A stretch of 52,319 nucleotides of DNA from Bacilli bacterium (GTDB taxonomy: Bacteria > Bacillota_I > Bacilli_A > RFN20 > CAG-826). This document shows, piece after piece, positions 1-52,319 of this stretch. Under the pieces are notes generated by a model. That model had not been told where the DNA came from. It ran no database searches and worked only from the letters and a program-made list of their open reading frames with translations. Each line of letters starts with the position of its first letter. The first letter of the stretch is position 1. Position numbers and translations under genes: made by a program. The DNA is taken from the NCBI GenBank assembly GCA_017534425.1, contig JAFXWB010000065.1, positions 1 through 52,319 of the forward strand, in the 5' to 3' direction.

Positions 1-179
1 AAGCCGTATGCCTGAGTATGGAGTGTGACAGTTTAACTGTAATTAAATTAAGCAGGATAACGGCATATATTGATTATACTTGTTAGATAAAAAGAAAATC
101 TAACCAGTACATGGCTAGATTACATTATTTGTTAAACAGATATACATAAATTATATACTTTCTTTTAGAAATTTCACTA

Positions 180-208
180 TTTAACCTAAAACTTAATTGA
201 AGTATCAT
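180..208 (+). promoter_or_regulatory. Promoter of the esterase gene
   Basis: TTTAAC at 180-185, a 17-nt spacer and TATCAT at 203-208; the ATG follows 7 nt later. The -35 is weak. The sequence upstream (1-179) holds a perfect 7-bp inverted repeat GTTAGAT/ATCTAAC at 82-104 and a 13-nt palindrome at 28-40 but no recognisable gene. Confidence 0.45.
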
Positions 209-215
209 ATTAAAT

Positions 216-1061
216 ATGAAAAACTTTGGACCTTTTCAGTTATATACAGCTACTCCAAACGACATTAAATATGGTGAGCTTTATACGATGGAAGTTGAAC
301 TACCTATTTTATATTCAAAAAGAAGAATAATTCGAGTATATCTTCCTGAAGGTTTTGATGAAAACAAAAAATATCCTGTTTTATTTATGGCAGATGGACA
401 AAATATTGTCGATAAGTTTACTTCTGCTTTTGGAGCGTGGGATATTGATATTCATCAACATATTTTAATAAGCCAAGGTTATCCATCATTTATTGTTGTA
501 GGTATAGATTCTCCAAAAGATCCTGTTCATAGAGCTTTAGAATACTCTTTTCCAAATATTCCAATTGAAGTAGATAACACAGGTGAATTTAATAAGGATG
601 GATTGGAATTTGAATCACATCTATTATATAGATATATTGCACTAGAACTTTTACCAATGCTTAAACAGTATTTCCCAATTTCAGATAATAAAGAAGATGT
701 TGGAGCGGGTGGATCTTCAATGGGTGGTGTTTTCGCATTATCTTTATTGACTTCATATCCAGAAGTGTTTGGGTTTGGATTAGTTTTCTCTCCTGGATTC
801 TTCCTTTATTCAAAAGAGAAGATTATGAGCTATCTTGATGAAACAGTTCCAAAATTATCGAACCACCGCCTTTATTTCTATTGCGGTAATATCGGGTTTG
901 AATCAAAATTCTTAGATAGAACTTACTCAGTTTACAGATACATCAAAAAATGTGGCTTCAATGAAGAAAATATTGAAATGGATATAGATGTCACATGTGG
1001 TCACAATGAAGCATCTTGGTCGAAGCATTTCGAGGATGCTATTAAGTTTTTGTTTAAATAA
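216..1061 (+). CDS. Putative esterase, alpha/beta hydrolase (esterase D / enterochelin-esterase-like)
   Basis: 281-residue cytoplasmic protein of the putative esterase family (PF00756-like), expected to hydrolyse a small ester; the substrate cannot be told. The nucleophile elbow GGSSMGG lies near residue 169 and a C-terminal CGHNEASW supplies the likely catalytic His. The oxyanion/first-strand block (KKYPVLFMADGQN) is in the usual place near residue 50. There is no signal peptide. The start is set by a TATCAT box at 203-208, only 7 nt before the ATG, and no Shine-Dalgarno is visible, so the mRNA is probably leaderless. It stands alone; the DNA downstream is degraded. Confidence 0.8.
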   Translation: MKNFGPFQLYTATPNDIKYGELYTMEVELPILYSKRRIIRVYLPEGFDENKKYPVLFMADGQNIVDKFTSAFGAWDIDIHQHILISQGYPSFIVVGIDSPKDPVHRALEYSFPNIPIEVDNTGEFNKDGLEFESHLLYRYIALELLPMLKQYFPISDNKEDVGAGGSSMGGVFALSLLTSYPEVFGFGLVFSPGFFLYSKEKIMSYLDETVPKLSNHRLYFYCGNIGFESKFLDRTYSVYRYIKKCGFNEENIEMDIDVTCGHNEASWSKHFEDAIKFLFK

Positions 1062-1202
1062 AAACTAAAAATTATCAAGAAAAAGAAATAATTTTGATCG
1101 ATGGCTTTTTTATTCAACTTCAATAGGCTTTCTCTTTAAAAGAAATATCAACCTTCTAATCGCCTAAATAATTAGTTCTAAAACTATAGTGAATCCTAGT
1201 AT

Positions 1203-1370
1203 TGTGAAAGCATTAACGCGGACCCAAAGCCAAACATTATCTAAGAAAATATTGCTGAGAAAGGTTTGCTTGAAGGCAAAACATATTTGTCTATGGATGA
1301 TGTTGTTCAGCCAGAAGAACCTAGTCTAGACAAAGACACTCAAAAGAAAATGGATGAAACCGATTGGTAA
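1203..1370 (+). pseudogene. 3' remnant of an unidentified gene
   Basis: The frame ending at TAA 1368-1370 reads protein-like from about 1245 (…AEKGLLEGKTYLSMDD…, ending KKMDETDW). A TAA at 1242-1244 interrupts it, but the same frame upstream (from 1203, CESINADPKPNII) also looks coding. There is no start codon with a ribosome binding site. The acidic, lysine-rich tail resembles the C-terminus of a larger cytoplasmic protein, but I do not recognise the family. Best read as a truncated, stop-interrupted pseudogene; chance is not excluded. Confidence 0.35.
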
Positions 1371-1430
1371 TCATCCAAACCATCGCATTTCTGCTTTTAT
1401 GGGCGGTAGAAAGGCGGTAAATCAAAATAA

Positions 1431-1466
1431 AAGCACAGGGAATTTAGTCCTTGTGCTTCTTTTTTT
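1431..1466 (+). terminator. Intrinsic terminator, probably bidirectional
   Basis: 10-bp stem (1431-1440 with 1449-1458, one G-U pair), 8-nt loop, then T7 on the plus strand. Read on the minus strand it is followed by a T-rich TTTTATTTTGAT stretch, so it may also end the GGGtGRT operon whose last stop is at 1498. Confidence 0.75.
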
Positions 1467-1497
1467 AAGTGTTAATTTTAGATACTAATAGATTAAT

Positions 1498-2502
1498 CTA
1501 TTTTGCTAATGCTTGAGCAACTGAGACAGCGACTGCGACTGTAGCACCAACCATTGGGTTGTTACCCATACCGATTAAGCCCATCATTTCAACGTGTGCT
1601 GGAACGGAGCTTGAACCTGCGAATTGAGCATCAGAGTGCATTCTTCCCATTGTATCTGTCATACCATAGGAAGCTGGACCTGCTGCCATGTTATCTGGGT
1701 GAAGTGTACGTCCGGTACCACCGCCAGATGCGACTGAGAAGTATTTCTTGCCTTGTTCAACGCATTCTTTCTTGTATGTACCTGCGACTGGGTGTTGGAA
1801 TCTGGTTGGGTTTGTTGAGTTACCAGTAATGGAAACATCAACACCTTCAAGATGCATAATTGCAACACCCTCACGGACGTCATCAGCACCATAACAGCGA
1901 ACTGCTAATCTGTCTGGATTATTTCCATATTTGGTTTCTTTAACAATTTTGACTTTGCCAGTAAAGTAATCAAATTCAGTTTCAACATGTGTAAAACCAT
2001 TGACTCTTGCAATAATCTTAGCTGCGTCTTTTCCAAGACCATTTAAGATAACTCTTAATGGTTGTTTTCTAACTTTGTTAGCTTTCTTTGCAATACCGAT
2101 TGCGCCTTCAGCTGCTGCGAAGGATTCGTGGCCTGCTAAGAATGCGAAACATTTTGTTTCTTCTGAAAGTAACATTGCGCCTAAGTTACCATGACCTAAG
2201 CCAACTTTACGATCATCAGCGACTGATCCTGGGATACAGAATGATTGTAAACCAACACCAATCCATTTAGCTGCTTCTGCAGCGTTCTTTGCGTTATTTT
2301 TGATTGCTAAGGCAGCGCCGACTGTGTAAGCCCAGCAAGCATTTTCAAAGCAAATAACTTGGATGTCTTTAACCATTTGGTAGACATCTAAACCTTTGTC
2401 TTTACAAATCTTTTCTGCTTCTTCGATTGAGGCAATGCCGTTTTCGTTTAAGCATTTATTGATTTGAGCGATTCTTCTTTCATAACCTTCAAATAAAGCC
2501 AT
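1498..2502 (-). CDS. GGGtGRT family protein
   Basis: 334-residue protein carrying the family's namesake GGGTGRT motif near residue 260 (VASGGGTGRTLHPDN). It belongs to the GGGtGRT family (PF14057), found in anaerobes next to an iron-sulfur scaffold gene; its biochemical role is not established. No signal peptide; the C-terminus (VGATVAVAVSVAQALAK) is hydrophobic. AGGAGG is well placed before the ATG. It lies 12 nt after the NifU-like gene and shares its promoter. The pairing argues for a role in metal-cluster assembly or a cluster-dependent step. Confidence 0.88.
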   Translation of the reverse strand: MALFEGYERRIAQINKCLNENGIASIEEAEKICKDKGLDVYQMVKDIQVICFENACWAYTVGAALAIKNNAKNAAEAAKWIGVGLQSFCIPGSVADDRKVGLGHGNLGAMLLSEETKCFAFLAGHESFAAAEGAIGIAKKANKVRKQPLRVILNGLGKDAAKIIARVNGFTHVETEFDYFTGKVKIVKETKYGNNPDRLAVRCYGADDVREGVAIMHLEGVDVSITGNSTNPTRFQHPVAGTYKKECVEQGKKYFSVASGGGTGRTLHPDNMAAGPASYGMTDTMGRMHSDAQFAGSSSVPAHVEMMGLIGMGNNPMVGATVAVAVSVAQALAK

Positions 2503-2514
2503 CTTAAGAACCTC

Positions 2515-3207
2515 CTATTCCTTACGTGGGTCAATAAATTTGACACCATCGTTATATCTTCCATATTGTCCTTTAGCTTTTTCTAAAGCAACTTCTGGTG
2601 AATCACCCTTCTTTAAGAAGTCAGTGAACTTTCCAAGTGAAAGGTATTGATAACCACAAATTTCATTGTTTTCATCTAATGCCATTGAGGTAATGTAACC
2701 TTCGGTTAATTCAAGGTAACGCGGACCTTTTTCTCTTGTTGAATAAAGTGTACCAACTTGTGAGCGAAGTCCTTTACCAAGGTCTTCAAGACCTGCGCCA
2801 ACGGCTAAACCGTTTTCAGAGAAAGCGGATTGTGTTCTACCATAAATAATTTGTAAGAACAATTCTCTCATAGCTGTGTTAATAGCGTCACAAACTAAAT
2901 CAGTATTACATGCTTCAAGAACAGTTTTACCAACAATTGCTTCACTAGCCATAGCTGCTGAATGTGTCATACCGGAACAACCGATTGTTTCAATTAATGC
3001 TTCTTCGATAATTCCTTTTTTGACGTTTAAAGTGATTTTACATGCACCTTGTTGTGGAGCACACCAACCGATACCGTGAGTAAAACCGGAGATGTCTTCA
3101 ATCTTTCTGGAATAGACCCATTTACCTTCTTCAGGAATAGGTGCACATCCATGAGAGGCGCCACAATTTACTTTGCACATGTTTTCAACATCTTTTGTGT
3201 ATTGCAT
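2515..3207 (-). CDS. NifU-like iron-sulfur cluster assembly scaffold protein
   Basis: 230-residue cysteine-rich protein like the NifU/IscU-type scaffold partners of GGGtGRT proteins. Cysteines occur in MCKVNCGASHGC (residues 10-22), WCAPQQGAC (around 48-56), and the scaffold-like IGCSGMTHSAA near residue 77, which parallels the cluster-binding loop of NifU N-domains. It would assemble or hand over an Fe-S cluster in the cytoplasm. It is first in a two-gene operon. AGGAGG at 3218-3223 supports the ATG. The N-terminal cysteine cluster is additional to the classical three-cysteine scaffold and could bind its own metal. Confidence 0.82.
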   Translation of the reverse strand: MQYTKDVENMCKVNCGASHGCAPIPEEGKWVYSRKIEDISGFTHGIGWCAPQQGACKITLNVKKGIIEEALIETIGCSGMTHSAAMASEAIVGKTVLEACNTDLVCDAINTAMRELFLQIIYGRTQSAFSENGLAVGAGLEDLGKGLRSQVGTLYSTREKGPRYLELTEGYITSMALDENNEICGYQYLSLGKFTDFLKKGDSPEVALEKAKGQYGRYNDGVKFIDPRKE

Positions 3208-3242
3208 TTCAATATTTCCTCCTATAGAAATGTAGCAAAAAT

Positions 3243-3271
3243 AATATACATTATTATTTGTTTACTTGCAA
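3243..3271 (-). promoter_or_regulatory. Promoter of the scaffold/GGGtGRT operon
   Basis: TTGCAA at 3266-3271, a 17-nt spacer, TATATT at 3243-3248 (minus strand). The leader of about 30 nt contains AGGAGG at 3218-3223. This is one of the few operon starts here with an ordinary leader. Confidence 0.7.
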
Positions 3272-3295
3272 AGAAAAACAGCAGTTCTAATTTGA

Positions 3296-3472
3296 CTATT
3301 TTTCAAAAGTCAATTTAGTTCTGCCGTTCATTTCAGACTTTTTTATTAACTTCCATCCTTCTTTTTGATGATTTTTTATGGTTTTTTCCGCATCTTTTTC
3401 ATCTACAAGTATAGTTTTTGACTTGCCTTCTTTAATTAAGATTGAAGCTATTTGTTCGTTCGATAATTTCAT
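3296..3472 (-). CDS. Small hypothetical protein downstream of a lipoprotein
   Basis: 58-residue ORF starting MKLSNEQIASILIKEGKSKT and ending KSEMNGRTKLTFEK. Its ATG sits 1 nt after the lipoprotein's TAA (TAAGATG), so translation is probably coupled. The predicted fold is helix (residues 3-14), strand (TILV), helix (EKDAEKTIKNHQ), then two strands ending in the C-terminus, a compact alpha/beta domain like small single-domain proteins of the DUF4177 kind. I cannot assign it firmly. No membrane segment or signal, so it is cytoplasmic while its partner is exported. Confidence 0.6.
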   Translation of the reverse strand: MKLSNEQIASILIKEGKSKTILVDEKDAEKTIKNHQKEGWKLIKKSEMNGRTKLTFEK

Positions 3473-3473
3473 C

Positions 3474-4232
3474 TTATCTTTTCCAAGTAATTGTTAGTGA
3501 TTTAAGAAGAACTCTAGAACCGGTTGATTTAATAGAAAAACTATTTGCGCCATCCGCATATTCTTTTGAAAAATTTTGTAAAACTGGTTCTTCAGTAGTT
3601 TCAAGTGAATGGTCCTCATTATCAATTAAAACATGAGATGCTGAATCAACCCCAAAGGTGCCACCATTATATTCTTTAGCATAAGCCATTGCTTCAATTT
3701 CAACTTTGTAAATCTTTACTTGGGAAGTCCATTTAAATAACCCTTCAACAAAATTACCATTTACGTGGTAGCCTGTACCAATGCATAAATAACACACACT
3801 TTTCCAAACTGCAGTATTTAATTTTGTACAAGATAAATTTGTTAAAAGATTATTATTGTCTAGTTTGGATACAAAATAGTCTTTTAGTTTTCCGGCATTA
3901 GCTGAATAAGCGTTATCATCCATTTGAACTCCAGCTTCACTTGAAATTGCACTAAAGTCGGTGCCGCTTGTATTAATTGTTACTTTATATTCTTGTTTAT
4001 TATCATCAACTGGTTTTTGATCATCATTGCCTTGTTGATTTTCATTTTGATTTTGATTCTCGTTTCCGTTTGAATGTTGATTTTCTTCAGGTTTTTCTTG
4101 AGAATTTTCGTTATTTTGTTGAGTTTCTTCCTCTTTTTTCTTTGAACCGAAAAATCTTTGTAAAGTAATGTCAAATTCACAACCTGTTAAAAGGGCAGCC
4201 GATAGTAATACGAGTAAAATGTTCTTTTTCAT
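3474..4232 (-). CDS. Predicted lipoprotein
   Basis: 252 residues from the internal Met (MKKNILLVLLSAALLTGCEF), which gives a proper lipoprotein signal with lipobox LTGC and acylated Cys17; the longer upstream reading would bury the signal. After the Cys comes a basic KKKEEE stretch, then a Glu/Asn/Gln-rich low-complexity linker (residues ~35-75), then a beta-rich domain with TSGTDFSAISSE near residue 90 and a C-terminal LLKSLTITWKR strand. This end resembles lectin/jelly-roll-like domains of surface lipoproteins, but there is no secure family. A TATACT box at 4241-4246 lies 8 nt before the ATG. It is divergent from the DJ-1 gene with only 37 bp between. Confidence 0.72.
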   Translation of the reverse strand: MKKNILLVLLSAALLTGCEFDITLQRFFGSKKKEEETQQNNENSQEKPEENQHSNGNENQNQNENQQGNDDQKPVDDNKQEYKVTINTSGTDFSAISSEAGVQMDDNAYSANAGKLKDYFVSKLDNNNLLTNLSCTKLNTAVWKSVCYLCIGTGYHVNGNFVEGLFKWTSQVKIYKVEIEAMAYAKEYNGGTFGVDSASHVLIDNEDHSLETTEEPVLQNFSKEYADGANSFSIKSTGSRVLLKSLTITWKR

Positions 4233-4240
4233 ACCTAAGA

Positions 4241-4246
4241 AGTATA
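4241..4246 (-). promoter_or_regulatory. -10 box of the lipoprotein gene
   Basis: TATACT on the minus strand, 8 nt upstream of the chosen ATG at 4232. No good -35 is visible. The placement supports the internal Met as the start and a leaderless mRNA. Confidence 0.4.
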
Positions 4247-4269
4247 TCATATTTTTAAGAGGTAAAACT

Positions 4270-4824
4270 ATGAGAGGATTAATGATATTAGCAGATGGTT
4301 TCGAAGATACGGAAGCTTTAACAACAAGAGATGTTTTAACAAGAGCTGGTTTTGAAATAAAAACTTGCTCAATCACTGACAGATTAGAAGTTCAATCAAG
4401 TTTTGGAGTACACGTTCTAGCAGATGCACTTCTAAAACTAATGTTCGACTTAGAACTTTATGATTTTATCATCCTTCCAGGCGGAGGAAGAGGCACAAGA
4501 AACTTAGCTCAATGCGAATTCTTGAAAGCATACTTGGATCACTTCTTACTTCATAACAAATTAGTTTGTGCAATCTGTGCAGCGCCTATGGTCTTAGGTC
4601 AATATGGTTATCTTGAAAATAAGAAATATACTTGTTTTGCAGGTTGCAACGAAGGAATTAGAGGAAACTTCACTGGTAAAGAAATTGAAAGAGATGGAAA
4701 CATCATTACCGCTAGATCAATGGCTTATTCAATTCCCTTTGCACTTGAAATTATTGACTATTTAGTTGGTTCTGAAGTAAAAGAAAAAGTCCTTATTGGA
4801 CTTCAAGGGCAAGTAGCCAAATAA
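4270..4824 (+). CDS. DJ-1/PfpI (YajL-like) family protein
   Basis: 184 residues from ATG 4270, preceded by AAGAGGT; the longer upstream reading runs into the divergent lipoprotein gene and is rejected. DJ-1/ThiJ fold: the conserved acidic residue in LADGFEDTEA (residues ~7-16), the LPGGGRGTRNL loop, and the nucleophile-elbow cysteine in CAICAAPMVLG. Family members act as deglycases, chaperones or redox sensors; which applies is unknown. The stop abuts the stop of the convergent ATP-grasp gene with no gap. Confidence 0.85.
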   Translation: MRGLMILADGFEDTEALTTRDVLTRAGFEIKTCSITDRLEVQSSFGVHVLADALLKLMFDLELYDFIILPGGGRGTRNLAQCEFLKAYLDHFLLHNKLVCAICAAPMVLGQYGYLENKKYTCFAGCNEGIRGNFTGKEIERDGNIITARSMAYSIPFALEIIDYLVGSEVKEKVLIGLQGQVAK

Positions 4825-5694
4825 TTAATTTTTACTTAATAGATAATCAACATAACAACCAGCGACATTCACGCCGGTTGTTTTTTCTATTCCTTCATAG
4901 AAGGCATTCGAGTTAACTTCTGAAACAATTGGTTCTCCGCGCTCGCCTTCTAAAATATCGACGCCACAATAATCAAGGCCAAGAATCTTTGCACACTTCT
5001 CGGCTGTATCTAAGAATGGTTTTGACAAATCAACTTTTGATGCAGTACCGCCAGTTGCAAGATTAGAAAGATAAGAATTAGGATTTTCGCGCTTCATATA
5101 AGCGATAACTTTACCACCAATAACGATGATTCTATAATCTTTTCCTTTGGAACATTCAATATATTGTTGAAAGATGTGAGGAATATGAATAAGTTTGTTT
5201 TCGATTTCTAATAGCTTCTCATAGTTATTTGCTAGATATACTTGTTTACCAAGAGAGCCGTAATTCTCTTTGACAATCATTGGTAAACCAATCTTCTCAA
5301 TAACTGGATTTAAGTAATCTCTATTACCATTGTCTGTGTAACAAAGAGTTGATGAGATAGATGTCGGCATTTTAATTCCTTCGTTTGCCAAACAAATGTG
5401 AGTGAGCATTTTGTCATCACATTTAATGATTGAATCAATTGAGTTATAAAGTTTATAACCGGCTTTCTCTAAAAGCTCTGCAACATATCTATCCTTATCT
5501 AGATATAAAACAAAGTCATATTTTGGCAATGAAACCTTGATGTCACCTTCAAAAATATACGCAAAAACCTGGGTATTTTTGATGATTTCGACTTCAACAT
5601 TGCGTTTTGAAAACTCTTCTTCAAGACGTTTTACTTGGTGCTGAATTCCGCCAGCAAGTCCATATCCGTTTATGACTATCAAAACTCGTTTCAT
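4825..5694 (-). CDS. RimK-like ATP-grasp ligase
   Basis: 289 residues from MKRVLIVINGYG; the earlier Met gives three extra residues and lies inside the spacer after the promoter. ATP-grasp layout of the RimK/LysX/CofF type: N-terminal Rossmann-like domain, GLPMIVKENYGSLGKQV (ATP lid, central Lys, residues ~140-155), and the C-terminal Mg2+-binding CGVDILEGE…VSEVNSNAFYEG. Such enzymes ligate an amino acid to a carboxylate via an acyl phosphate. The substrate is unknown; the protein acts in the cytoplasm. It is divergent from a second, unrelated-subfamily ATP-grasp gene with a 74-bp shared promoter region. Confidence 0.8.
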   Translation of the reverse strand: MKRVLIVINGYGLAGGIQHQVKRLEEEFSKRNVEVEIIKNTQVFAYIFEGDIKVSLPKYDFVLYLDKDRYVAELLEKAGYKLYNSIDSIIKCDDKMLTHICLANEGIKMPTSISSTLCYTDNGNRDYLNPVIEKIGLPMIVKENYGSLGKQVYLANNYEKLLEIENKLIHIPHIFQQYIECSKGKDYRIIVIGGKVIAYMKRENPNSYLSNLATGGTASKVDLSKPFLDTAEKCAKILGLDYCGVDILEGERGEPIVSEVNSNAFYEGIEKTTGVNVAGCYVDYLLSKN

Positions 5695-5705
5695 AAGCAG
5701 CACTA

Positions 5706-5711
5706 ATTATA
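5706..5711 (-). promoter_or_regulatory. -10 box of the RimK-like gene
   Basis: TATAAT on the minus strand ending 11 nt before ATG 5694. The -35 is poor. It lies back-to-back with the plus-strand promoter at 5730-5757. Confidence 0.5.
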
Positions 5712-5729
5712 AACTCAATTACAAAGTAT

Positions 5730-5757
5730 TTGAAATGCTAAATTAAAAGACTATAAT
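5730..5757 (+). promoter_or_regulatory. Strong promoter of the second ATP-grasp gene
   Basis: TTGAAA at 5730-5735, 16-nt spacer, TATAAT at 5752-5757, then 11 nt to the ATG. With a normal start 6-8 nt after the -10 the 5' leader is only a few bases. Confidence 0.75.
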
Positions 5758-5768
5758 TCTTTCGCAAT

Positions 5769-6950
5769 ATGAATTTTATCTTTATCTCACCAAACTTTCC
5801 GGGTATCTATTCACACTTTGTTAGAGCATTAAAAGCTAGAGACGTGAATGTTTTAGGCATCGGAGATGAGAGATATGAAAATCTTAACGATGAACTTAAA
5901 TGGAATCTAACAGAGTATTGTTATGTAACTGATTTAAATAATAAATCTTGGGTTATTGATGCTATTGAGTATTTAAAAAATAAATACGGCAAAATTGATT
6001 TTATTGAATCGAACAATGAATATTGGATGAGAAATGATGCTCATTATCGTGAGTGGTTCAATATCAAAGGTGGTTATAGACCATCTGATTTAGACCACTA
6101 CCAAGCAAAATCTCATATGAAACAATATTTCAACAAAGCCGGAGTAAAGACCGCTAGATACATTATGGTTTCTTCTTATGAAAAATGTTTGAAATTCATT
6201 GATGAAGTTGGTTATCCAGTATTTGCTAAACCGGATTCTGGTGTTGGAGCAGCTGATACTTTCAAAATATCTTCTAAAGAAGATTTAGAACATTTCTTTG
6301 CCGTTAAACCAAATGAAGTTTATATCATGGAAGAATTTCTTGATGGTAGCATTGTTTCGTTCGACGGAATTGCTAATAGCGAATCAGAAATCGTTGTCGC
6401 CTTTAAAGAAACTTTCCCAACCCCGATTGCAGAAGCTGTTAATAAAGATTTAGATATTTTCTATTTTGCTGAATCTAAGATGCCTGCTACTTATCGAAAA
6501 ATGGGTGAGAAAGTAGTCAAGGCTTTTAATATTAAATCAAGATGTTTCCATATTGAGTTTTTTAAACTCAATTCCGATAAACCAGGATTTGCAAAGAAAG
6601 GCGAGATCGTTGGCCTTGAAGCAAACTTAAGATCACCAGGAGGAGAAACACCAGATTTGCTCAATCTTGTTGCAAACACTGATTACTATGAAGCTTATGC
6701 TTCAATGATTGTTGATGATGTTTGTCATTTAGATAACGAGACAAACAAAATTGCATTCTCAATTAATAGAAAATATGGTCATCCATACAAACATTCAAAT
6801 GATGAAATTATGAATGAATATAAAGACAATCTAAGCCGTCATGGATATTATCCACAAAGCTTTAGAGATGCGATGGGTGATGAATTCTTCCTTTTTGTTT
6901 TTGAAAATGAAAAAGAAACTATTAAAAAGTTTCTTGACTACGTTAAATAA
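5769..6950 (+). CDS. ATP-grasp carboxylate-amine ligase
   Basis: 393-residue ATP-grasp enzyme (carbamoyl-phosphate-synthetase-like / biotin-carboxylase-like subgroup). It has an N-terminal pre-ATP-grasp domain (FISPNFPGIYSHFVRAL), the phosphate-binding KPDSGVGAADTF near residues 154-165, the adenine-lid strand VYIMEEFLDG, and metal-binding HIEFF…GLEANLRSPGG (residues ~258-290) with the typical E…N pair. No carrier or biotin domain follows, so it should ligate free small molecules. The product is unknown. It starts directly downstream of a strong promoter with no Shine-Dalgarno. Confidence 0.78.
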   Translation: MNFIFISPNFPGIYSHFVRALKARDVNVLGIGDERYENLNDELKWNLTEYCYVTDLNNKSWVIDAIEYLKNKYGKIDFIESNNEYWMRNDAHYREWFNIKGGYRPSDLDHYQAKSHMKQYFNKAGVKTARYIMVSSYEKCLKFIDEVGYPVFAKPDSGVGAADTFKISSKEDLEHFFAVKPNEVYIMEEFLDGSIVSFDGIANSESEIVVAFKETFPTPIAEAVNKDLDIFYFAESKMPATYRKMGEKVVKAFNIKSRCFHIEFFKLNSDKPGFAKKGEIVGLEANLRSPGGETPDLLNLVANTDYYEAYASMIVDDVCHLDNETNKIAFSINRKYGHPYKHSNDEIMNEYKDNLSRHGYYPQSFRDAMGDEFFLFVFENEKETIKKFLDYVK

Positions 6951-6953
6951 CTA

Positions 6954-6989
6954 AATTGTATTGTTTTTCAAAAGATAAACGATACAATT
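6954..6989 (+). promoter_or_regulatory. Inverted repeat ahead of the ABC exporter genes
   Basis: 13-bp arms with one mismatch (6954-6966 and 6977-6989), 10-nt loop. No U-run follows, and the right arm touches the TATCAT box (6989-6994) that sits 11 nt before ATG 7006. It can be a weak terminator of the ATP-grasp gene or an operator for the exporter; the overlap with the -10 favours an operator. Confidence 0.45.
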
Positions 6990-7005
6990 ATCATTAAATC
7001 GACTT

Positions 7006-8835
7006 ATGTGGCAGAAAATTAAATTAATTTTAAAAAGCGTAAGACAATACAAGAAGTATGCTTTCATTACTCCGCTTTTTATGGTGGCTGAAGCATTACT
7101 CGAATGTATTATGCCTTTCACTATGTCAATGTTGATCGACTCTGTAAATAACGCCGTTAAGAACGATATACATTTTGATATGGTTACCCCCATCCCATAC
7201 ATTAACGAAAACCTTGGTCTTAATTTTAATGTCACAGTTTTAACTCTTATTTTAGTTCTTCTCGGAATTGTAATTTTCTCAATTTTATCCGGGATTTTCG
7301 GTGGAATTTTCGGCGCAAAGGCTTCTGTCGGCTTTGCTACAAACTTAAGATCGGACTTATTTAAGAAAATTCAATCATTCTCATTTTCAAACATTGATAA
7401 GTTTTCATCTTCATCATTAGTAACAAGAACAACCACTGATATTCAACAAATTCAAATGTCATTCCAAATGTGTATTCGAATTGTTGTTCGTGCACCACTT
7501 ATGATGATTTTCTCTGCTGTAATGGCATTTATTACAGGCGGAGTCATGGCTTGCATCTTCGTTGTTCTTATTCCAGTAGTCGCGTTCGGCTTGTTCTTAA
7601 TCGGCAAAAACGCGATGAGAATCTTTACTCGTGTTTTCAAACGTTACGATAAGCTAAATGAGTCAGTTCAAGAAAACGTTTCAGGTATTCGTGTTGTTAA
7701 ATCCTATGTTCGTGAAGAATACGAAAAAGAAAAATTCAATAAAGCATCAAATGATTTATCATTTGATTTCATTAAAGCTGAAAAAATTGTTGCTTTAAAT
7801 AACCCTTTAATTAATACAGTTATTCACCTTTCAAATATTGCGGTTCTTAGTTTAGGTTCATACTTTCTTTATAAATCAAACCAAGACCCAAGTTTCTGGG
7901 CAAAACTTGAAATTGGTCAAATGTCTGCCTTATTAACATATGGCATTCAAATCTTAATGAACATAATGATGATTTCAATGATTTTGGTTATGCTCTTCAT
8001 TTCACTTGAAGCAGTCAAACGTGTTAGTGAAGTTTTAAATGAAGAACCAACAATCAAGAATCCTGAGAATCCTCTTTATGAAGTTGCCAATGGCGATATT
8101 AATTTCAAAAACGTCAACTTCAAATACAAAGAAACTGCCGAAAACAATGCTCTTCAAAATATCAATATCTCCATAAAATCTGGGGAATTTGTGGGTGTTT
8201 TAGGTTCTACTGGTTCTGGAAAAACAAGTTTTGTTAACCTAATTTCTAGACTTTATGATGTTAGCGAAGGTGAACTTTTGGTTGGTGACCACAACGTTAA
8301 AGAATATGATCTTAAAACACTTAGAGACAGTGTTTCTGTAGTCCTTCAAAAGAACGTTTTGTTCTCTGGCACCATCGCCTCAAATCTTAGATGGGGTAAC
8401 CAAAATGCTACCGAAGAAGAAATGACTCGTGCTTGCCAAATTGCTCAATGTCTTGAAATCGTTAAATCAAAAGAAAAAGGTTTTGACTCTATTGTTGAGC
8501 AAGGCGGAGCAAACTTCTCAGGTGGTCAAAAGCAAAGACTTTGTATTGCACGTGCAATATTAAGAAAACCAAAAATTATGATTCTTGATGACTCAACAAG
8601 TGCAGTCGACACAAGAACTGATAAATTAATCCGTAAAGGACTTAAGGAAGATTTACCAGAAATGACTAAGATTGTTATTGCTCAACGTATTTCTTCTATA
8701 GAAGATGCAGACAAAATCATTATTATGGATAATGGTCAAATCAATGCTGTCGGAACTCATGATGAACTTATTAAATCAAATAAGATTTATCAAGAAGTTT
8801 ACTATTCTCAAAACAGAGTAGGAGGAACCAAATAA
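7006..8835 (+). CDS. ABC exporter half-transporter, degenerate-site subunit
   Basis: 609 residues: six-TM exporter domain (residues ~15-320) followed by an ATPase domain with Walker A GSTGSGKTS (~401), signature FSGGQKQR, Walker B MILDDSTSAVD and H-loop IAQRISS. The catalytic Glu after Walker B is Asp, and the switch His is Gln, so this subunit's own Walker B half-site should be hydrolytically weak. That is the pattern of heterodimeric exporters such as BmrCD or TM287/288, and the next gene is the canonical partner. Likely substrates are drugs, lipids or peptides; unspecified. The stop overlaps the next ATG (TAATG). Confidence 0.9.
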   Translation: MWQKIKLILKSVRQYKKYAFITPLFMVAEALLECIMPFTMSMLIDSVNNAVKNDIHFDMVTPIPYINENLGLNFNVTVLTLILVLLGIVIFSILSGIFGGIFGAKASVGFATNLRSDLFKKIQSFSFSNIDKFSSSSLVTRTTTDIQQIQMSFQMCIRIVVRAPLMMIFSAVMAFITGGVMACIFVVLIPVVAFGLFLIGKNAMRIFTRVFKRYDKLNESVQENVSGIRVVKSYVREEYEKEKFNKASNDLSFDFIKAEKIVALNNPLINTVIHLSNIAVLSLGSYFLYKSNQDPSFWAKLEIGQMSALLTYGIQILMNIMMISMILVMLFISLEAVKRVSEVLNEEPTIKNPENPLYEVANGDINFKNVNFKYKETAENNALQNINISIKSGEFVGVLGSTGSGKTSFVNLISRLYDVSEGELLVGDHNVKEYDLKTLRDSVSVVLQKNVLFSGTIASNLRWGNQNATEEEMTRACQIAQCLEIVKSKEKGFDSIVEQGGANFSGGQKQRLCIARAILRKPKIMILDDSTSAVDTRTDKLIRKGLKEDLPEMTKIVIAQRISSIEDADKIIIMDNGQINAVGTHDELIKSNKIYQEVYYSQNRVGGTK

Positions 8836-10826
8836 TGCCACCAGGCGGAGCAAGGATTAGAGAACGTGGACGTGCTAAGAAAGGCACTTTCAAACGTTTA
8901 ATCAAACTCTTGTTTAAGCAATTCCCTGTTCGCTTAATCGTTGTTTTCGTGTGCATTGTTATCAACGTTTTCACTAATCTCTGTTCATCAGTCTTTGCAA
9001 ACTTCATTACAAATAGTTTGTCTGAAGCAATTAGACTAGGCAAAAACCCATTTGTTGACTTGGTTACCGTTACGGCAATGGATATAACGTTAACCACTAA
9101 TGTCTTAAGATTGCTTATTGCGATGGCGATTATTTACGCTGTTGGTATTTTTGCAGCCTGGTATTGGAATAGGTCAATGGCCATAATTACCCAGAAGTTC
9201 ATGAATTACATGAGAATTCAAATGTTTGATCATCTTCAAGATTTACCAATCAAATATTTCGATACACATCCTCATGGTGCGACTATGTCGTTATTCACTA
9301 ATGATATCGACACCATTAGACAATTTATCTCTCAAGCATTGCCAAGCTTAGTCCAGGCTTTCTTTGCGGTCGTCTTTGTTTTCACCACTATGCTTATGAA
9401 CTCATTATGGATGACTGGCGTTACAATTGTTTGCACCATTGCTATGTTCCTTAACACCAAATTTATTGGTGGTCGTTCCGCTAAATACTTCATGAAACAA
9501 CAAAAACAAGTTGCGGTTGTCGAAGGAAATATTGAAGAAGCAATTAATGGTCTAAAAGTTATAAAAGTCTTCTCTCACGAAGAAAAATCTTGTGAAGAGT
9601 TTAATAAACTCAACGATCAACTTGGTTCATATGCAACCGAGGCAAACATCCATGGTAATATCACGATGCCAATCAATGGAAACATTGGTAACTTTATGTA
9701 TGTTTTAACTGCAATTGTTGGCTTTATGATGTTATTAATTCCAGGTTTTGATAACTTAAATATTTTTGGAAATTGGACTACAATCGATCTTCATAACCCC
9801 GAAACTATTTCAACATTCTGGGGCATGGTTGTTGCCTTCTTAATGATGTCTAGAATGTTCACAAATAACGTTAATACATTCTCGCAACAAGTTGTCTTTA
9901 TTGTTATGGGTATGGCAGGTGCTTCACGTTGTTTTGACTTAATTGATGAAAAACCAGAAGAAGATACTGGATACGTTACCTTAGTAAACGTTAAAGAAGT
10001 TGATGGAAAACTTGTTGAAACGGATGAAAGAACACATAAATGGGCTTGGAAACACCCACATCAATCAACTGGCGAAGTTACTTACACAGAACTCAAAGGT
10101 GATATTCAAATTTTGAATGTCGACTTCTCGTATGATGGAACAAAGATGGTTTTACACGGCGTAAGCGTATATGCTCACCCAGGTCAACAAATCGCGCTCG
10201 TAGGTGCTACAGGTGCAGGTAAAACCACTATTACAAACTTAATCAACAGATTCTATCCTTTAGCAGACGGTAAAGTTCGTTATGATGGAATTAACATTAA
10301 TAAAATTAAAAAAGACGATTTACGAAAATCTTTAGGCATGGTCTTACAAGATGTTAATCTCTTTACTGGAACTGTTATGGATAACATCCGTTATGGACGT
10401 TTAGATGCCACAGATGAAGAATGTATCGCAGCAGCCAAGATTGCTAACGCACATGACTTTATTACACGTTTACCAGAAGGTTATAACACAATGCTTTCAG
10501 GAGATGGCGCGAATCTTTCACAAGGTCAAAGACAATTATTATCTATTGCGCGCGCGGCTGTTGCAGATGCTCCTGTTATGATTCTTGATGAAGCTACATC
10601 TTCAATCGATACTCGTACCGAAAAGATTGTTCAACAAGGCATGGATCAATTAATGAAAGGTAGAACCGTCTTCGCTATTGCTCACCGCTTATCTACAATT
10701 CAAAACTCCAACGCTATTATGTGTATGGAAAAAGGCCGCATCATTGAACGTGGTACGCACGATGAATTAATCGCTAAGAAAGGTTATTACTACCAGCTCT
10801 ATACCGGAGCATTCGAGTTAGAATAA
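8835..10826 (+). CDS. ABC exporter half-transporter, catalytic partner
   Basis: 663 residues with a glycine/arginine-rich N-terminus (PPGGARIRERGRAKKG), six TM helices, and a full ATPase domain: Walker A GATGAGKTT (~457), signature LSQGQRQ, Walker B VMILDEATSSID with catalytic Glu, and H-loop AHRLST. It should pair with the preceding subunit to give one competent ATP site. An insertion of about 50 residues between TMD and NBD (VTLVNVKEVDGKL…THKWAWKHPHQ) is longer than usual. GGAGG precedes the ATG and start/stop overlap implies coupling. A bidirectional terminator follows. Confidence 0.9.
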   Translation: MPPGGARIRERGRAKKGTFKRLIKLLFKQFPVRLIVVFVCIVINVFTNLCSSVFANFITNSLSEAIRLGKNPFVDLVTVTAMDITLTTNVLRLLIAMAIIYAVGIFAAWYWNRSMAIITQKFMNYMRIQMFDHLQDLPIKYFDTHPHGATMSLFTNDIDTIRQFISQALPSLVQAFFAVVFVFTTMLMNSLWMTGVTIVCTIAMFLNTKFIGGRSAKYFMKQQKQVAVVEGNIEEAINGLKVIKVFSHEEKSCEEFNKLNDQLGSYATEANIHGNITMPINGNIGNFMYVLTAIVGFMMLLIPGFDNLNIFGNWTTIDLHNPETISTFWGMVVAFLMMSRMFTNNVNTFSQQVVFIVMGMAGASRCFDLIDEKPEEDTGYVTLVNVKEVDGKLVETDERTHKWAWKHPHQSTGEVTYTELKGDIQILNVDFSYDGTKMVLHGVSVYAHPGQQIALVGATGAGKTTITNLINRFYPLADGKVRYDGININKIKKDDLRKSLGMVLQDVNLFTGTVMDNIRYGRLDATDEECIAAAKIANAHDFITRLPEGYNTMLSGDGANLSQGQRQLLSIARAAVADAPVMILDEATSSIDTRTEKIVQQGMDQLMKGRTVFAIAHRLSTIQNSNAIMCMEKGRIIERGTHDELIAKKGYYYQLYTGAFELE

Positions 10827-10842
10827 AATACTTAGACAAAAG

Positions 10843-10872
10843 AAAAACGCTGGGAATTTCCGGCGTTTTTTA
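10843..10872 (+). terminator. Bidirectional intrinsic terminator
   Basis: 11-bp stem (10843-10853 with 10860-10870, one G-U pair), 6-nt loop, followed by T's on the plus strand; the A-run on the left gives T's for the convergent minus-strand operon ending at 10877. Confidence 0.85.
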
Positions 10873-10876
10873 ATTT

Positions 10877-11902
10877 TTATTGGTCTAATGCAGTGTTTGT
10901 GTAAGTTCCACCAACGAATCCATATTGAACTGCATCTGGAAGATCTTCTTTTCCAGATATATATTTGTTCCACTCTTCATCAGACCACCTTCTCGAGATC
11001 TTTTCAAATGTGAATGATTTTACAAGTCCGTCTGAATAGTCAACTGTACCATACTTATAATCAAGAATACCGCGGTCATCATAATATGGATAGCCCATAT
11101 ATAACTTCTGATCTGGATATTTCCAATCGTTAACTGAGTTACGATTAACTTTCAGATTAATAACATATCCTTTTCCTTGCGCGCTAGACAAATAACCATC
11201 TGCAAATCCTTCAAGAGGTTTCTCTAAATCTGGAGAGAAGTATTGATAATATGAATCATAGAAATAACCAAAGTCATCTGGTAATGACCATCCTCTAGGA
11301 GATAAGAAGTAGAAGTAATGTTCATCATCTAATTTAAATGTCCCATCAAATGCTATGTTGATTTTAGAATCACTTGGAATTAAACAGTCATATTCGTTCG
11401 TGTGATAAGCTTCTTCTTTATATTCAGCATCTTCGCGAACATAAGTGCCAATGACGTACGGAAGTTCAGATAAGAAATATCTTGAATCAAAACCTTCGTA
11501 CTCTTCTAAAATTCTAAATTGATTAAGTGGCTCGAAAGACTCTGTATATGTTGAAATGTGATGATATGTTTTTTTATCAATTTTGATATTCAAATGTAAG
11601 TTGTCACACCACTTACCGATTCGATCTTCGTGGGTCACAATTTTATTCATGGCGCCTTCGTGTTTAAGATTACCGTTTTCGTAATATTTCATTGTGAAGT
11701 TTCCCTTTTGACCATTGAAGACAAAATAGGTATCCGTGTAACTATATCTCTTATCAAGATTATCATGTAAAACAAACTTGCCTGTAATTGGTTCATATGA
11801 CCTTATATGTTGTTCATCTGTGTCTTGTTCCCATGGCATGTAGCAACCCGAAAGAACTAAAGCAACAAGTGGAAATGCTAGGATTTTTAATAGTTTTTGC
11901 AT
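10877..11902 (-). CDS. Predicted lipoprotein in an ABC transporter operon
   Basis: 341 residues from MQKLLKILAFPLVALVLSGC: lipobox VLSGC, acylated Cys20. The mature part is beta-rich and aromatic (many Tyr/Asp pairs) with no enzyme motif recognised. GGGAG precedes the chosen ATG; the longer upstream reading overlaps the permease gene and lacks a signal. It lies 4 nt after the FtsX-like permease and is the last gene of folD-ATPase-permease-lipoprotein. A substrate-presenting or partner role at the membrane face is likely. Confidence 0.75.
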   Translation of the reverse strand: MQKLLKILAFPLVALVLSGCYMPWEQDTDEQHIRSYEPITGKFVLHDNLDKRYSYTDTYFVFNGQKGNFTMKYYENGNLKHEGAMNKIVTHEDRIGKWCDNLHLNIKIDKKTYHHISTYTESFEPLNQFRILEEYEGFDSRYFLSELPYVIGTYVREDAEYKEEAYHTNEYDCLIPSDSKINIAFDGTFKLDDEHYFYFLSPRGWSLPDDFGYFYDSYYQYFSPDLEKPLEGFADGYLSSAQGKGYVINLKVNRNSVNDWKYPDQKLYMGYPYYDDRGILDYKYGTVDYSDGLVKSFTFEKISRRWSDEEWNKYISGKEDLPDAVQYGFVGGTYTNTALDQ

Positions 11903-11906
11903 TTTT

Positions 11907-14366
11907 TTACTCCCTATTTTTTGTATTTTCAGCAATATTCCAACGTTTAACAATTCCCATACAGAAGAAGTGCGAAACAAGAAGGAATGCTGCGACTAAG
12001 CCAACAGTAATTAATAAATGGAATACATTCGCATGAGAAGTTACCATGGCCATTTTTGTATTGGTAAAGTGCAAAAATAATTTCGTCGCTAAGAATGAAA
12101 TCGGAATTGAAAAAACCATTGAGAAGATAAATTGAAGTATCATCAGATACGACCATATACCAGAAATTTGCCCCATAGAGAAACCAACAGATCTCATAAT
12201 ACAAAGGTCACGTTTTTGCTCAATTAATGATGTTTGCATCATAAGAGAAACAATTAATACTCCTAAGCCAACAGAGAAGATGATAAAGACAATACAAACC
12301 ATTTGTAGAATCTGGAACTTACTCGCGAAGTAATTACGTTGGTCGTGTGTTAAAGTAACAACAGCGTCATAGTGATAATTCGTAACTTGTTTAATTAAAG
12401 CTTCTTTATCGACTCCGTTAATTAAATAAGACATGACATCGTTATTCGTGTATTCCGAAATCTTATCAACGTTACAAAAACATACATTGTATGCTTCAAG
12501 CTGCGAAATGTAGGCAACTTTAACATCGTGTCCATCAACATTAACGGTGTCTCCCTCTTTAATTCCAAGGGCTTTCGCCGTAATCATGTTTACACTAATT
12601 CCTTCTTCAGGAACTTTAGCGTATTCATTACGCTTAAGTGGAATCATGACTGAAGTTGAATCAAGTGGCAAACCTTGTAAAGTAATAGTTTCTTCCTTAC
12701 CATTAAATTTCAACACCGGTGCAGCGTACCTTGTTTGTTCAAATTTTTCAGCACCTATTGACACTAATTCTTCATCAAAAGCTCCTGGTTCATCTGCAAA
12801 CACTACTTGGGCATCATAACGAATATATTTATCAAATGTATTATTAAGAGCTTTGTTGAATGAAGTTAAAGACGCAATTGAAGTAAAAATAATTAAGCCA
12901 GAAGCAAAAATTGCCAAGAAAGACGTGATAAATCGCTTTGGTTTAGTAACAATTGAATTTACAGTAAGTCTTACGCCTGGACGTGCATTTTGGAGCTTCT
13001 TTTCAAGTTTTGGAGAAAGCACTTTTTTACTAGATGCTTGATCATTTAATGCATCAACAGGCATAAGTTTAGTAATTCTAAATGAGGCATTGAATGTTGC
13101 AAATTGACTTGCAAGTAAGACCGTTGCAAAGGAAAGCAGAGTATTTCCATATCTCAATGGAGGTGCCTTAACTGCTACCCCAAAAACACCACCTATAATC
13201 TTATCTAATCCAAATTCAATTAAGTGACCAAAGAATACACCAAAAGCGGAGCCTATAATAGAAATAATAAGAGAGAACAATGACAATAAACCCATTATGT
13301 GTTCTTTCTTAATTCCTAATGCCGACATAACTCCAATGTCACGCATCATTTCTCTAATGATTTGGAGTAAGAACATTGTTAATACAATAATAACTGTTCC
13401 AAACACAAATATAGATACTGCTCTTCCAGCGCTCTTCATTGCACTAGCATTCGAGTCGATTAATGATGCAGACAATGATTCATTAAATAAATATGATTCA
13501 AGAACCTTAACACCTTGACCTGTGTAATAATCTTTAACTCTATTAAGCGTTTCTCTTTGGTTAGCATTATCATCAAAATAAATGGTAATTCTATTAGAAA
13601 ATCTTTGTACTTCTTTCGAAATTAAAGTATCGAATTTATTTAAAAGTTCAATGGCATCTTCGACCGCCTTTTTTGTCGCAGTATCTAGTCCGCCAGCATC
13701 TACAAAATCTTTTAATTTATCAACAATACCACCAGTTCCACTTACTAATCCTTTAACTTCGTCTTTTTCAATATAAATACGCCCAAAGTTTGTGTTTTCT
13801 GTAGAAACGGCGTTTGATGCGCCATAAACAACAGTGTCTGGGTAAGATAATAAACCTACGACGTATACTTCAACATACTGTTGATAATAACCAACTTGAA
13901 TTGTATCGCCAGGTTTAACATCATTTAATTTCGCGAATGAATTCTCAACCCAAACATTCGCATAAGATTTCGAATAGTTGGTTTGTGTAAAAATTTGAGG
14001 TTTATATTCGTCTTTTCTTAAATCAAAGGTGAAAAGTTGAGTTGATTTACTTTCTTGGCTCTTAGGTAAGAAAGTTGAACATGGCACAAACATGCATCTT
14101 TCAAATATTCTTACGCCCTCAATCGCTTCGATTTCTAGATCTTTTTCGCCATTTTCTCCATAGTCCATTAAACCAGTAGAAAGGAATGCATTAGGAGCAT
14201 CACTTCTTTCGACGTACTTTTTATAATTCTCTCTCATTCCGTCAGCTACACCATTAAACGCAATAATAGATGTAACGCCGATTGCAGTTAAAACAGTCAT
14301 TGTAATAAACAATGCCTTAAACCTTTTAATAAGTGGCCAAAGATATAATCGAATTAAATTTTTCAT
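11907..14366 (-). CDS. FtsX/MacB-like ABC transporter permease
   Basis: 819 residues. N-terminal TM helix (residues ~15-40), large extracellular region (~45-300), a TM block (~310-460) containing MRDIGVMSALGIKKEHI, a second extracellular domain, and a C-terminal TM block with KRDLCIMRSVGFSMGQI. These duplicated FtsX modules with their cytoplasmic coupling motif define the MacB/LolC/BceB superfamily. The ATG overlaps the ATPase stop (TAATG); an earlier TTG is unnecessary. With an 819-residue duplicated core and one ATPase it resembles type-VII mechanotransmission transporters, which move lipoproteins or peptides rather than import nutrients. Confidence 0.88.
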   Translation of the reverse strand: MKNLIRLYLWPLIKRFKALFITMTVLTAIGVTSIIAFNGVADGMRENYKKYVERSDAPNAFLSTGLMDYGENGEKDLEIEAIEGVRIFERCMFVPCSTFLPKSQESKSTQLFTFDLRKDEYKPQIFTQTNYSKSYANVWVENSFAKLNDVKPGDTIQVGYYQQYVEVYVVGLLSYPDTVVYGASNAVSTENTNFGRIYIEKDEVKGLVSGTGGIVDKLKDFVDAGGLDTATKKAVEDAIELLNKFDTLISKEVQRFSNRITIYFDDNANQRETLNRVKDYYTGQGVKVLESYLFNESLSASLIDSNASAMKSAGRAVSIFVFGTVIIVLTMFLLQIIREMMRDIGVMSALGIKKEHIMGLLSLFSLIISIIGSAFGVFFGHLIEFGLDKIIGGVFGVAVKAPPLRYGNTLLSFATVLLASQFATFNASFRITKLMPVDALNDQASSKKVLSPKLEKKLQNARPGVRLTVNSIVTKPKRFITSFLAIFASGLIIFTSIASLTSFNKALNNTFDKYIRYDAQVVFADEPGAFDEELVSIGAEKFEQTRYAAPVLKFNGKEETITLQGLPLDSTSVMIPLKRNEYAKVPEEGISVNMITAKALGIKEGDTVNVDGHDVKVAYISQLEAYNVCFCNVDKISEYTNNDVMSYLINGVDKEALIKQVTNYHYDAVVTLTHDQRNYFASKFQILQMVCIVFIIFSVGLGVLIVSLMMQTSLIEQKRDLCIMRSVGFSMGQISGIWSYLMILQFIFSMVFSIPISFLATKLFLHFTNTKMAMVTSHANVFHLLITVGLVAAFLLVSHFFCMGIVKRWNIAENTKNRE

Positions 14367-15076
14367 TACCAATCAATAGTATCGACATCATCAATAGGTG
14401 TGTTTTGACGTTCATCGATAATCTGTCCATTTTTCATTGTAATAATACGATCCGCTAAAGCAGTTATTTCTTTGGTGTGAGTAACCATAACAATAGTTCT
14501 TCCTTCTTTATGAAGTTTTTGAAGAAGTTTTAATACATCTTTACCAGATTCATAATCAAGGGCACCAGTTGGTTCATCTGCTAATAGCATGTCGCTAGTT
14601 TTTGCAAGTGCTCTCGCAATAGAAGCTCTTTGTTGTTGGCCACCAGAAAGTTGTCTTGGAAATTTATCTTTTTTATCTAGTAAACCAACACCATCTAATA
14701 TTCTTTCAATTTCGGCCTTATCTTTAGTAGAAGATGGCGCCAAAACAATATTTTGATAAATTGTAATGTCACTTAAGAGATTGAAAAACTGGAAGATATA
14801 ACCAATAGCTTCTCTACGATAATTTGTCAGTTCTTTATCATTAAATTTTGTAACATCTTTTTGTTTGTAAATAATTTCACCAGAATCAACCTTGTCAATT
14901 CCTCCAATCATGTTTAATAAAGTTGACTTACCAGAACCAGAATATCCCAAAATTATAAGGAATTCGCCTTTATAAACCTTCATTGATACATTGTTTAAAG
15001 CAAAAACAGTAGCTTCACCTGTACCATATTTTTTAACAAGATTTTTAACTTCAATTAGAACTTCTTTTTCCGCCAT
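14366..15076 (-). CDS. ABC transporter ATPase, MacB/LolD type
   Basis: 236 residues: Walker A LGYSGSGKST (~43), Q-loop FQFFNLL, signature LSGGQQQRASIARAL, Walker B MLLADEPTGALD, H-loop VTHTKE. The ADEPTGALD motif is typical of the LolD/MacB/FtsE group and matches the FtsX-like permease next door. It starts 4 nt after folD, inside the same transcript; AAGG stands before the ATG. Confidence 0.93.
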   Translation of the reverse strand: MAEKEVLIEVKNLVKKYGTGEATVFALNNVSMKVYKGEFLIILGYSGSGKSTLLNMIGGIDKVDSGEIIYKQKDVTKFNDKELTNYRREAIGYIFQFFNLLSDITIYQNIVLAPSSTKDKAEIERILDGVGLLDKKDKFPRQLSGGQQQRASIARALAKTSDMLLADEPTGALDYESGKDVLKLLQKLHKEGRTIVMVTHTKEITALADRIITMKNGQIIDERQNTPIDDVDTIDW

Positions 15077-15080
15077 TTTT

Positions 15081-15866
15081 CTACCTTCCTATTTTTAGCA
15101 AATTTTCCATTAATGCGAGACGAGTTAATAAGCCAACTCCACCCGGAACTGGTGTTTGAAGTGCAACAGGCATTCCTGGTTCTATATCACCATGTAATCC
15201 GTTTTCGTCTCTGTTAATTCCAACATCTACAAGAACTGCAGATGGTTTAAATTCAAATTCTTTAGTAATGAGGTGTTGTCTTCCGACTGCCACCACAACG
15301 ATATCAGCATACTTTAAATATCGAGCCATGTCTTCTTTAGATGTTTTACTATGTAAAACAGTTACGTTGCAAGATTCTTTAAGAAGCATTTTAGCCATTG
15401 GTTTACCAACAATATTTGAACGCCCAATAACAACTGCGTTTTTTCCTAAGAATTCAACACCTTCATGTTTGAGGTAATTCATAATGCCTTGAGGTGTACA
15501 AGGATTAAGTGCGCTCATTGGATGGAAACCATCAACATCTTTTTCAGGAGCAACTGCGAGCTTAACTTTTTCTTCATCAATTTGTTTCGGCAATGGCATC
15601 TGAACAATAAAGCCGTCAACCTTTTTATCTTTATTAAGTTTAGCAATCTCTTTAAGAAGTGCTTTTTCACTCATTTCTACAGGAAATTTCAATAATTTTG
15701 CGTTAATTCCGAGTTCAGCAGCATCTTTGAGTTTGCCTTTAACATAGGCTTTAGATGCTTCGTCTTCATTGAGCTGAACAATAACAAGATTTGGCTTTTT
15801 TGGCATCGCTGCAACTTCAGCCTTAATCTCTTCTTTTCTGGCTTTGATATATTCTTTGATTGTCAT
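15081..15866 (-). CDS. folD: FolD: methylenetetrahydrofolate dehydrogenase / cyclohydrolase
   Basis: 261 residues, slightly shorter than the usual 280-290 because the N-terminus is trimmed. Makes 10-formyl-THF from 5,10-methylene-THF with NADP+. Signature blocks present: AYVKGKLKDA with the catalytic Tyr and Lys four apart, FIVQMPLP, KDVDGFHP, GRSNIVGKP (NADP-binding), and TPVPGGVG near the C-terminus. The last block continues LLT where most FolD have PMT. GAAGAGG gives a good ribosome site. It leads an operon with an unrelated ABC transporter, probably only for co-transcription. Confidence 0.93.
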   Translation of the reverse strand: MTIKEYIKARKEEIKAEVAAMPKKPNLVIVQLNEDEASKAYVKGKLKDAAELGINAKLLKFPVEMSEKALLKEIAKLNKDKKVDGFIVQMPLPKQIDEEKVKLAVAPEKDVDGFHPMSALNPCTPQGIMNYLKHEGVEFLGKNAVVIGRSNIVGKPMAKMLLKESCNVTVLHSKTSKEDMARYLKYADIVVVAVGRQHLITKEFEFKPSAVLVDVGINRDENGLHGDIEPGMPVALQTPVPGGVGLLTRLALMENLLKIGR

Positions 15867-15885
15867 AAGAAAACCTCTTCGTTTT

Positions 15886-15905
15886 ATTTACTAGTAAATA
15901 TTATA
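15886..15905 (-). promoter_or_regulatory. folD promoter -10 and perfect palindrome
   Basis: TATAAT on the minus strand at 15900-15905. It is followed at once by the 14-bp perfect palindrome ATTTACTAGTAAAT at 15886-15899, which covers the expected transcription start. This is the position of a classical operator; the regulator is unknown. Confidence 0.55.
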
Positions 15906-15917
15906 TAATGCGCAAAT

Positions 15918-15949
15918 AAAAAAGCAGAAGAATTTTCTCCTGCTTTTTA
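15918..15949 (-). terminator. Terminator after the aquaporin gene
   Basis: AAAAAGCAG / CTGCTTTTT stem flanked by A/T runs on both sides; on the minus strand it ends the MscS-aquaporin operon just before the folD promoter. Confidence 0.8.
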
Positions 15950-15964
15950 TCATCTTACTTTTTA

Positions 15965-16684
15965 CTATTCTTCTTCGCGGAAGATTTTGTAAATAAGAGC
16001 TGCAAGTGCGCCACCAATAAGTGGAGCAACAACGAAGACCCAAAGGACGATTAATGGCTTTGTACCATCACCGAAGATTAAGGCTGCGACTGCTGTGCCA
16101 ATTGATCTTGCTGGGTTAACACTTGTTCCGGTTAAACCGATACCAAGTAAATGGACTAATGTTAAGGTTAATCCAATAATAAGTCCGGCTTTCTTGCCAA
16201 CACTTTCGTTCTTTGCGCTTGTAACGTTGAGGATGACGTAAACAAAGACACAAGTAAGAACTACTTCGACAAGGATTGCAGCAGCATAGTTTCCGAATGT
16301 TGCTTTATCGCCAGTAACATGGACAAGTCCATTACAAGCATCGCCTAACCAACCGCCTTCAGAGACAAATGACATACCAGCCATTTTGCAGATTGCGAAT
16401 AAAAGCATTCCGCCAAGTAAACCACCAATTATTTGGGCAACAACATAACCAAAGAAGTCTTTCAAAGACATTCTTTTGGTAAGTAAGCAACCAAGAGAAA
16501 CTGCTGGATTAATGTGGCATCCGCTGACTGGGCCAATTGTGTAAGCCATCGCGACGATGACTAAACCGAATGATAAAGCTGTTGGAACTAGGCTACCGTT
16601 TGTTAATGCGGCAACACCACAAGCAAAGAACACTAAAACAAATGTTCCAAATGCTTCAGCAACGTAAGCTTTAAAACCTTTCAT
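15965..16684 (-). CDS. Aquaporin (MIP family), AqpZ-like
   Basis: 239 residues with six TM helices and two half-helices carrying NPA motifs: HINPAVSLG (Asn59-Ala61) and TSVNPARSIG (Asn190-Ala192). Arg193 after the second NPA and His178 in TM5 match the selectivity-filter Arg and His of water-specific AqpZ, while glycerol facilitators normally lack that His. So it most likely conducts water. AGGAGG precedes the ATG. It lies 22 nt downstream of an MscS channel gene and is the last gene of the surface-protein operon. Confidence 0.92.
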   Translation of the reverse strand: MKGFKAYVAEAFGTFVLVFFACGVAALTNGSLVPTALSFGLVIVAMAYTIGPVSGCHINPAVSLGCLLTKRMSLKDFFGYVVAQIIGGLLGGMLLFAICKMAGMSFVSEGGWLGDACNGLVHVTGDKATFGNYAAAILVEVVLTCVFVYVILNVTSAKNESVGKKAGLIIGLTLTLVHLLGIGLTGTSVNPARSIGTAVAALIFGDGTKPLIVLWVFVVAPLIGGALAALIYKIFREEE

Positions 16685-16706
16685 ATCTTAAACCTCCTAT
16701 ATGAAA

Positions 16707-17753
16707 CTATTTAATTTGTTCCTCAATATCCTTAGATAATTCGCCTTGTTCTTGGGCGAAGTTCTTTGTAGAAGCCTTCTTTGGCTTATATTGAGTTTTG
16801 TCTGGTTCTTTTGGATCACGAGTGTTAAGGACAATTTGATTGAATGGAACGTTAATCTTGTTAGCATCAAATAACAATTTAATTTCACGGTTTAAATCAC
16901 GTTCAACTTGATACTTGTCTTCTTCTTTACATTTTGCGACGAGCTTAATGTTAACACTGCTCTCACCTAAACTTTGAACACCTTTATAGAATGGACCTTC
17001 AACGATTGCTGGAATATGTTCCTTCATTACTGGTAGGCCTTCTTCAATAACTTCTTCAATTCGGAGAATTGATTCATTGTATTCTGTGCCAACTTCAACA
17101 ACAGCGACTGATAAGTCTTGAGTGTTATTAATAATATTTGAAATAGCAGAGTTATTAACAATGTTAACGTTACCAACTGCATCTTCAATTTTTGTTCTTC
17201 TTAGACCGATTTGTTTGACTTCACCTCTCCAACCATCAATAACAACGATATCACCAACTTTAATGTCGCCTTCGAATAACATAAAGATTCCTGCGACAAT
17301 GTCAGCGATAAGTGATTGGCAACCAAGGCCTATAACTAATGCGATAACTGCTGAACCGGTAACGATTGCGGCTGTATCAACACCCCAAGCACCTAATGTG
17401 ACTAATACGAATGCAATGGCTGCAGCGTATTTGAAAAGGTTACCTAAAAGTAAAAGTGTTGTTTTGGCAGAGTTGTTTTTAATCATGTCTGAAAGTCTGA
17501 CACAACCATGGCTGACTTGGAAAATTAAGAAACAGATTGAGAAAATCATTCCTGTCTTTAATAAACCGATCAAAACTCTTTCGGTCCCATTTGGTTCGAA
17601 ATCAGGATCATACATGTTATAGATAACTGAATCGCCAGGGAACAATTTAGTTCTTAAAGCGATAACAACTATGAAGGCTGCAAAAATAATGCAGAATCCA
17701 AGACGGACCCATAAGCCTACCCTAATTCCTTTCTTTTTCTTAGAATTTTTCAT
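16707..17753 (-). CDS. Small-conductance mechanosensitive channel, MscS family
   Basis: 348 residues. Basic N-terminus, three to four TM helices, a pore helix with the Gly/Ala pattern TGSAVIALVIGLGCQSLIAD (residues ~132-151), then the MscS beta domain (GDIVVIDGWRGEVKQIGLRRTKI). The cytoplasmic vestibule follows, then a charged C-terminal extension (~310-348, KDPEPDK-like, Lys/Glu-rich). It releases solutes when membrane tension rises. AAGGAGG precedes the ATG. It sits between the one-TM protein (23 nt) and the aquaporin (22 nt) in one operon. Confidence 0.92.
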   Translation of the reverse strand: MKNSKKKKGIRVGLWVRLGFCIIFAAFIVVIALRTKLFPGDSVIYNMYDPDFEPNGTERVLIGLLKTGMIFSICFLIFQVSHGCVRLSDMIKNNSAKTTLLLLGNLFKYAAAIAFVLVTLGAWGVDTAAIVTGSAVIALVIGLGCQSLIADIVAGIFMLFEGDIKVGDIVVIDGWRGEVKQIGLRRTKIEDAVGNVNIVNNSAISNIINNTQDLSVAVVEVGTEYNESILRIEEVIEEGLPVMKEHIPAIVEGPFYKGVQSLGESSVNIKLVAKCKEEDKYQVERDLNREIKLLFDANKINVPFNQIVLNTRDPKEPDKTQYKPKKASTKNFAQEQGELSKDIEEQIK

Positions 17754-17776
17754 ATGTTTTTCCTCCTTACATATTT

Positions 17777-18709
17777 CTATAATTCTATCGGTGTGGTGAA
17801 CTTCATATGTTCAACCTCGCCGTTATCTTCTTTATCATACTCGATTACTAAAGTTCCTTTGGAACCTTGCAAATCAAGAACGAAGATTCTTTGTTCTTCG
17901 TGCCAGTTTGTATTTTCATCAGACTGACAATAGACAATATGTCTAGCAAGTTCTTCTTCACTAGCACCGCCATTAACGAGTTCATCATAAACTGAGTCAG
18001 TAATATAAGCTTTGAAGTTGGAGAAGTGGCCGGCTTCATCTTCAAAGTTCATAGTGAAGTAGTAATAACCATCAACACCACAATTACAATAACCGGTAAC
18101 ATCTTCAAATTTAGACTCAGTAACCTTTTCAATTTTTACCACGTAACGGTCAAACAAACGTTCAACATCAAGACCGACTAAACCTCTTAAATTCAAAACA
18201 TACTTAACAACGCCATTTTCTACGGCATCAAGTTGTCTCTTAACATAATCAGAATCAACATCTAAAGATCCATGAATGTAGCCGTCTTGAGCATCTGCTA
18301 AATAGTATTTAACTTCTTCGAGTTGTTTTGTGTCACGCTCTGGATAAATGACGATATATTCTTTTTCAGTTAAGTTGCTGACATTAATTGAGAAAGCAAT
18401 CTTGCCATCTCTATATTCAACTTCTTCAAACTTAGCTTTGAGTTTAATATTTACGAGGTTTGTCATGCCCGCGACAACAAGACCAACAACACCGACGAGA
18501 CTTGTTGTTAAAACAGACATTGCTTTATTTCTTGCTCTCGTTTTTTCCGCTTTTTTATGGGATTTTCCATCTAATTCGTAATTTTCTTTGAAGTTTAGAT
18601 TCTCTTTAGCGGTTTTGTTTTCAGCAGCAAAAACGTTCTCATGAGTAACCTTATTTTCAACTTGAGAATTATATTCAGGAGCTTTTCTATTGTTGTACTC
18701 GTCAAACAT
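17777..18709 (-). CDS. Single-pass membrane protein of unknown function
   Basis: 310 residues. A charged 62-residue cytoplasmic N-terminus (many Lys/Glu/Asn) precedes one TM helix (about residues 64-86, SVLTTSLVGVVGLVVAGM). Then comes an extracellular beta-rich domain of about 220 residues with VTGYCNCGVDGYYYF (a Cys-X-Cys near residue 205) and a third Cys near 265. No family recognised. Its ATG overlaps the stop of the giant surface protein gene by one base (TAATG), so the two are translationally coupled and probably interact at the cell surface. Confidence 0.6.
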   Translation of the reverse strand: MFDEYNNRKAPEYNSQVENKVTHENVFAAENKTAKENLNFKENYELDGKSHKKAEKTRARNKAMSVLTTSLVGVVGLVVAGMTNLVNIKLKAKFEEVEYRDGKIAFSINVSNLTEKEYIVIYPERDTKQLEEVKYYLADAQDGYIHGSLDVDSDYVKRQLDAVENGVVKYVLNLRGLVGLDVERLFDRYVVKIEKVTESKFEDVTGYCNCGVDGYYYFTMNFEDEAGHFSNFKAYITDSVYDELVNGGASEEELARHIVYCQSDENTNWHEEQRIFVLDLQGSKGTLVIEYDKEDNGEVEHMKFTTPIEL

Positions 18710-21700
18710 TATTTAGCTAATCTCCTTTTTCTAGATTTGATAATAATTGGAGCAGCAATTGCGGCAGCACCAACTACACCAACAGCACAACCGAAAACAA
18801 TTAAAAATGTGCTTTCTTGTGAACTGATGGATTCTCTATGAGCAACTTTTGTTGCTTTTGTTGTTGTCTTTTCAATTGTGGCTTTTGTTAATTCTTCTAA
18901 TGTAATATTTGTTGGATTAATTGATGGATCATCTAAAGCCCATGATTTAAAGATATCATCGTAAATAGGTCTAAATTGTTCAATATCAATCTCTTGATTG
19001 GTAAGTGAAACATATTTAAGTCTTAAGACTTCAAGAACGATTTGTTCAAATGTATCATAATCTTCACATGCTGCAAGTTGAGCTTTGTATTGAGCTTCTT
19101 TTTCAGCGTTGTTAGATGGTTTATATTCACGTTTTAATGCCTCGATGACTTGTTGTTGCATGTTAAGCATTATTGCTCTATAAACTGCTGCGACAAATTC
19201 TGCGTTAGCTGCCGCTTCATCAAACTCTCTAAATGAAGAAATTTTGACTTTAGAAATATAAACGTTAACTGATGCTTTCATGCTAGCAGCAGAGCACTTA
19301 CGAATTTGAAGTGCTGCATCTTTCATATTAGAAACTGCGGTGTCAACGAACTTAATCATCTTGCCATATTCTTCTTTAGAAATATTCATATTAATTCCGG
19401 TTGAATTACCCTCTGGAGCACGTAAAACACCGCGATTTCCTGAAGATTTTTCTTCTTTGTCAGGAATTTCTTCCTTGCCTAAAAGATAATTCATTTGTTT
19501 GGTATAGAAGTCATTGAGTGTCTTTTCCATGCTTTCATCTAAGCCGTTATCTTCTGGTAAAGCATCATTAACTTTCTTACCTTCTTGAGCAGCAGTTTGT
19601 TGACCGGCACCAACAACGACTGAGGCTTCTGTAACAGTCTCAATGATTTCACGTTTTTCTTGGTGCTCTTGTCTAGCTTGAGCAACTTCTTCTTCTGTAG
19701 TTGCAGCTGCAATCTTATCAGCAAGTTCTTGATCGATATTATCTTGTGCCGTTGTAACAGTTGCTAAAATCTCTGCAGCAGTCTTTTCAGAAAGCTGAGC
19801 AAGACTTTCTTCGTTTCTTTCTTGTCTTTGTTGTTCTTCTTCAGTTTCTGGTTCAATTTCAGGCATGAAGTCGATAATTTCTTCAGCTTGTTCTGGAGTA
19901 ATTGTTGCAGGATTTTCGTCCTCTTCACCAATGCGTTTATATGTAAATTGATCAGAAGAGAATTCAATTGAAACACCAGCATCGAGAGGAGTATACGTAC
20001 CTGTTAAGAACCCCGGCTCTCGTCCATCTGGTTCAGCCCCAACCTTAACGTTGTCTAATTTAACAATTTTATATGTAACAGCATCTGGGTCTTCTCTACT
20101 TAATCCATAAATTGCATATTTTACTTCTGCATATTCTGCAAGTTTTTCATCCATGTCAGAAAGATTATAGTAAATCGTAACGAAATAGAATGAGGTATCA
20201 CAAACACCTAATGTTTCGTCATACCACACTAATTGTTCATCGATAAAATTCCATCCTTCAGTAAATAATGAAGGCCTATCTATTGCGACATAAACATTAA
20301 CAGAAATAGGATCAACCATACCGTCGATGAAGTCGGCATGGCCAGAAACTAAACCAGGAGCTCCGGATGCAGCATCAAATTCCTCAATGACTTCGGCTTC
20401 AGTAAGAGTAAGTGTTTGTGATGAACTAGTATTATTTGTTGGATCAATAACTTGATAAACAAGTTCAACAACTTCAGTAGCTTCGTAATAAGTAACTGCT
20501 GTTTGTGTTACAGATATATCAGGATACCAAGGATTAACTAAAGTTAAATCGCCTTGATACCATGTCCAATGAGATACTCCATCAGTTACTGTTAATGATT
20601 GGACTTGAAATTGTAAAACACCATCAGTTAAATCATCATTATAACCCTGAATCGTATATAGTTCTGTTGGACTCTGATCACTTAAATCAAGATATTCTGC
20701 TCTAGTTAAATTAAGCGTTTTGGTTTCATCAAATTCTTCAATGTAGAAATTAACTTTTGCTTCATTAGATGTGGAGTTAAAAATAGCATCTGTAATCTCG
20801 AGTTTTTCATTTTCTGCGTTATAGTAAAGACCAAATTCATCAATCCATGATAAACCACTCTCTTGATCATATTTCCAACCAGCAGTTCCTGTACTTGTAA
20901 TTGGAACATTAATTATGAGTTGAATAGTATCGTCAACTTGTTCACAATAGCCTTCAACTAGACCTGTTCTTAATGCTGGTTCTGCATTATCTGGATCAGG
21001 CATTCTTATAAATTGAACGTCACTTAATGTAGCGTGTTCACCGTCAGTTTGTTCAACTCCATTATATTTATAATAAATATAATAGTTCAATGTTAATATG
21101 CCGGTGTCTGGATTATATTCTGCGGTTTGAAGTTCGGTAGAAATATCCGTCATGTTTTCCGGATTTGGATAATACATATAGAGTTCACTGTTATCCTCAT
21201 CGTACATAAAATAAGGTTGAGTTGAGGTGTTTAAATAATAAGTCTGCAACTCCATCATTATGTTGGTTATATCTTCTGCATAACCTTTAATAACACCCGG
21301 TGCATCATTGCCTGGTTCAGAAAGTACAGATGCATTTTGTAAGGAAAAACTACCTGTTTTTTGTTGTTCACCATTTTCATCGTTCAAAACATATTGAACA
21401 TCGATTTTGCGTTTTCCTGGATAATAAATCGCACTAGTAATGACAAGGAAATAACGGTCCCCTGAAACTAAAGGGCTGTCGTTTTCGTCTGCTATATAAA
21501 CGATTTCTTGCAAACCTTCAAGATAGTTCCAGCCGGTTTGTATATTATTTTCAATAAATAAATGATCGTCATCGGAATAGAGCTCAAATTCAACTTCTTG
21601 TCCATTCCAGAGTCCATGCATAACGCCTGGTTCATCTTGAAGCAAGCGAGGATCAGTAACTAATACAACTTGCTCAATAAATAATGTGTCAGTTCTTAAA

Positions 21701-23220
21701 AGGGTAGGTGTTTGCCCTTCACTGTGCCAGGCTTCAATGAAGACATATGCTTCGTTATAATACTTTCCGTTTCCATAATTAGTAAAAATAACATCTCGAA
21801 TCGTGCTGTTACAAATATCATCAATGTCTAGCCAATATTGGAAGCCGTTTTGTTCGTCATAAACCCATCTATAAATAAATTCGACATCAAGCTCATCAAA
21901 ATATAATGTTATTCTTGAACCGCCATCCCATTCACCTATAACCTGATATTTATCTTGAGGACCATTATGATCACCAGGATCCGAATAAGTTGCATCAGTT
22001 AAAGTAAATGTCTCTTGTGTGGTTTCACCACCAGTAATTTCTGCTCTAAATATGAATGTAACATTATTCTCTTCAGTTCCATATAAATAGAAATGAGGCG
22101 TTCCAATAACGTATGATCTATACATTTGATTGTGAATATAATATTGCATTGTCGGAGTTTGTGGATCATAGATCCAGCCATCCAAAATAGCTTCCTGAGT
22201 ATATTGAAGCGTATCGACAGTAATGGTGACATTAGAAACACTAGGATCAACACAGTTACCAGTAACCTGATAACCTTGTGCTGTTGCCCCACTTAGTTCT
22301 TCATAAGAAGCAGATGTAAATTTAAGTATTGGTAATAAATCATTACCATCTCTGTATTGAACTTCATAATAATTCAAAGTTTGGTCTTCTGTGTAATCAT
22401 GGAAAACCGAAGTTTCGATTGTGAAATAGCTAGTACTAGCTTGGCTGCCCCATCTATTAACCCAAGTAAATTCACCGCTTTGATAGGTCCAATATTCAGT
22501 CTCTTGAGGTGTGATGTCACCAATATTTAAATCGACATATGTGCTGATTTCATCAAAATAGCCTACTAAATGCTCAGTTGTTTGATTAATATAAGCACTC
22601 GTTAAAACAACTTCTTTATTATCTCCGACTGTAGGACCCGAATCATTCGTATAAGTTAAAATAGCATCCTGAGAATATTGGCAAAGATATACGCTTTCTA
22701 ATACATAAGAAACAATTTCTTCGCCATCATACCAAAGTAAAGCATAATCGTCAGAAACATAATTCCATCCTTCGTTATATGGTAACTCATCATACTCAAA
22801 AGTCGCTGAACCTTCAGCAATAGAAACAGATGTAGGAGTTTGAGAGCCATTTAAATAAACCTGGCCTTCAATTAAACCTGATCCTCCAGCATAACTACCA
22901 TAAACAGTAATTTCATGAGTGTCATCAGGATCGTTTGTATTTGTATAAGTTAAATCAACCTGATTATCTCTTTGGCGAACATAAAAATAAGTCAATTCGT
23001 ACTGATAAGTAGGGTTGTTCGAATCGTAGTACACTAATGCATTTTCGTCTTCGTCATAGTTCCAACCATCAACTAAATCTGCAGGATCTATTTCAGCGCT
23101 CGTCATTACTTTTTCTTGTTTTTTAACACCTGAAAGAGCACCGATGGCTAATGCACCAGAAAAAGCGGCCGAAAGAATAATTCCGCTAATAAGACCTATT
23201 CTTTTTGGGTTGCGTCTCAT
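18709..23220 (-). CDS. Giant modular surface protein with C-terminal membrane anchor
   Basis: 1503 residues from MRRNPKRIG; a 13-residue longer reading would start upstream of the -10. N-terminal hydrophobic signal/anchor at ~10-28. Residues ~45-1090 form about ten divergent modules of roughly 105 residues, each opening with a Trp/Tyr cue such as GWNYDEDENALVYYD, GWNYVSDDYALLWYD, GWKYDQESGLSWIDE or GWNFIDEQLVWYD. Residues ~1095-1465 are helical and charged. A TM helix (~1470-1494) and the basic tail KSRKRRLAK end the protein; there is no LPXTG. The modules are acidic, beta-rich and nearly Cys-free. Likely displayed outside; adhesin, tether or tension-sensing roles are all possible. Confidence 0.65.
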   Translation of the reverse strand: MRRNPKRIGLISGIILSAAFSGALAIGALSGVKKQEKVMTSAEIDPADLVDGWNYDEDENALVYYDSNNPTYQYELTYFYVRQRDNQVDLTYTNTNDPDDTHEITVYGSYAGGSGLIEGQVYLNGSQTPTSVSIAEGSATFEYDELPYNEGWNYVSDDYALLWYDGEEIVSYVLESVYLCQYSQDAILTYTNDSGPTVGDNKEVVLTSAYINQTTEHLVGYFDEISTYVDLNIGDITPQETEYWTYQSGEFTWVNRWGSQASTSYFTIETSVFHDYTEDQTLNYYEVQYRDGNDLLPILKFTSASYEELSGATAQGYQVTGNCVDPSVSNVTITVDTLQYTQEAILDGWIYDPQTPTMQYYIHNQMYRSYVIGTPHFYLYGTEENNVTFIFRAEITGGETTQETFTLTDATYSDPGDHNGPQDKYQVIGEWDGGSRITLYFDELDVEFIYRWVYDEQNGFQYWLDIDDICNSTIRDVIFTNYGNGKYYNEAYVFIEAWHSEGQTPTLLRTDTLFIEQVVLVTDPRLLQDEPGVMHGLWNGQEVEFELYSDDDHLFIENNIQTGWNYLEGLQEIVYIADENDSPLVSGDRYFLVITSAIYYPGKRKIDVQYVLNDENGEQQKTGSFSLQNASVLSEPGNDAPGVIKGYAEDITNIMMELQTYYLNTSTQPYFMYDEDNSELYMYYPNPENMTDISTELQTAEYNPDTGILTLNYYIYYKYNGVEQTDGEHATLSDVQFIRMPDPDNAEPALRTGLVEGYCEQVDDTIQLIINVPITSTGTAGWKYDQESGLSWIDEFGLYYNAENEKLEITDAIFNSTSNEAKVNFYIEEFDETKTLNLTRAEYLDLSDQSPTELYTIQGYNDDLTDGVLQFQVQSLTVTDGVSHWTWYQGDLTLVNPWYPDISVTQTAVTYYEATEVVELVYQVIDPTNNTSSSQTLTLTEAEVIEEFDAASGAPGLVSGHADFIDGMVDPISVNVYVAIDRPSLFTEGWNFIDEQLVWYDETLGVCDTSFYFVTIYYNLSDMDEKLAEYAEVKYAIYGLSREDPDAVTYKIVKLDNVKVGAEPDGREPGFLTGTYTPLDAGVSIEFSSDQFTYKRIGEEDENPATITPEQAEEIIDFMPEIEPETEEEQQRQERNEESLAQLSEKTAAEILATVTTAQDNIDQELADKIAAATTEEEVAQARQEHQEKREIIETVTEASVVVGAGQQTAAQEGKKVNDALPEDNGLDESMEKTLNDFYTKQMNYLLGKEEIPDKEEKSSGNRGVLRAPEGNSTGINMNISKEEYGKMIKFVDTAVSNMKDAALQIRKCSAASMKASVNVYISKVKISSFREFDEAAANAEFVAAVYRAIMLNMQQQVIEALKREYKPSNNAEKEAQYKAQLAACEDYDTFEQIVLEVLRLKYVSLTNQEIDIEQFRPIYDDIFKSWALDDPSINPTNITLEELTKATIEKTTTKATKVAHRESISSQESTFLIVFGCAVGVVGAAAIAAPIIIKSRKRRLAK
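19910..23090 (-). repeat. About ten divergent protein-level tandem modules
   Basis: Module openings recur roughly every 310-320 bp. Each has a W-x-Y/W/F pair, then an acidic turn and a second aromatic pair; each closes with a Gly-rich turn before a short strand (…GLIEGQV…, …GVIKGYAED…, …GLVEGYCEQ…, …GLVSGHADF…, …GFLTGTYTP…). DNA identity between modules is low, so the duplication is old. Confidence 0.55.
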
Positions 23221-23227
23221 TGATATA

Positions 23228-23256
23228 AGTATAGTTATATAGTATATAAAGTTCAA
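23228..23256 (-). promoter_or_regulatory. Promoter of the surface protein-MscS-aquaporin operon
   Basis: TTGAAC at 23251-23256, exactly 17 nt, TATACT at 23228-23233 (minus strand), then 7 nt to ATG 23220. It implies a leaderless mRNA. A perfect inverted repeat CAATAT-cta-ATATTG at 23257-23271 lies between this promoter and the divergent nrdG promoter. Confidence 0.75.
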
Positions 23257-23273
23257 CAATATCTAATATTGCG

Positions 23274-23302
23274 TTGTTTAACCATAGATATTATTATAAA
23301 AT
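23274..23302 (+). promoter_or_regulatory. Promoter of nrdG
   Basis: TTGTTT at 23274-23279, 17-nt spacer, TAAAAT at 23297-23302 (TATAAA overlaps at 23295-23300), then 6 nt to ATG 23309. Confidence 0.55.
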
Positions 23303-23308
23303 AATTCT

Positions 23309-23992
23309 ATGGAATTCGTAGGAATCGATAAATTTTCACTATTAGATTATGATGAAAAGGTCTCCGTAGTCCTTTTTTCACCTGCATGTAATTTTAGATG
23401 TCCTTTCTGCCATAATGGCGAGTCAGTTTTAAATTCAAATACACCAATTCCATTCGAAGAAATTTATCAATTTTTAAAAACAAGAGTTGGTTTAATTGAT
23501 GCGGTTGTTTTTACGGGCGGTGAACCAACACTTATGCCTGAACTTATTGAAAGAATTAGAGAAGTTAAAGCACTTGGTTTTTTAATCAAGTTGGATACAA
23601 ACGGCACTAATCCTAATATTATCGAGCAACTTTTACATGAAGGACTACTTGACTATATCGCAATGGATATTAAGAACTCAGAAGAACGTTATGCTTGGAC
23701 CGCTGGATGCCAAAGAATTAATATGGAAAATATCAAAAAATCCATAGAAATTATGAAGAATTCCGGTATTAATTATGAATTTCGCACCACTTTGGTCAAA
23801 GAATTTCATGACGAAAAATCAATCCGCGAAATGGCTGAATTAGTAAGGGGCGCAAAACAACTTTACCTACAAAAATTTGTCGACCGAGAAGGAGTCATAC
23901 AAAAAGGCCTCCACGAGGTTAATATCGAAGAGGCCAATAAATTTAGGGAGATTCTTTCTGAAGTAGTCTCGACAGAACTCCGCGGATACTAA
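23309..23992 (+). CDS. nrdG: Anaerobic ribonucleotide reductase activating protein (radical SAM)
   Basis: 227-residue radical-SAM activase. The [4Fe-4S] cluster motif CNFRCPFC is at residues ~28-35 (CX3CX2C), followed by the GGEP motif (FTGGEPTLM, ~69). It uses SAM to install the glycyl radical on NrdD. Its length and the CHNGESV context fit the NrdG2-type (TIGR02495) activases. It is convergent with trxB and overlaps it by 4 bp, on the far side of trxB from nrdD, so it is transcribed separately from its target. Confidence 0.85.
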   Translation: MEFVGIDKFSLLDYDEKVSVVLFSPACNFRCPFCHNGESVLNSNTPIPFEEIYQFLKTRVGLIDAVVFTGGEPTLMPELIERIREVKALGFLIKLDTNGTNPNIIEQLLHEGLLDYIAMDIKNSEERYAWTAGCQRINMENIKKSIEIMKNSGINYEFRTTLVKEFHDEKSIREMAELVRGAKQLYLQKFVDREGVIQKGLHEVNIEEANKFREILSEVVSTELRGY

Positions 23993-24888
23993 TTCAAGTA
24001 TTTAACTGCTGACATAGCAGCGATAGCACCATCATTACAGGCAGTCACAACTTGTTTGATTGCCTTTTTTCTTGTGTCACCACAAGCATAAACGCCAGGA
24101 GTTTTAGTATTCATATCTTCGTCTGTAAGAATAAACCCTTTTTCAAGATCAACTATGTTGCTAAATCTTTCATTATCAGGAATTTGACCAACAGAGACGA
24201 AGACATTGTCTGTTTTAAATTCGTGTTTTTCGTGTGTTTGAGTATTCTCGAACACTAACGCTTCTAGGTGAGAGCCGCCCTTATATTCCACTAAATTCAT
24301 ATTAAATGTGACAATAATATTGTCTTTTGCTCTAACTCTATCTTGAAGAACTGGATCTCCAAAGAAGTGATCAAATAAGCAAAACATATGAACTTTTGGA
24401 CAGTATCCAGCAAGAAGAACTGCATATTGAAGAGCTGTGTTGGCATCTCCGATTAAGTAAACTTCCTTGCCTTTATACATAGGGCCATCACAAACTGCGC
24501 AATAGTAAACACCTTTACCGATTAGTTCTTCCTCTTTTGGAAGTCCAAGGGTTCTGTGTTTAACACCATTTGCAATGATAACTGCCCTACATTCGTGTGT
24601 TCCATAATTGGTGTAAACTTTGAAAATTTCACCGTTTTTCTCGACTTTTTCGACATTTGCGACATCAAATTCAGCTCCCATATCAATGATTTGATTAAAC
24701 ATTAAATCTGAGAGGTCTGAGCCGGAAATTTCTTTAATAGTTGGATAGTTTTCAACTTTTGGAGAATTTGCGATTTGTCCTCCAAAATTTTCCTTCTCTA
24801 AGATTAAGACAGACTTATTTGCTCTTAAGGCATATAGGGCGGCGGTCATTCCAGATGGACCGCCACCAATAATAATTATGTCGTGCAT
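23989..24888 (-). CDS. trxB: Thioredoxin reductase
   Basis: 299 residues from MHDIIIIGGGPSGMTAAL; a longer upstream reading runs into nrdD and is rejected. FAD-binding GGGPSG at residues 8-13, redox-active CAVCDGP (~133-139), the NADPH-domain GDANTALQYA, and the terminal FAD motif YACGDTR. Canonical enzymes have CATC; here Val replaces Thr between the cysteines. The NADPH motif region is degenerate (GDANTA instead of GGGDSA). Its ATG lies 1 nt after the nrdD stop (TAAGATG), so it probably recharges the redox domain fused to NrdD. Confidence 0.88.
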   Translation of the reverse strand: MHDIIIIGGGPSGMTAALYALRANKSVLILEKENFGGQIANSPKVENYPTIKEISGSDLSDLMFNQIIDMGAEFDVANVEKVEKNGEIFKVYTNYGTHECRAVIIANGVKHRTLGLPKEEELIGKGVYYCAVCDGPMYKGKEVYLIGDANTALQYAVLLAGYCPKVHMFCLFDHFFGDPVLQDRVRAKDNIIVTFNMNLVEYKGGSHLEALVFENTQTHEKHEFKTDNVFVSVGQIPDNERFSNIVDLEKGFILTDEDMNTKTPGVYACGDTRKKAIKQVVTACNDGAIAAMSAVKYLN

Positions 24889-24889
24889 C

Positions 24890-27259
24890 TTAGTTTCTAC
24901 TTTCAATAAAGCCTTTAATGTTAGATGCGTTTTCGTATGAATCAAAAGATTCACCGTTTGGGACAATTAATGTTGGAGCCTTTTTAACACCAAGTTTCAT
25001 AGTAAGTTCTGGATTTTCTTCAGCATCAACCCAAGTGTACTTAATGCCAGCCTTGTCTAATAACATCTTTGACATTTTGCAGTTTGGACATGTTTTTGTA
25101 CCAAATAAGGTAATTCCATCAATGGTTGCTGCTTTCTTTTCGGTTTCTGAATCACAAGCATGAAGTTCGTGTGTTAAATGAGAATTTGCTGGATCATATT
25201 CTTTACGATCATTGAATTCTGCGAGCTTACCATCATTCCAGTTTTGGACTGGTCTATAGTAACCAGTAATTCTGGAGTAGACTTCTGTCTTAGCACCACA
25301 ATGTGGGCATTGATATTGTTCGCCTTCAATATAACCGTGGTCTTTACATACTGAGTATGTTGGAGACATTGTGTAGTAAGGAATGTGATAGTTTTCTGCA
25401 ATCTTTCTAACAAGATTCATACATGATTTGTATGATGGAAGTTTTTGTCCTAAGAAACAATGGAAGACTGTACCTGAGGTATAAAGGGTTTGAAGTCCAT
25501 CTTGAATATCAAGAGCTTTGAAGATGTCATCTGTAAAGCCAACTGGTAAGTGTGAAGAGTTGGTATAGTATGGAGTCTTTGCAGTTCCTTCGGAAGCACA
25601 GATGATGTCTGGGTATCTCTTCTTGTCGTGTTTTGCAAGACGGAAGGATGTTGATTCAGCAGGTGTTGCTTCGAGGTTATAAAGATCACCATAGAGTTCT
25701 TGATAGTCAGAAAGTCTTTCTCTCATGTGATTGAGAACTTGTTTGGTAAATTCTTGTGCTTCTGGATGAGATAAATCCATTCTTAACCAACGTGCATTTA
25801 AGCATGTTTCGTTCATACCAACTAAGCCAATTGTGGAGAAGTGGTTAGCAAATGTGCCTAAATAACGTTTGGTATATGGATAAAGACCAGCTTCAAGAAG
25901 TTTGGTAATTGTATCTCTCTTCACTTTAAGTGAACGAGCGGAGATGTCCATAATCTTATCGAGTCTAGCATAGAAATCAGCTTCATCAGTTGCAAGATAT
26001 GCAATTCTTGGCATGTTGATTGTGACAACGCCAACTGAACCTGTGGATTCGCCTGAACCGAAGAAACCACCGGATTTCTTACGAAGTTCTCTTAAGTCGA
26101 GTCTTAATCTGCAGCACATAGAACGAACATCGCTTGGTTCCATATCAGAATTGATATAGTTAGAGAAGTAAGGTGTTCCGTACTTGGCTGTCATTGTGAA
26201 TAACAACTTGTTGTTTTCAGTTTCTGACCAGTCGAAGTTTTTTGTGATTGAATATGTTGGGATTGGATATTGGAATCCACGACCATTAGCATCACCTTCG
26301 ATCATAACTTCGATAAAGGCTTTGTTAACCATATCCATTTCAGCTTTACAATCTTTGTACTTGAAGTTCATTTCTTTGCCACCAACGATAGCATTGAGTT
26401 CTGCCATATCATTTGGAACAACCCAGTCTAATGTGATGTTGGTGAAAGGGGCTTGTGTTCCCCATCTGGATGGTGTATTAACACCATAAATAAAGGATTG
26501 GATACATTGTTTGACTTCTTTATAGCTGAGATTATCAACTTTAACAAATGGGGCTAAGTAGGTGTCAAATGATGAGAAGGCTTGTGCGCCGGCCCATTCA
26601 TTTTGCATAATGCCCAAGAAGTTAACCATTTGGTTACAAAGTGTTGATAAGTGAGATGCTGGAGCTGATGTGATCTTTCCAACAACACCGCCTAAACCTT
26701 CTTGAATAAGTTGTTTAAGTGACCAACCTGCACAGTAACCTGTGAGCATTGATAAGTCGTGGATGTGAATATCAGCATTCTTATGTGCATCACCGATTTC
26801 CTTATCATAAATTTCGCTTAACCAGTAGTTTGCAGTAATAGCACCAGAGTTAGAAAGGATAAGACCACCAACAGAGTATGTAACTGTGGAGTTTTCTTTA
26901 ACTCTCCAGTCGTTAATCTTTAAATAGTTATCAATAACGTTTTTGTAATCGATACTTGTTTGAGAGATTTGACGAAGGGATTCGTGTTTCTTTCTGTAAA
27001 CGATGTAGGATTTAGCGACATCGATGTAACCACATTGTATTAAGACAACTTCAACTGAATCTTGGATATCTTCAACTGAAACTGTTTCGTCCGCTTTAAT
27101 TTTTGAATTGAAATCTGCTGTTACGCGTAATGCGAGCATTTCAATTAAATCATGTGTGTAGAACTTATGTTCTTGAATAAATGCGCGTTCAATTGCGTTT
27201 TCGATTTTCTTTATGTCGAAGTCTTTAATTGAACCGTCTCTTTTTAAGATTTTAATCAT
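24890..27259 (-). CDS. nrdD: Anaerobic ribonucleoside-triphosphate reductase fused to a glutaredoxin-like domain
   Basis: 789 residues. N-terminal ATP-cone (MIKILKRDGSIKDFD, residues 1-95), glycyl-radical reductase core, Zn-site cysteines (VCKDHGY…CPHCG, ~645-665), glycyl-radical region ITGYYRPVQNWNDGK (~674), then a distinct C-terminal domain (~710-789) with FGTKTCPNCKMSK and the cis-Pro block KAPTLIVP. That domain is glutaredoxin/thioredoxin-like. It makes dNTPs from NTPs under anoxia. The fusion plus adjacent trxB suggests reduction by NADPH/TrxB or formate-independent thiol chemistry. Confidence 0.92.
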   Translation of the reverse strand: MIKILKRDGSIKDFDIKKIENAIERAFIQEHKFYTHDLIEMLALRVTADFNSKIKADETVSVEDIQDSVEVVLIQCGYIDVAKSYIVYRKKHESLRQISQTSIDYKNVIDNYLKINDWRVKENSTVTYSVGGLILSNSGAITANYWLSEIYDKEIGDAHKNADIHIHDLSMLTGYCAGWSLKQLIQEGLGGVVGKITSAPASHLSTLCNQMVNFLGIMQNEWAGAQAFSSFDTYLAPFVKVDNLSYKEVKQCIQSFIYGVNTPSRWGTQAPFTNITLDWVVPNDMAELNAIVGGKEMNFKYKDCKAEMDMVNKAFIEVMIEGDANGRGFQYPIPTYSITKNFDWSETENNKLLFTMTAKYGTPYFSNYINSDMEPSDVRSMCCRLRLDLRELRKKSGGFFGSGESTGSVGVVTINMPRIAYLATDEADFYARLDKIMDISARSLKVKRDTITKLLEAGLYPYTKRYLGTFANHFSTIGLVGMNETCLNARWLRMDLSHPEAQEFTKQVLNHMRERLSDYQELYGDLYNLEATPAESTSFRLAKHDKKRYPDIICASEGTAKTPYYTNSSHLPVGFTDDIFKALDIQDGLQTLYTSGTVFHCFLGQKLPSYKSCMNLVRKIAENYHIPYYTMSPTYSVCKDHGYIEGEQYQCPHCGAKTEVYSRITGYYRPVQNWNDGKLAEFNDRKEYDPANSHLTHELHACDSETEKKAATIDGITLFGTKTCPNCKMSKMLLDKAGIKYTWVDAEENPELTMKLGVKKAPTLIVPNGESFDSYENASNIKGFIESRN

Positions 27260-27286
27260 ACTTTTCTCCTATTTTTGGGTGTTTAA

Positions 27287-27352
27287 AAAATACTCTGCAA
27301 GCAGTGTATTTTCCCGAACATCGGGTTGGATATGTCGGTAAGCATAATTATA
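27287..27352 (-). promoter_or_regulatory. nrdD promoter and structured leader
   Basis: TATAAT on the minus strand at 27347-27352. The leader (about 80 nt) contains a CCCGA/TCGGG hairpin (27313-27325) directly followed by a 26-bp near-perfect palindrome (27287-27312, 11 of 12 arm positions matching). On the minus strand the palindrome is followed by TTTTTT, so it can act as a repressor site or as an attenuator. AGGAG precedes the ATG. Confidence 0.55.
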
Positions 27353-27393
27353 TAGAATAAATATTAATATGGTGAAACTTTTTAAACAAAAAC

Positions 27394-27406
27394 TATACAC
27401 TGTATA
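27394..27406. promoter_or_regulatory. Palindrome upstream of the nrdD promoter
   Basis: Perfect odd palindrome TATACA-C-TGTATA, about 40 bp upstream of the -10 box. It is not a clear NrdR box. Possible operator. Confidence 0.35.
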
Positions 27407-27444
27407 TATTTTTATGTAATTGTTCCGATTTAATCACAAAGTTA

Positions 27445-27472
27445 TAAAAAAAGCCTGGTTATGTTAACCAGA
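27445..27472 (-). terminator. Terminator of the pcrA-to-MazG operon
   Basis: CTGGTTA-ACA-TAACCAG hairpin followed by GC and T7 on the minus strand, just after the MazG-like stop. Confidence 0.88.
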
Positions 27473-27492
27473 CTAATTTAATATCTTTGATA

Positions 27493-27807
27493 TTATTCGT
27501 TATACTTCTTCGCTTGACCCTTAAATTTCTCAATTGGGTACTTTTTCTCGTTTTGATCCATTTTTTCGTTTATGACTTCGTCAAGGTCTAATTTTAACTC
27601 ATCAGCAAGATTTTGACAGTTCACAATAACGTCCGCAAGTTCTTCTTTTACCTTGTCTATTTTGAAGTCTTCACTCCATTGGAAACACTCGAGAAGTTCG
27701 GTTGCTTCCACCGCAATTGTTTTAGCTAATGCGTTTGGAGTGTGATACTTATTCCAATCACGATCAGAAGTAAACTTTCTAATACGTTTGATAGTTTTCT
27801 TCTTCAT
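27493..27807 (-). CDS. MazG-like nucleotide pyrophosphohydrolase
   Basis: 104 residues of the all-alpha NTP pyrophosphatase type (RS21-C6/MazG-like). Metal-binding acidic motifs: EATELLECFQW (residues ~33-43) and EELADVIVNC (~55-64), as in EXXE…EXXD. It starts with a basic helix and DRDWNKYHTP, seen in dCTPase/RS21-C6 proteins. It removes pyrophosphate from house-cleaning or excess (d)NTPs. Last gene of a long operon, 8 nt after the hydrolase, and next to nrdD, which fits dNTP pool control. Confidence 0.85.
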   Translation of the reverse strand: MKKKTIKRIRKFTSDRDWNKYHTPNALAKTIAVEATELLECFQWSEDFKIDKVKEELADVIVNCQNLADELKLDLDEVINEKMDQNEKKYPIEKFKGQAKKYNE

Positions 27808-27815
27808 TAATAAAC

Positions 27816-28724
27816 CTATTTCTTAATGAAATTAAGAATGTCGTTATAAACTGTTAACTTATCATCTTCATTAAGAATTTCGTGTCTCATATGTTCATAT
27901 AATTTGAGCTCTGCATTCTTAATGCCAAGTTTATGATAAAGATCAACTAATGATTTTGGACCTTTGCCAAATGCACCAACTGGATCATCAGCACCAGCAG
28001 TAACTAAGATTGGAAGATCTTTATTAATCTTATCTAAGAATTTTTTACGATAGAGTCTGCGGTTTCCCTTTAAAAGCTCTCTATAGAAACCATTTGAAGA
28101 TGGATGACCAAGTTTTGGATCTTCAATGTATCTATTAACATTTTCAACATTGTAAGAAAGCCAGTCACAATCGGTTTTTCTATCTTTGACTGATTTTGCG
28201 TATGCTCCAACTGCCATTGACTTAAGAAATTTAGCTTCTTTGTTTTCGCCTGCACATTTTGCTACGAGTCTAGCAAGTTGATAACCGATTCCATATAAGC
28301 CTTTTGCGTTTGGACCATTGGTTCCCATGATAATTGCCTTTGTTGGGCGCTTATTATAACGTTGAATGTAATCTTGAACCATAAATGAGCCCATTGAGTG
28401 GCCAAAGATAATTAATGGTTTGTCTTTGATAGCATATTTTTTAGCAACATCGTCAAGAACTCTAACACATTTAGAGAAGAATGAACGTGGAACAATTCCT
28501 AATTGAGAAAGGTCTGTAACACTTTCACCTTGTCCGTAGTGGTCAATACAATAAACGTTATAGCCATTCTTATTTAAGAACTGTGCAAAATCATCATAAC
28601 GATATGAAGCTTCTTCCATGCCTGTTGCAATAACTACAACACCTTCTGGTTTTTCGCATTCCCACGCAAAGCCAAACAGAATGTCTTCGTTGATGGTTTT
28701 AATACTGATACTTTTTCTTTCCAT
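27816..28724 (-). CDS. Alpha/beta hydrolase, lysophospholipase/monoglyceride-lipase-like
   Basis: 302 residues. Cap-type alpha/beta hydrolase: FGHSMGSF (nucleophile Ser, ~108), AGADDPVG with the acid Asp (~237), and YEHMRHEIL with the catalytic His (~275). The N-terminal VVVIATGMEEASYRYDDFA, IDHYGQGES and cap residues match bacterial monoacylglycerol lipase/lysophospholipase (Hydrolase_4). Cytoplasmic, no signal. AGGAGG before the ATG. It lies 11 nt after galE in the operon. Confidence 0.86.
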   Translation of the reverse strand: MERKSISIKTINEDILFGFAWECEKPEGVVVIATGMEEASYRYDDFAQFLNKNGYNVYCIDHYGQGESVTDLSQLGIVPRSFFSKCVRVLDDVAKKYAIKDKPLIIFGHSMGSFMVQDYIQRYNKRPTKAIIMGTNGPNAKGLYGIGYQLARLVAKCAGENKEAKFLKSMAVGAYAKSVKDRKTDCDWLSYNVENVNRYIEDPKLGHPSSNGFYRELLKGNRRLYRKKFLDKINKDLPILVTAGADDPVGAFGKGPKSLVDLYHKLGIKNAELKLYEHMRHEILNEDDKLTVYNDILNFIKK

Positions 28725-28735
28725 TTTGGTACCTC

Positions 28736-29755
28736 CTATTCATCAAAACCTTTTGGATTGTTCTTTTGCCAATTCCAAGAGTCTCTACATGCATCGACTA
28801 TACTTCTTGAACATTTGAAGCCCATCTCACGATAAGCCTTATCTGCGTTAGCATAGCAGGCAGCAATGTCTCCTGGACGACGATCAACAATCACATAATT
28901 AATTTTTATATTGTTCGCTTCCTCGAAAGCGTGAACCAATTCTAATACTGAAGTTCCCTTGCCTGTACCGAGGTTATAAATCAAAAGTCCCGGTTTTTCC
29001 TCTATTTTTTTGAGTGCAAGGATGTGGCCGTGTGCCAAATCATCAACGTGAATGTAGTCACGAACACCTGTGCCGTCTGGTGTATCATAATCGTCTCCAA
29101 ATACTTGAAGCTGTTTAAGTTTTCCGACAGCGACCTGAGTAATGTATGGCATTAAATTATTTGGAATGCCTTGTGGGTCTTCACCAATCAAACCTGATTT
29201 GTGAGCCCCGATTGGATTGAAATACCTAAGCAAGACAATGTTCCATGATTTATCATTTTTAGCAACATCTTTGAGTAAATACTCAATTCTTAATTTTGTT
29301 TCACCATATGGGTTAGTGGTTGGTCCAAGTTTATCTTCTTCGTAAATAGGGACTCTTTCAGGATTTCCATATACTGTAGCAGAGCTTGAGAAAACAATAT
29401 TCTTGCAATTGTGTTTCTCCATAACTCGAAGTAAAACTTCTGTTGATCCAATGTTGTTATCAAAGTAGAGTTGTGGCTTTTGAACCGATTCGCCAACGGA
29501 TTTTAGACCTGCAAAATGAATAACAGCAAAAATGTCATGTTTTTCAAAAATCTTATTCAAATTTTCTTCATCACGAACATCATATTCGTAAAAAAGTGGC
29601 CTTTTTCCGATGATTTTTTCAATTCTATTTAATACTTCAGGCTTCGAATTAACTAAATTATCTACAATAATTGGCTCATATCCTGCTTCATATAATTGAA
29701 TAACGGTGTGAGAACCAATATAGCCCATACCGCCTGTAACCAAAATCTTTTTCAT
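28736..29755 (-). CDS. galE: UDP-glucose 4-epimerase
   Basis: 339 residues, extended SDR family: GGMGYIGSHT (NAD binding, residues 8-17), catalytic SSSATVYG with Ser/Thr (~125), YGETK with Tyr and Lys (~150), and VRDYIHVDDLA in the substrate region. Interconverts UDP-glucose and UDP-galactose for surface sugars. Its ATG overlaps the gatB stop (TAATG). Its presence in this housekeeping operon agrees with the glycosyltransferases at the window end only loosely. Confidence 0.95.
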   Translation of the reverse strand: MKKILVTGGMGYIGSHTVIQLYEAGYEPIIVDNLVNSKPEVLNRIEKIIGKRPLFYEYDVRDEENLNKIFEKHDIFAVIHFAGLKSVGESVQKPQLYFDNNIGSTEVLLRVMEKHNCKNIVFSSSATVYGNPERVPIYEEDKLGPTTNPYGETKLRIEYLLKDVAKNDKSWNIVLLRYFNPIGAHKSGLIGEDPQGIPNNLMPYITQVAVGKLKQLQVFGDDYDTPDGTGVRDYIHVDDLAHGHILALKKIEEKPGLLIYNLGTGKGTSVLELVHAFEEANNIKINYVIVDRRPGDIAACYANADKAYREMGFKCSRSIVDACRDSWNWQKNNPKGFDE

Positions 29756-31185
29756 TAGCGTTTCTTTAACTCCTCTAACAACAAATCGGTCGTAAGTTTT
29801 GGATTAATCTTGCCTTGTGTAAGTTTCATAGTTTGACCAACTAAGAAACCAAGAGCACGGCCTTTTCCTTCTTTATAGTCAATGATTGCTTGTGGATTTG
29901 CTTCTAAAACTTTGTTAATTGTGTCTTTGATAAAATCAAGGTCACTAATTTGAGAAGAAATTCCGAGCATCTCTTTTGCTTTACTAGCATCAACTCCAGC
30001 TTCAAGCATCTTTGCAAAGATTTCTCTTGCTTGATTAGAGTTAACTTCATTTGCTTCCACCATCTTAACTAGACCCGCTAATCTTTCTGGTGAAAGTGGG
30101 AATTCAGTAATTGAGATAATGTTCTTATTTAAATAAGCTGCCACATCAACATTAATCCAGTTCGCTAAAAGTTTATAAGCTTTTGAATACTTTGTTGCCT
30201 CATCATAATAGTCAGAAACCGCTTTTTCACTTACTAGCAAGGAAGCATCATAATCATTTAATCCGTGTTCATTTATATAACGGTTCTTCTTAGATTCAGC
30301 GAGTTCAGGACATGAATCAATTGCATTTTTAATAAACTCATCACTTAGTCTAATTGGAGTGATATTGGTCTCTGGATAATATTTATAATCAACAGAATCT
30401 GTCTTAAGACGCATTGAAATTGTTTCGTTTTTCTTATCATCATAACGACGTGTTTCTTGGAGAATTTCTTTTCCTTCTTCAAGAAGTTTAGCTTGTCTAT
30501 TAACTTCAAAATCAATCGCCTTTTGGACATAATTAATTGAGTTAATATTCTTAACTTCTACTTTTGTTCCAAAAGTATTACTTCCTTTTGGTCTAATGGA
30601 AACGTTGGTGTCAACACGAAGTGAACCCTCTTCCATCTTTCCATCAGAAACACCAGAGAAGACAACGATTGAACGAATCTTTTCTACATATTTCATTGCT
30701 TCTTCACCACTTCTTAATTCTGGTTTAGAAACAATTTCGATTAGTGGAGTTCCAGCACGGTTGTAGTTAAGCAATGTAAATGCTGGGAAGTGGAGTTGTT
30801 TGCAGGTGTCTTCTTCTATATGAAGTCTTTCAATACCAATGCGTTTGGTCTTTCCACCAACTTCAATTTCTAAATAGCCATCACTACCAATTGGACGCCT
30901 ATCTTGTGTGATTTGGAATCCTTTTGGAAGGTCACTATAGAAATAGTTTTTACGATCGAAATGAAGTTCATTATCAATTTTCATGTGTAGAGCATTAGAA
31001 ACTCTAATTGCATAGATAACGCCTTCTTTATTGACTGTTGGAAGCGTGCCTGGGAAAGCCATATCTAAAGGAGCACATAAAGTATTTGGTTCTTTTCCGT
31101 ATGCGACAGGTGCAGTAGAAAACATTTTGGATTTTGTCTTTAATTCAACGTGAATTTCAAGACCAATAACAGGTTCAAATTCCAT
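29755..31185 (-). CDS. gatB: Asp/Glu-tRNA(Asn/Gln) amidotransferase subunit B
   Basis: 476 residues, full length for GatB. Begins MEFEPVIGLEIHVEL; contains DLPKGFQITQ, NYNRAGTPLIEIVS, and the C-terminal tail domain with GQTMKLTQGKINPK. Binds the tRNA acceptor, phosphorylates the mischarged Glu/Asp, and receives ammonia from GatA. Start overlaps the gatA stop (TAATG) with GGAGG just upstream. Confidence 0.97.
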   Translation of the reverse strand: MEFEPVIGLEIHVELKTKSKMFSTAPVAYGKEPNTLCAPLDMAFPGTLPTVNKEGVIYAIRVSNALHMKIDNELHFDRKNYFYSDLPKGFQITQDRRPIGSDGYLEIEVGGKTKRIGIERLHIEEDTCKQLHFPAFTLLNYNRAGTPLIEIVSKPELRSGEEAMKYVEKIRSIVVFSGVSDGKMEEGSLRVDTNVSIRPKGSNTFGTKVEVKNINSINYVQKAIDFEVNRQAKLLEEGKEILQETRRYDDKKNETISMRLKTDSVDYKYYPETNITPIRLSDEFIKNAIDSCPELAESKKNRYINEHGLNDYDASLLVSEKAVSDYYDEATKYSKAYKLLANWINVDVAAYLNKNIISITEFPLSPERLAGLVKMVEANEVNSNQAREIFAKMLEAGVDASKAKEMLGISSQISDLDFIKDTINKVLEANPQAIIDYKEGKGRALGFLVGQTMKLTQGKINPKLTTDLLLEELKKR

Positions 31186-32642
31186 TATTTGTTTCCTCCT
31201 TTCGCATAGATATTGGCAAGTCCAGTAATTTGCTCAAGTTCATAAGAAACTTGGAAGAGTTCTTTCTCTTCAAAAGCTCTACCCATCAAGTTCGCGCCAA
31301 ATGGCATACCATCTTTAAATCCGATTGGAAGGGTAATTGAAGGAAGACCAGCAAAATTTCCTAAACATAAGTGGTTATCGGCAATTAAATATTCGTCTGA
31401 TAATCTATCACTTGCTTCATTAAATTTTGGAGCAATGCTAGGAGCAGCTGGAAGATAGATAAAATCGTTTTCTTTAAGGATATTATTGATTGCTTCGACA
31501 ATTCTACGTCTATTCTTTTGAGCACGAAGGAACAAATCGTGTTGATTTTCTTTCATTAAAGCAAAGCTTCCAATAACAAAACGACGTTTAATAAGCTCAC
31601 CAAAACCTCTAGTTCTTGCATCACTCATGACTTCTTCAAAAGTTGTGCCGTTTGAAAGTGGACCAAATTTAATGCCGTCCATATTTGCATTATTAGATGT
31701 TGCTTCAGCACACGAAATAACAAAATATGTCGGGAATAAAGAAAGCAACAAATCGTTTGGAAGAGAGACTTCTTTAATTTCGAATCCGCGTTTCTTAAAA
31801 CCTTCAACAGTTTTATTAAAAGCATCAAGAACGTCCTTGTCTTTGACTGAGTCTCTAATCTCTTTAATTATTGAAATCCTACGTTTTTCACAGGAATTTT
31901 TAAGATTTTCAAAATATTTACCAACAGGTTTAGTAGATGAAGTTGAATCTCTATCATCGCGGCCAGAAAGAACTTCTGTAACGATGGCCACATCTTCAAC
32001 ATTTCTTGCAAAAACACCTACTGTATCCAATGAAGGTGCAAATGGGAAAAGACCATATCTGGAAATTCTGCTCCATGTTGGTTTAAAGCCGACCAATCCA
32101 GCGAGTGATGCAGGCTTACGTGTAGAATCACCTGTATCGGATGCGAGAGCAAAAGGAACGATACCGGCAGCTGTTACAGCGGCAGATCCACATGAGGAAC
32201 CGCCAACCAATCTGGTTTTGGATTCATCCCAAGGATTATATGTTATGCCTAGATGTCCGCTTGTACCTGTGCCACCCATAGCGAGCTCGTCTAGAGTTGT
32301 TTTTCCAATAGGAACAGCTTTTGCGTTTTTAAGTCTTTCTACAACAGCGGCATCAAAAACAGGAACATAACCCTTTAAAATGTTTGATGAGCCTGTTGTT
32401 GGAACATCTTTAGTAGACATATTATCTTTGATAACAAAAGGAATACCCCAGAGAGGATTATTTGCTTCTGGTTCACCTAAGTTAGAAGCAATTTCAATTG
32501 CCTCTTGTTCCATAATATATTCAAAAGCATTGTTATTGTCCTTCTTTGCAAGTTCAATAGCATCTTTTGCTAAATCTAGTGGAGTTACCTTTTTGGAAAC
32601 TAGCAACTCATGTAATTCTAAGATTGATTTTCCTTCGTACAT
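31185..32642 (-). CDS. gatA: Asp/Glu-tRNA(Asn/Gln) amidotransferase subunit A
   Basis: 485 residues from MYEGKSILELH; an upstream reading adds residues encoded by gatC and is rejected. Amidase signature: Lys in VIKDNMST, GGSSCGSAAVTAAG, and the nucleophile Ser in SDTGDSTRKPAS. The DTGDS form (instead of DTGGS) matches what I recall for mycoplasma GatA proteins and supports placement near the Mollicutes. Hydrolyses glutamine and channels ammonia to GatB. AGGTGG before the ATG; 1 nt from the gatC stop. Confidence 0.96.
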   Translation of the reverse strand: MYEGKSILELHELLVSKKVTPLDLAKDAIELAKKDNNNAFEYIMEQEAIEIASNLGEPEANNPLWGIPFVIKDNMSTKDVPTTGSSNILKGYVPVFDAAVVERLKNAKAVPIGKTTLDELAMGGTGTSGHLGITYNPWDESKTRLVGGSSCGSAAVTAAGIVPFALASDTGDSTRKPASLAGLVGFKPTWSRISRYGLFPFAPSLDTVGVFARNVEDVAIVTEVLSGRDDRDSTSSTKPVGKYFENLKNSCEKRRISIIKEIRDSVKDKDVLDAFNKTVEGFKKRGFEIKEVSLPNDLLLSLFPTYFVISCAEATSNNANMDGIKFGPLSNGTTFEEVMSDARTRGFGELIKRRFVIGSFALMKENQHDLFLRAQKNRRRIVEAINNILKENDFIYLPAAPSIAPKFNEASDRLSDEYLIADNHLCLGNFAGLPSITLPIGFKDGMPFGANLMGRAFEEKELFQVSYELEQITGLANIYAKGGNK

Positions 32643-32643
32643 G

Positions 32644-32940
32644 TTATTGCACCACCTTTGGTAACTTAATTTGCCCACCGATTTTACGTTTTGAGTTTCT
32701 TAAAGCTTCTTCTCTTGAAAGTGGTTCTTCTGGAATGTCTTCTCTTAAATAAGAGGTTGTACATTCAAAAGGAAAAGCCATTGGTTCATATTCATCAATC
32801 GATTTATTTGAACCAATAATATCCATTTGTTTAGTGACAATATCAAACTCTTTTAATAAGGTTTCATATTCACTTTCAGACATATCAAACAGCAATCTTT
32901 TTGCTGCGTCTTTTAATACTTCAATATTGTACTGTTTCAT
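32644..32940 (-). CDS. gatC: Asp/Glu-tRNA(Asn/Gln) amidotransferase subunit C
   Basis: 98 residues, helical, like GatC: MKQYNIEVLKDAAKRLLFDMSESE at the N-terminus, the central FPFECTTSYLREDIPEEPLS linker that wraps the GatA/GatB interface, and a conserved C-terminal IKLPKVV strand. Stabilises the complex. No clear Shine-Dalgarno; it follows ligA by 14 nt. Confidence 0.85.
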   Translation of the reverse strand: MKQYNIEVLKDAAKRLLFDMSESEYETLLKEFDIVTKQMDIIGSNKSIDEYEPMAFPFECTTSYLREDIPEEPLSREEALRNSKRKIGGQIKLPKVVQ

Positions 32941-32954
32941 AGTAATTACAAATA

Positions 32955-37174
<4,220 letters not shown>

Positions 37175-37202
37175 ATAATTAAAAAGGCTATTACTTTGTA
37201 AT

Positions 37203-37231
37203 ATTCTATCACAATTACATAGATTACTCAA
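37203..37231 (-). promoter_or_regulatory. pcrA operon promoter
   Basis: TTGAGT at 37226-37231, 17-nt spacer, TAGAAT at 37203-37208 (minus strand). The predicted start near 37196 leaves a short leader of about 22 nt with no Shine-Dalgarno before ATG 37174. Confidence 0.65.
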
Positions 37232-37243
37232 TGAAAGAGAGAT

Positions 37244-37681
37244 TTATTTTAATTCAGATTTTATTTGATTTGATCCAGCTACATTTTTGGTACATTTGTG
37301 ATTAGAAATTAATAGCAATGACGGATACCCTAAAATGTAAATATCCCCAGGATTTTCCGCATTAATTAACTTTTTCGAGTCACTTGTAAGCTGATCTTTA
37401 TTGCTCCCTTTCACAAAATAAATGTCACCTCGATCTAAGGCTTTTTCGATGATGTAATTCTTCAGTTCTCCGCAATGAGTACATGTTGTCGAATAAATAT
37501 AAACATAATACCTTTCATCCATGACATCAAATATTGAATCCCAAGTTAATTCATAATCTAAAACTTCACTATAATCATGGCTTGTTGGTATTAAAATTGT
37601 TTCTTTAGTTTTTTCAATGTCTTTATTTTCAAAATTACAACCCGACATTATTAATAATGGTATTAAAAATATTCTTTTCAT
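37244..37681 (-). CDS. Lipoprotein with a thioredoxin-like CXXC motif
   Basis: 145 residues. Lipobox LIMSGC at residues 10-15. The mature domain contains YVYIYSTTCTHCGELKNYI (CTHC, residues ~67-70), the pattern of a thioredoxin-fold active site, and DIYILGYPSLLLIS, with a cis-Pro in GYPS. A membrane-anchored thiol/disulfide protein or a reductase for extracellular disulfides is a fair reading. AGGAG before the ATG. Its start faces sRNA copy 1 (divergent). Confidence 0.75.
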   Translation of the reverse strand: MKRIFLIPLLIMSGCNFENKDIEKTKETILIPTSHDYSEVLDYELTWDSIFDVMDERYYVYIYSTTCTHCGELKNYIIEKALDRGDIYFVKGSNKDQLTSDSKKLINAENPGDIYILGYPSLLLISNHKCTKNVAGSNQIKSELK

Positions 37682-37698
37682 TTTTGCGCTCCTATTTA

Positions 37699-37797
37699 TT
37701 GCAGTAAATACACTTTCTTTGTATAATATTAAAGTTAGTGTTTGCTCGCTTAGTCCCGAAAGCCCAAGTTTAGTAGGCTTTACACTAACTTTTTTTA
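37699..37797 (+). ncRNA. Candidate small RNA, copy 1
   Basis: Promoter TTGCAG 37699-37704, 17-nt spacer, TATAAT 37722-37727, with the start expected at ~37732-37734. There an 11-bp outer stem begins (37731-37741 with 37782-37792). It encloses a weak small hairpin and a 6-bp AAAGCC/GGCTTT hairpin with an 11-nt loop (37759-37781). T7 at 37790-37796 ends it. Size about 65 nt. No ORF. Its 3' end overlaps the stop codon of the antisense ORF 37785-38087. Confidence 0.6.
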
Positions 37798-38087
37798 TTT
37801 CTATTTGTTAAATACTCTTCAATTTGTTGCAAATCTTCTTCAGATAAATGGAATCTTGAAAGTAATTGACCCCTCGTTCTTATGGGGTCATTTCTCAAAT
37901 ATTTTCTTACATAGGATTTTATTGAACTTTCGGGGTCAATATTTTGTTTGAGCTTTATATACCTGTTTTTGTTTGTTGGGCTTTGTGTAACCTCTAGATT
38001 TTTCCATGTTCTTTCATTGCTATCTATTTCAATACTAGGATGGAATTTAGTTGCCCTATTTCTATAGATTTTCATATTCTTTTTCAT
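37785..38087 (-). CDS. Small conserved-looking hypothetical protein
   Basis: 100 residues if started at the Met at 38087, which is 8 nt from AGGAG; the Met at 38093 is only 2 nt from it. Basic N-terminus; HPSIEIDSNERTWKNLEVTQ, RYIKLKQNIDP and SYVRKYLRNDPIRTRGQLL, then an acidic helical C-terminus. The pattern resembles short uncharacterised Firmicutes proteins with a SYV-K/R-K-x-R block, which I know only as hypothetical. The TAG stop lies in the stem of sRNA copy 1. Flanked by two RNA elements. Function unknown. Confidence 0.55.
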   Translation of the reverse strand: MKKNMKIYRNRATKFHPSIEIDSNERTWKNLEVTQSPTNKNRYIKLKQNIDPESSIKSYVRKYLRNDPIRTRGQLLSRFHLSEEDLQQIEEYLTNRNKKS

Positions 38088-38108
38088 TTTCATAACTCCT
38101 TTATTTAC

Positions 38109-38207
38109 TTGTTTGGTGTGGCAATAAATGTAATAATGTTTAAGTTAGTGTTTGCTGGGTATCCAGATAAAGCCTATTCATTTGTGGTTTTACACTAACT
38201 TTTTTAT
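38109..38207 (+). ncRNA. Candidate small RNA, copy 2
   Basis: Same architecture as copy 1 in the same spacing: TTGTTT 38109-38114, 17-nt spacer, AATAAT 38132-38137, outer 10-bp stem 38142-38151 with 38192-38201, CTGG-GTAT-CCAG hairpin (38155-38166), AAAGCC/GGTTTT hairpin (38169-38191), then T6 (38200-38205). Outer stem identical to copy 1, loops diverged, and the second stem keeps pairing through a G-U. The arms of each copy span exactly 60 nt. Confidence 0.6.
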
Positions 38208-38305
38208 TTTTTAATTCGCAATAAAACAAGAGAACTGATTTAATAAAAATCCCCCTTATATACTTAATCCGGGTAAAATTTGTATTTTTGCTAAAAAACT
38301 TTTTA
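38208..38305. other. AT-rich spacer
   Basis: No gene, hairpin or repeat seen between the second small RNA and the -10 box of the membrane protein gene. Confidence 0.5.
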
Positions 38306-38311
38306 TATAAT
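38306..38311 (+). promoter_or_regulatory. -10 box of the three-gene membrane operon
   Basis: TATAAT ending 7 nt before ATG 38319; an earlier TTG at 38313 lies inside the start region and is rejected. The -35 is poor. Confidence 0.55.
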
Positions 38312-38318
38312 ATTGTTA

Positions 38319-39212
38319 ATGGGTTGGTTTTATAAAAAAGAAACATTAATCAGGACTATATGTTTTATGGCGTTCTTTGTCGCTATAAATGTGATCTGTT
38401 CTTTTTTAACAACCGTTTTGCCTCTTCTTAGCATTATTCTAATAATCTTTCTTCCACTGACATCAGCTCTTGTAGAAGTAATGTGTAAAGATAGATGGTT
38501 TCCAATATATGCAGTTGCAACTATTGGCTTATCTATTGTTGTTTCATTATCTTCAATTGATTTCACGATTTTCTATATCGTTCCATCAATATTTACCGGA
38601 TACATTTTCGGCCTATTTTGCAAACACAATTTGCCTAACATGTTCGCTATCTTTTTGGCAGCCATAATCCAAACAGTTTTGTCATTTGTGTTTATCCCAC
38701 TTTTACAATTAATCACTGGAACAAATTTAATCGATTTTATCGTAAAAATTCTCAAGATTTCCAATAGATTTTGGTTTGATTCGGTTCTTCTCTTACTTTT
38801 CTTTTTAGTTGCTTTGATGCAGGCCATTTTGTCTTTTATTGTGGTGCAAAACGAACTTAATAAATTTGGCCAAAAAAGTGAATGTAAATACAATCAAGAA
38901 CGCATTGCTGCTTTTACAACATTAGGATCGGCTTTGCTATCTGCCGTATTCTCCTTGTTTTATATGCCGTTATGTTATCTCTTTATTGGAATTGCTTATT
39001 ACTTTGCCGTATTCACAGTCATCTTCCAGGTTCAATCTAAAAACAAATTCTGTCTTATTGCTGATGGCACATCTTTATTAATTGGTGTCGTTTTATTTGC
39101 TGCATTAAATCAGTATATTAAAGACGACGTAGAATTTTCTTTATTTGCGATCACGCCTGGTCTTATTTCCGTTGTTTCTATTTGCTATTCCTTCTTGAAG
39201 AAGTCTGAGTAA
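38319..39212 (+). CDS. Polytopic membrane protein
   Basis: 297 residues from MGWFYKKETL with about eight TM helices in two halves separated by a polar segment (NELNKFGQKSECKYNQERI, ~190-208). No catalytic motif. Length and layout resemble DUF2232/YybS-like or ECF-S-like integral membrane proteins, but there is not enough to decide. First gene of a three-gene membrane cluster; the second gene has its own promoter inside the end of this one. Confidence 0.6.
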   Translation: MGWFYKKETLIRTICFMAFFVAINVICSFLTTVLPLLSIILIIFLPLTSALVEVMCKDRWFPIYAVATIGLSIVVSLSSIDFTIFYIVPSIFTGYIFGLFCKHNLPNMFAIFLAAIIQTVLSFVFIPLLQLITGTNLIDFIVKILKISNRFWFDSVLLLLFFLVALMQAILSFIVVQNELNKFGQKSECKYNQERIAAFTTLGSALLSAVFSLFYMPLCYLFIGIAYYFAVFTVIFQVQSKNKFCLIADGTSLLIGVVLFAALNQYIKDDVEFSLFAITPGLISVVSICYSFLKKSE

Positions 39213-39222
39213 TAGATAAAAT
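39195..39222 (+). promoter_or_regulatory. Internal promoter for the second membrane gene
   Basis: TTGAAG at 39195-39200, 16-nt spacer, TAAAAT at 39217-39222, then 7 nt to ATG 39230. Confidence 0.55.
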
Positions 39223-39229
39223 ATTAAAT

Positions 39230-39688
39230 ATGCTCCAATTTTTGAAGGTCTTCTTACGAGGCATTATCACAACTGTATTACTCCCAGTTATTGCTTTAAT
39301 TTGGGTTCTTTATGCAGTTTACTGCATTGGAGTTTTTATTGTTATGTTCTTCAAGGGTGTAATTGATTTCTTTAAAGGCAATTCATTCAACCCGGATATG
39401 GTTGAAGACCTCGAATCTAGAAGAATGCTTCTTGAAAAAGAAAAACAAAACGAACAGGCAAAAGATGCCTTAAGTATGATGTATCAAAACGCTATGGCTC
39501 AAACAATTTACCCACAACAAGAACCTGATCAAACAAACACAACTGACACAAGTACTTTTGACGAAAACCCAGAATTATTTGGTGGTGACGAATACGAGTC
39601 TGATGCTTATCAACCTGACCCGGTAGAAAATGAAGAATCAGATGAAAATTACGGAGACTTTGACGACGATGATTTACGCAGCAATTAA
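39230..39688 (+). CDS. Small membrane protein with an acidic cytoplasmic tail
   Basis: 152 residues. One long hydrophobic N-terminal stretch (residues ~8-45, one or two TM helices), a helical charged part (ESRRMLLEKEKQNEQAKDAL), then a disordered Glu/Asp/Gln/Thr-rich tail ending DDDDLRSN. No family recognised. The tail is unusually acidic for this window. The gene overlaps the next by 20 nt. Confidence 0.55.
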   Translation: MLQFLKVFLRGIITTVLLPVIALIWVLYAVYCIGVFIVMFFKGVIDFFKGNSFNPDMVEDLESRRMLLEKEKQNEQAKDALSMMYQNAMAQTIYPQQEPDQTNTTDTSTFDENPELFGGDEYESDAYQPDPVENEESDENYGDFDDDDLRSN

Positions 39689-40313
39689 GTTATCTGAAAA
39701 CACCAAGAAGGCTTTAATCATCCTCTTCTTAATTTTCATCATACTCTTTGTCCTTATTGGTTATATTTCATTGGCTGTTCAAGGCGTTATGAAAAAACAA
39801 GGCACCAAAGCTGACGAAATGCTTTCTGATGTTGTTCGCGCTGAGTACTTTGATAAAGAAAAACCTTTTAGAAAATTTGCTTGGAAAAAGAATATGAAGG
39901 TCTTCTATTATGAAGCTAGAGTACCATTCCTAATTTTGTTAGGAGCTTGGTTTACGTACTTGTTATTCTGCTTATTTACAGGTAAGTGGGGCTACAATCC
40001 ATTAAATCGAGTTGATGGCTTTGGAACTTTATTATTTGAATTTGGTGAATGGCCAAAAGAAAAATTCTTTGGCATAACACTAATTTCGGGTTGGCCAGAA
40101 GTTGTTGCAAAACCGCGCTTTGTACCGCTTGCTATATTCTCATATATATTCGTGCCTGCGAATATTGTTGGCATCGGTTGGTTCTTATTCTGCACTCAAG
40201 CATACATTGCTAGAGTTATTAGAATTCGTAAAATTGCACGAGGAATTTATAGAAAAAAGTTGGTCCAAGATGAACCAACTCCTATAGCGCCTACAGATAG
40301 TAATTCTATTTAA
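39669..40313 (+). CDS. Membrane protein, unknown function
   Basis: 214 residues from MIYAAIKLS (ATG 39669); the upstream extension lies fully inside the preceding gene. Three to four TM helices (residues ~14-38, 78-98, 150-180) with a large polar loop between TM1 and TM2 and a basic C-terminal stretch (ARVIRIRKIARGIYRKK). Not recognised. The stop region overlaps a convergent small gene by 8 bp. Confidence 0.55.
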   Translation: MIYAAIKLSENTKKALIILFLIFIILFVLIGYISLAVQGVMKKQGTKADEMLSDVVRAEYFDKEKPFRKFAWKKNMKVFYYEARVPFLILLGAWFTYLLFCLFTGKWGYNPLNRVDGFGTLLFEFGEWPKEKFFGITLISGWPEVVAKPRFVPLAIFSYIFVPANIVGIGWFLFCTQAYIARVIRIRKIARGIYRKKLVQDEPTPIAPTDSNSI

Positions 40314-40476
40314 GAATTAAAAGAACGATTAGTTCGTAAACAAACATTCCAAAAAGAATTACTGCAATTCCAAGAAGTAAGCCAAAGATTCTGTTGAGGG
40401 ATCTTTGTTTTCTTTTTGCCTCCATAGCAGCAGGTGTGAGGTCACTTAATTGTTTTTCTTTTTTCTCGCTAAACAT
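40306..40476 (-). CDS. Small single-TM protein downstream of asnS
   Basis: 56-residue ORF: a charged N-terminus (MFSEKKEKQLSDLTPAAMEA), a KRKQRSLNRI stop-transfer stretch, then one TM helix (~31-52, GLLLGIAVILFGMFVYELIV). The ATG follows the asnS TAA by 2 nt, so it is translated from the same mRNA. No family recognised. Confidence 0.55.
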   Translation of the reverse strand: MFSEKKEKQLSDLTPAAMEAKRKQRSLNRIFGLLLGIAVILFGMFVYELIVLLILK

Positions 40477-40478
40477 AA

Positions 40479-41888
40479 TTAATATTTAATTGGATCTGAA
40501 GTTCTTGGGAACGGTTGAACATCTCTAATGTTTTGCATTCCAGTAACATACATTAATAATCTATCAAAGCCGATGCCAAATCCTGAATGTGGGCAACCAC
40601 CGTATTTGCGGGTATCTAAATACCATTCAAGTCCTTTCATGCATCCGACCTCTTCCATACGTTTCTTTAAAACGTCATATCTTTCTTCTCTTTGGGAACC
40701 ACCAACGAGCTCTCCGACATATGGTACTAATAAGTCACATGCTGCGACTGTTTTACCGTCGTCGTTTTGTCTCATATAGAAAGCCTTCATCTCTTTCGGA
40801 TAATTGATTAAGAAGACTGGTCCTTTTACAACTTGTTCGGTGATGTAACGTTCGTGTTCAGATTGTAAATCCATACCCCAGAAAATCTTGTTGTTATCAA
40901 ATTTGTGCCCTTTTTCCTGGGCTTTTTTGAGTTCTTCGATAGCTTCCGTATATGACATACGTTTGAATTCTGAATGTAAAACGTGATGCAATCTGTCCTT
41001 CAAGGTCTTATCGATAAAGGTGTTGAAGAATTCCATTTCATCTGGACATCTATGAAGTGCAACGTCAATACAATGCTTGAGACATGCTTCGATACATTCC
41101 ATATCATCATTGAGATCTGCAAATGCCATTTCTGGTTCAATCATCCAGAATTCGGAAGCGTGACGAGTTGTGTTTGAATGCTCTGCTCTAAATGTAGGAC
41201 CAAATGTATATACATCACGGAATGCTAATGCGAATGGTTCAACATGTAATTGACCTGAAACAGTTAAGGCAACCTCTTTTCCAAAGAATTCAGTTTTTGG
41301 TTCCTTACCATCAGTATAAATACCAAAAGTATTTCCAGCGCCTTCAGCGTCGTTACCTGTAATAATTGGGGTGTGAATATACATAAATCCTTCGTTTTGG
41401 AAGAATTCGTGAATTGCCATAGCCATAGCGTTTCTCATTCTAAAGACCGCATTAAAAGTATTTGCTCTTGGTCTTAAATGAGCAATTTCTCTCAAGAATT
41501 CCATTGAGTGAGCTTTCTTTTGAAGTGGGTAATCTGGATCGACTGGTCCAGTTAATTCAAATTCTTTCACTTGGATCTCAAATGGTTGTTTTGCATTTGG
41601 AGTTAATACTAAATCACCAACTACTGATAAAGCTGCGCCGGTATTAATATGACTTAATTTTTCGTAATCTTGAACAACGTTCTTGTCATAGACAAGCTGA
41701 ACGTTTTTGAAACAGGAACCATCATTTAATGCGATAAAGCCAACCGAGCCATTATCACGGTTTGTTCTAACCCAACCTTGAACAAAAACTTCCTTAAGTC
41801 CATCAAGGATTTCTTTCATTTCTTTATCATCTTGCTCTGCTATGAGAGTATAGATATCAGATATTAATACACTTTTCGGTTCCATCAT
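40479..41888 (-). CDS. asnS: Asparaginyl-tRNA synthetase
   Basis: 469 residues, class IIb synthetase. N-terminal OB-fold anticodon domain (VFVQGWVRTNRDNGSVGFIAL), motif 2 FRAEHSNTTRHASEFWMIEPE, motif 3 GFGIGFDRLLMYVTG. Charges tRNA(Asn). Two Mets open the ORF; the second (41885) is spaced 7 nt from GGAGG and may be the true start. Promoter: TATAAT at 41911-41916 with a 13-nt palindrome CAACAAGTTGTTG (41922-41934) in the -35 region. Confidence 0.97.
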   Translation of the reverse strand: MMEPKSVLISDIYTLIAEQDDKEMKEILDGLKEVFVQGWVRTNRDNGSVGFIALNDGSCFKNVQLVYDKNVVQDYEKLSHINTGAALSVVGDLVLTPNAKQPFEIQVKEFELTGPVDPDYPLQKKAHSMEFLREIAHLRPRANTFNAVFRMRNAMAMAIHEFFQNEGFMYIHTPIITGNDAEGAGNTFGIYTDGKEPKTEFFGKEVALTVSGQLHVEPFALAFRDVYTFGPTFRAEHSNTTRHASEFWMIEPEMAFADLNDDMECIEACLKHCIDVALHRCPDEMEFFNTFIDKTLKDRLHHVLHSEFKRMSYTEAIEELKKAQEKGHKFDNNKIFWGMDLQSEHERYITEQVVKGPVFLINYPKEMKAFYMRQNDDGKTVAACDLLVPYVGELVGGSQREERYDVLKKRMEEVGCMKGLEWYLDTRKYGGCPHSGFGIGFDRLLMYVTGMQNIRDVQPFPRTSDPIKY

Positions 41889-41910
41889 CTTACCTCCGAT
41901 ATGTTCTTAC

Positions 41911-41934
41911 ATTATATCAAACAACAAGTTGTTG
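41911..41934 (-). promoter_or_regulatory. asnS promoter with palindrome
   Basis: TATAAT on the minus strand, then an ordinary leader with GGAGG at 41893-41897. A perfect odd palindrome (41922-41934) occupies the upstream half of the spacer. Confidence 0.5.
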
Positions 41935-41935
41935 A

Positions 41936-42946
41936 CTAGAATGTTTTATATTTATCAATACGCCAGTTCGGGTCACACGAAACGGTTGTATCGCATGTAA
42001 TGCCCATTTTCCATAAATGCTCAGCCAATCTAACGATCATGGCAGCATTATCCGTTGTACACCAAATTGGTGGAACAATTAAATCAATATCAGTTCCATC
42101 AAGTCTCTTGTGCATTTGTTCTCTTAAGTAACTATTAGCGCTAACACCGCCTGCAAGAACGACTTGTTTGATTGCATAGCGCTTAAGGGCCCTTTCAAGT
42201 CTATTCATAATCATACCAATTGCGGTATCTTGGAATGATTTACACAAATCTGGGATTCTAATCTCGTTACCTTTAGCCTGTTCGTTATTAACTAAATTAA
42301 GTACAGCAGTCTTTAAACCAGAGTACGAGAAATTCAATGAATCATCATGAAGAGGTACTGGCAACTTGTATGTGTGCTGTCCTTCTTTTGACAATCTATC
42401 AATTGGAATTCCACCCGGATATGGAAGCCCAACAGTTCTTGCGACCTTATCAAAACATTCGCCGATTGCATCGTCTTTTGTTTCTCCAATAATCTCAAAA
42501 TCCATATCTTCTTTCATATAGACAAATTCAGTGTTTCCACCACTCACAACTATAGAAAGAGCCGGGAAAATAAGGGGTTTTACGAATTCGTTAGCATAAA
42601 TATGGGCAGCTAAATGGTGAACTGGAATAAGTGGTTTGTTGTATAAAACGGCGAGTGTTTTTGCAACTTGCATTCCAATATGTAGAGCACCAATTAGTCC
42701 TGGTCCACGAGTAAACGCAAACGCATCAACTTGTTCTAAAGTAATGTTTGCTTTTTCTAAAGCCTCATTTAAAACAAAGATAGCATTTTCACAATGAAGT
42801 CTTGATGCAAGTTCTGGCATAACTCCACCATACTTTTGATGCATCTCGATTTGAGTTGCAACAACATTGCTTAAAAGTTCGCCATCTTTAATGATTGCGA
42901 TAGAAGTTTCATCACAGCTTGATTCAATACCAAGTATAATTGCCAT
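41936..42946 (-). CDS. tsaD: tRNA t6A threonylcarbamoyltransferase TsaD
   Basis: 336 residues, ASKHA fold. N-terminal ILGIESSCDETS, iron-binding HHLAAH (~113), SGGNTEF, GECFDKVAR, and GGVSANSYLREQM. Transfers threonylcarbamoyl to A37 of ANN-decoding tRNAs with TsaB and TsaE. 2 nt after rimI. Confidence 0.97.
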   Translation of the reverse strand: MAIILGIESSCDETSIAIIKDGELLSNVVATQIEMHQKYGGVMPELASRLHCENAIFVLNEALEKANITLEQVDAFAFTRGPGLIGALHIGMQVAKTLAVLYNKPLIPVHHLAAHIYANEFVKPLIFPALSIVVSGGNTEFVYMKEDMDFEIIGETKDDAIGECFDKVARTVGLPYPGGIPIDRLSKEGQHTYKLPVPLHDDSLNFSYSGLKTAVLNLVNNEQAKGNEIRIPDLCKSFQDTAIGMIMNRLERALKRYAIKQVVLAGGVSANSYLREQMHKRLDGTDIDLIVPPIWCTTDNAAMIVRLAEHLWKMGITCDTTVSCDPNWRIDKYKTF

Positions 42947-42948
42947 TT

Positions 42949-43395
42949 CTACAACCTCTTAACCATGTAAATTGCATTTTCGCCATCTTTGTAATAGTTG
43001 GATTTAACTACCACAATTTTGTATGCGTTTTTCAGGTACAAATTCTTCGCTGCCTCGTTACTTTCTCTAACTTCTAAAGTAATTGTTTCAACGAGATCGT
43101 CGATTTCTTTTGGAAAGGATTTTTCCATTTCACTCAATAATTGAGTGGCAATGCCGTTTCCCCTAAATTCCTTAGTAACAGCAACTTGCATTATTGTGGA
43201 TGAATTGAAGGTAATTAGGAAATCAATAAATCCAACAACCTTTCCGTCTTTTTCTGCCACGATAATTTTGTTAACTGGATTGCCTTCAAACTCATAATGA
43301 AGATCTTCGGTTGAATATGGTTCTTTAAAGCATTCATTCTCGATTGCTTGAACCGCATCGAAGTCATTTGGTGTGGCAAGACGATATTTGATCAT
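42949..43395 (-). CDS. rimI: GNAT acetyltransferase, RimI-like
   Basis: 148 residues, GNAT fold with acetyl-CoA loop EFRGNGIATQLL (~77-88) and C-terminal LEVRESNEAAKNLYLKNAY. Acetylates a protein N-terminus, typically ribosomal S18. Its place between tsaB and tsaD matches the common Firmicutes cluster. Start overlaps tsaB's stop (ATGA). Confidence 0.85.
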   Translation of the reverse strand: MIKYRLATPNDFDAVQAIENECFKEPYSTEDLHYEFEGNPVNKIIVAEKDGKVVGFIDFLITFNSSTIMQVAVTKEFRGNGIATQLLSEMEKSFPKEIDDLVETITLEVRESNEAAKNLYLKNAYKIVVVKSNYYKDGENAIYMVKRL

Positions 43396-43979
43396 AAAAG
43401 TAAGTCCTTTAAATAGACTGGATTTAATCTAAATACGTCTACTTCTTCATTTTTATCAAAATCGGCCAAGTTATCAATAATGTCAAACTTGCCGGATTCT
43501 AATCCTAATTGATATGTATCACCATGAATTAAATAATCTGGGTGAGCTTTAATATAATCGAGAACTCTATCATTCTCCAAAACTGTATCTTTCTCTATAA
43601 CTTTTTTGCCCTCATAAACAGCAAAATAACTACGGCCACTTCTAGCATTAAATACACAAATTGTCGGGAATTCAGGGTGTTTTAATAAAGAAAGTGATGA
43701 TTTTGCGTATACTTTAATCTTCAAGGCATAGGCAATTGTTTTTGCAATTGTAACACCAATTCTGACTCCAGTATATGAGCCAGGTCCTATACCAACGACA
43801 ACACCATCTAAATCCTTATTCTTAATATTGTTGCGTTTTAAAATATTGCCGACTTCTGTAACCATCATTTCGCTTTGGCGTTGCCAAGCTTCATAACAAA
43901 TCTTATCGACAACTTTGCCGTCTTTTGCTAATCCGACTGAGAGAAATTTATTCGAACTATCTAATAATAGTTGATACAT
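43392..43979 (-). CDS. tsaB: tRNA t6A biosynthesis protein TsaB
   Basis: 195 residues. Opens MYQLLLDSSNKFLSVGL and carries VVGIGPGSYTGVRIG (~61-75), diagnostic of TsaB. It lacks the HXXXH metal site, as TsaB should. Dimerises with TsaD. Starts directly after the tsaE stop. Confidence 0.93.
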   Translation of the reverse strand: MYQLLLDSSNKFLSVGLAKDGKVVDKICYEAWQRQSEMMVTEVGNILKRNNIKNKDLDGVVVGIGPGSYTGVRIGVTIAKTIAYALKIKVYAKSSLSLLKHPEFPTICVFNARSGRSYFAVYEGKKVIEKDTVLENDRVLDYIKAHPDYLIHGDTYQLGLESGKFDIIDNLADFDKNEEVDVFRLNPVYLKDLLL

Positions 43980-44441
43980 CTATTTATCCTCTAAAGACTT
44001 TAAAAAGTCTTGGTAGAATCCGTTTGGATCTGTAACAGTAATTTCACGTTCAGTATCACCGATACGTTTGAGAGAAACTTCTAAATGTTTAGGAGGAATT
44101 AAAGGAGCAATAAACTTTGGCCACTCAATAAAAGTAACACCTTCTCCTTCAATAAATTCTTCTAAACCAATATCAATATTTTGATCTTCTAAACGATATG
44201 CATCGATATGAAATACATTAGGTTTAACATCAAAGTAACATTTTAGAATGTTAAATGTAGGAGAAATAACGTGTTCTTTGTAACCTAATGATTCAAGTGC
44301 TCCACCAACAAAAGTAGTTTTGCCTGCTCCCAAATCTCCAGTTAAAAGAACAACATCTCCTGGGTATAAAAAGCCCGTGATTTTTGCAGCAAGGGCCTTT
44401 GTTCCTGATTCACTTTTTGAAATTACTTTGTATTTCAACAT
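43980..44441 (-). CDS. tsaE: tRNA t6A biosynthesis ATPase TsaE
   Basis: 153 residues. Walker A LTGDLGAGKTTF (~34-45), then SPTFNILKCY, and VFHIDAYRL. Resets the TsaB-TsaD complex by ATP hydrolysis. First of the tsaE-tsaB-rimI-tsaD run. -10 TATAAT at 44462-44467 (minus strand), about 20 nt from the start; no strong Shine-Dalgarno. Confidence 0.93.
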   Translation of the reverse strand: MLKYKVISKSESGTKALAAKITGFLYPGDVVLLTGDLGAGKTTFVGGALESLGYKEHVISPTFNILKCYFDVKPNVFHIDAYRLEDQNIDIGLEEFIEGEGVTFIEWPKFIAPLIPPKHLEVSLKRIGDTEREITVTDPNGFYQDFLKSLEDK

Positions 44442-44486
44442 AATCTGTTACCGTGAGATATATTATAACAAATTGAAAAATTATCA

Positions 44487-44492
44487 TATAAT
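44487..44492 (+). promoter_or_regulatory. -10 box of the reductase gene
   Basis: TATAAT ending 6 nt before ATG 44499, back-to-back with the tsaE promoter (44462-44467, minus strand). Confidence 0.55.
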
Positions 44493-44498
44493 GATTTT

Positions 44499-45395
44499 AT
44501 GAAAACATTACACGGCATCATTATTATAGGGGCTGGCCCTATTGGTCTTTACTTTGCTTCCAAATGTGAAGAAAAGAAATTAGACTACTTAGTTTTAGAA
44601 GGTTCCGACTCAATTGGCGGTCAGCTTACACGCCTTTATCCTGAAAAACAAATCGTTGATATTCCTGGAATTGAATCAATTAAATCTGCAGACTATATTG
44701 AACTTTTGAAAGATAAAATTGACCTTGAAAAAGTTGTTTTAGATGCGCATGTTTCTTCAATTAAAAATGGCGGTGAAATCGAAATTTCTACAGGAAAAGT
44801 CGTATATTTTTGCAAAAAGCTCATTATTGCAACTGGTTTAGGAACATCTGTGCCAAGACCTCTTGGAGTAGAGCATGAAAACGAATGCGACAACATCATT
44901 TATTCTGTTAAATCATTCAGTCATTTAAAAGGTAAAAAGGTTGCAATTTTTGGAGGCGGCGATTCAGCATTGGATTGGGCTAAAGAAATCTCTGCAATCT
45001 CAGATGATGTTCATTTAATTCATAGAAGACTTGAATTTAGAGGCAATCCAGAAACAATCAAAGATTGCAAAAACCTCAAAGTTCATCTTCCATATGTTCC
45101 AATATCCATCACTTATGAAAACGGAAAAGCTACATCAGTCACCATTAAGAAAGTTGATACAGAAGAACTATTAACAATCGAAGTTGATTACATCTTTGTT
45201 AACTACGGAAATATTGCATCACTTTCATCATTCCCATTTAAGATGGAAAACGCCTTCTTGGTTGTAGATAGTGATAACAAAGTTGAACAAAACATTTTTG
45301 CAATTGGAGACGTTTGCCAATATCAAAATAAAACCAGGCGCATTGCACCTGGTCTAAAAGAAGCTGATAAGGTATTTGATTTAATTACCTGTTAG
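44499..45395 (+). CDS. Ferredoxin/flavodoxin--NADP+ reductase, YumC type
   Basis: 298-residue flavoprotein related to thioredoxin reductase but without a redox CXXC. FAD-binding GAGPIGLYFA (~11-20), RLYPEKQIVDIPG, NADPH-binding FGGGDSALDWA (~155) and HRRLEFRG, and the FAD motif IFAIGDVCQY. This combination is the type-2 FNR of Bacilli. Moves electrons between NADPH and ferredoxin or flavodoxin, the likely source of reductant for NrdG. Convergent; its end overlaps the DUF402 gene by 11 bp. Confidence 0.88.
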   Translation: MKTLHGIIIIGAGPIGLYFASKCEEKKLDYLVLEGSDSIGGQLTRLYPEKQIVDIPGIESIKSADYIELLKDKIDLEKVVLDAHVSSIKNGGEIEISTGKVVYFCKKLIIATGLGTSVPRPLGVEHENECDNIIYSVKSFSHLKGKKVAIFGGGDSALDWAKEISAISDDVHLIHRRLEFRGNPETIKDCKNLKVHLPYVPISITYENGKATSVTIKKVDTEELLTIEVDYIFVNYGNIASLSSFPFKMENAFLVVDSDNKVEQNIFAIGDVCQYQNKTRRIAPGLKEADKVFDLITC

Positions 45396-45915
45396 TCTCT
45401 GATTCAAACTTCTTGTAATAATTAAGGATTTCCTCATCAACAAACGGAAATTCTTTTTTATTAATCATGTTATAGACTTTGTCTACTGATCTTTGAAGGA
45501 TTTCTCTAATATCTTCACTATATCCTTGCTCGTCCGCGTGTTTCTTATATTCTGAAACATCTAATAAACGAGTTGTGCCGTCTTCATATAATTTGATATC
45601 AAGATCATAGTCGATATATTTAATAAAGTTCTTATCAAATATTGCTGGAGACGCAATATTTACATAGTAACAAACACCGTTTTCCTTAAGCATAGCGATA
45701 ACATTGAACCAATTCTTCTTTGATAACACAAAGATTGCTGGTTCTTTGGTGTGCCACTTACGGCCATCGCTTTCAACAACTGCCGCGCGGATAGAAGCAA
45801 GCACAAAATAATCTTCATCATCTCTAAGAACATAAGAATGAGTCCATTGTCTATGAAGCTCTTCGTTATGTTTATAAGCTTGGATAATAATCCACTTCTT
45901 TTCTAAAGAATTCAT
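45385..45915 (-). CDS. DUF402 protein, nucleoside tri-/diphosphate phosphatase-like
   Basis: 176 residues of the DUF402/Ntdp (UPF0374) type: IQAYKHNEELHRQW at the start, an acidic metal-site region YIDYDLDIKLYEDGTTRLLDVSEYKKH, and a C-terminal helical end. Family members hydrolyse nucleoside tri- and diphosphates. It overlaps the next upstream gene's stop by one base (TAATG). Confidence 0.8.
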   Translation of the reverse strand: MNSLEKKWIIIQAYKHNEELHRQWTHSYVLRDDEDYFVLASIRAAVVESDGRKWHTKEPAIFVLSKKNWFNVIAMLKENGVCYYVNIASPAIFDKNFIKYIDYDLDIKLYEDGTTRLLDVSEYKKHADEQGYSEDIREILQRSVDKVYNMINKKEFPFVDEEILNYYKKFESETNR

Positions 45916-46853
45916 TATTTATTAAGGGCTTCAATTGCTTTACAAACAACGCCCATGTTTTCCTTATAAATTTCAGTTGGTTTGTAATCAAATTCTTGTT
46001 GGAGAGGAAGAACCATAAGTGGATCATCGTAACCTAACATTACAAAGAGTTTGCCTTTTGAAATTGAGAAAGCAACATCAACTAGGATCTTGTCTGTCTT
46101 AATAGCTTCAAGTGCTTTCATGACTGGACCATTTAAAACTTTTTGCCAATCTTTATAGTTGGAATACACGACCATTTTCTCATTATCTAAGACAGCTTCG
46201 ATGCCTTCCATATTGGTTGGAGGAAGTGCTCTATCGTTACCTTTGATGTAAACATAAACTGGATACTCTCCATTATATTTCGCGGTAGTTCTTACCATTT
46301 TTCCTACGAAAACTGGTTTCATTCTCTTTTCAGCTTTAACGTTACCAGCACAGTCAACGATGGATAATTCAAGGTCGTTATATTTGAAGGTTGTTAATCC
46401 TCTTGAACCGGCTTCAATAACATCCTTGTAAAGACCACATTCGTTAAATTCATCTAATGTAATCTTTCCTGGGTTTTGAAGTTCAGCACCAGAGAATGGT
46501 TTTTCACCATAAACGTATTCGTTGCAGCAATTGAAATAAAGTTCAAAGTATTCCTTCATTTTTCTTTCGAATTTTTTACGAACGAAAAGTGAATAACCAT
46601 AGGTTCCACCAAGTGCTAAAACGGCGATACCGATTGTTAAACCAAGTTGAACGCTTGAATTACCAATAACATTTGGCAAAACAATGAATGCGACAATGAT
46701 TGCGGCCAAACAAACCATCATAACAAGTAGCTTAAATGTGTTATGCATTTTGTATGACTTCCAGAAGACAAGTCTAGTGTCTTCTACTCTTTTAAGAGCT
46801 TCGTGCGGGTATTGAGTCTGCTCTACTACTTTTGTTTCTTTTTCTTTTTTCAT
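45915..46853 (-). CDS. Two-TM membrane protein, unknown function
   Basis: 312 residues. Charged N-terminus, two TM helices (~41-62 and ~69-90), a basic stop (RKKFERKMKEYF), then a large soluble beta-rich domain (~115-312) with no known motif. Resembles the DUF3137-like group of Mollicutes membrane proteins in layout only. AAGGA lies 9 nt before the ATG. Co-transcribed with DUF402. Confidence 0.6.
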   Translation of the reverse strand: MKKEKETKVVEQTQYPHEALKRVEDTRLVFWKSYKMHNTFKLLVMMVCLAAIIVAFIVLPNVIGNSSVQLGLTIGIAVLALGGTYGYSLFVRKKFERKMKEYFELYFNCCNEYVYGEKPFSGAELQNPGKITLDEFNECGLYKDVIEAGSRGLTTFKYNDLELSIVDCAGNVKAEKRMKPVFVGKMVRTTAKYNGEYPVYVYIKGNDRALPPTNMEGIEAVLDNEKMVVYSNYKDWQKVLNGPVMKALEAIKTDKILVDVAFSISKGKLFVMLGYDDPLMVLPLQQEFDYKPTEIYKENMGVVCKAIEALNK

Positions 46854-46905
46854 ACTTAAAAATCCTTAAATATCACTCTAATTTTATGTGAATATCAAAG
46901 CATTA

Positions 46906-48003
46906 TCAAATGCTTTTTGCTGGGTATAACTTATTTATTCTAATAAGAGGTGCGTAAAGCGCCATAAAGGCAAGTGTTGCAATTAAACCAGAAAGTGGAA
47001 TGTAAATTGAGTTATAAGCAAGAGCGGCTTTTAAGGTATAGCCATACACGACAATTGAGGAAACATTTGAGCCTATATATCTCACAAATGTGGATAAGAC
47101 ACCGGCAATAAAGATGAAGAGTAAACCTTTGAAATTGTAGGTTTCTTGATTCTTACTAAAGATAAGTTTTCTAAATAGTCCCATTACTGCGACTGAACCA
47201 AAACCAATAAGGTAATCAAATGGATAACATGCAAAACCATAGCCGTCAGTTAAACATGTAAGTAAACCATAAACAATACCGCCGGCGATAAATCCATGAG
47301 CTGGTCCATGACGTAATGCAATTATCATGAGAGGGAGCATTTGGAAGTTTATTGATCCACCAGTTGGTCCAATTGGAATTTTTATTAAGTTAAGAACAAA
47401 CGCCATTGCTAGTAAAACACCTTCTTCTGCAATTTGTTTGGTTGTTGAACTTTGATTAGATAGCGTTGTTAACGCAAATGCTTCAGCACAGAAAAAGACT
47501 CCTAAATTTGTGCCCCAAGATAATTCAGAACCATGGAATGAAGCATAGAAATATTGTGTTGCTTCATCATAATCCGCTCCAACAATGTGAGCGTTCGCCA
47601 TAATCGCATCTTCGTCTGCATTGAAATATTCTTTTGATAAAAGGAACATACAAACAGCAAGCAAGAATAAAATACCTGCAACTGTTAAGAAATCTTTGTT
47701 GAATTTGTGAAGTGCAGTAAAAACAATACCTAAAGCAATAAAACCAATTGTGGTATAAACCGCAAAAGTATATTTGTGACCACTAGTTAAAAACCAAATT
47801 AAATTAGCACCATAGACATGGTCTGTTTTAGATATTCTTTCATCAGTGGCAATATCATAAACCGCCTCTCTGATTTCGTACTTAAGTATTGGAAGGAACA
47901 AGAATACCAACGCAAGTACGGCTGCACAGATTGCAATTAGCCAGGCATACTTTTTAACAATGTTACCGACTATTACAAAGAATGATTTTTCTTTCTTCTC
48001 CAT
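46906..48003 (-). CDS. thiT: ThiT-like thiamine transporter (ECF S component) with an N-terminal extension
   Basis: 365 residues. The C-terminal part (~190-365) is a ThiT-type S component: EEGVLLAMAFVLNLIKIPIG, GGSINFQMLPLMIIALRHGP and LTDGYGFACYPFDYLIGFG, followed by more TM helices. The N-terminal ~190 residues add about four TM helices and a polar loop that ordinary ThiT (about 190 residues) lacks. It binds thiamine and needs an energising ECF module, not in this window. Controlled by the TPP riboswitch directly upstream. Confidence 0.85.
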   Translation of the reverse strand: MEKKEKSFFVIVGNIVKKYAWLIAICAAVLALVFLFLPILKYEIREAVYDIATDERISKTDHVYGANLIWFLTSGHKYTFAVYTTIGFIALGIVFTALHKFNKDFLTVAGILFLLAVCMFLLSKEYFNADEDAIMANAHIVGADYDEATQYFYASFHGSELSWGTNLGVFFCAEAFALTTLSNQSSTTKQIAEEGVLLAMAFVLNLIKIPIGPTGGSINFQMLPLMIIALRHGPAHGFIAGGIVYGLLTCLTDGYGFACYPFDYLIGFGSVAVMGLFRKLIFSKNQETYNFKGLLFIFIAGVLSTFVRYIGSNVSSIVVYGYTLKAALAYNSIYIPLSGLIATLAFMALYAPLIRINKLYPAKSI

Positions 48004-48009
48004 AAATAA

Positions 48010-48127
48010 AATCCGCCTTTCGCTGGCGGATTAATGTAAAAAATTACCTCCGCTAGCATTACCTAGATCAGGTTCGGTTTAGTTTCTGATTTGAAACATT
48101 CTCAGCCGAGACTACTCAGCTCCCGTG
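48010..48127 (-). ncRNA. TPP riboswitch with expression platform
   Basis: Minus strand: GGGAGCTGAG…GGCTGAGA…AACCTGATCTAGGTAATG…GCTAGCGGAGG are the THI-element core. Downstream, an 8-bp hairpin (48010-48032) hides the SD-like GGCGGA 8 nt before the ATG and is followed by TTATTT. The aptamer strand GCTAGCGGA (48049-48057) can instead pair at 8 of 9 positions with TCCGCCAGC (48022-48030), opening that hairpin. Thiamine pyrophosphate should therefore turn thiT off. Confidence 0.93.
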
Positions 48128-48132
48128 ATTAA

Positions 48133-48161
48133 AGTATAGTTTTAATTGTTCCACCATTCAA
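48133..48161 (-). promoter_or_regulatory. Promoter of the riboswitch/thiT transcript
   Basis: TTGAAT at 48156-48161 (inside the 3' end of ung), 17-nt spacer, TATACT at 48133-48138 on the minus strand; the start falls at the first bases of the aptamer. Confidence 0.72.
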
Positions 48162-48801
48162 TAGGTTTAACGTTTTTGTGTAGTAAAAATTCGTTACAAC
48201 TTTTGAATGTATCCATATTAAACCATCCGCCTTGATTTGCGCCTAATGGAGATGGGTGTGTTCTTTTAATTATAAAGTGATTTTTGTTAGTAATATATTT
48301 CTCGTATTTTTTCGCTGGGCCACCCCAAAGCATGAACACCATTGGTTGGTCTAAATTATCTAAAAACCCCAGTAAATCCCGCATAAATTCAGAATATTCA
48401 GGTATGTTGTGAGACATTGGTCTGTGCTCAACAACTGTCAAAATTGTGTTGAGTAAAAACACTCCTTGTTTGCATAAATAAGTGAGGTCGCCAAGCTTCA
48501 TAACTGGCTTGTTAAATTCAAGCTCAATCTCTTTGAAAATATTAATTAATGAAGGTGGGATTTTACATGTGTTTGGAACAGAAAAGCATAATCCCATCGC
48601 TTGTCCTTCTTCATGATATGGGTCTTGTCCAATGATAACGACTTTGACTTCATTTAATGGAGTCATTTTGAATGCATTGAAAATTAAATTTCGCGGAGGA
48701 TAAATGGTTTTTGTAGCATATTCCTTGTCCAAAAAAGATTTCAGTTTTAAACAGTAATCTTTTTGTTTTACTATTTCAAAGAAATCATTCCAAGTTTTCA
48801 T
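48142..48801 (-). CDS. ung: Uracil-DNA glycosylase
   Basis: 219 residues if begun at the second Met (48801), which is 7 nt from the TATAAT box; the first Met lies inside the promoter's start region. Family-1 UNG motifs: VVIIGQDPYHEEGQAMGLCFSVP (catalytic Asp), LLNTILTV, and HPSPLGANQGGWF, where most have HPSPLSA. Removes uracil from DNA. Divergent from a glycosyltransferase gene. Confidence 0.93.
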   Translation of the reverse strand: MKTWNDFFEIVKQKDYCLKLKSFLDKEYATKTIYPPRNLIFNAFKMTPLNEVKVVIIGQDPYHEEGQAMGLCFSVPNTCKIPPSLINIFKEIELEFNKPVMKLGDLTYLCKQGVFLLNTILTVVEHRPMSHNIPEYSEFMRDLLGFLDNLDQPMVFMLWGGPAKKYEKYITNKNHFIIKRTHPSPLGANQGGWFNMDTFKSCNEFLLHKNVKPIEWWNN

Positions 48802-48808
48802 CGCCATA

Positions 48809-48838
48809 ATTATATCTATGATTTAGACCGAATACCAA
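48809..48838 (-). promoter_or_regulatory. ung promoter
   Basis: TTGGTA at 48833-48838, 18-nt spacer, TATAAT at 48809-48814 (minus strand), 7 nt to ATG 48801. Its -35 overlaps the inverted repeat of the divergent promoter. Confidence 0.6.
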
Positions 48839-48858
48839 TATATAATAGTATTTGGTCT
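48825..48858. promoter_or_regulatory. Inverted repeat around the glycosyltransferase -10 box
   Basis: 11-bp arms AGACCGAATAC (48825-48835) and GTATTTGGTCT (48848-48858), 10 of 11 positions matching, separated by 12 nt that contain TATAAT (48841-48846). Overlaps the ung -35. A dimeric repressor site would cover both promoters. Confidence 0.6.
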
Positions 48859-49944
48859 ATGAAGAAAGTCCTAATTGTATTCAATCATCCCGCCCCTTAT
48901 AAAGTTAGATTGTTTAACGAACTATCTAAATATTTTGATCTTCATGTAATTTTTGAAAGAAACTCAGCGAGCGACAGAAGTAAAGGGTTCTATTTCGAAG
49001 AAAAATATAATTTTACTACTCATAAAATTCACGGAATTAAAGTCGGTAGAGAAGGTTTAATCTCTAGCGGAGTAAGAAGACATCTTCAATACAATGAATA
49101 TGATCTCATTATTATGAACGGTTATTCTCATTGGGCTGAAATGAGAGCAATAGACTGGATGAAAAAATGGCATGCTCCATATGTTTTATACATAAACGGC
49201 GGAACCATTAAGAAAGAATCGTGGCTGAAGAAAAAGATAAAACACCACTATATCTCTAGGGCCAATGCTTATTTCTCCCCGGATGAGGAGAGCAATAAAT
49301 ATCTTGTTTATTATGGAGCCAACTCAAAGGTGATTTATAACTATCCATACTCTACTATTTATGAAAAAGAGATTAATTACACAAAGCCAGATAAACCCAC
49401 TTTAAGAGAAGAACTCGGAATTAAATTTGATAAAGTTTTTGTTTCCTCTGGTCAATTAATTGCTCGTAAAAATTACATTTCTCTAATTAAAGAATGGGAA
49501 AAATACCCAGAAAATTACGGACTTTTCTTAATGGGAGATGGAAAACAGCGTAAAGAAATCGAAAATTTAATTAAAACCGATAACATTAAAAACGTTGTCT
49601 TAACTGGCTTCCTTCCAAGGGAAAAAATGTTCAAGTATTTCCGCGCTGCAGATTGTTTCCTTTTCCCATCCAAAGAAGATATCTATGGTCACGTTATCAA
49701 CGAAGCATTCTCACAAGGACTTCCTGTCATCTCCACCAATAAAGTTAACTCCGCGGTTAAACTTATCAAAAATGGAGAAAATGGTTTCTTACTTGAATCC
49801 CTGGTGGGAGAAGAATTCAAAAAAGCAGTTGAGCAAGTCTTAAACAGCGACTTCTTCAATGAATGTATAAAAACAGCAAAAGCAAACACCATAGAAACTA
49901 TGACCGAGCGTCATATCGAAATGATTGAGGAGGTTATGAAATAA
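48859..49944 (+). CDS. Glycosyltransferase family 4
   Basis: 361 residues from MKKVLIVFNHPAPYK (ATG 48859); a longer reading passes through the promoter and is rejected. GT-B fold. C-terminal nucleotide-sugar domain with SSGQLIARKNYISLI, GFLPREKMFKYFRAADCFLFPSK and the EX7E-like EDIYGHVINEAFSQGLPVIS (~275-300). Transfers a sugar in surface polysaccharide assembly; acceptor unknown. TATAAT ends 12 nt before the ATG. Stop overlaps the next ATG (TAATG). Confidence 0.88.
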   Translation: MKKVLIVFNHPAPYKVRLFNELSKYFDLHVIFERNSASDRSKGFYFEEKYNFTTHKIHGIKVGREGLISSGVRRHLQYNEYDLIIMNGYSHWAEMRAIDWMKKWHAPYVLYINGGTIKKESWLKKKIKHHYISRANAYFSPDEESNKYLVYYGANSKVIYNYPYSTIYEKEINYTKPDKPTLREELGIKFDKVFVSSGQLIARKNYISLIKEWEKYPENYGLFLMGDGKQRKEIENLIKTDNIKNVVLTGFLPREKMFKYFRAADCFLFPSKEDIYGHVINEAFSQGLPVISTNKVNSAVKLIKNGENGFLLESLVGEEFKKAVEQVLNSDFFNECIKTAKANTIETMTERHIEMIEEVMK

Positions 49945-51113
49945 TGAACATCCTTATCTTTTCTAACGCGATGAAGGAACAAGATTTTGCTTTATACCAG
50001 GAACAAGCAAAAATTAAACCAAACCCTTCAAATCAAAATTTCTATTACAAACTAATTAAGGCTTTAGCCATCAATAATAATGTTTCAGTAGTCTCACATA
50101 GACCGCTTGTTAAAGGTATGTTTAGAAAGAATTACCTAGAAGGCGACACTGTTTCTGATGGCAAAATAAAGTTTTATTACACAACCAATAGATGTGATAA
50201 AGCGTTTAAACTTCTCAAAGAGAAGTCGGTTATTATAAAAACTGCTAAACAAGCAATTGATGACTTTATGTCAGATGATTTCATAATTATTACTGACACA
50301 CTACGCCTTAACTTATTAAAAGCAGCTAAGAAGGTTGCAAAACTTTATGAGACAAAAATTATCGGAATGTTAACTGACAATCCATTCAACCTCTCTTCAG
50401 GCAGCCCTTTTGTTAAAAAATATCTTGTTGAACAAGCATCAAATCTAGATGGTTATCTTTCATTAACAAATGGTCTAGTTGAAGTTTATAACTCATCAGC
50501 ACCATCATATGTTTTTGAAGGACTTGTTTGCGAAGAAAGCGAAGGCAAGAAAGATCCAATCTTTAATTACTTCTATTTTGGTGGTTCACTTTACGAAAGA
50601 TATGGAGTCAAAACTTTAGTCGACGCATTCCATAAATCAAATGTAAAATACAAACTCGTTTTAGCGGGTTCCGGCCCACTCGCAGAATATATTGAGCAAA
50701 TGGCAGAAGACGATTATAGGATTCTTTACCTTTCTCAATTATCTAAAGAAAAGAATATCGCGTACATGCGAAATTCAATTGCAAATATCAATCCAAGGCC
50801 ACTTGATCCAAAGATGGACAACGAGTCAGTTCCATCCAAACTTTTAGAGTATCTTTCAATCGGAACTCCTGTAATTTCCACGAAATTTCCTAAACTTTTT
50901 TCTACTTTTAAGGATGATATCACCTGGATTGAAGGCAATAGCGTTGAAGATATGAAATACGCATTAGAGCATTATGAAGTTCCAAATCAGGAGCAATATT
51001 TGAAAAAAGCCGCAACTGCTAGACGTAAGGTCTTTGAGTTCTACGGCTTAAATATTCAAGCAGAATCTATCGGTCACTTTTTAGCGGAAGTTAATTCGTC
51101 CACCAACAACTGA
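49944..51113 (+). CDS. Glycosyltransferase family 4
   Basis: 389 residues. GT-B type with N-terminal NILIFSNAMKEQD and C-terminal FYFGGSLYERYGVKTLVDAF, LVLAGSGPL, and the EX7E region PRPLDPKMDNESVPSKLLEYLSIGTPVIS (~288-316). Likely transfers a sugar in the same surface pathway as its upstream neighbour. Translation coupled by TAATG. Its 3' end overlaps the convergent gene by 40 bp. Confidence 0.85.
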   Translation: MNILIFSNAMKEQDFALYQEQAKIKPNPSNQNFYYKLIKALAINNNVSVVSHRPLVKGMFRKNYLEGDTVSDGKIKFYYTTNRCDKAFKLLKEKSVIIKTAKQAIDDFMSDDFIIITDTLRLNLLKAAKKVAKLYETKIIGMLTDNPFNLSSGSPFVKKYLVEQASNLDGYLSLTNGLVEVYNSSAPSYVFEGLVCEESEGKKDPIFNYFYFGGSLYERYGVKTLVDAFHKSNVKYKLVLAGSGPLAEYIEQMAEDDYRILYLSQLSKEKNIAYMRNSIANINPRPLDPKMDNESVPSKLLEYLSIGTPVISTKFPKLFSTFKDDITWIEGNSVEDMKYALEHYEVPNQEQYLKKAATARRKVFEFYGLNIQAESIGHFLAEVNSSTNN

Positions 51114-52255
51114 GTTAATTTTTCAGTTGTAAAATTTTCTTCAAAATATTTTTTATTATTAAGACCATAAAGGTCTTTTTCTTTTAGCTGACAAAGCTCA
51201 TCAATAGCTCTCGCAATATCTTTTGGGTCTTCAGATGCAAATACTGAACCTTTGGCCTTTGAAAGTATTTCACGTGAATCTCCACCAGCTACAACAAGCA
51301 ATGGTCTGCCATACTTCATATATTGAATTGCCTTGTTTGGAATTGTTCTTCCAACATAACCTTCATTCTTTAAAGAAACAACTAATGCGTCTGCGTTTAT
51401 GTAATAAGCTTCTGCTTTTTCAATCGGGAAAGCGCCCTCATAAATAACCTTATCTTGTAAATTATCTTTCTCTATTTTTTCTTTGATTTGAGCAAGCTCG
51501 CTCCCCATTCCCATTAGATGAAGTTTTATTTCTGGAGTTTTTACAAATTTCATTGCTTCAACAAGTAAATCAGTGAGTTGAATTTTTCCAATGTTTCCAG
51601 CGTACACTAAATTATGTTTGTTTTGATAAACAATTGGTTCAGAGTGTTTGGTGGAATTTAAAATTGGTTGATTAACAACATTAAAAACTTTGTCTTTTAT
51701 ATTTAGTTCTTTCTCAAAATATTCTTTAAATGACGGGGACGAAATAACAATTCTGTCACACCTTTCATAAATTGACTTGCTCCATTTATAAAGAATCTTA
51801 TACATTAAAGAATTCTTCTTTACCGCGTGAGTAACAAGAGTTGATTCTGGCCACAAATCCTGACAATAAAGAACACAAGGAACGTTGTGCTTTTTAGCAA
51901 AGAGCAAGGCAGGAGAAATTGAAATAACTGGAGAAAGAGAAATAGATAAAACTACATCAAATTCTTCCTTAAAATGTCTAACAAATCTTTTACCTGTTCT
52001 ATGGAAAGACAGATAGTTACGAATAATTGAAATTCTAGAATATTTTCTAGGAACAACCGAAACACGGTGAATTTTAACACCATTAATTTCTTCGTATTTT
52101 ACATGTTTATAATCTTCTAAAATACATTGATATCCATAGTTTGGTCTACCAGTTAAAACAGTTACTTCGTGACCTAGCTTAACAAGTGTTTCAGCTATAT
52201 CAGTAACTGAAAATCTTTCTGGATAATAATACTGTGAAACAAGTAGGATTCGCAT
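51074..52255 (-). CDS. Glycosyltransferase family 4 (WbuB-like)
   Basis: 393 residues. Opens RILLVSQYYYPERFSVTDIAETL, typical of WbuB/WcaI-like transferases; C-terminal VYAGNIGKIQLTDLLVEAM, VIYEGAFPIEKAEAYYINADALVVSL and IPNKAIQYMKYGRPLLV. Cytoplasmic, membrane-associated sugar transfer onto a lipid-linked precursor is likely. TATAAT at 52266-52271 lies 10 nt before the ATG. Confidence 0.87.
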   Translation of the reverse strand: MRILLVSQYYYPERFSVTDIAETLVKLGHEVTVLTGRPNYGYQCILEDYKHVKYEEINGVKIHRVSVVPRKYSRISIIRNYLSFHRTGKRFVRHFKEEFDVVLSISLSPVISISPALLFAKKHNVPCVLYCQDLWPESTLVTHAVKKNSLMYKILYKWSKSIYERCDRIVISSPSFKEYFEKELNIKDKVFNVVNQPILNSTKHSEPIVYQNKHNLVYAGNIGKIQLTDLLVEAMKFVKTPEIKLHLMGMGSELAQIKEKIEKDNLQDKVIYEGAFPIEKAEAYYINADALVVSLKNEGYVGRTIPNKAIQYMKYGRPLLVVAGGDSREILSKAKGSVFASEDPKDIARAIDELCQLKEKDLYGLNNKKYFEENFTTEKLTQLLVDELTSAKK

Positions 52256-52265
52256 ATTAGTTAGT

Positions 52266-52271
52266 ATTATA
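52266..52271 (-). promoter_or_regulatory. -10 box of the WbuB-like gene
   Basis: TATAAT on the minus strand ending 10 nt before ATG 52255; -35 unclear. The last 48 bases of the window show no other feature. Confidence 0.5.
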
Positions 52272-52319
52272 TACTATCAAAAGTTTAGCAACACATTTTG
52301 ATTTTGAAAGACAACAATT

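Follow-up and report, generated by a model that had tools for sequence, protein, structure and literature searches.

A small structured RNA convergent with a predicted MazF-fold protein in uncultured gut Bacilli: a probable RNA-antitoxin module

The locus and its two RNA elements

The window analysed in this study is the whole of positions 1-52,319 (52,319 nucleotides) of contig JAFXWB010000065.1 from assembly GCA_017534425.1, a Bacilli bacterium (RFN20; CAG-826) with a genome of 1.34 Mb. The features considered are the following.

37244..37681, minus strand: lipoprotein-like thioredoxin-fold protein, divergent neighbour (weak match to Pfam Thioredoxin, E 0.003, below the cut-off)
37699..37727, plus strand: promoter of copy 1, TTGCAG (37699), 17-nt spacer, TATAAT (37722); 9/12 to consensus, predicted start at the outer stem
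37732..37796, plus strand: RNA copy 1, proposed antitoxin RNA (from the sequence, covariance-model matches in relatives and covariation); outer stem 37732-37741/37782-37791, inner stem 37759-37764/37776-37781, T7 tail 37790-37796
37785..38087, minus strand: predicted MazF-fold protein of 100 aa, proposed endoribonuclease toxin (AlphaFold2 and Foldseek); alternative ATG at 38093 (102 aa)
38109..38137, plus strand: weak promoter of copy 2, TTGTTT (38109), 17-nt spacer, AATAAT (38132); 8/12 to consensus
38142..38205, plus strand: RNA copy 2, orphan paralogue (from the sequence and a match to the refined model R2, E 1.2e-12); outer stem 38142-38151/38192-38201, hairpin 1 38155-38158/38163-38166, inner stem 38169-38174/38186-38191, T6 tail 38200-38205

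The two plus-strand elements described in the first-pass annotation can be read directly in the sequence. Copies 1 (37732-37791) and 2 (38142-38201) have the same 10-bp outer arms, AAGTTAGTGT and ACACTAACTT, over a span of 60 nt, an inner stem led by AAAGCC, and a tail of T7 (copy 1) or T6 (copy 2). Copy 1 lies over the stop codon of the ORF at 37785-38087, whose final codons fall under the copy 1 terminator. The arm pattern occurs at two sites in the whole 1.34-Mb genome, both of them in the window, and a reversed control gave 0. Fold z-scores were -2.25 for copy 1 and -3.29 for copy 2, and hairpin 1, well formed in copy 2 (CTGG/CCAG), has just 3 bp in copy 1. The -35/-10 pairs with a 17-nt spacer proposed ahead of each outer stem were found in both copies; that of copy 1 is good, while that of copy 2 is mediocre and the weaker of the two, since it scores 8/12 against 9/12. 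A 299-aa membrane-protein-like ORF without a Pfam or NCBIfam match (38313-39212, plus strand) lies just past copy 2.

Covariation and promoters in the RNA family

Rfam returned nothing at the gathering threshold for the two window RNAs, and permissive Rfam scans of ten related loci matched no family at these RNAs. Related genomes were searched with covariance models. The first model, built from five RNA copies, gave more copies within the genus, and the refined one (R2) gave 29 copies in 22 of the 224 genomes of the bacterial family, from 7 genera. Among the 19 distinct aligned copies, 86% of the pair cells are paired, compared with 33-45% when the partners are slid. Two-sided changes occur at 10 of the 20 pairs, in 27 cells against 9.6 after shuffling (0/500), and compensatory changes were found in all three stems. 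As the alignment had been fitted to the model, hairpin 1 was also tested without any alignment: it is a perfect 4-bp helix in 16 of the 19 distinct copies, against 2.8 expected, with 7 different helices in use. Window copy 1, with its 3 bp, is one of the three copies lacking it.

The promoter-like signal across the family loci peaks sharply at the outer stem; a score of at least 9/12 falls exactly there in 46% of 61 loci, compared with 0-10% at other offsets. At every locus of class A, one of several RNA sequence classes, there is one unit of ~60-70 nt per gene and no tandem repeats. The first-pass annotation had taken the elements for self-contained small structured RNA genes, a view that conservation of the terminator stem alone would have spoken against. 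Since the internal stems covary, and since relatives add a promoter peak and further copies, that view is strongly supported, and both small RNA elements are real members of a structured RNA family.

The convergent ORF and its predicted fold

The ORF at 37785-38087 has no match in Pfam or NCBIfam. Its start at 38087 is preferred to that at 38093 because an AGGAG Shine-Dalgarno sequence with 8-nt spacing fits it better. A protein search with the longer form (37785-38093) found homologues of 59-62% identity at loci L004 and L005, with the same RNA over their 3' ends. Further RNA copies thus do sit beside homologues of the 100-residue ORF, a point that the first-pass annotation had proposed to check. 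A profile built from nine homologues outlines an unnamed family of basic proteins of ~100 aa, present in 74 of the 279 genomes of the order, with a patchy distribution and up to four copies. The family is thin in other bacterial families according to a class-level search, and a phylum-wide sample contained no members outside the class. No relatives were found in viral contigs for the queries tried, or in phage and plasmid records for the divergent family members tried. All genomes are metagenome-assembled, and most of the close relatives that have a name are Bacilli of the rumen.

An AlphaFold2 model of the ORF product, made with 36 family members, has a pLDDT of 91.5 and a pTM of 0.82. Each of the best 50 Foldseek matches in the PDB is a MazF/PemK endoribonuclease or a complex of one (probability 1.00, TM 0.5-0.7, E-values to MazF structures of 2e-3 to 4e-2), and the matches among viral models agree with MazF. 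Modelling of another, divergent member from a separate alignment gave the same result, with only MazF among the best 50 matches. PF02452 matched none of the 36 family members, and an hhalign comparison of the family with MazF was not significant (probability 0.3%). Going by the predicted fold alone, the family appears to be homologous to MazF. Its alignment has an invariant H18 and near-invariant P19 and T36; in the best hhalign register H18-P19 falls on the Arg-Pro of MazF and T36 near the MazF Thr, and the catalytic Arg of MazF would apparently be His in this family. The catalytic reading is one that we infer, since sequence searches miss the link to MazF and the hhalign comparison is not significant. 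The RNA-cutting activity and toxicity of the ORF product are putative.

Linkage between the RNA and the ORF

The linkage was tested on 109 non-redundant family members by looking for a closed stem of 42-88 nt followed by a T-run, on the opposite strand and at the stop codon. Such a structured antisense RNA is found at 80 of the 109 family ORFs (73%) and at 21 of 244 other ORFs from the same loci (8.6%), by a test that is not perfectly strict, as shuffled flanks score 20%; one of the 21 positives is the RNA family itself, at L025. None of the 24 canonical PemK/MazF genes of the same bacterial family has a convergent RNA. About a quarter of the family loci fail the strict test, and the members at L125 and L131 (genus g189, in the distant bacterial family f27) are seemingly without a convergent RNA and possibly use a different antitoxin. 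Across the RNA sequence classes, RNA similarity tracks protein similarity (0/500 permutations). The coding region is overlapped by a median of 13 nt, and in a sister class (L007, L036 and L038) the RNA lies wholly within a C-terminal extension of the ORF. Complementarity of the RNAs to the toxin translation starts shows no excess (mean z -0.07). No conserved protein antitoxin was found upstream of the toxin, where the ORFs are heterogeneous and the largest cluster holds 4 of 91.

The first-pass annotation had stressed the ORF divergent to each RNA and had thought of a possible duplicated regulator/target module. The former emphasis was not borne out, as the pairing that evolution keeps joins each RNA to the ORF that converges on its 3' end. 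The latter holds in part: copy 1 is paired with the convergent ORF at 37785-38087, whereas copy 2 is an orphan RNA. The divergent neighbour at 37244-37681 is probably a bystander, judging from relatives in which other genes take its place beside the RNA. A reading of the RNA as a regulator of ORF145 was set aside, ORF145 not being conserved with it. Nor are the elements read as 5' leaders transcribed from the minus strand into the divergent ORFs: conservation of the T-tract is confined to the plus strand, and the divergent gene varies (L004, L005, L024, L025). Integron attC sites were also rejected: the arm polarity (5' GTTAGTG...CACTAAC 3') is wrong for the attC consensus, and T-tails and promoters are conserved.

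RNAs without a toxin

The 29 class A RNAs comprise 20 with an intact toxin gene, 3 with a decayed one, 5 with none and 1 at a contig end, so that 8 of the 28 that could be judged lack an intact toxin. The decayed genes carry an in-frame stop (L024), a frameshift (L190) and an internal deletion (L191). The reverse case has a single example, L015, where R2 matches nothing at an intact toxin of the class A subfamily; the C-terminal extension of that protein may also hide an RNA. An RNA that outlives the toxin is what would be expected of an antitoxin. No toxin ORF lies at the 3' end of copy 2; similar orphans are found at L021, L025, L180 and L188. The layout of the window, with RNA flanking the toxin on both sides, is repeated at L045/L188 (genome G180).

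Proposed module and alternatives

Because the ORF has a MazF fold, as predicted, we regard an RNA-antitoxin/MazF-fold toxin module, type III-like in its working and differently built, as the best reading of the locus and a probable one. The ORF at 37785-38087 would encode a MazF-fold endoribonuclease toxin, and the convergent gene would give one ~65-nt RNA, from its own promoter, with an outer stem and two inner hairpins, ended by its own terminator inside the last codons of the toxin. The RNA would most likely act as type III antitoxins do, by binding the toxin protein directly and blocking its active site, and loss of the locus or shut-off of its transcription would free the toxin. For copy 2 we propose a leftover or decoy antitoxin RNA that would have outlived its own toxin, or else a spare or anti-addiction RNA.

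Under a type I-like antisense mechanism, the RNA would pair with the toxin mRNA, at its 3' end or in its 3' UTR, and trigger decay of the message, with no binding of the protein. The RNA does converge on the ORF and covers a median of ~13 nt at the end of it; a toxin transcript reading through would be complementary to the whole RNA, and pairing in the 3' UTR would be possible. We nevertheless consider this mechanism unlikely: little of the coding region is overlapped, complementarity to the translation start shows no excess, compensatory changes keep the stems, structurally intact orphan RNAs persist away from any toxin, and the toxin is a soluble predicted MazF fold and not a hydrophobic peptide. 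Binding of the protein in trans is favoured over antisense pairing because of the start-region result, the median 13-nt overlap and the orphan copies.

The co-diversification of RNA and protein as cognates, their patchy, multicopy and defence-like distribution, and the RhuM-type candidate defence gene (PADLOC PDC-S05) adjoining two RNA copies would also suit a non-toxin role for the MazF-fold RNase, for example in a processing or defence ribonucleoprotein, with the RNA as its regulator, substrate or guide. Against this, the RNA often outlasts a decayed protein gene, which is antitoxin-like, and most MazF-fold proteins are toxins, so that we find it quite unlikely. It is very improbable that the element is a mere elaborate convergent terminator between genes, with no RNA gene at all. 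A T-tract ends every copy and hairpins are frequent between convergent genes, but the promoter peak at the stem, the covarying internal hairpins, the occurrence of the feature at just 8.6% of other genes and the existence of solitary copies all argue for more than termination.

Comparison with known systems

To our knowledge, the RNA antitoxins known so far are antisense RNAs, upstream repeats or AbiF-type leaders, and this toxin-RNA arrangement is not described in the open-access papers searched. The toxins of type III systems have a MazF-like barrel in common. Like ToxIN, CptIN and TenpIN, the proposed module would combine an RNase toxin with a structured RNA antitoxin, RNA and toxin co-diversifying, but its resemblance to a MazF-like endoribonuclease toxin is found at the level of the predicted fold only (AlphaFold2 and Foldseek, two members), and the best 50 Foldseek matches are to MazF, not to ToxN or CptN. 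In type III systems a tandemly repeated antitoxin precedes the toxin in the same operon, and a terminator lies between the two (PMC5086642). Here, in contrast, a single unrepeated RNA is found on the opposite strand, convergent with the toxin and with its own promoter. The module is not filed under type III because tandem repeats and the upstream operon order were looked for and not found.

The MazF fold of a ~100-aa toxin is shared, as predicted, with MazEF/PemIK (type II), yet there is neither MazE nor another conserved upstream protein antitoxin here, the family does not belong to PF02452, and the canonical MazF genes are without the convergent RNA (0/24). In TxpA/RatA and BsrG/SR4 (type I), a convergent small RNA lies over the 3' end of the toxin gene, as it does here; there the antisense overlap is long and the toxin a small hydrophobic peptide, unlike the soluble predicted MazF fold and ~13-nt coding overlap of this module. 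In AbiF/RCd22 (abiF motif RNA, RF03085), a structured ncRNA neutralises a toxic protein by direct binding (PMC12373285). The present pair would resemble it in joining a structured RNA to a toxic protein, with neutralisation that we infer, but the AbiF protein is Abi_2/Cas13-related and its RNA lies upstream, and the window RNA has no Rfam match.

On sequence grounds, the arrangement is one that recurs across many uncultured gut Bacilli. We give about even chances to its being a distinct architecture: a large unnamed MazF-fold toxin family in which every member has its own RNA antitoxin, encoded convergently as a single unit, transcribed independently and folded in a class-specific way. Several of the pairs would form ~0.7-kb cassettes stacked in tandem upstream of comFA. 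If the module is as proposed, it would provide a compact RNA-protein pair, of which nature offers many cognate variants, for studies of specificity. It would also annotate a protein and RNA family that current libraries miss and that about one in four of the order's sampled genomes contain.

Genomic neighbours and comFA arrays

The RNA copies at L024 and L025 adjoin RhuM-family genes (PADLOC PDC-S05), and L024 also has a HipA-like kinase gene. Unrelated small RNA-like units without an ORF, each with a TTTAATAT-type promoter, stems and a T-tail, are found at L004:1310-1392, on the minus strand of L024 at 1680-1610, and at L006 just upstream of its RNA.

At five loci (L200, L035, L037, L205 and L005), an intact comFA-like helicase gene is preceded by a tandem series of class A modules. 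The modules are separated from one another by partial copies of the comFA 5' end that stop in the P-loop codons (GGATCA|CCAAAAAC). L200:1849-5847 (genome G218) contains four comFA fragments at a spacing of ~700-800 bp, with different MazF-like toxins between them. These arrays suggest repeated insertion of a cassette that restores the 5' end of the gene, and recall the idea that mobile elements target competence genes (PMC4774983). They would bear on how addictive cassettes build up at such genes. Two further small MazF-like ORFs lie in the L200 array, at 5710-5310 (GGHPGQI..) and 3395-3070 (NKHPGLIV..); the former has a different structured RNA at its 3' end, of which an extra solitary copy lies near 4430-4490. 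At L053, L061 and L065, class D toxin modules are located directly 3' of comEC-like genes, a second competence gene.
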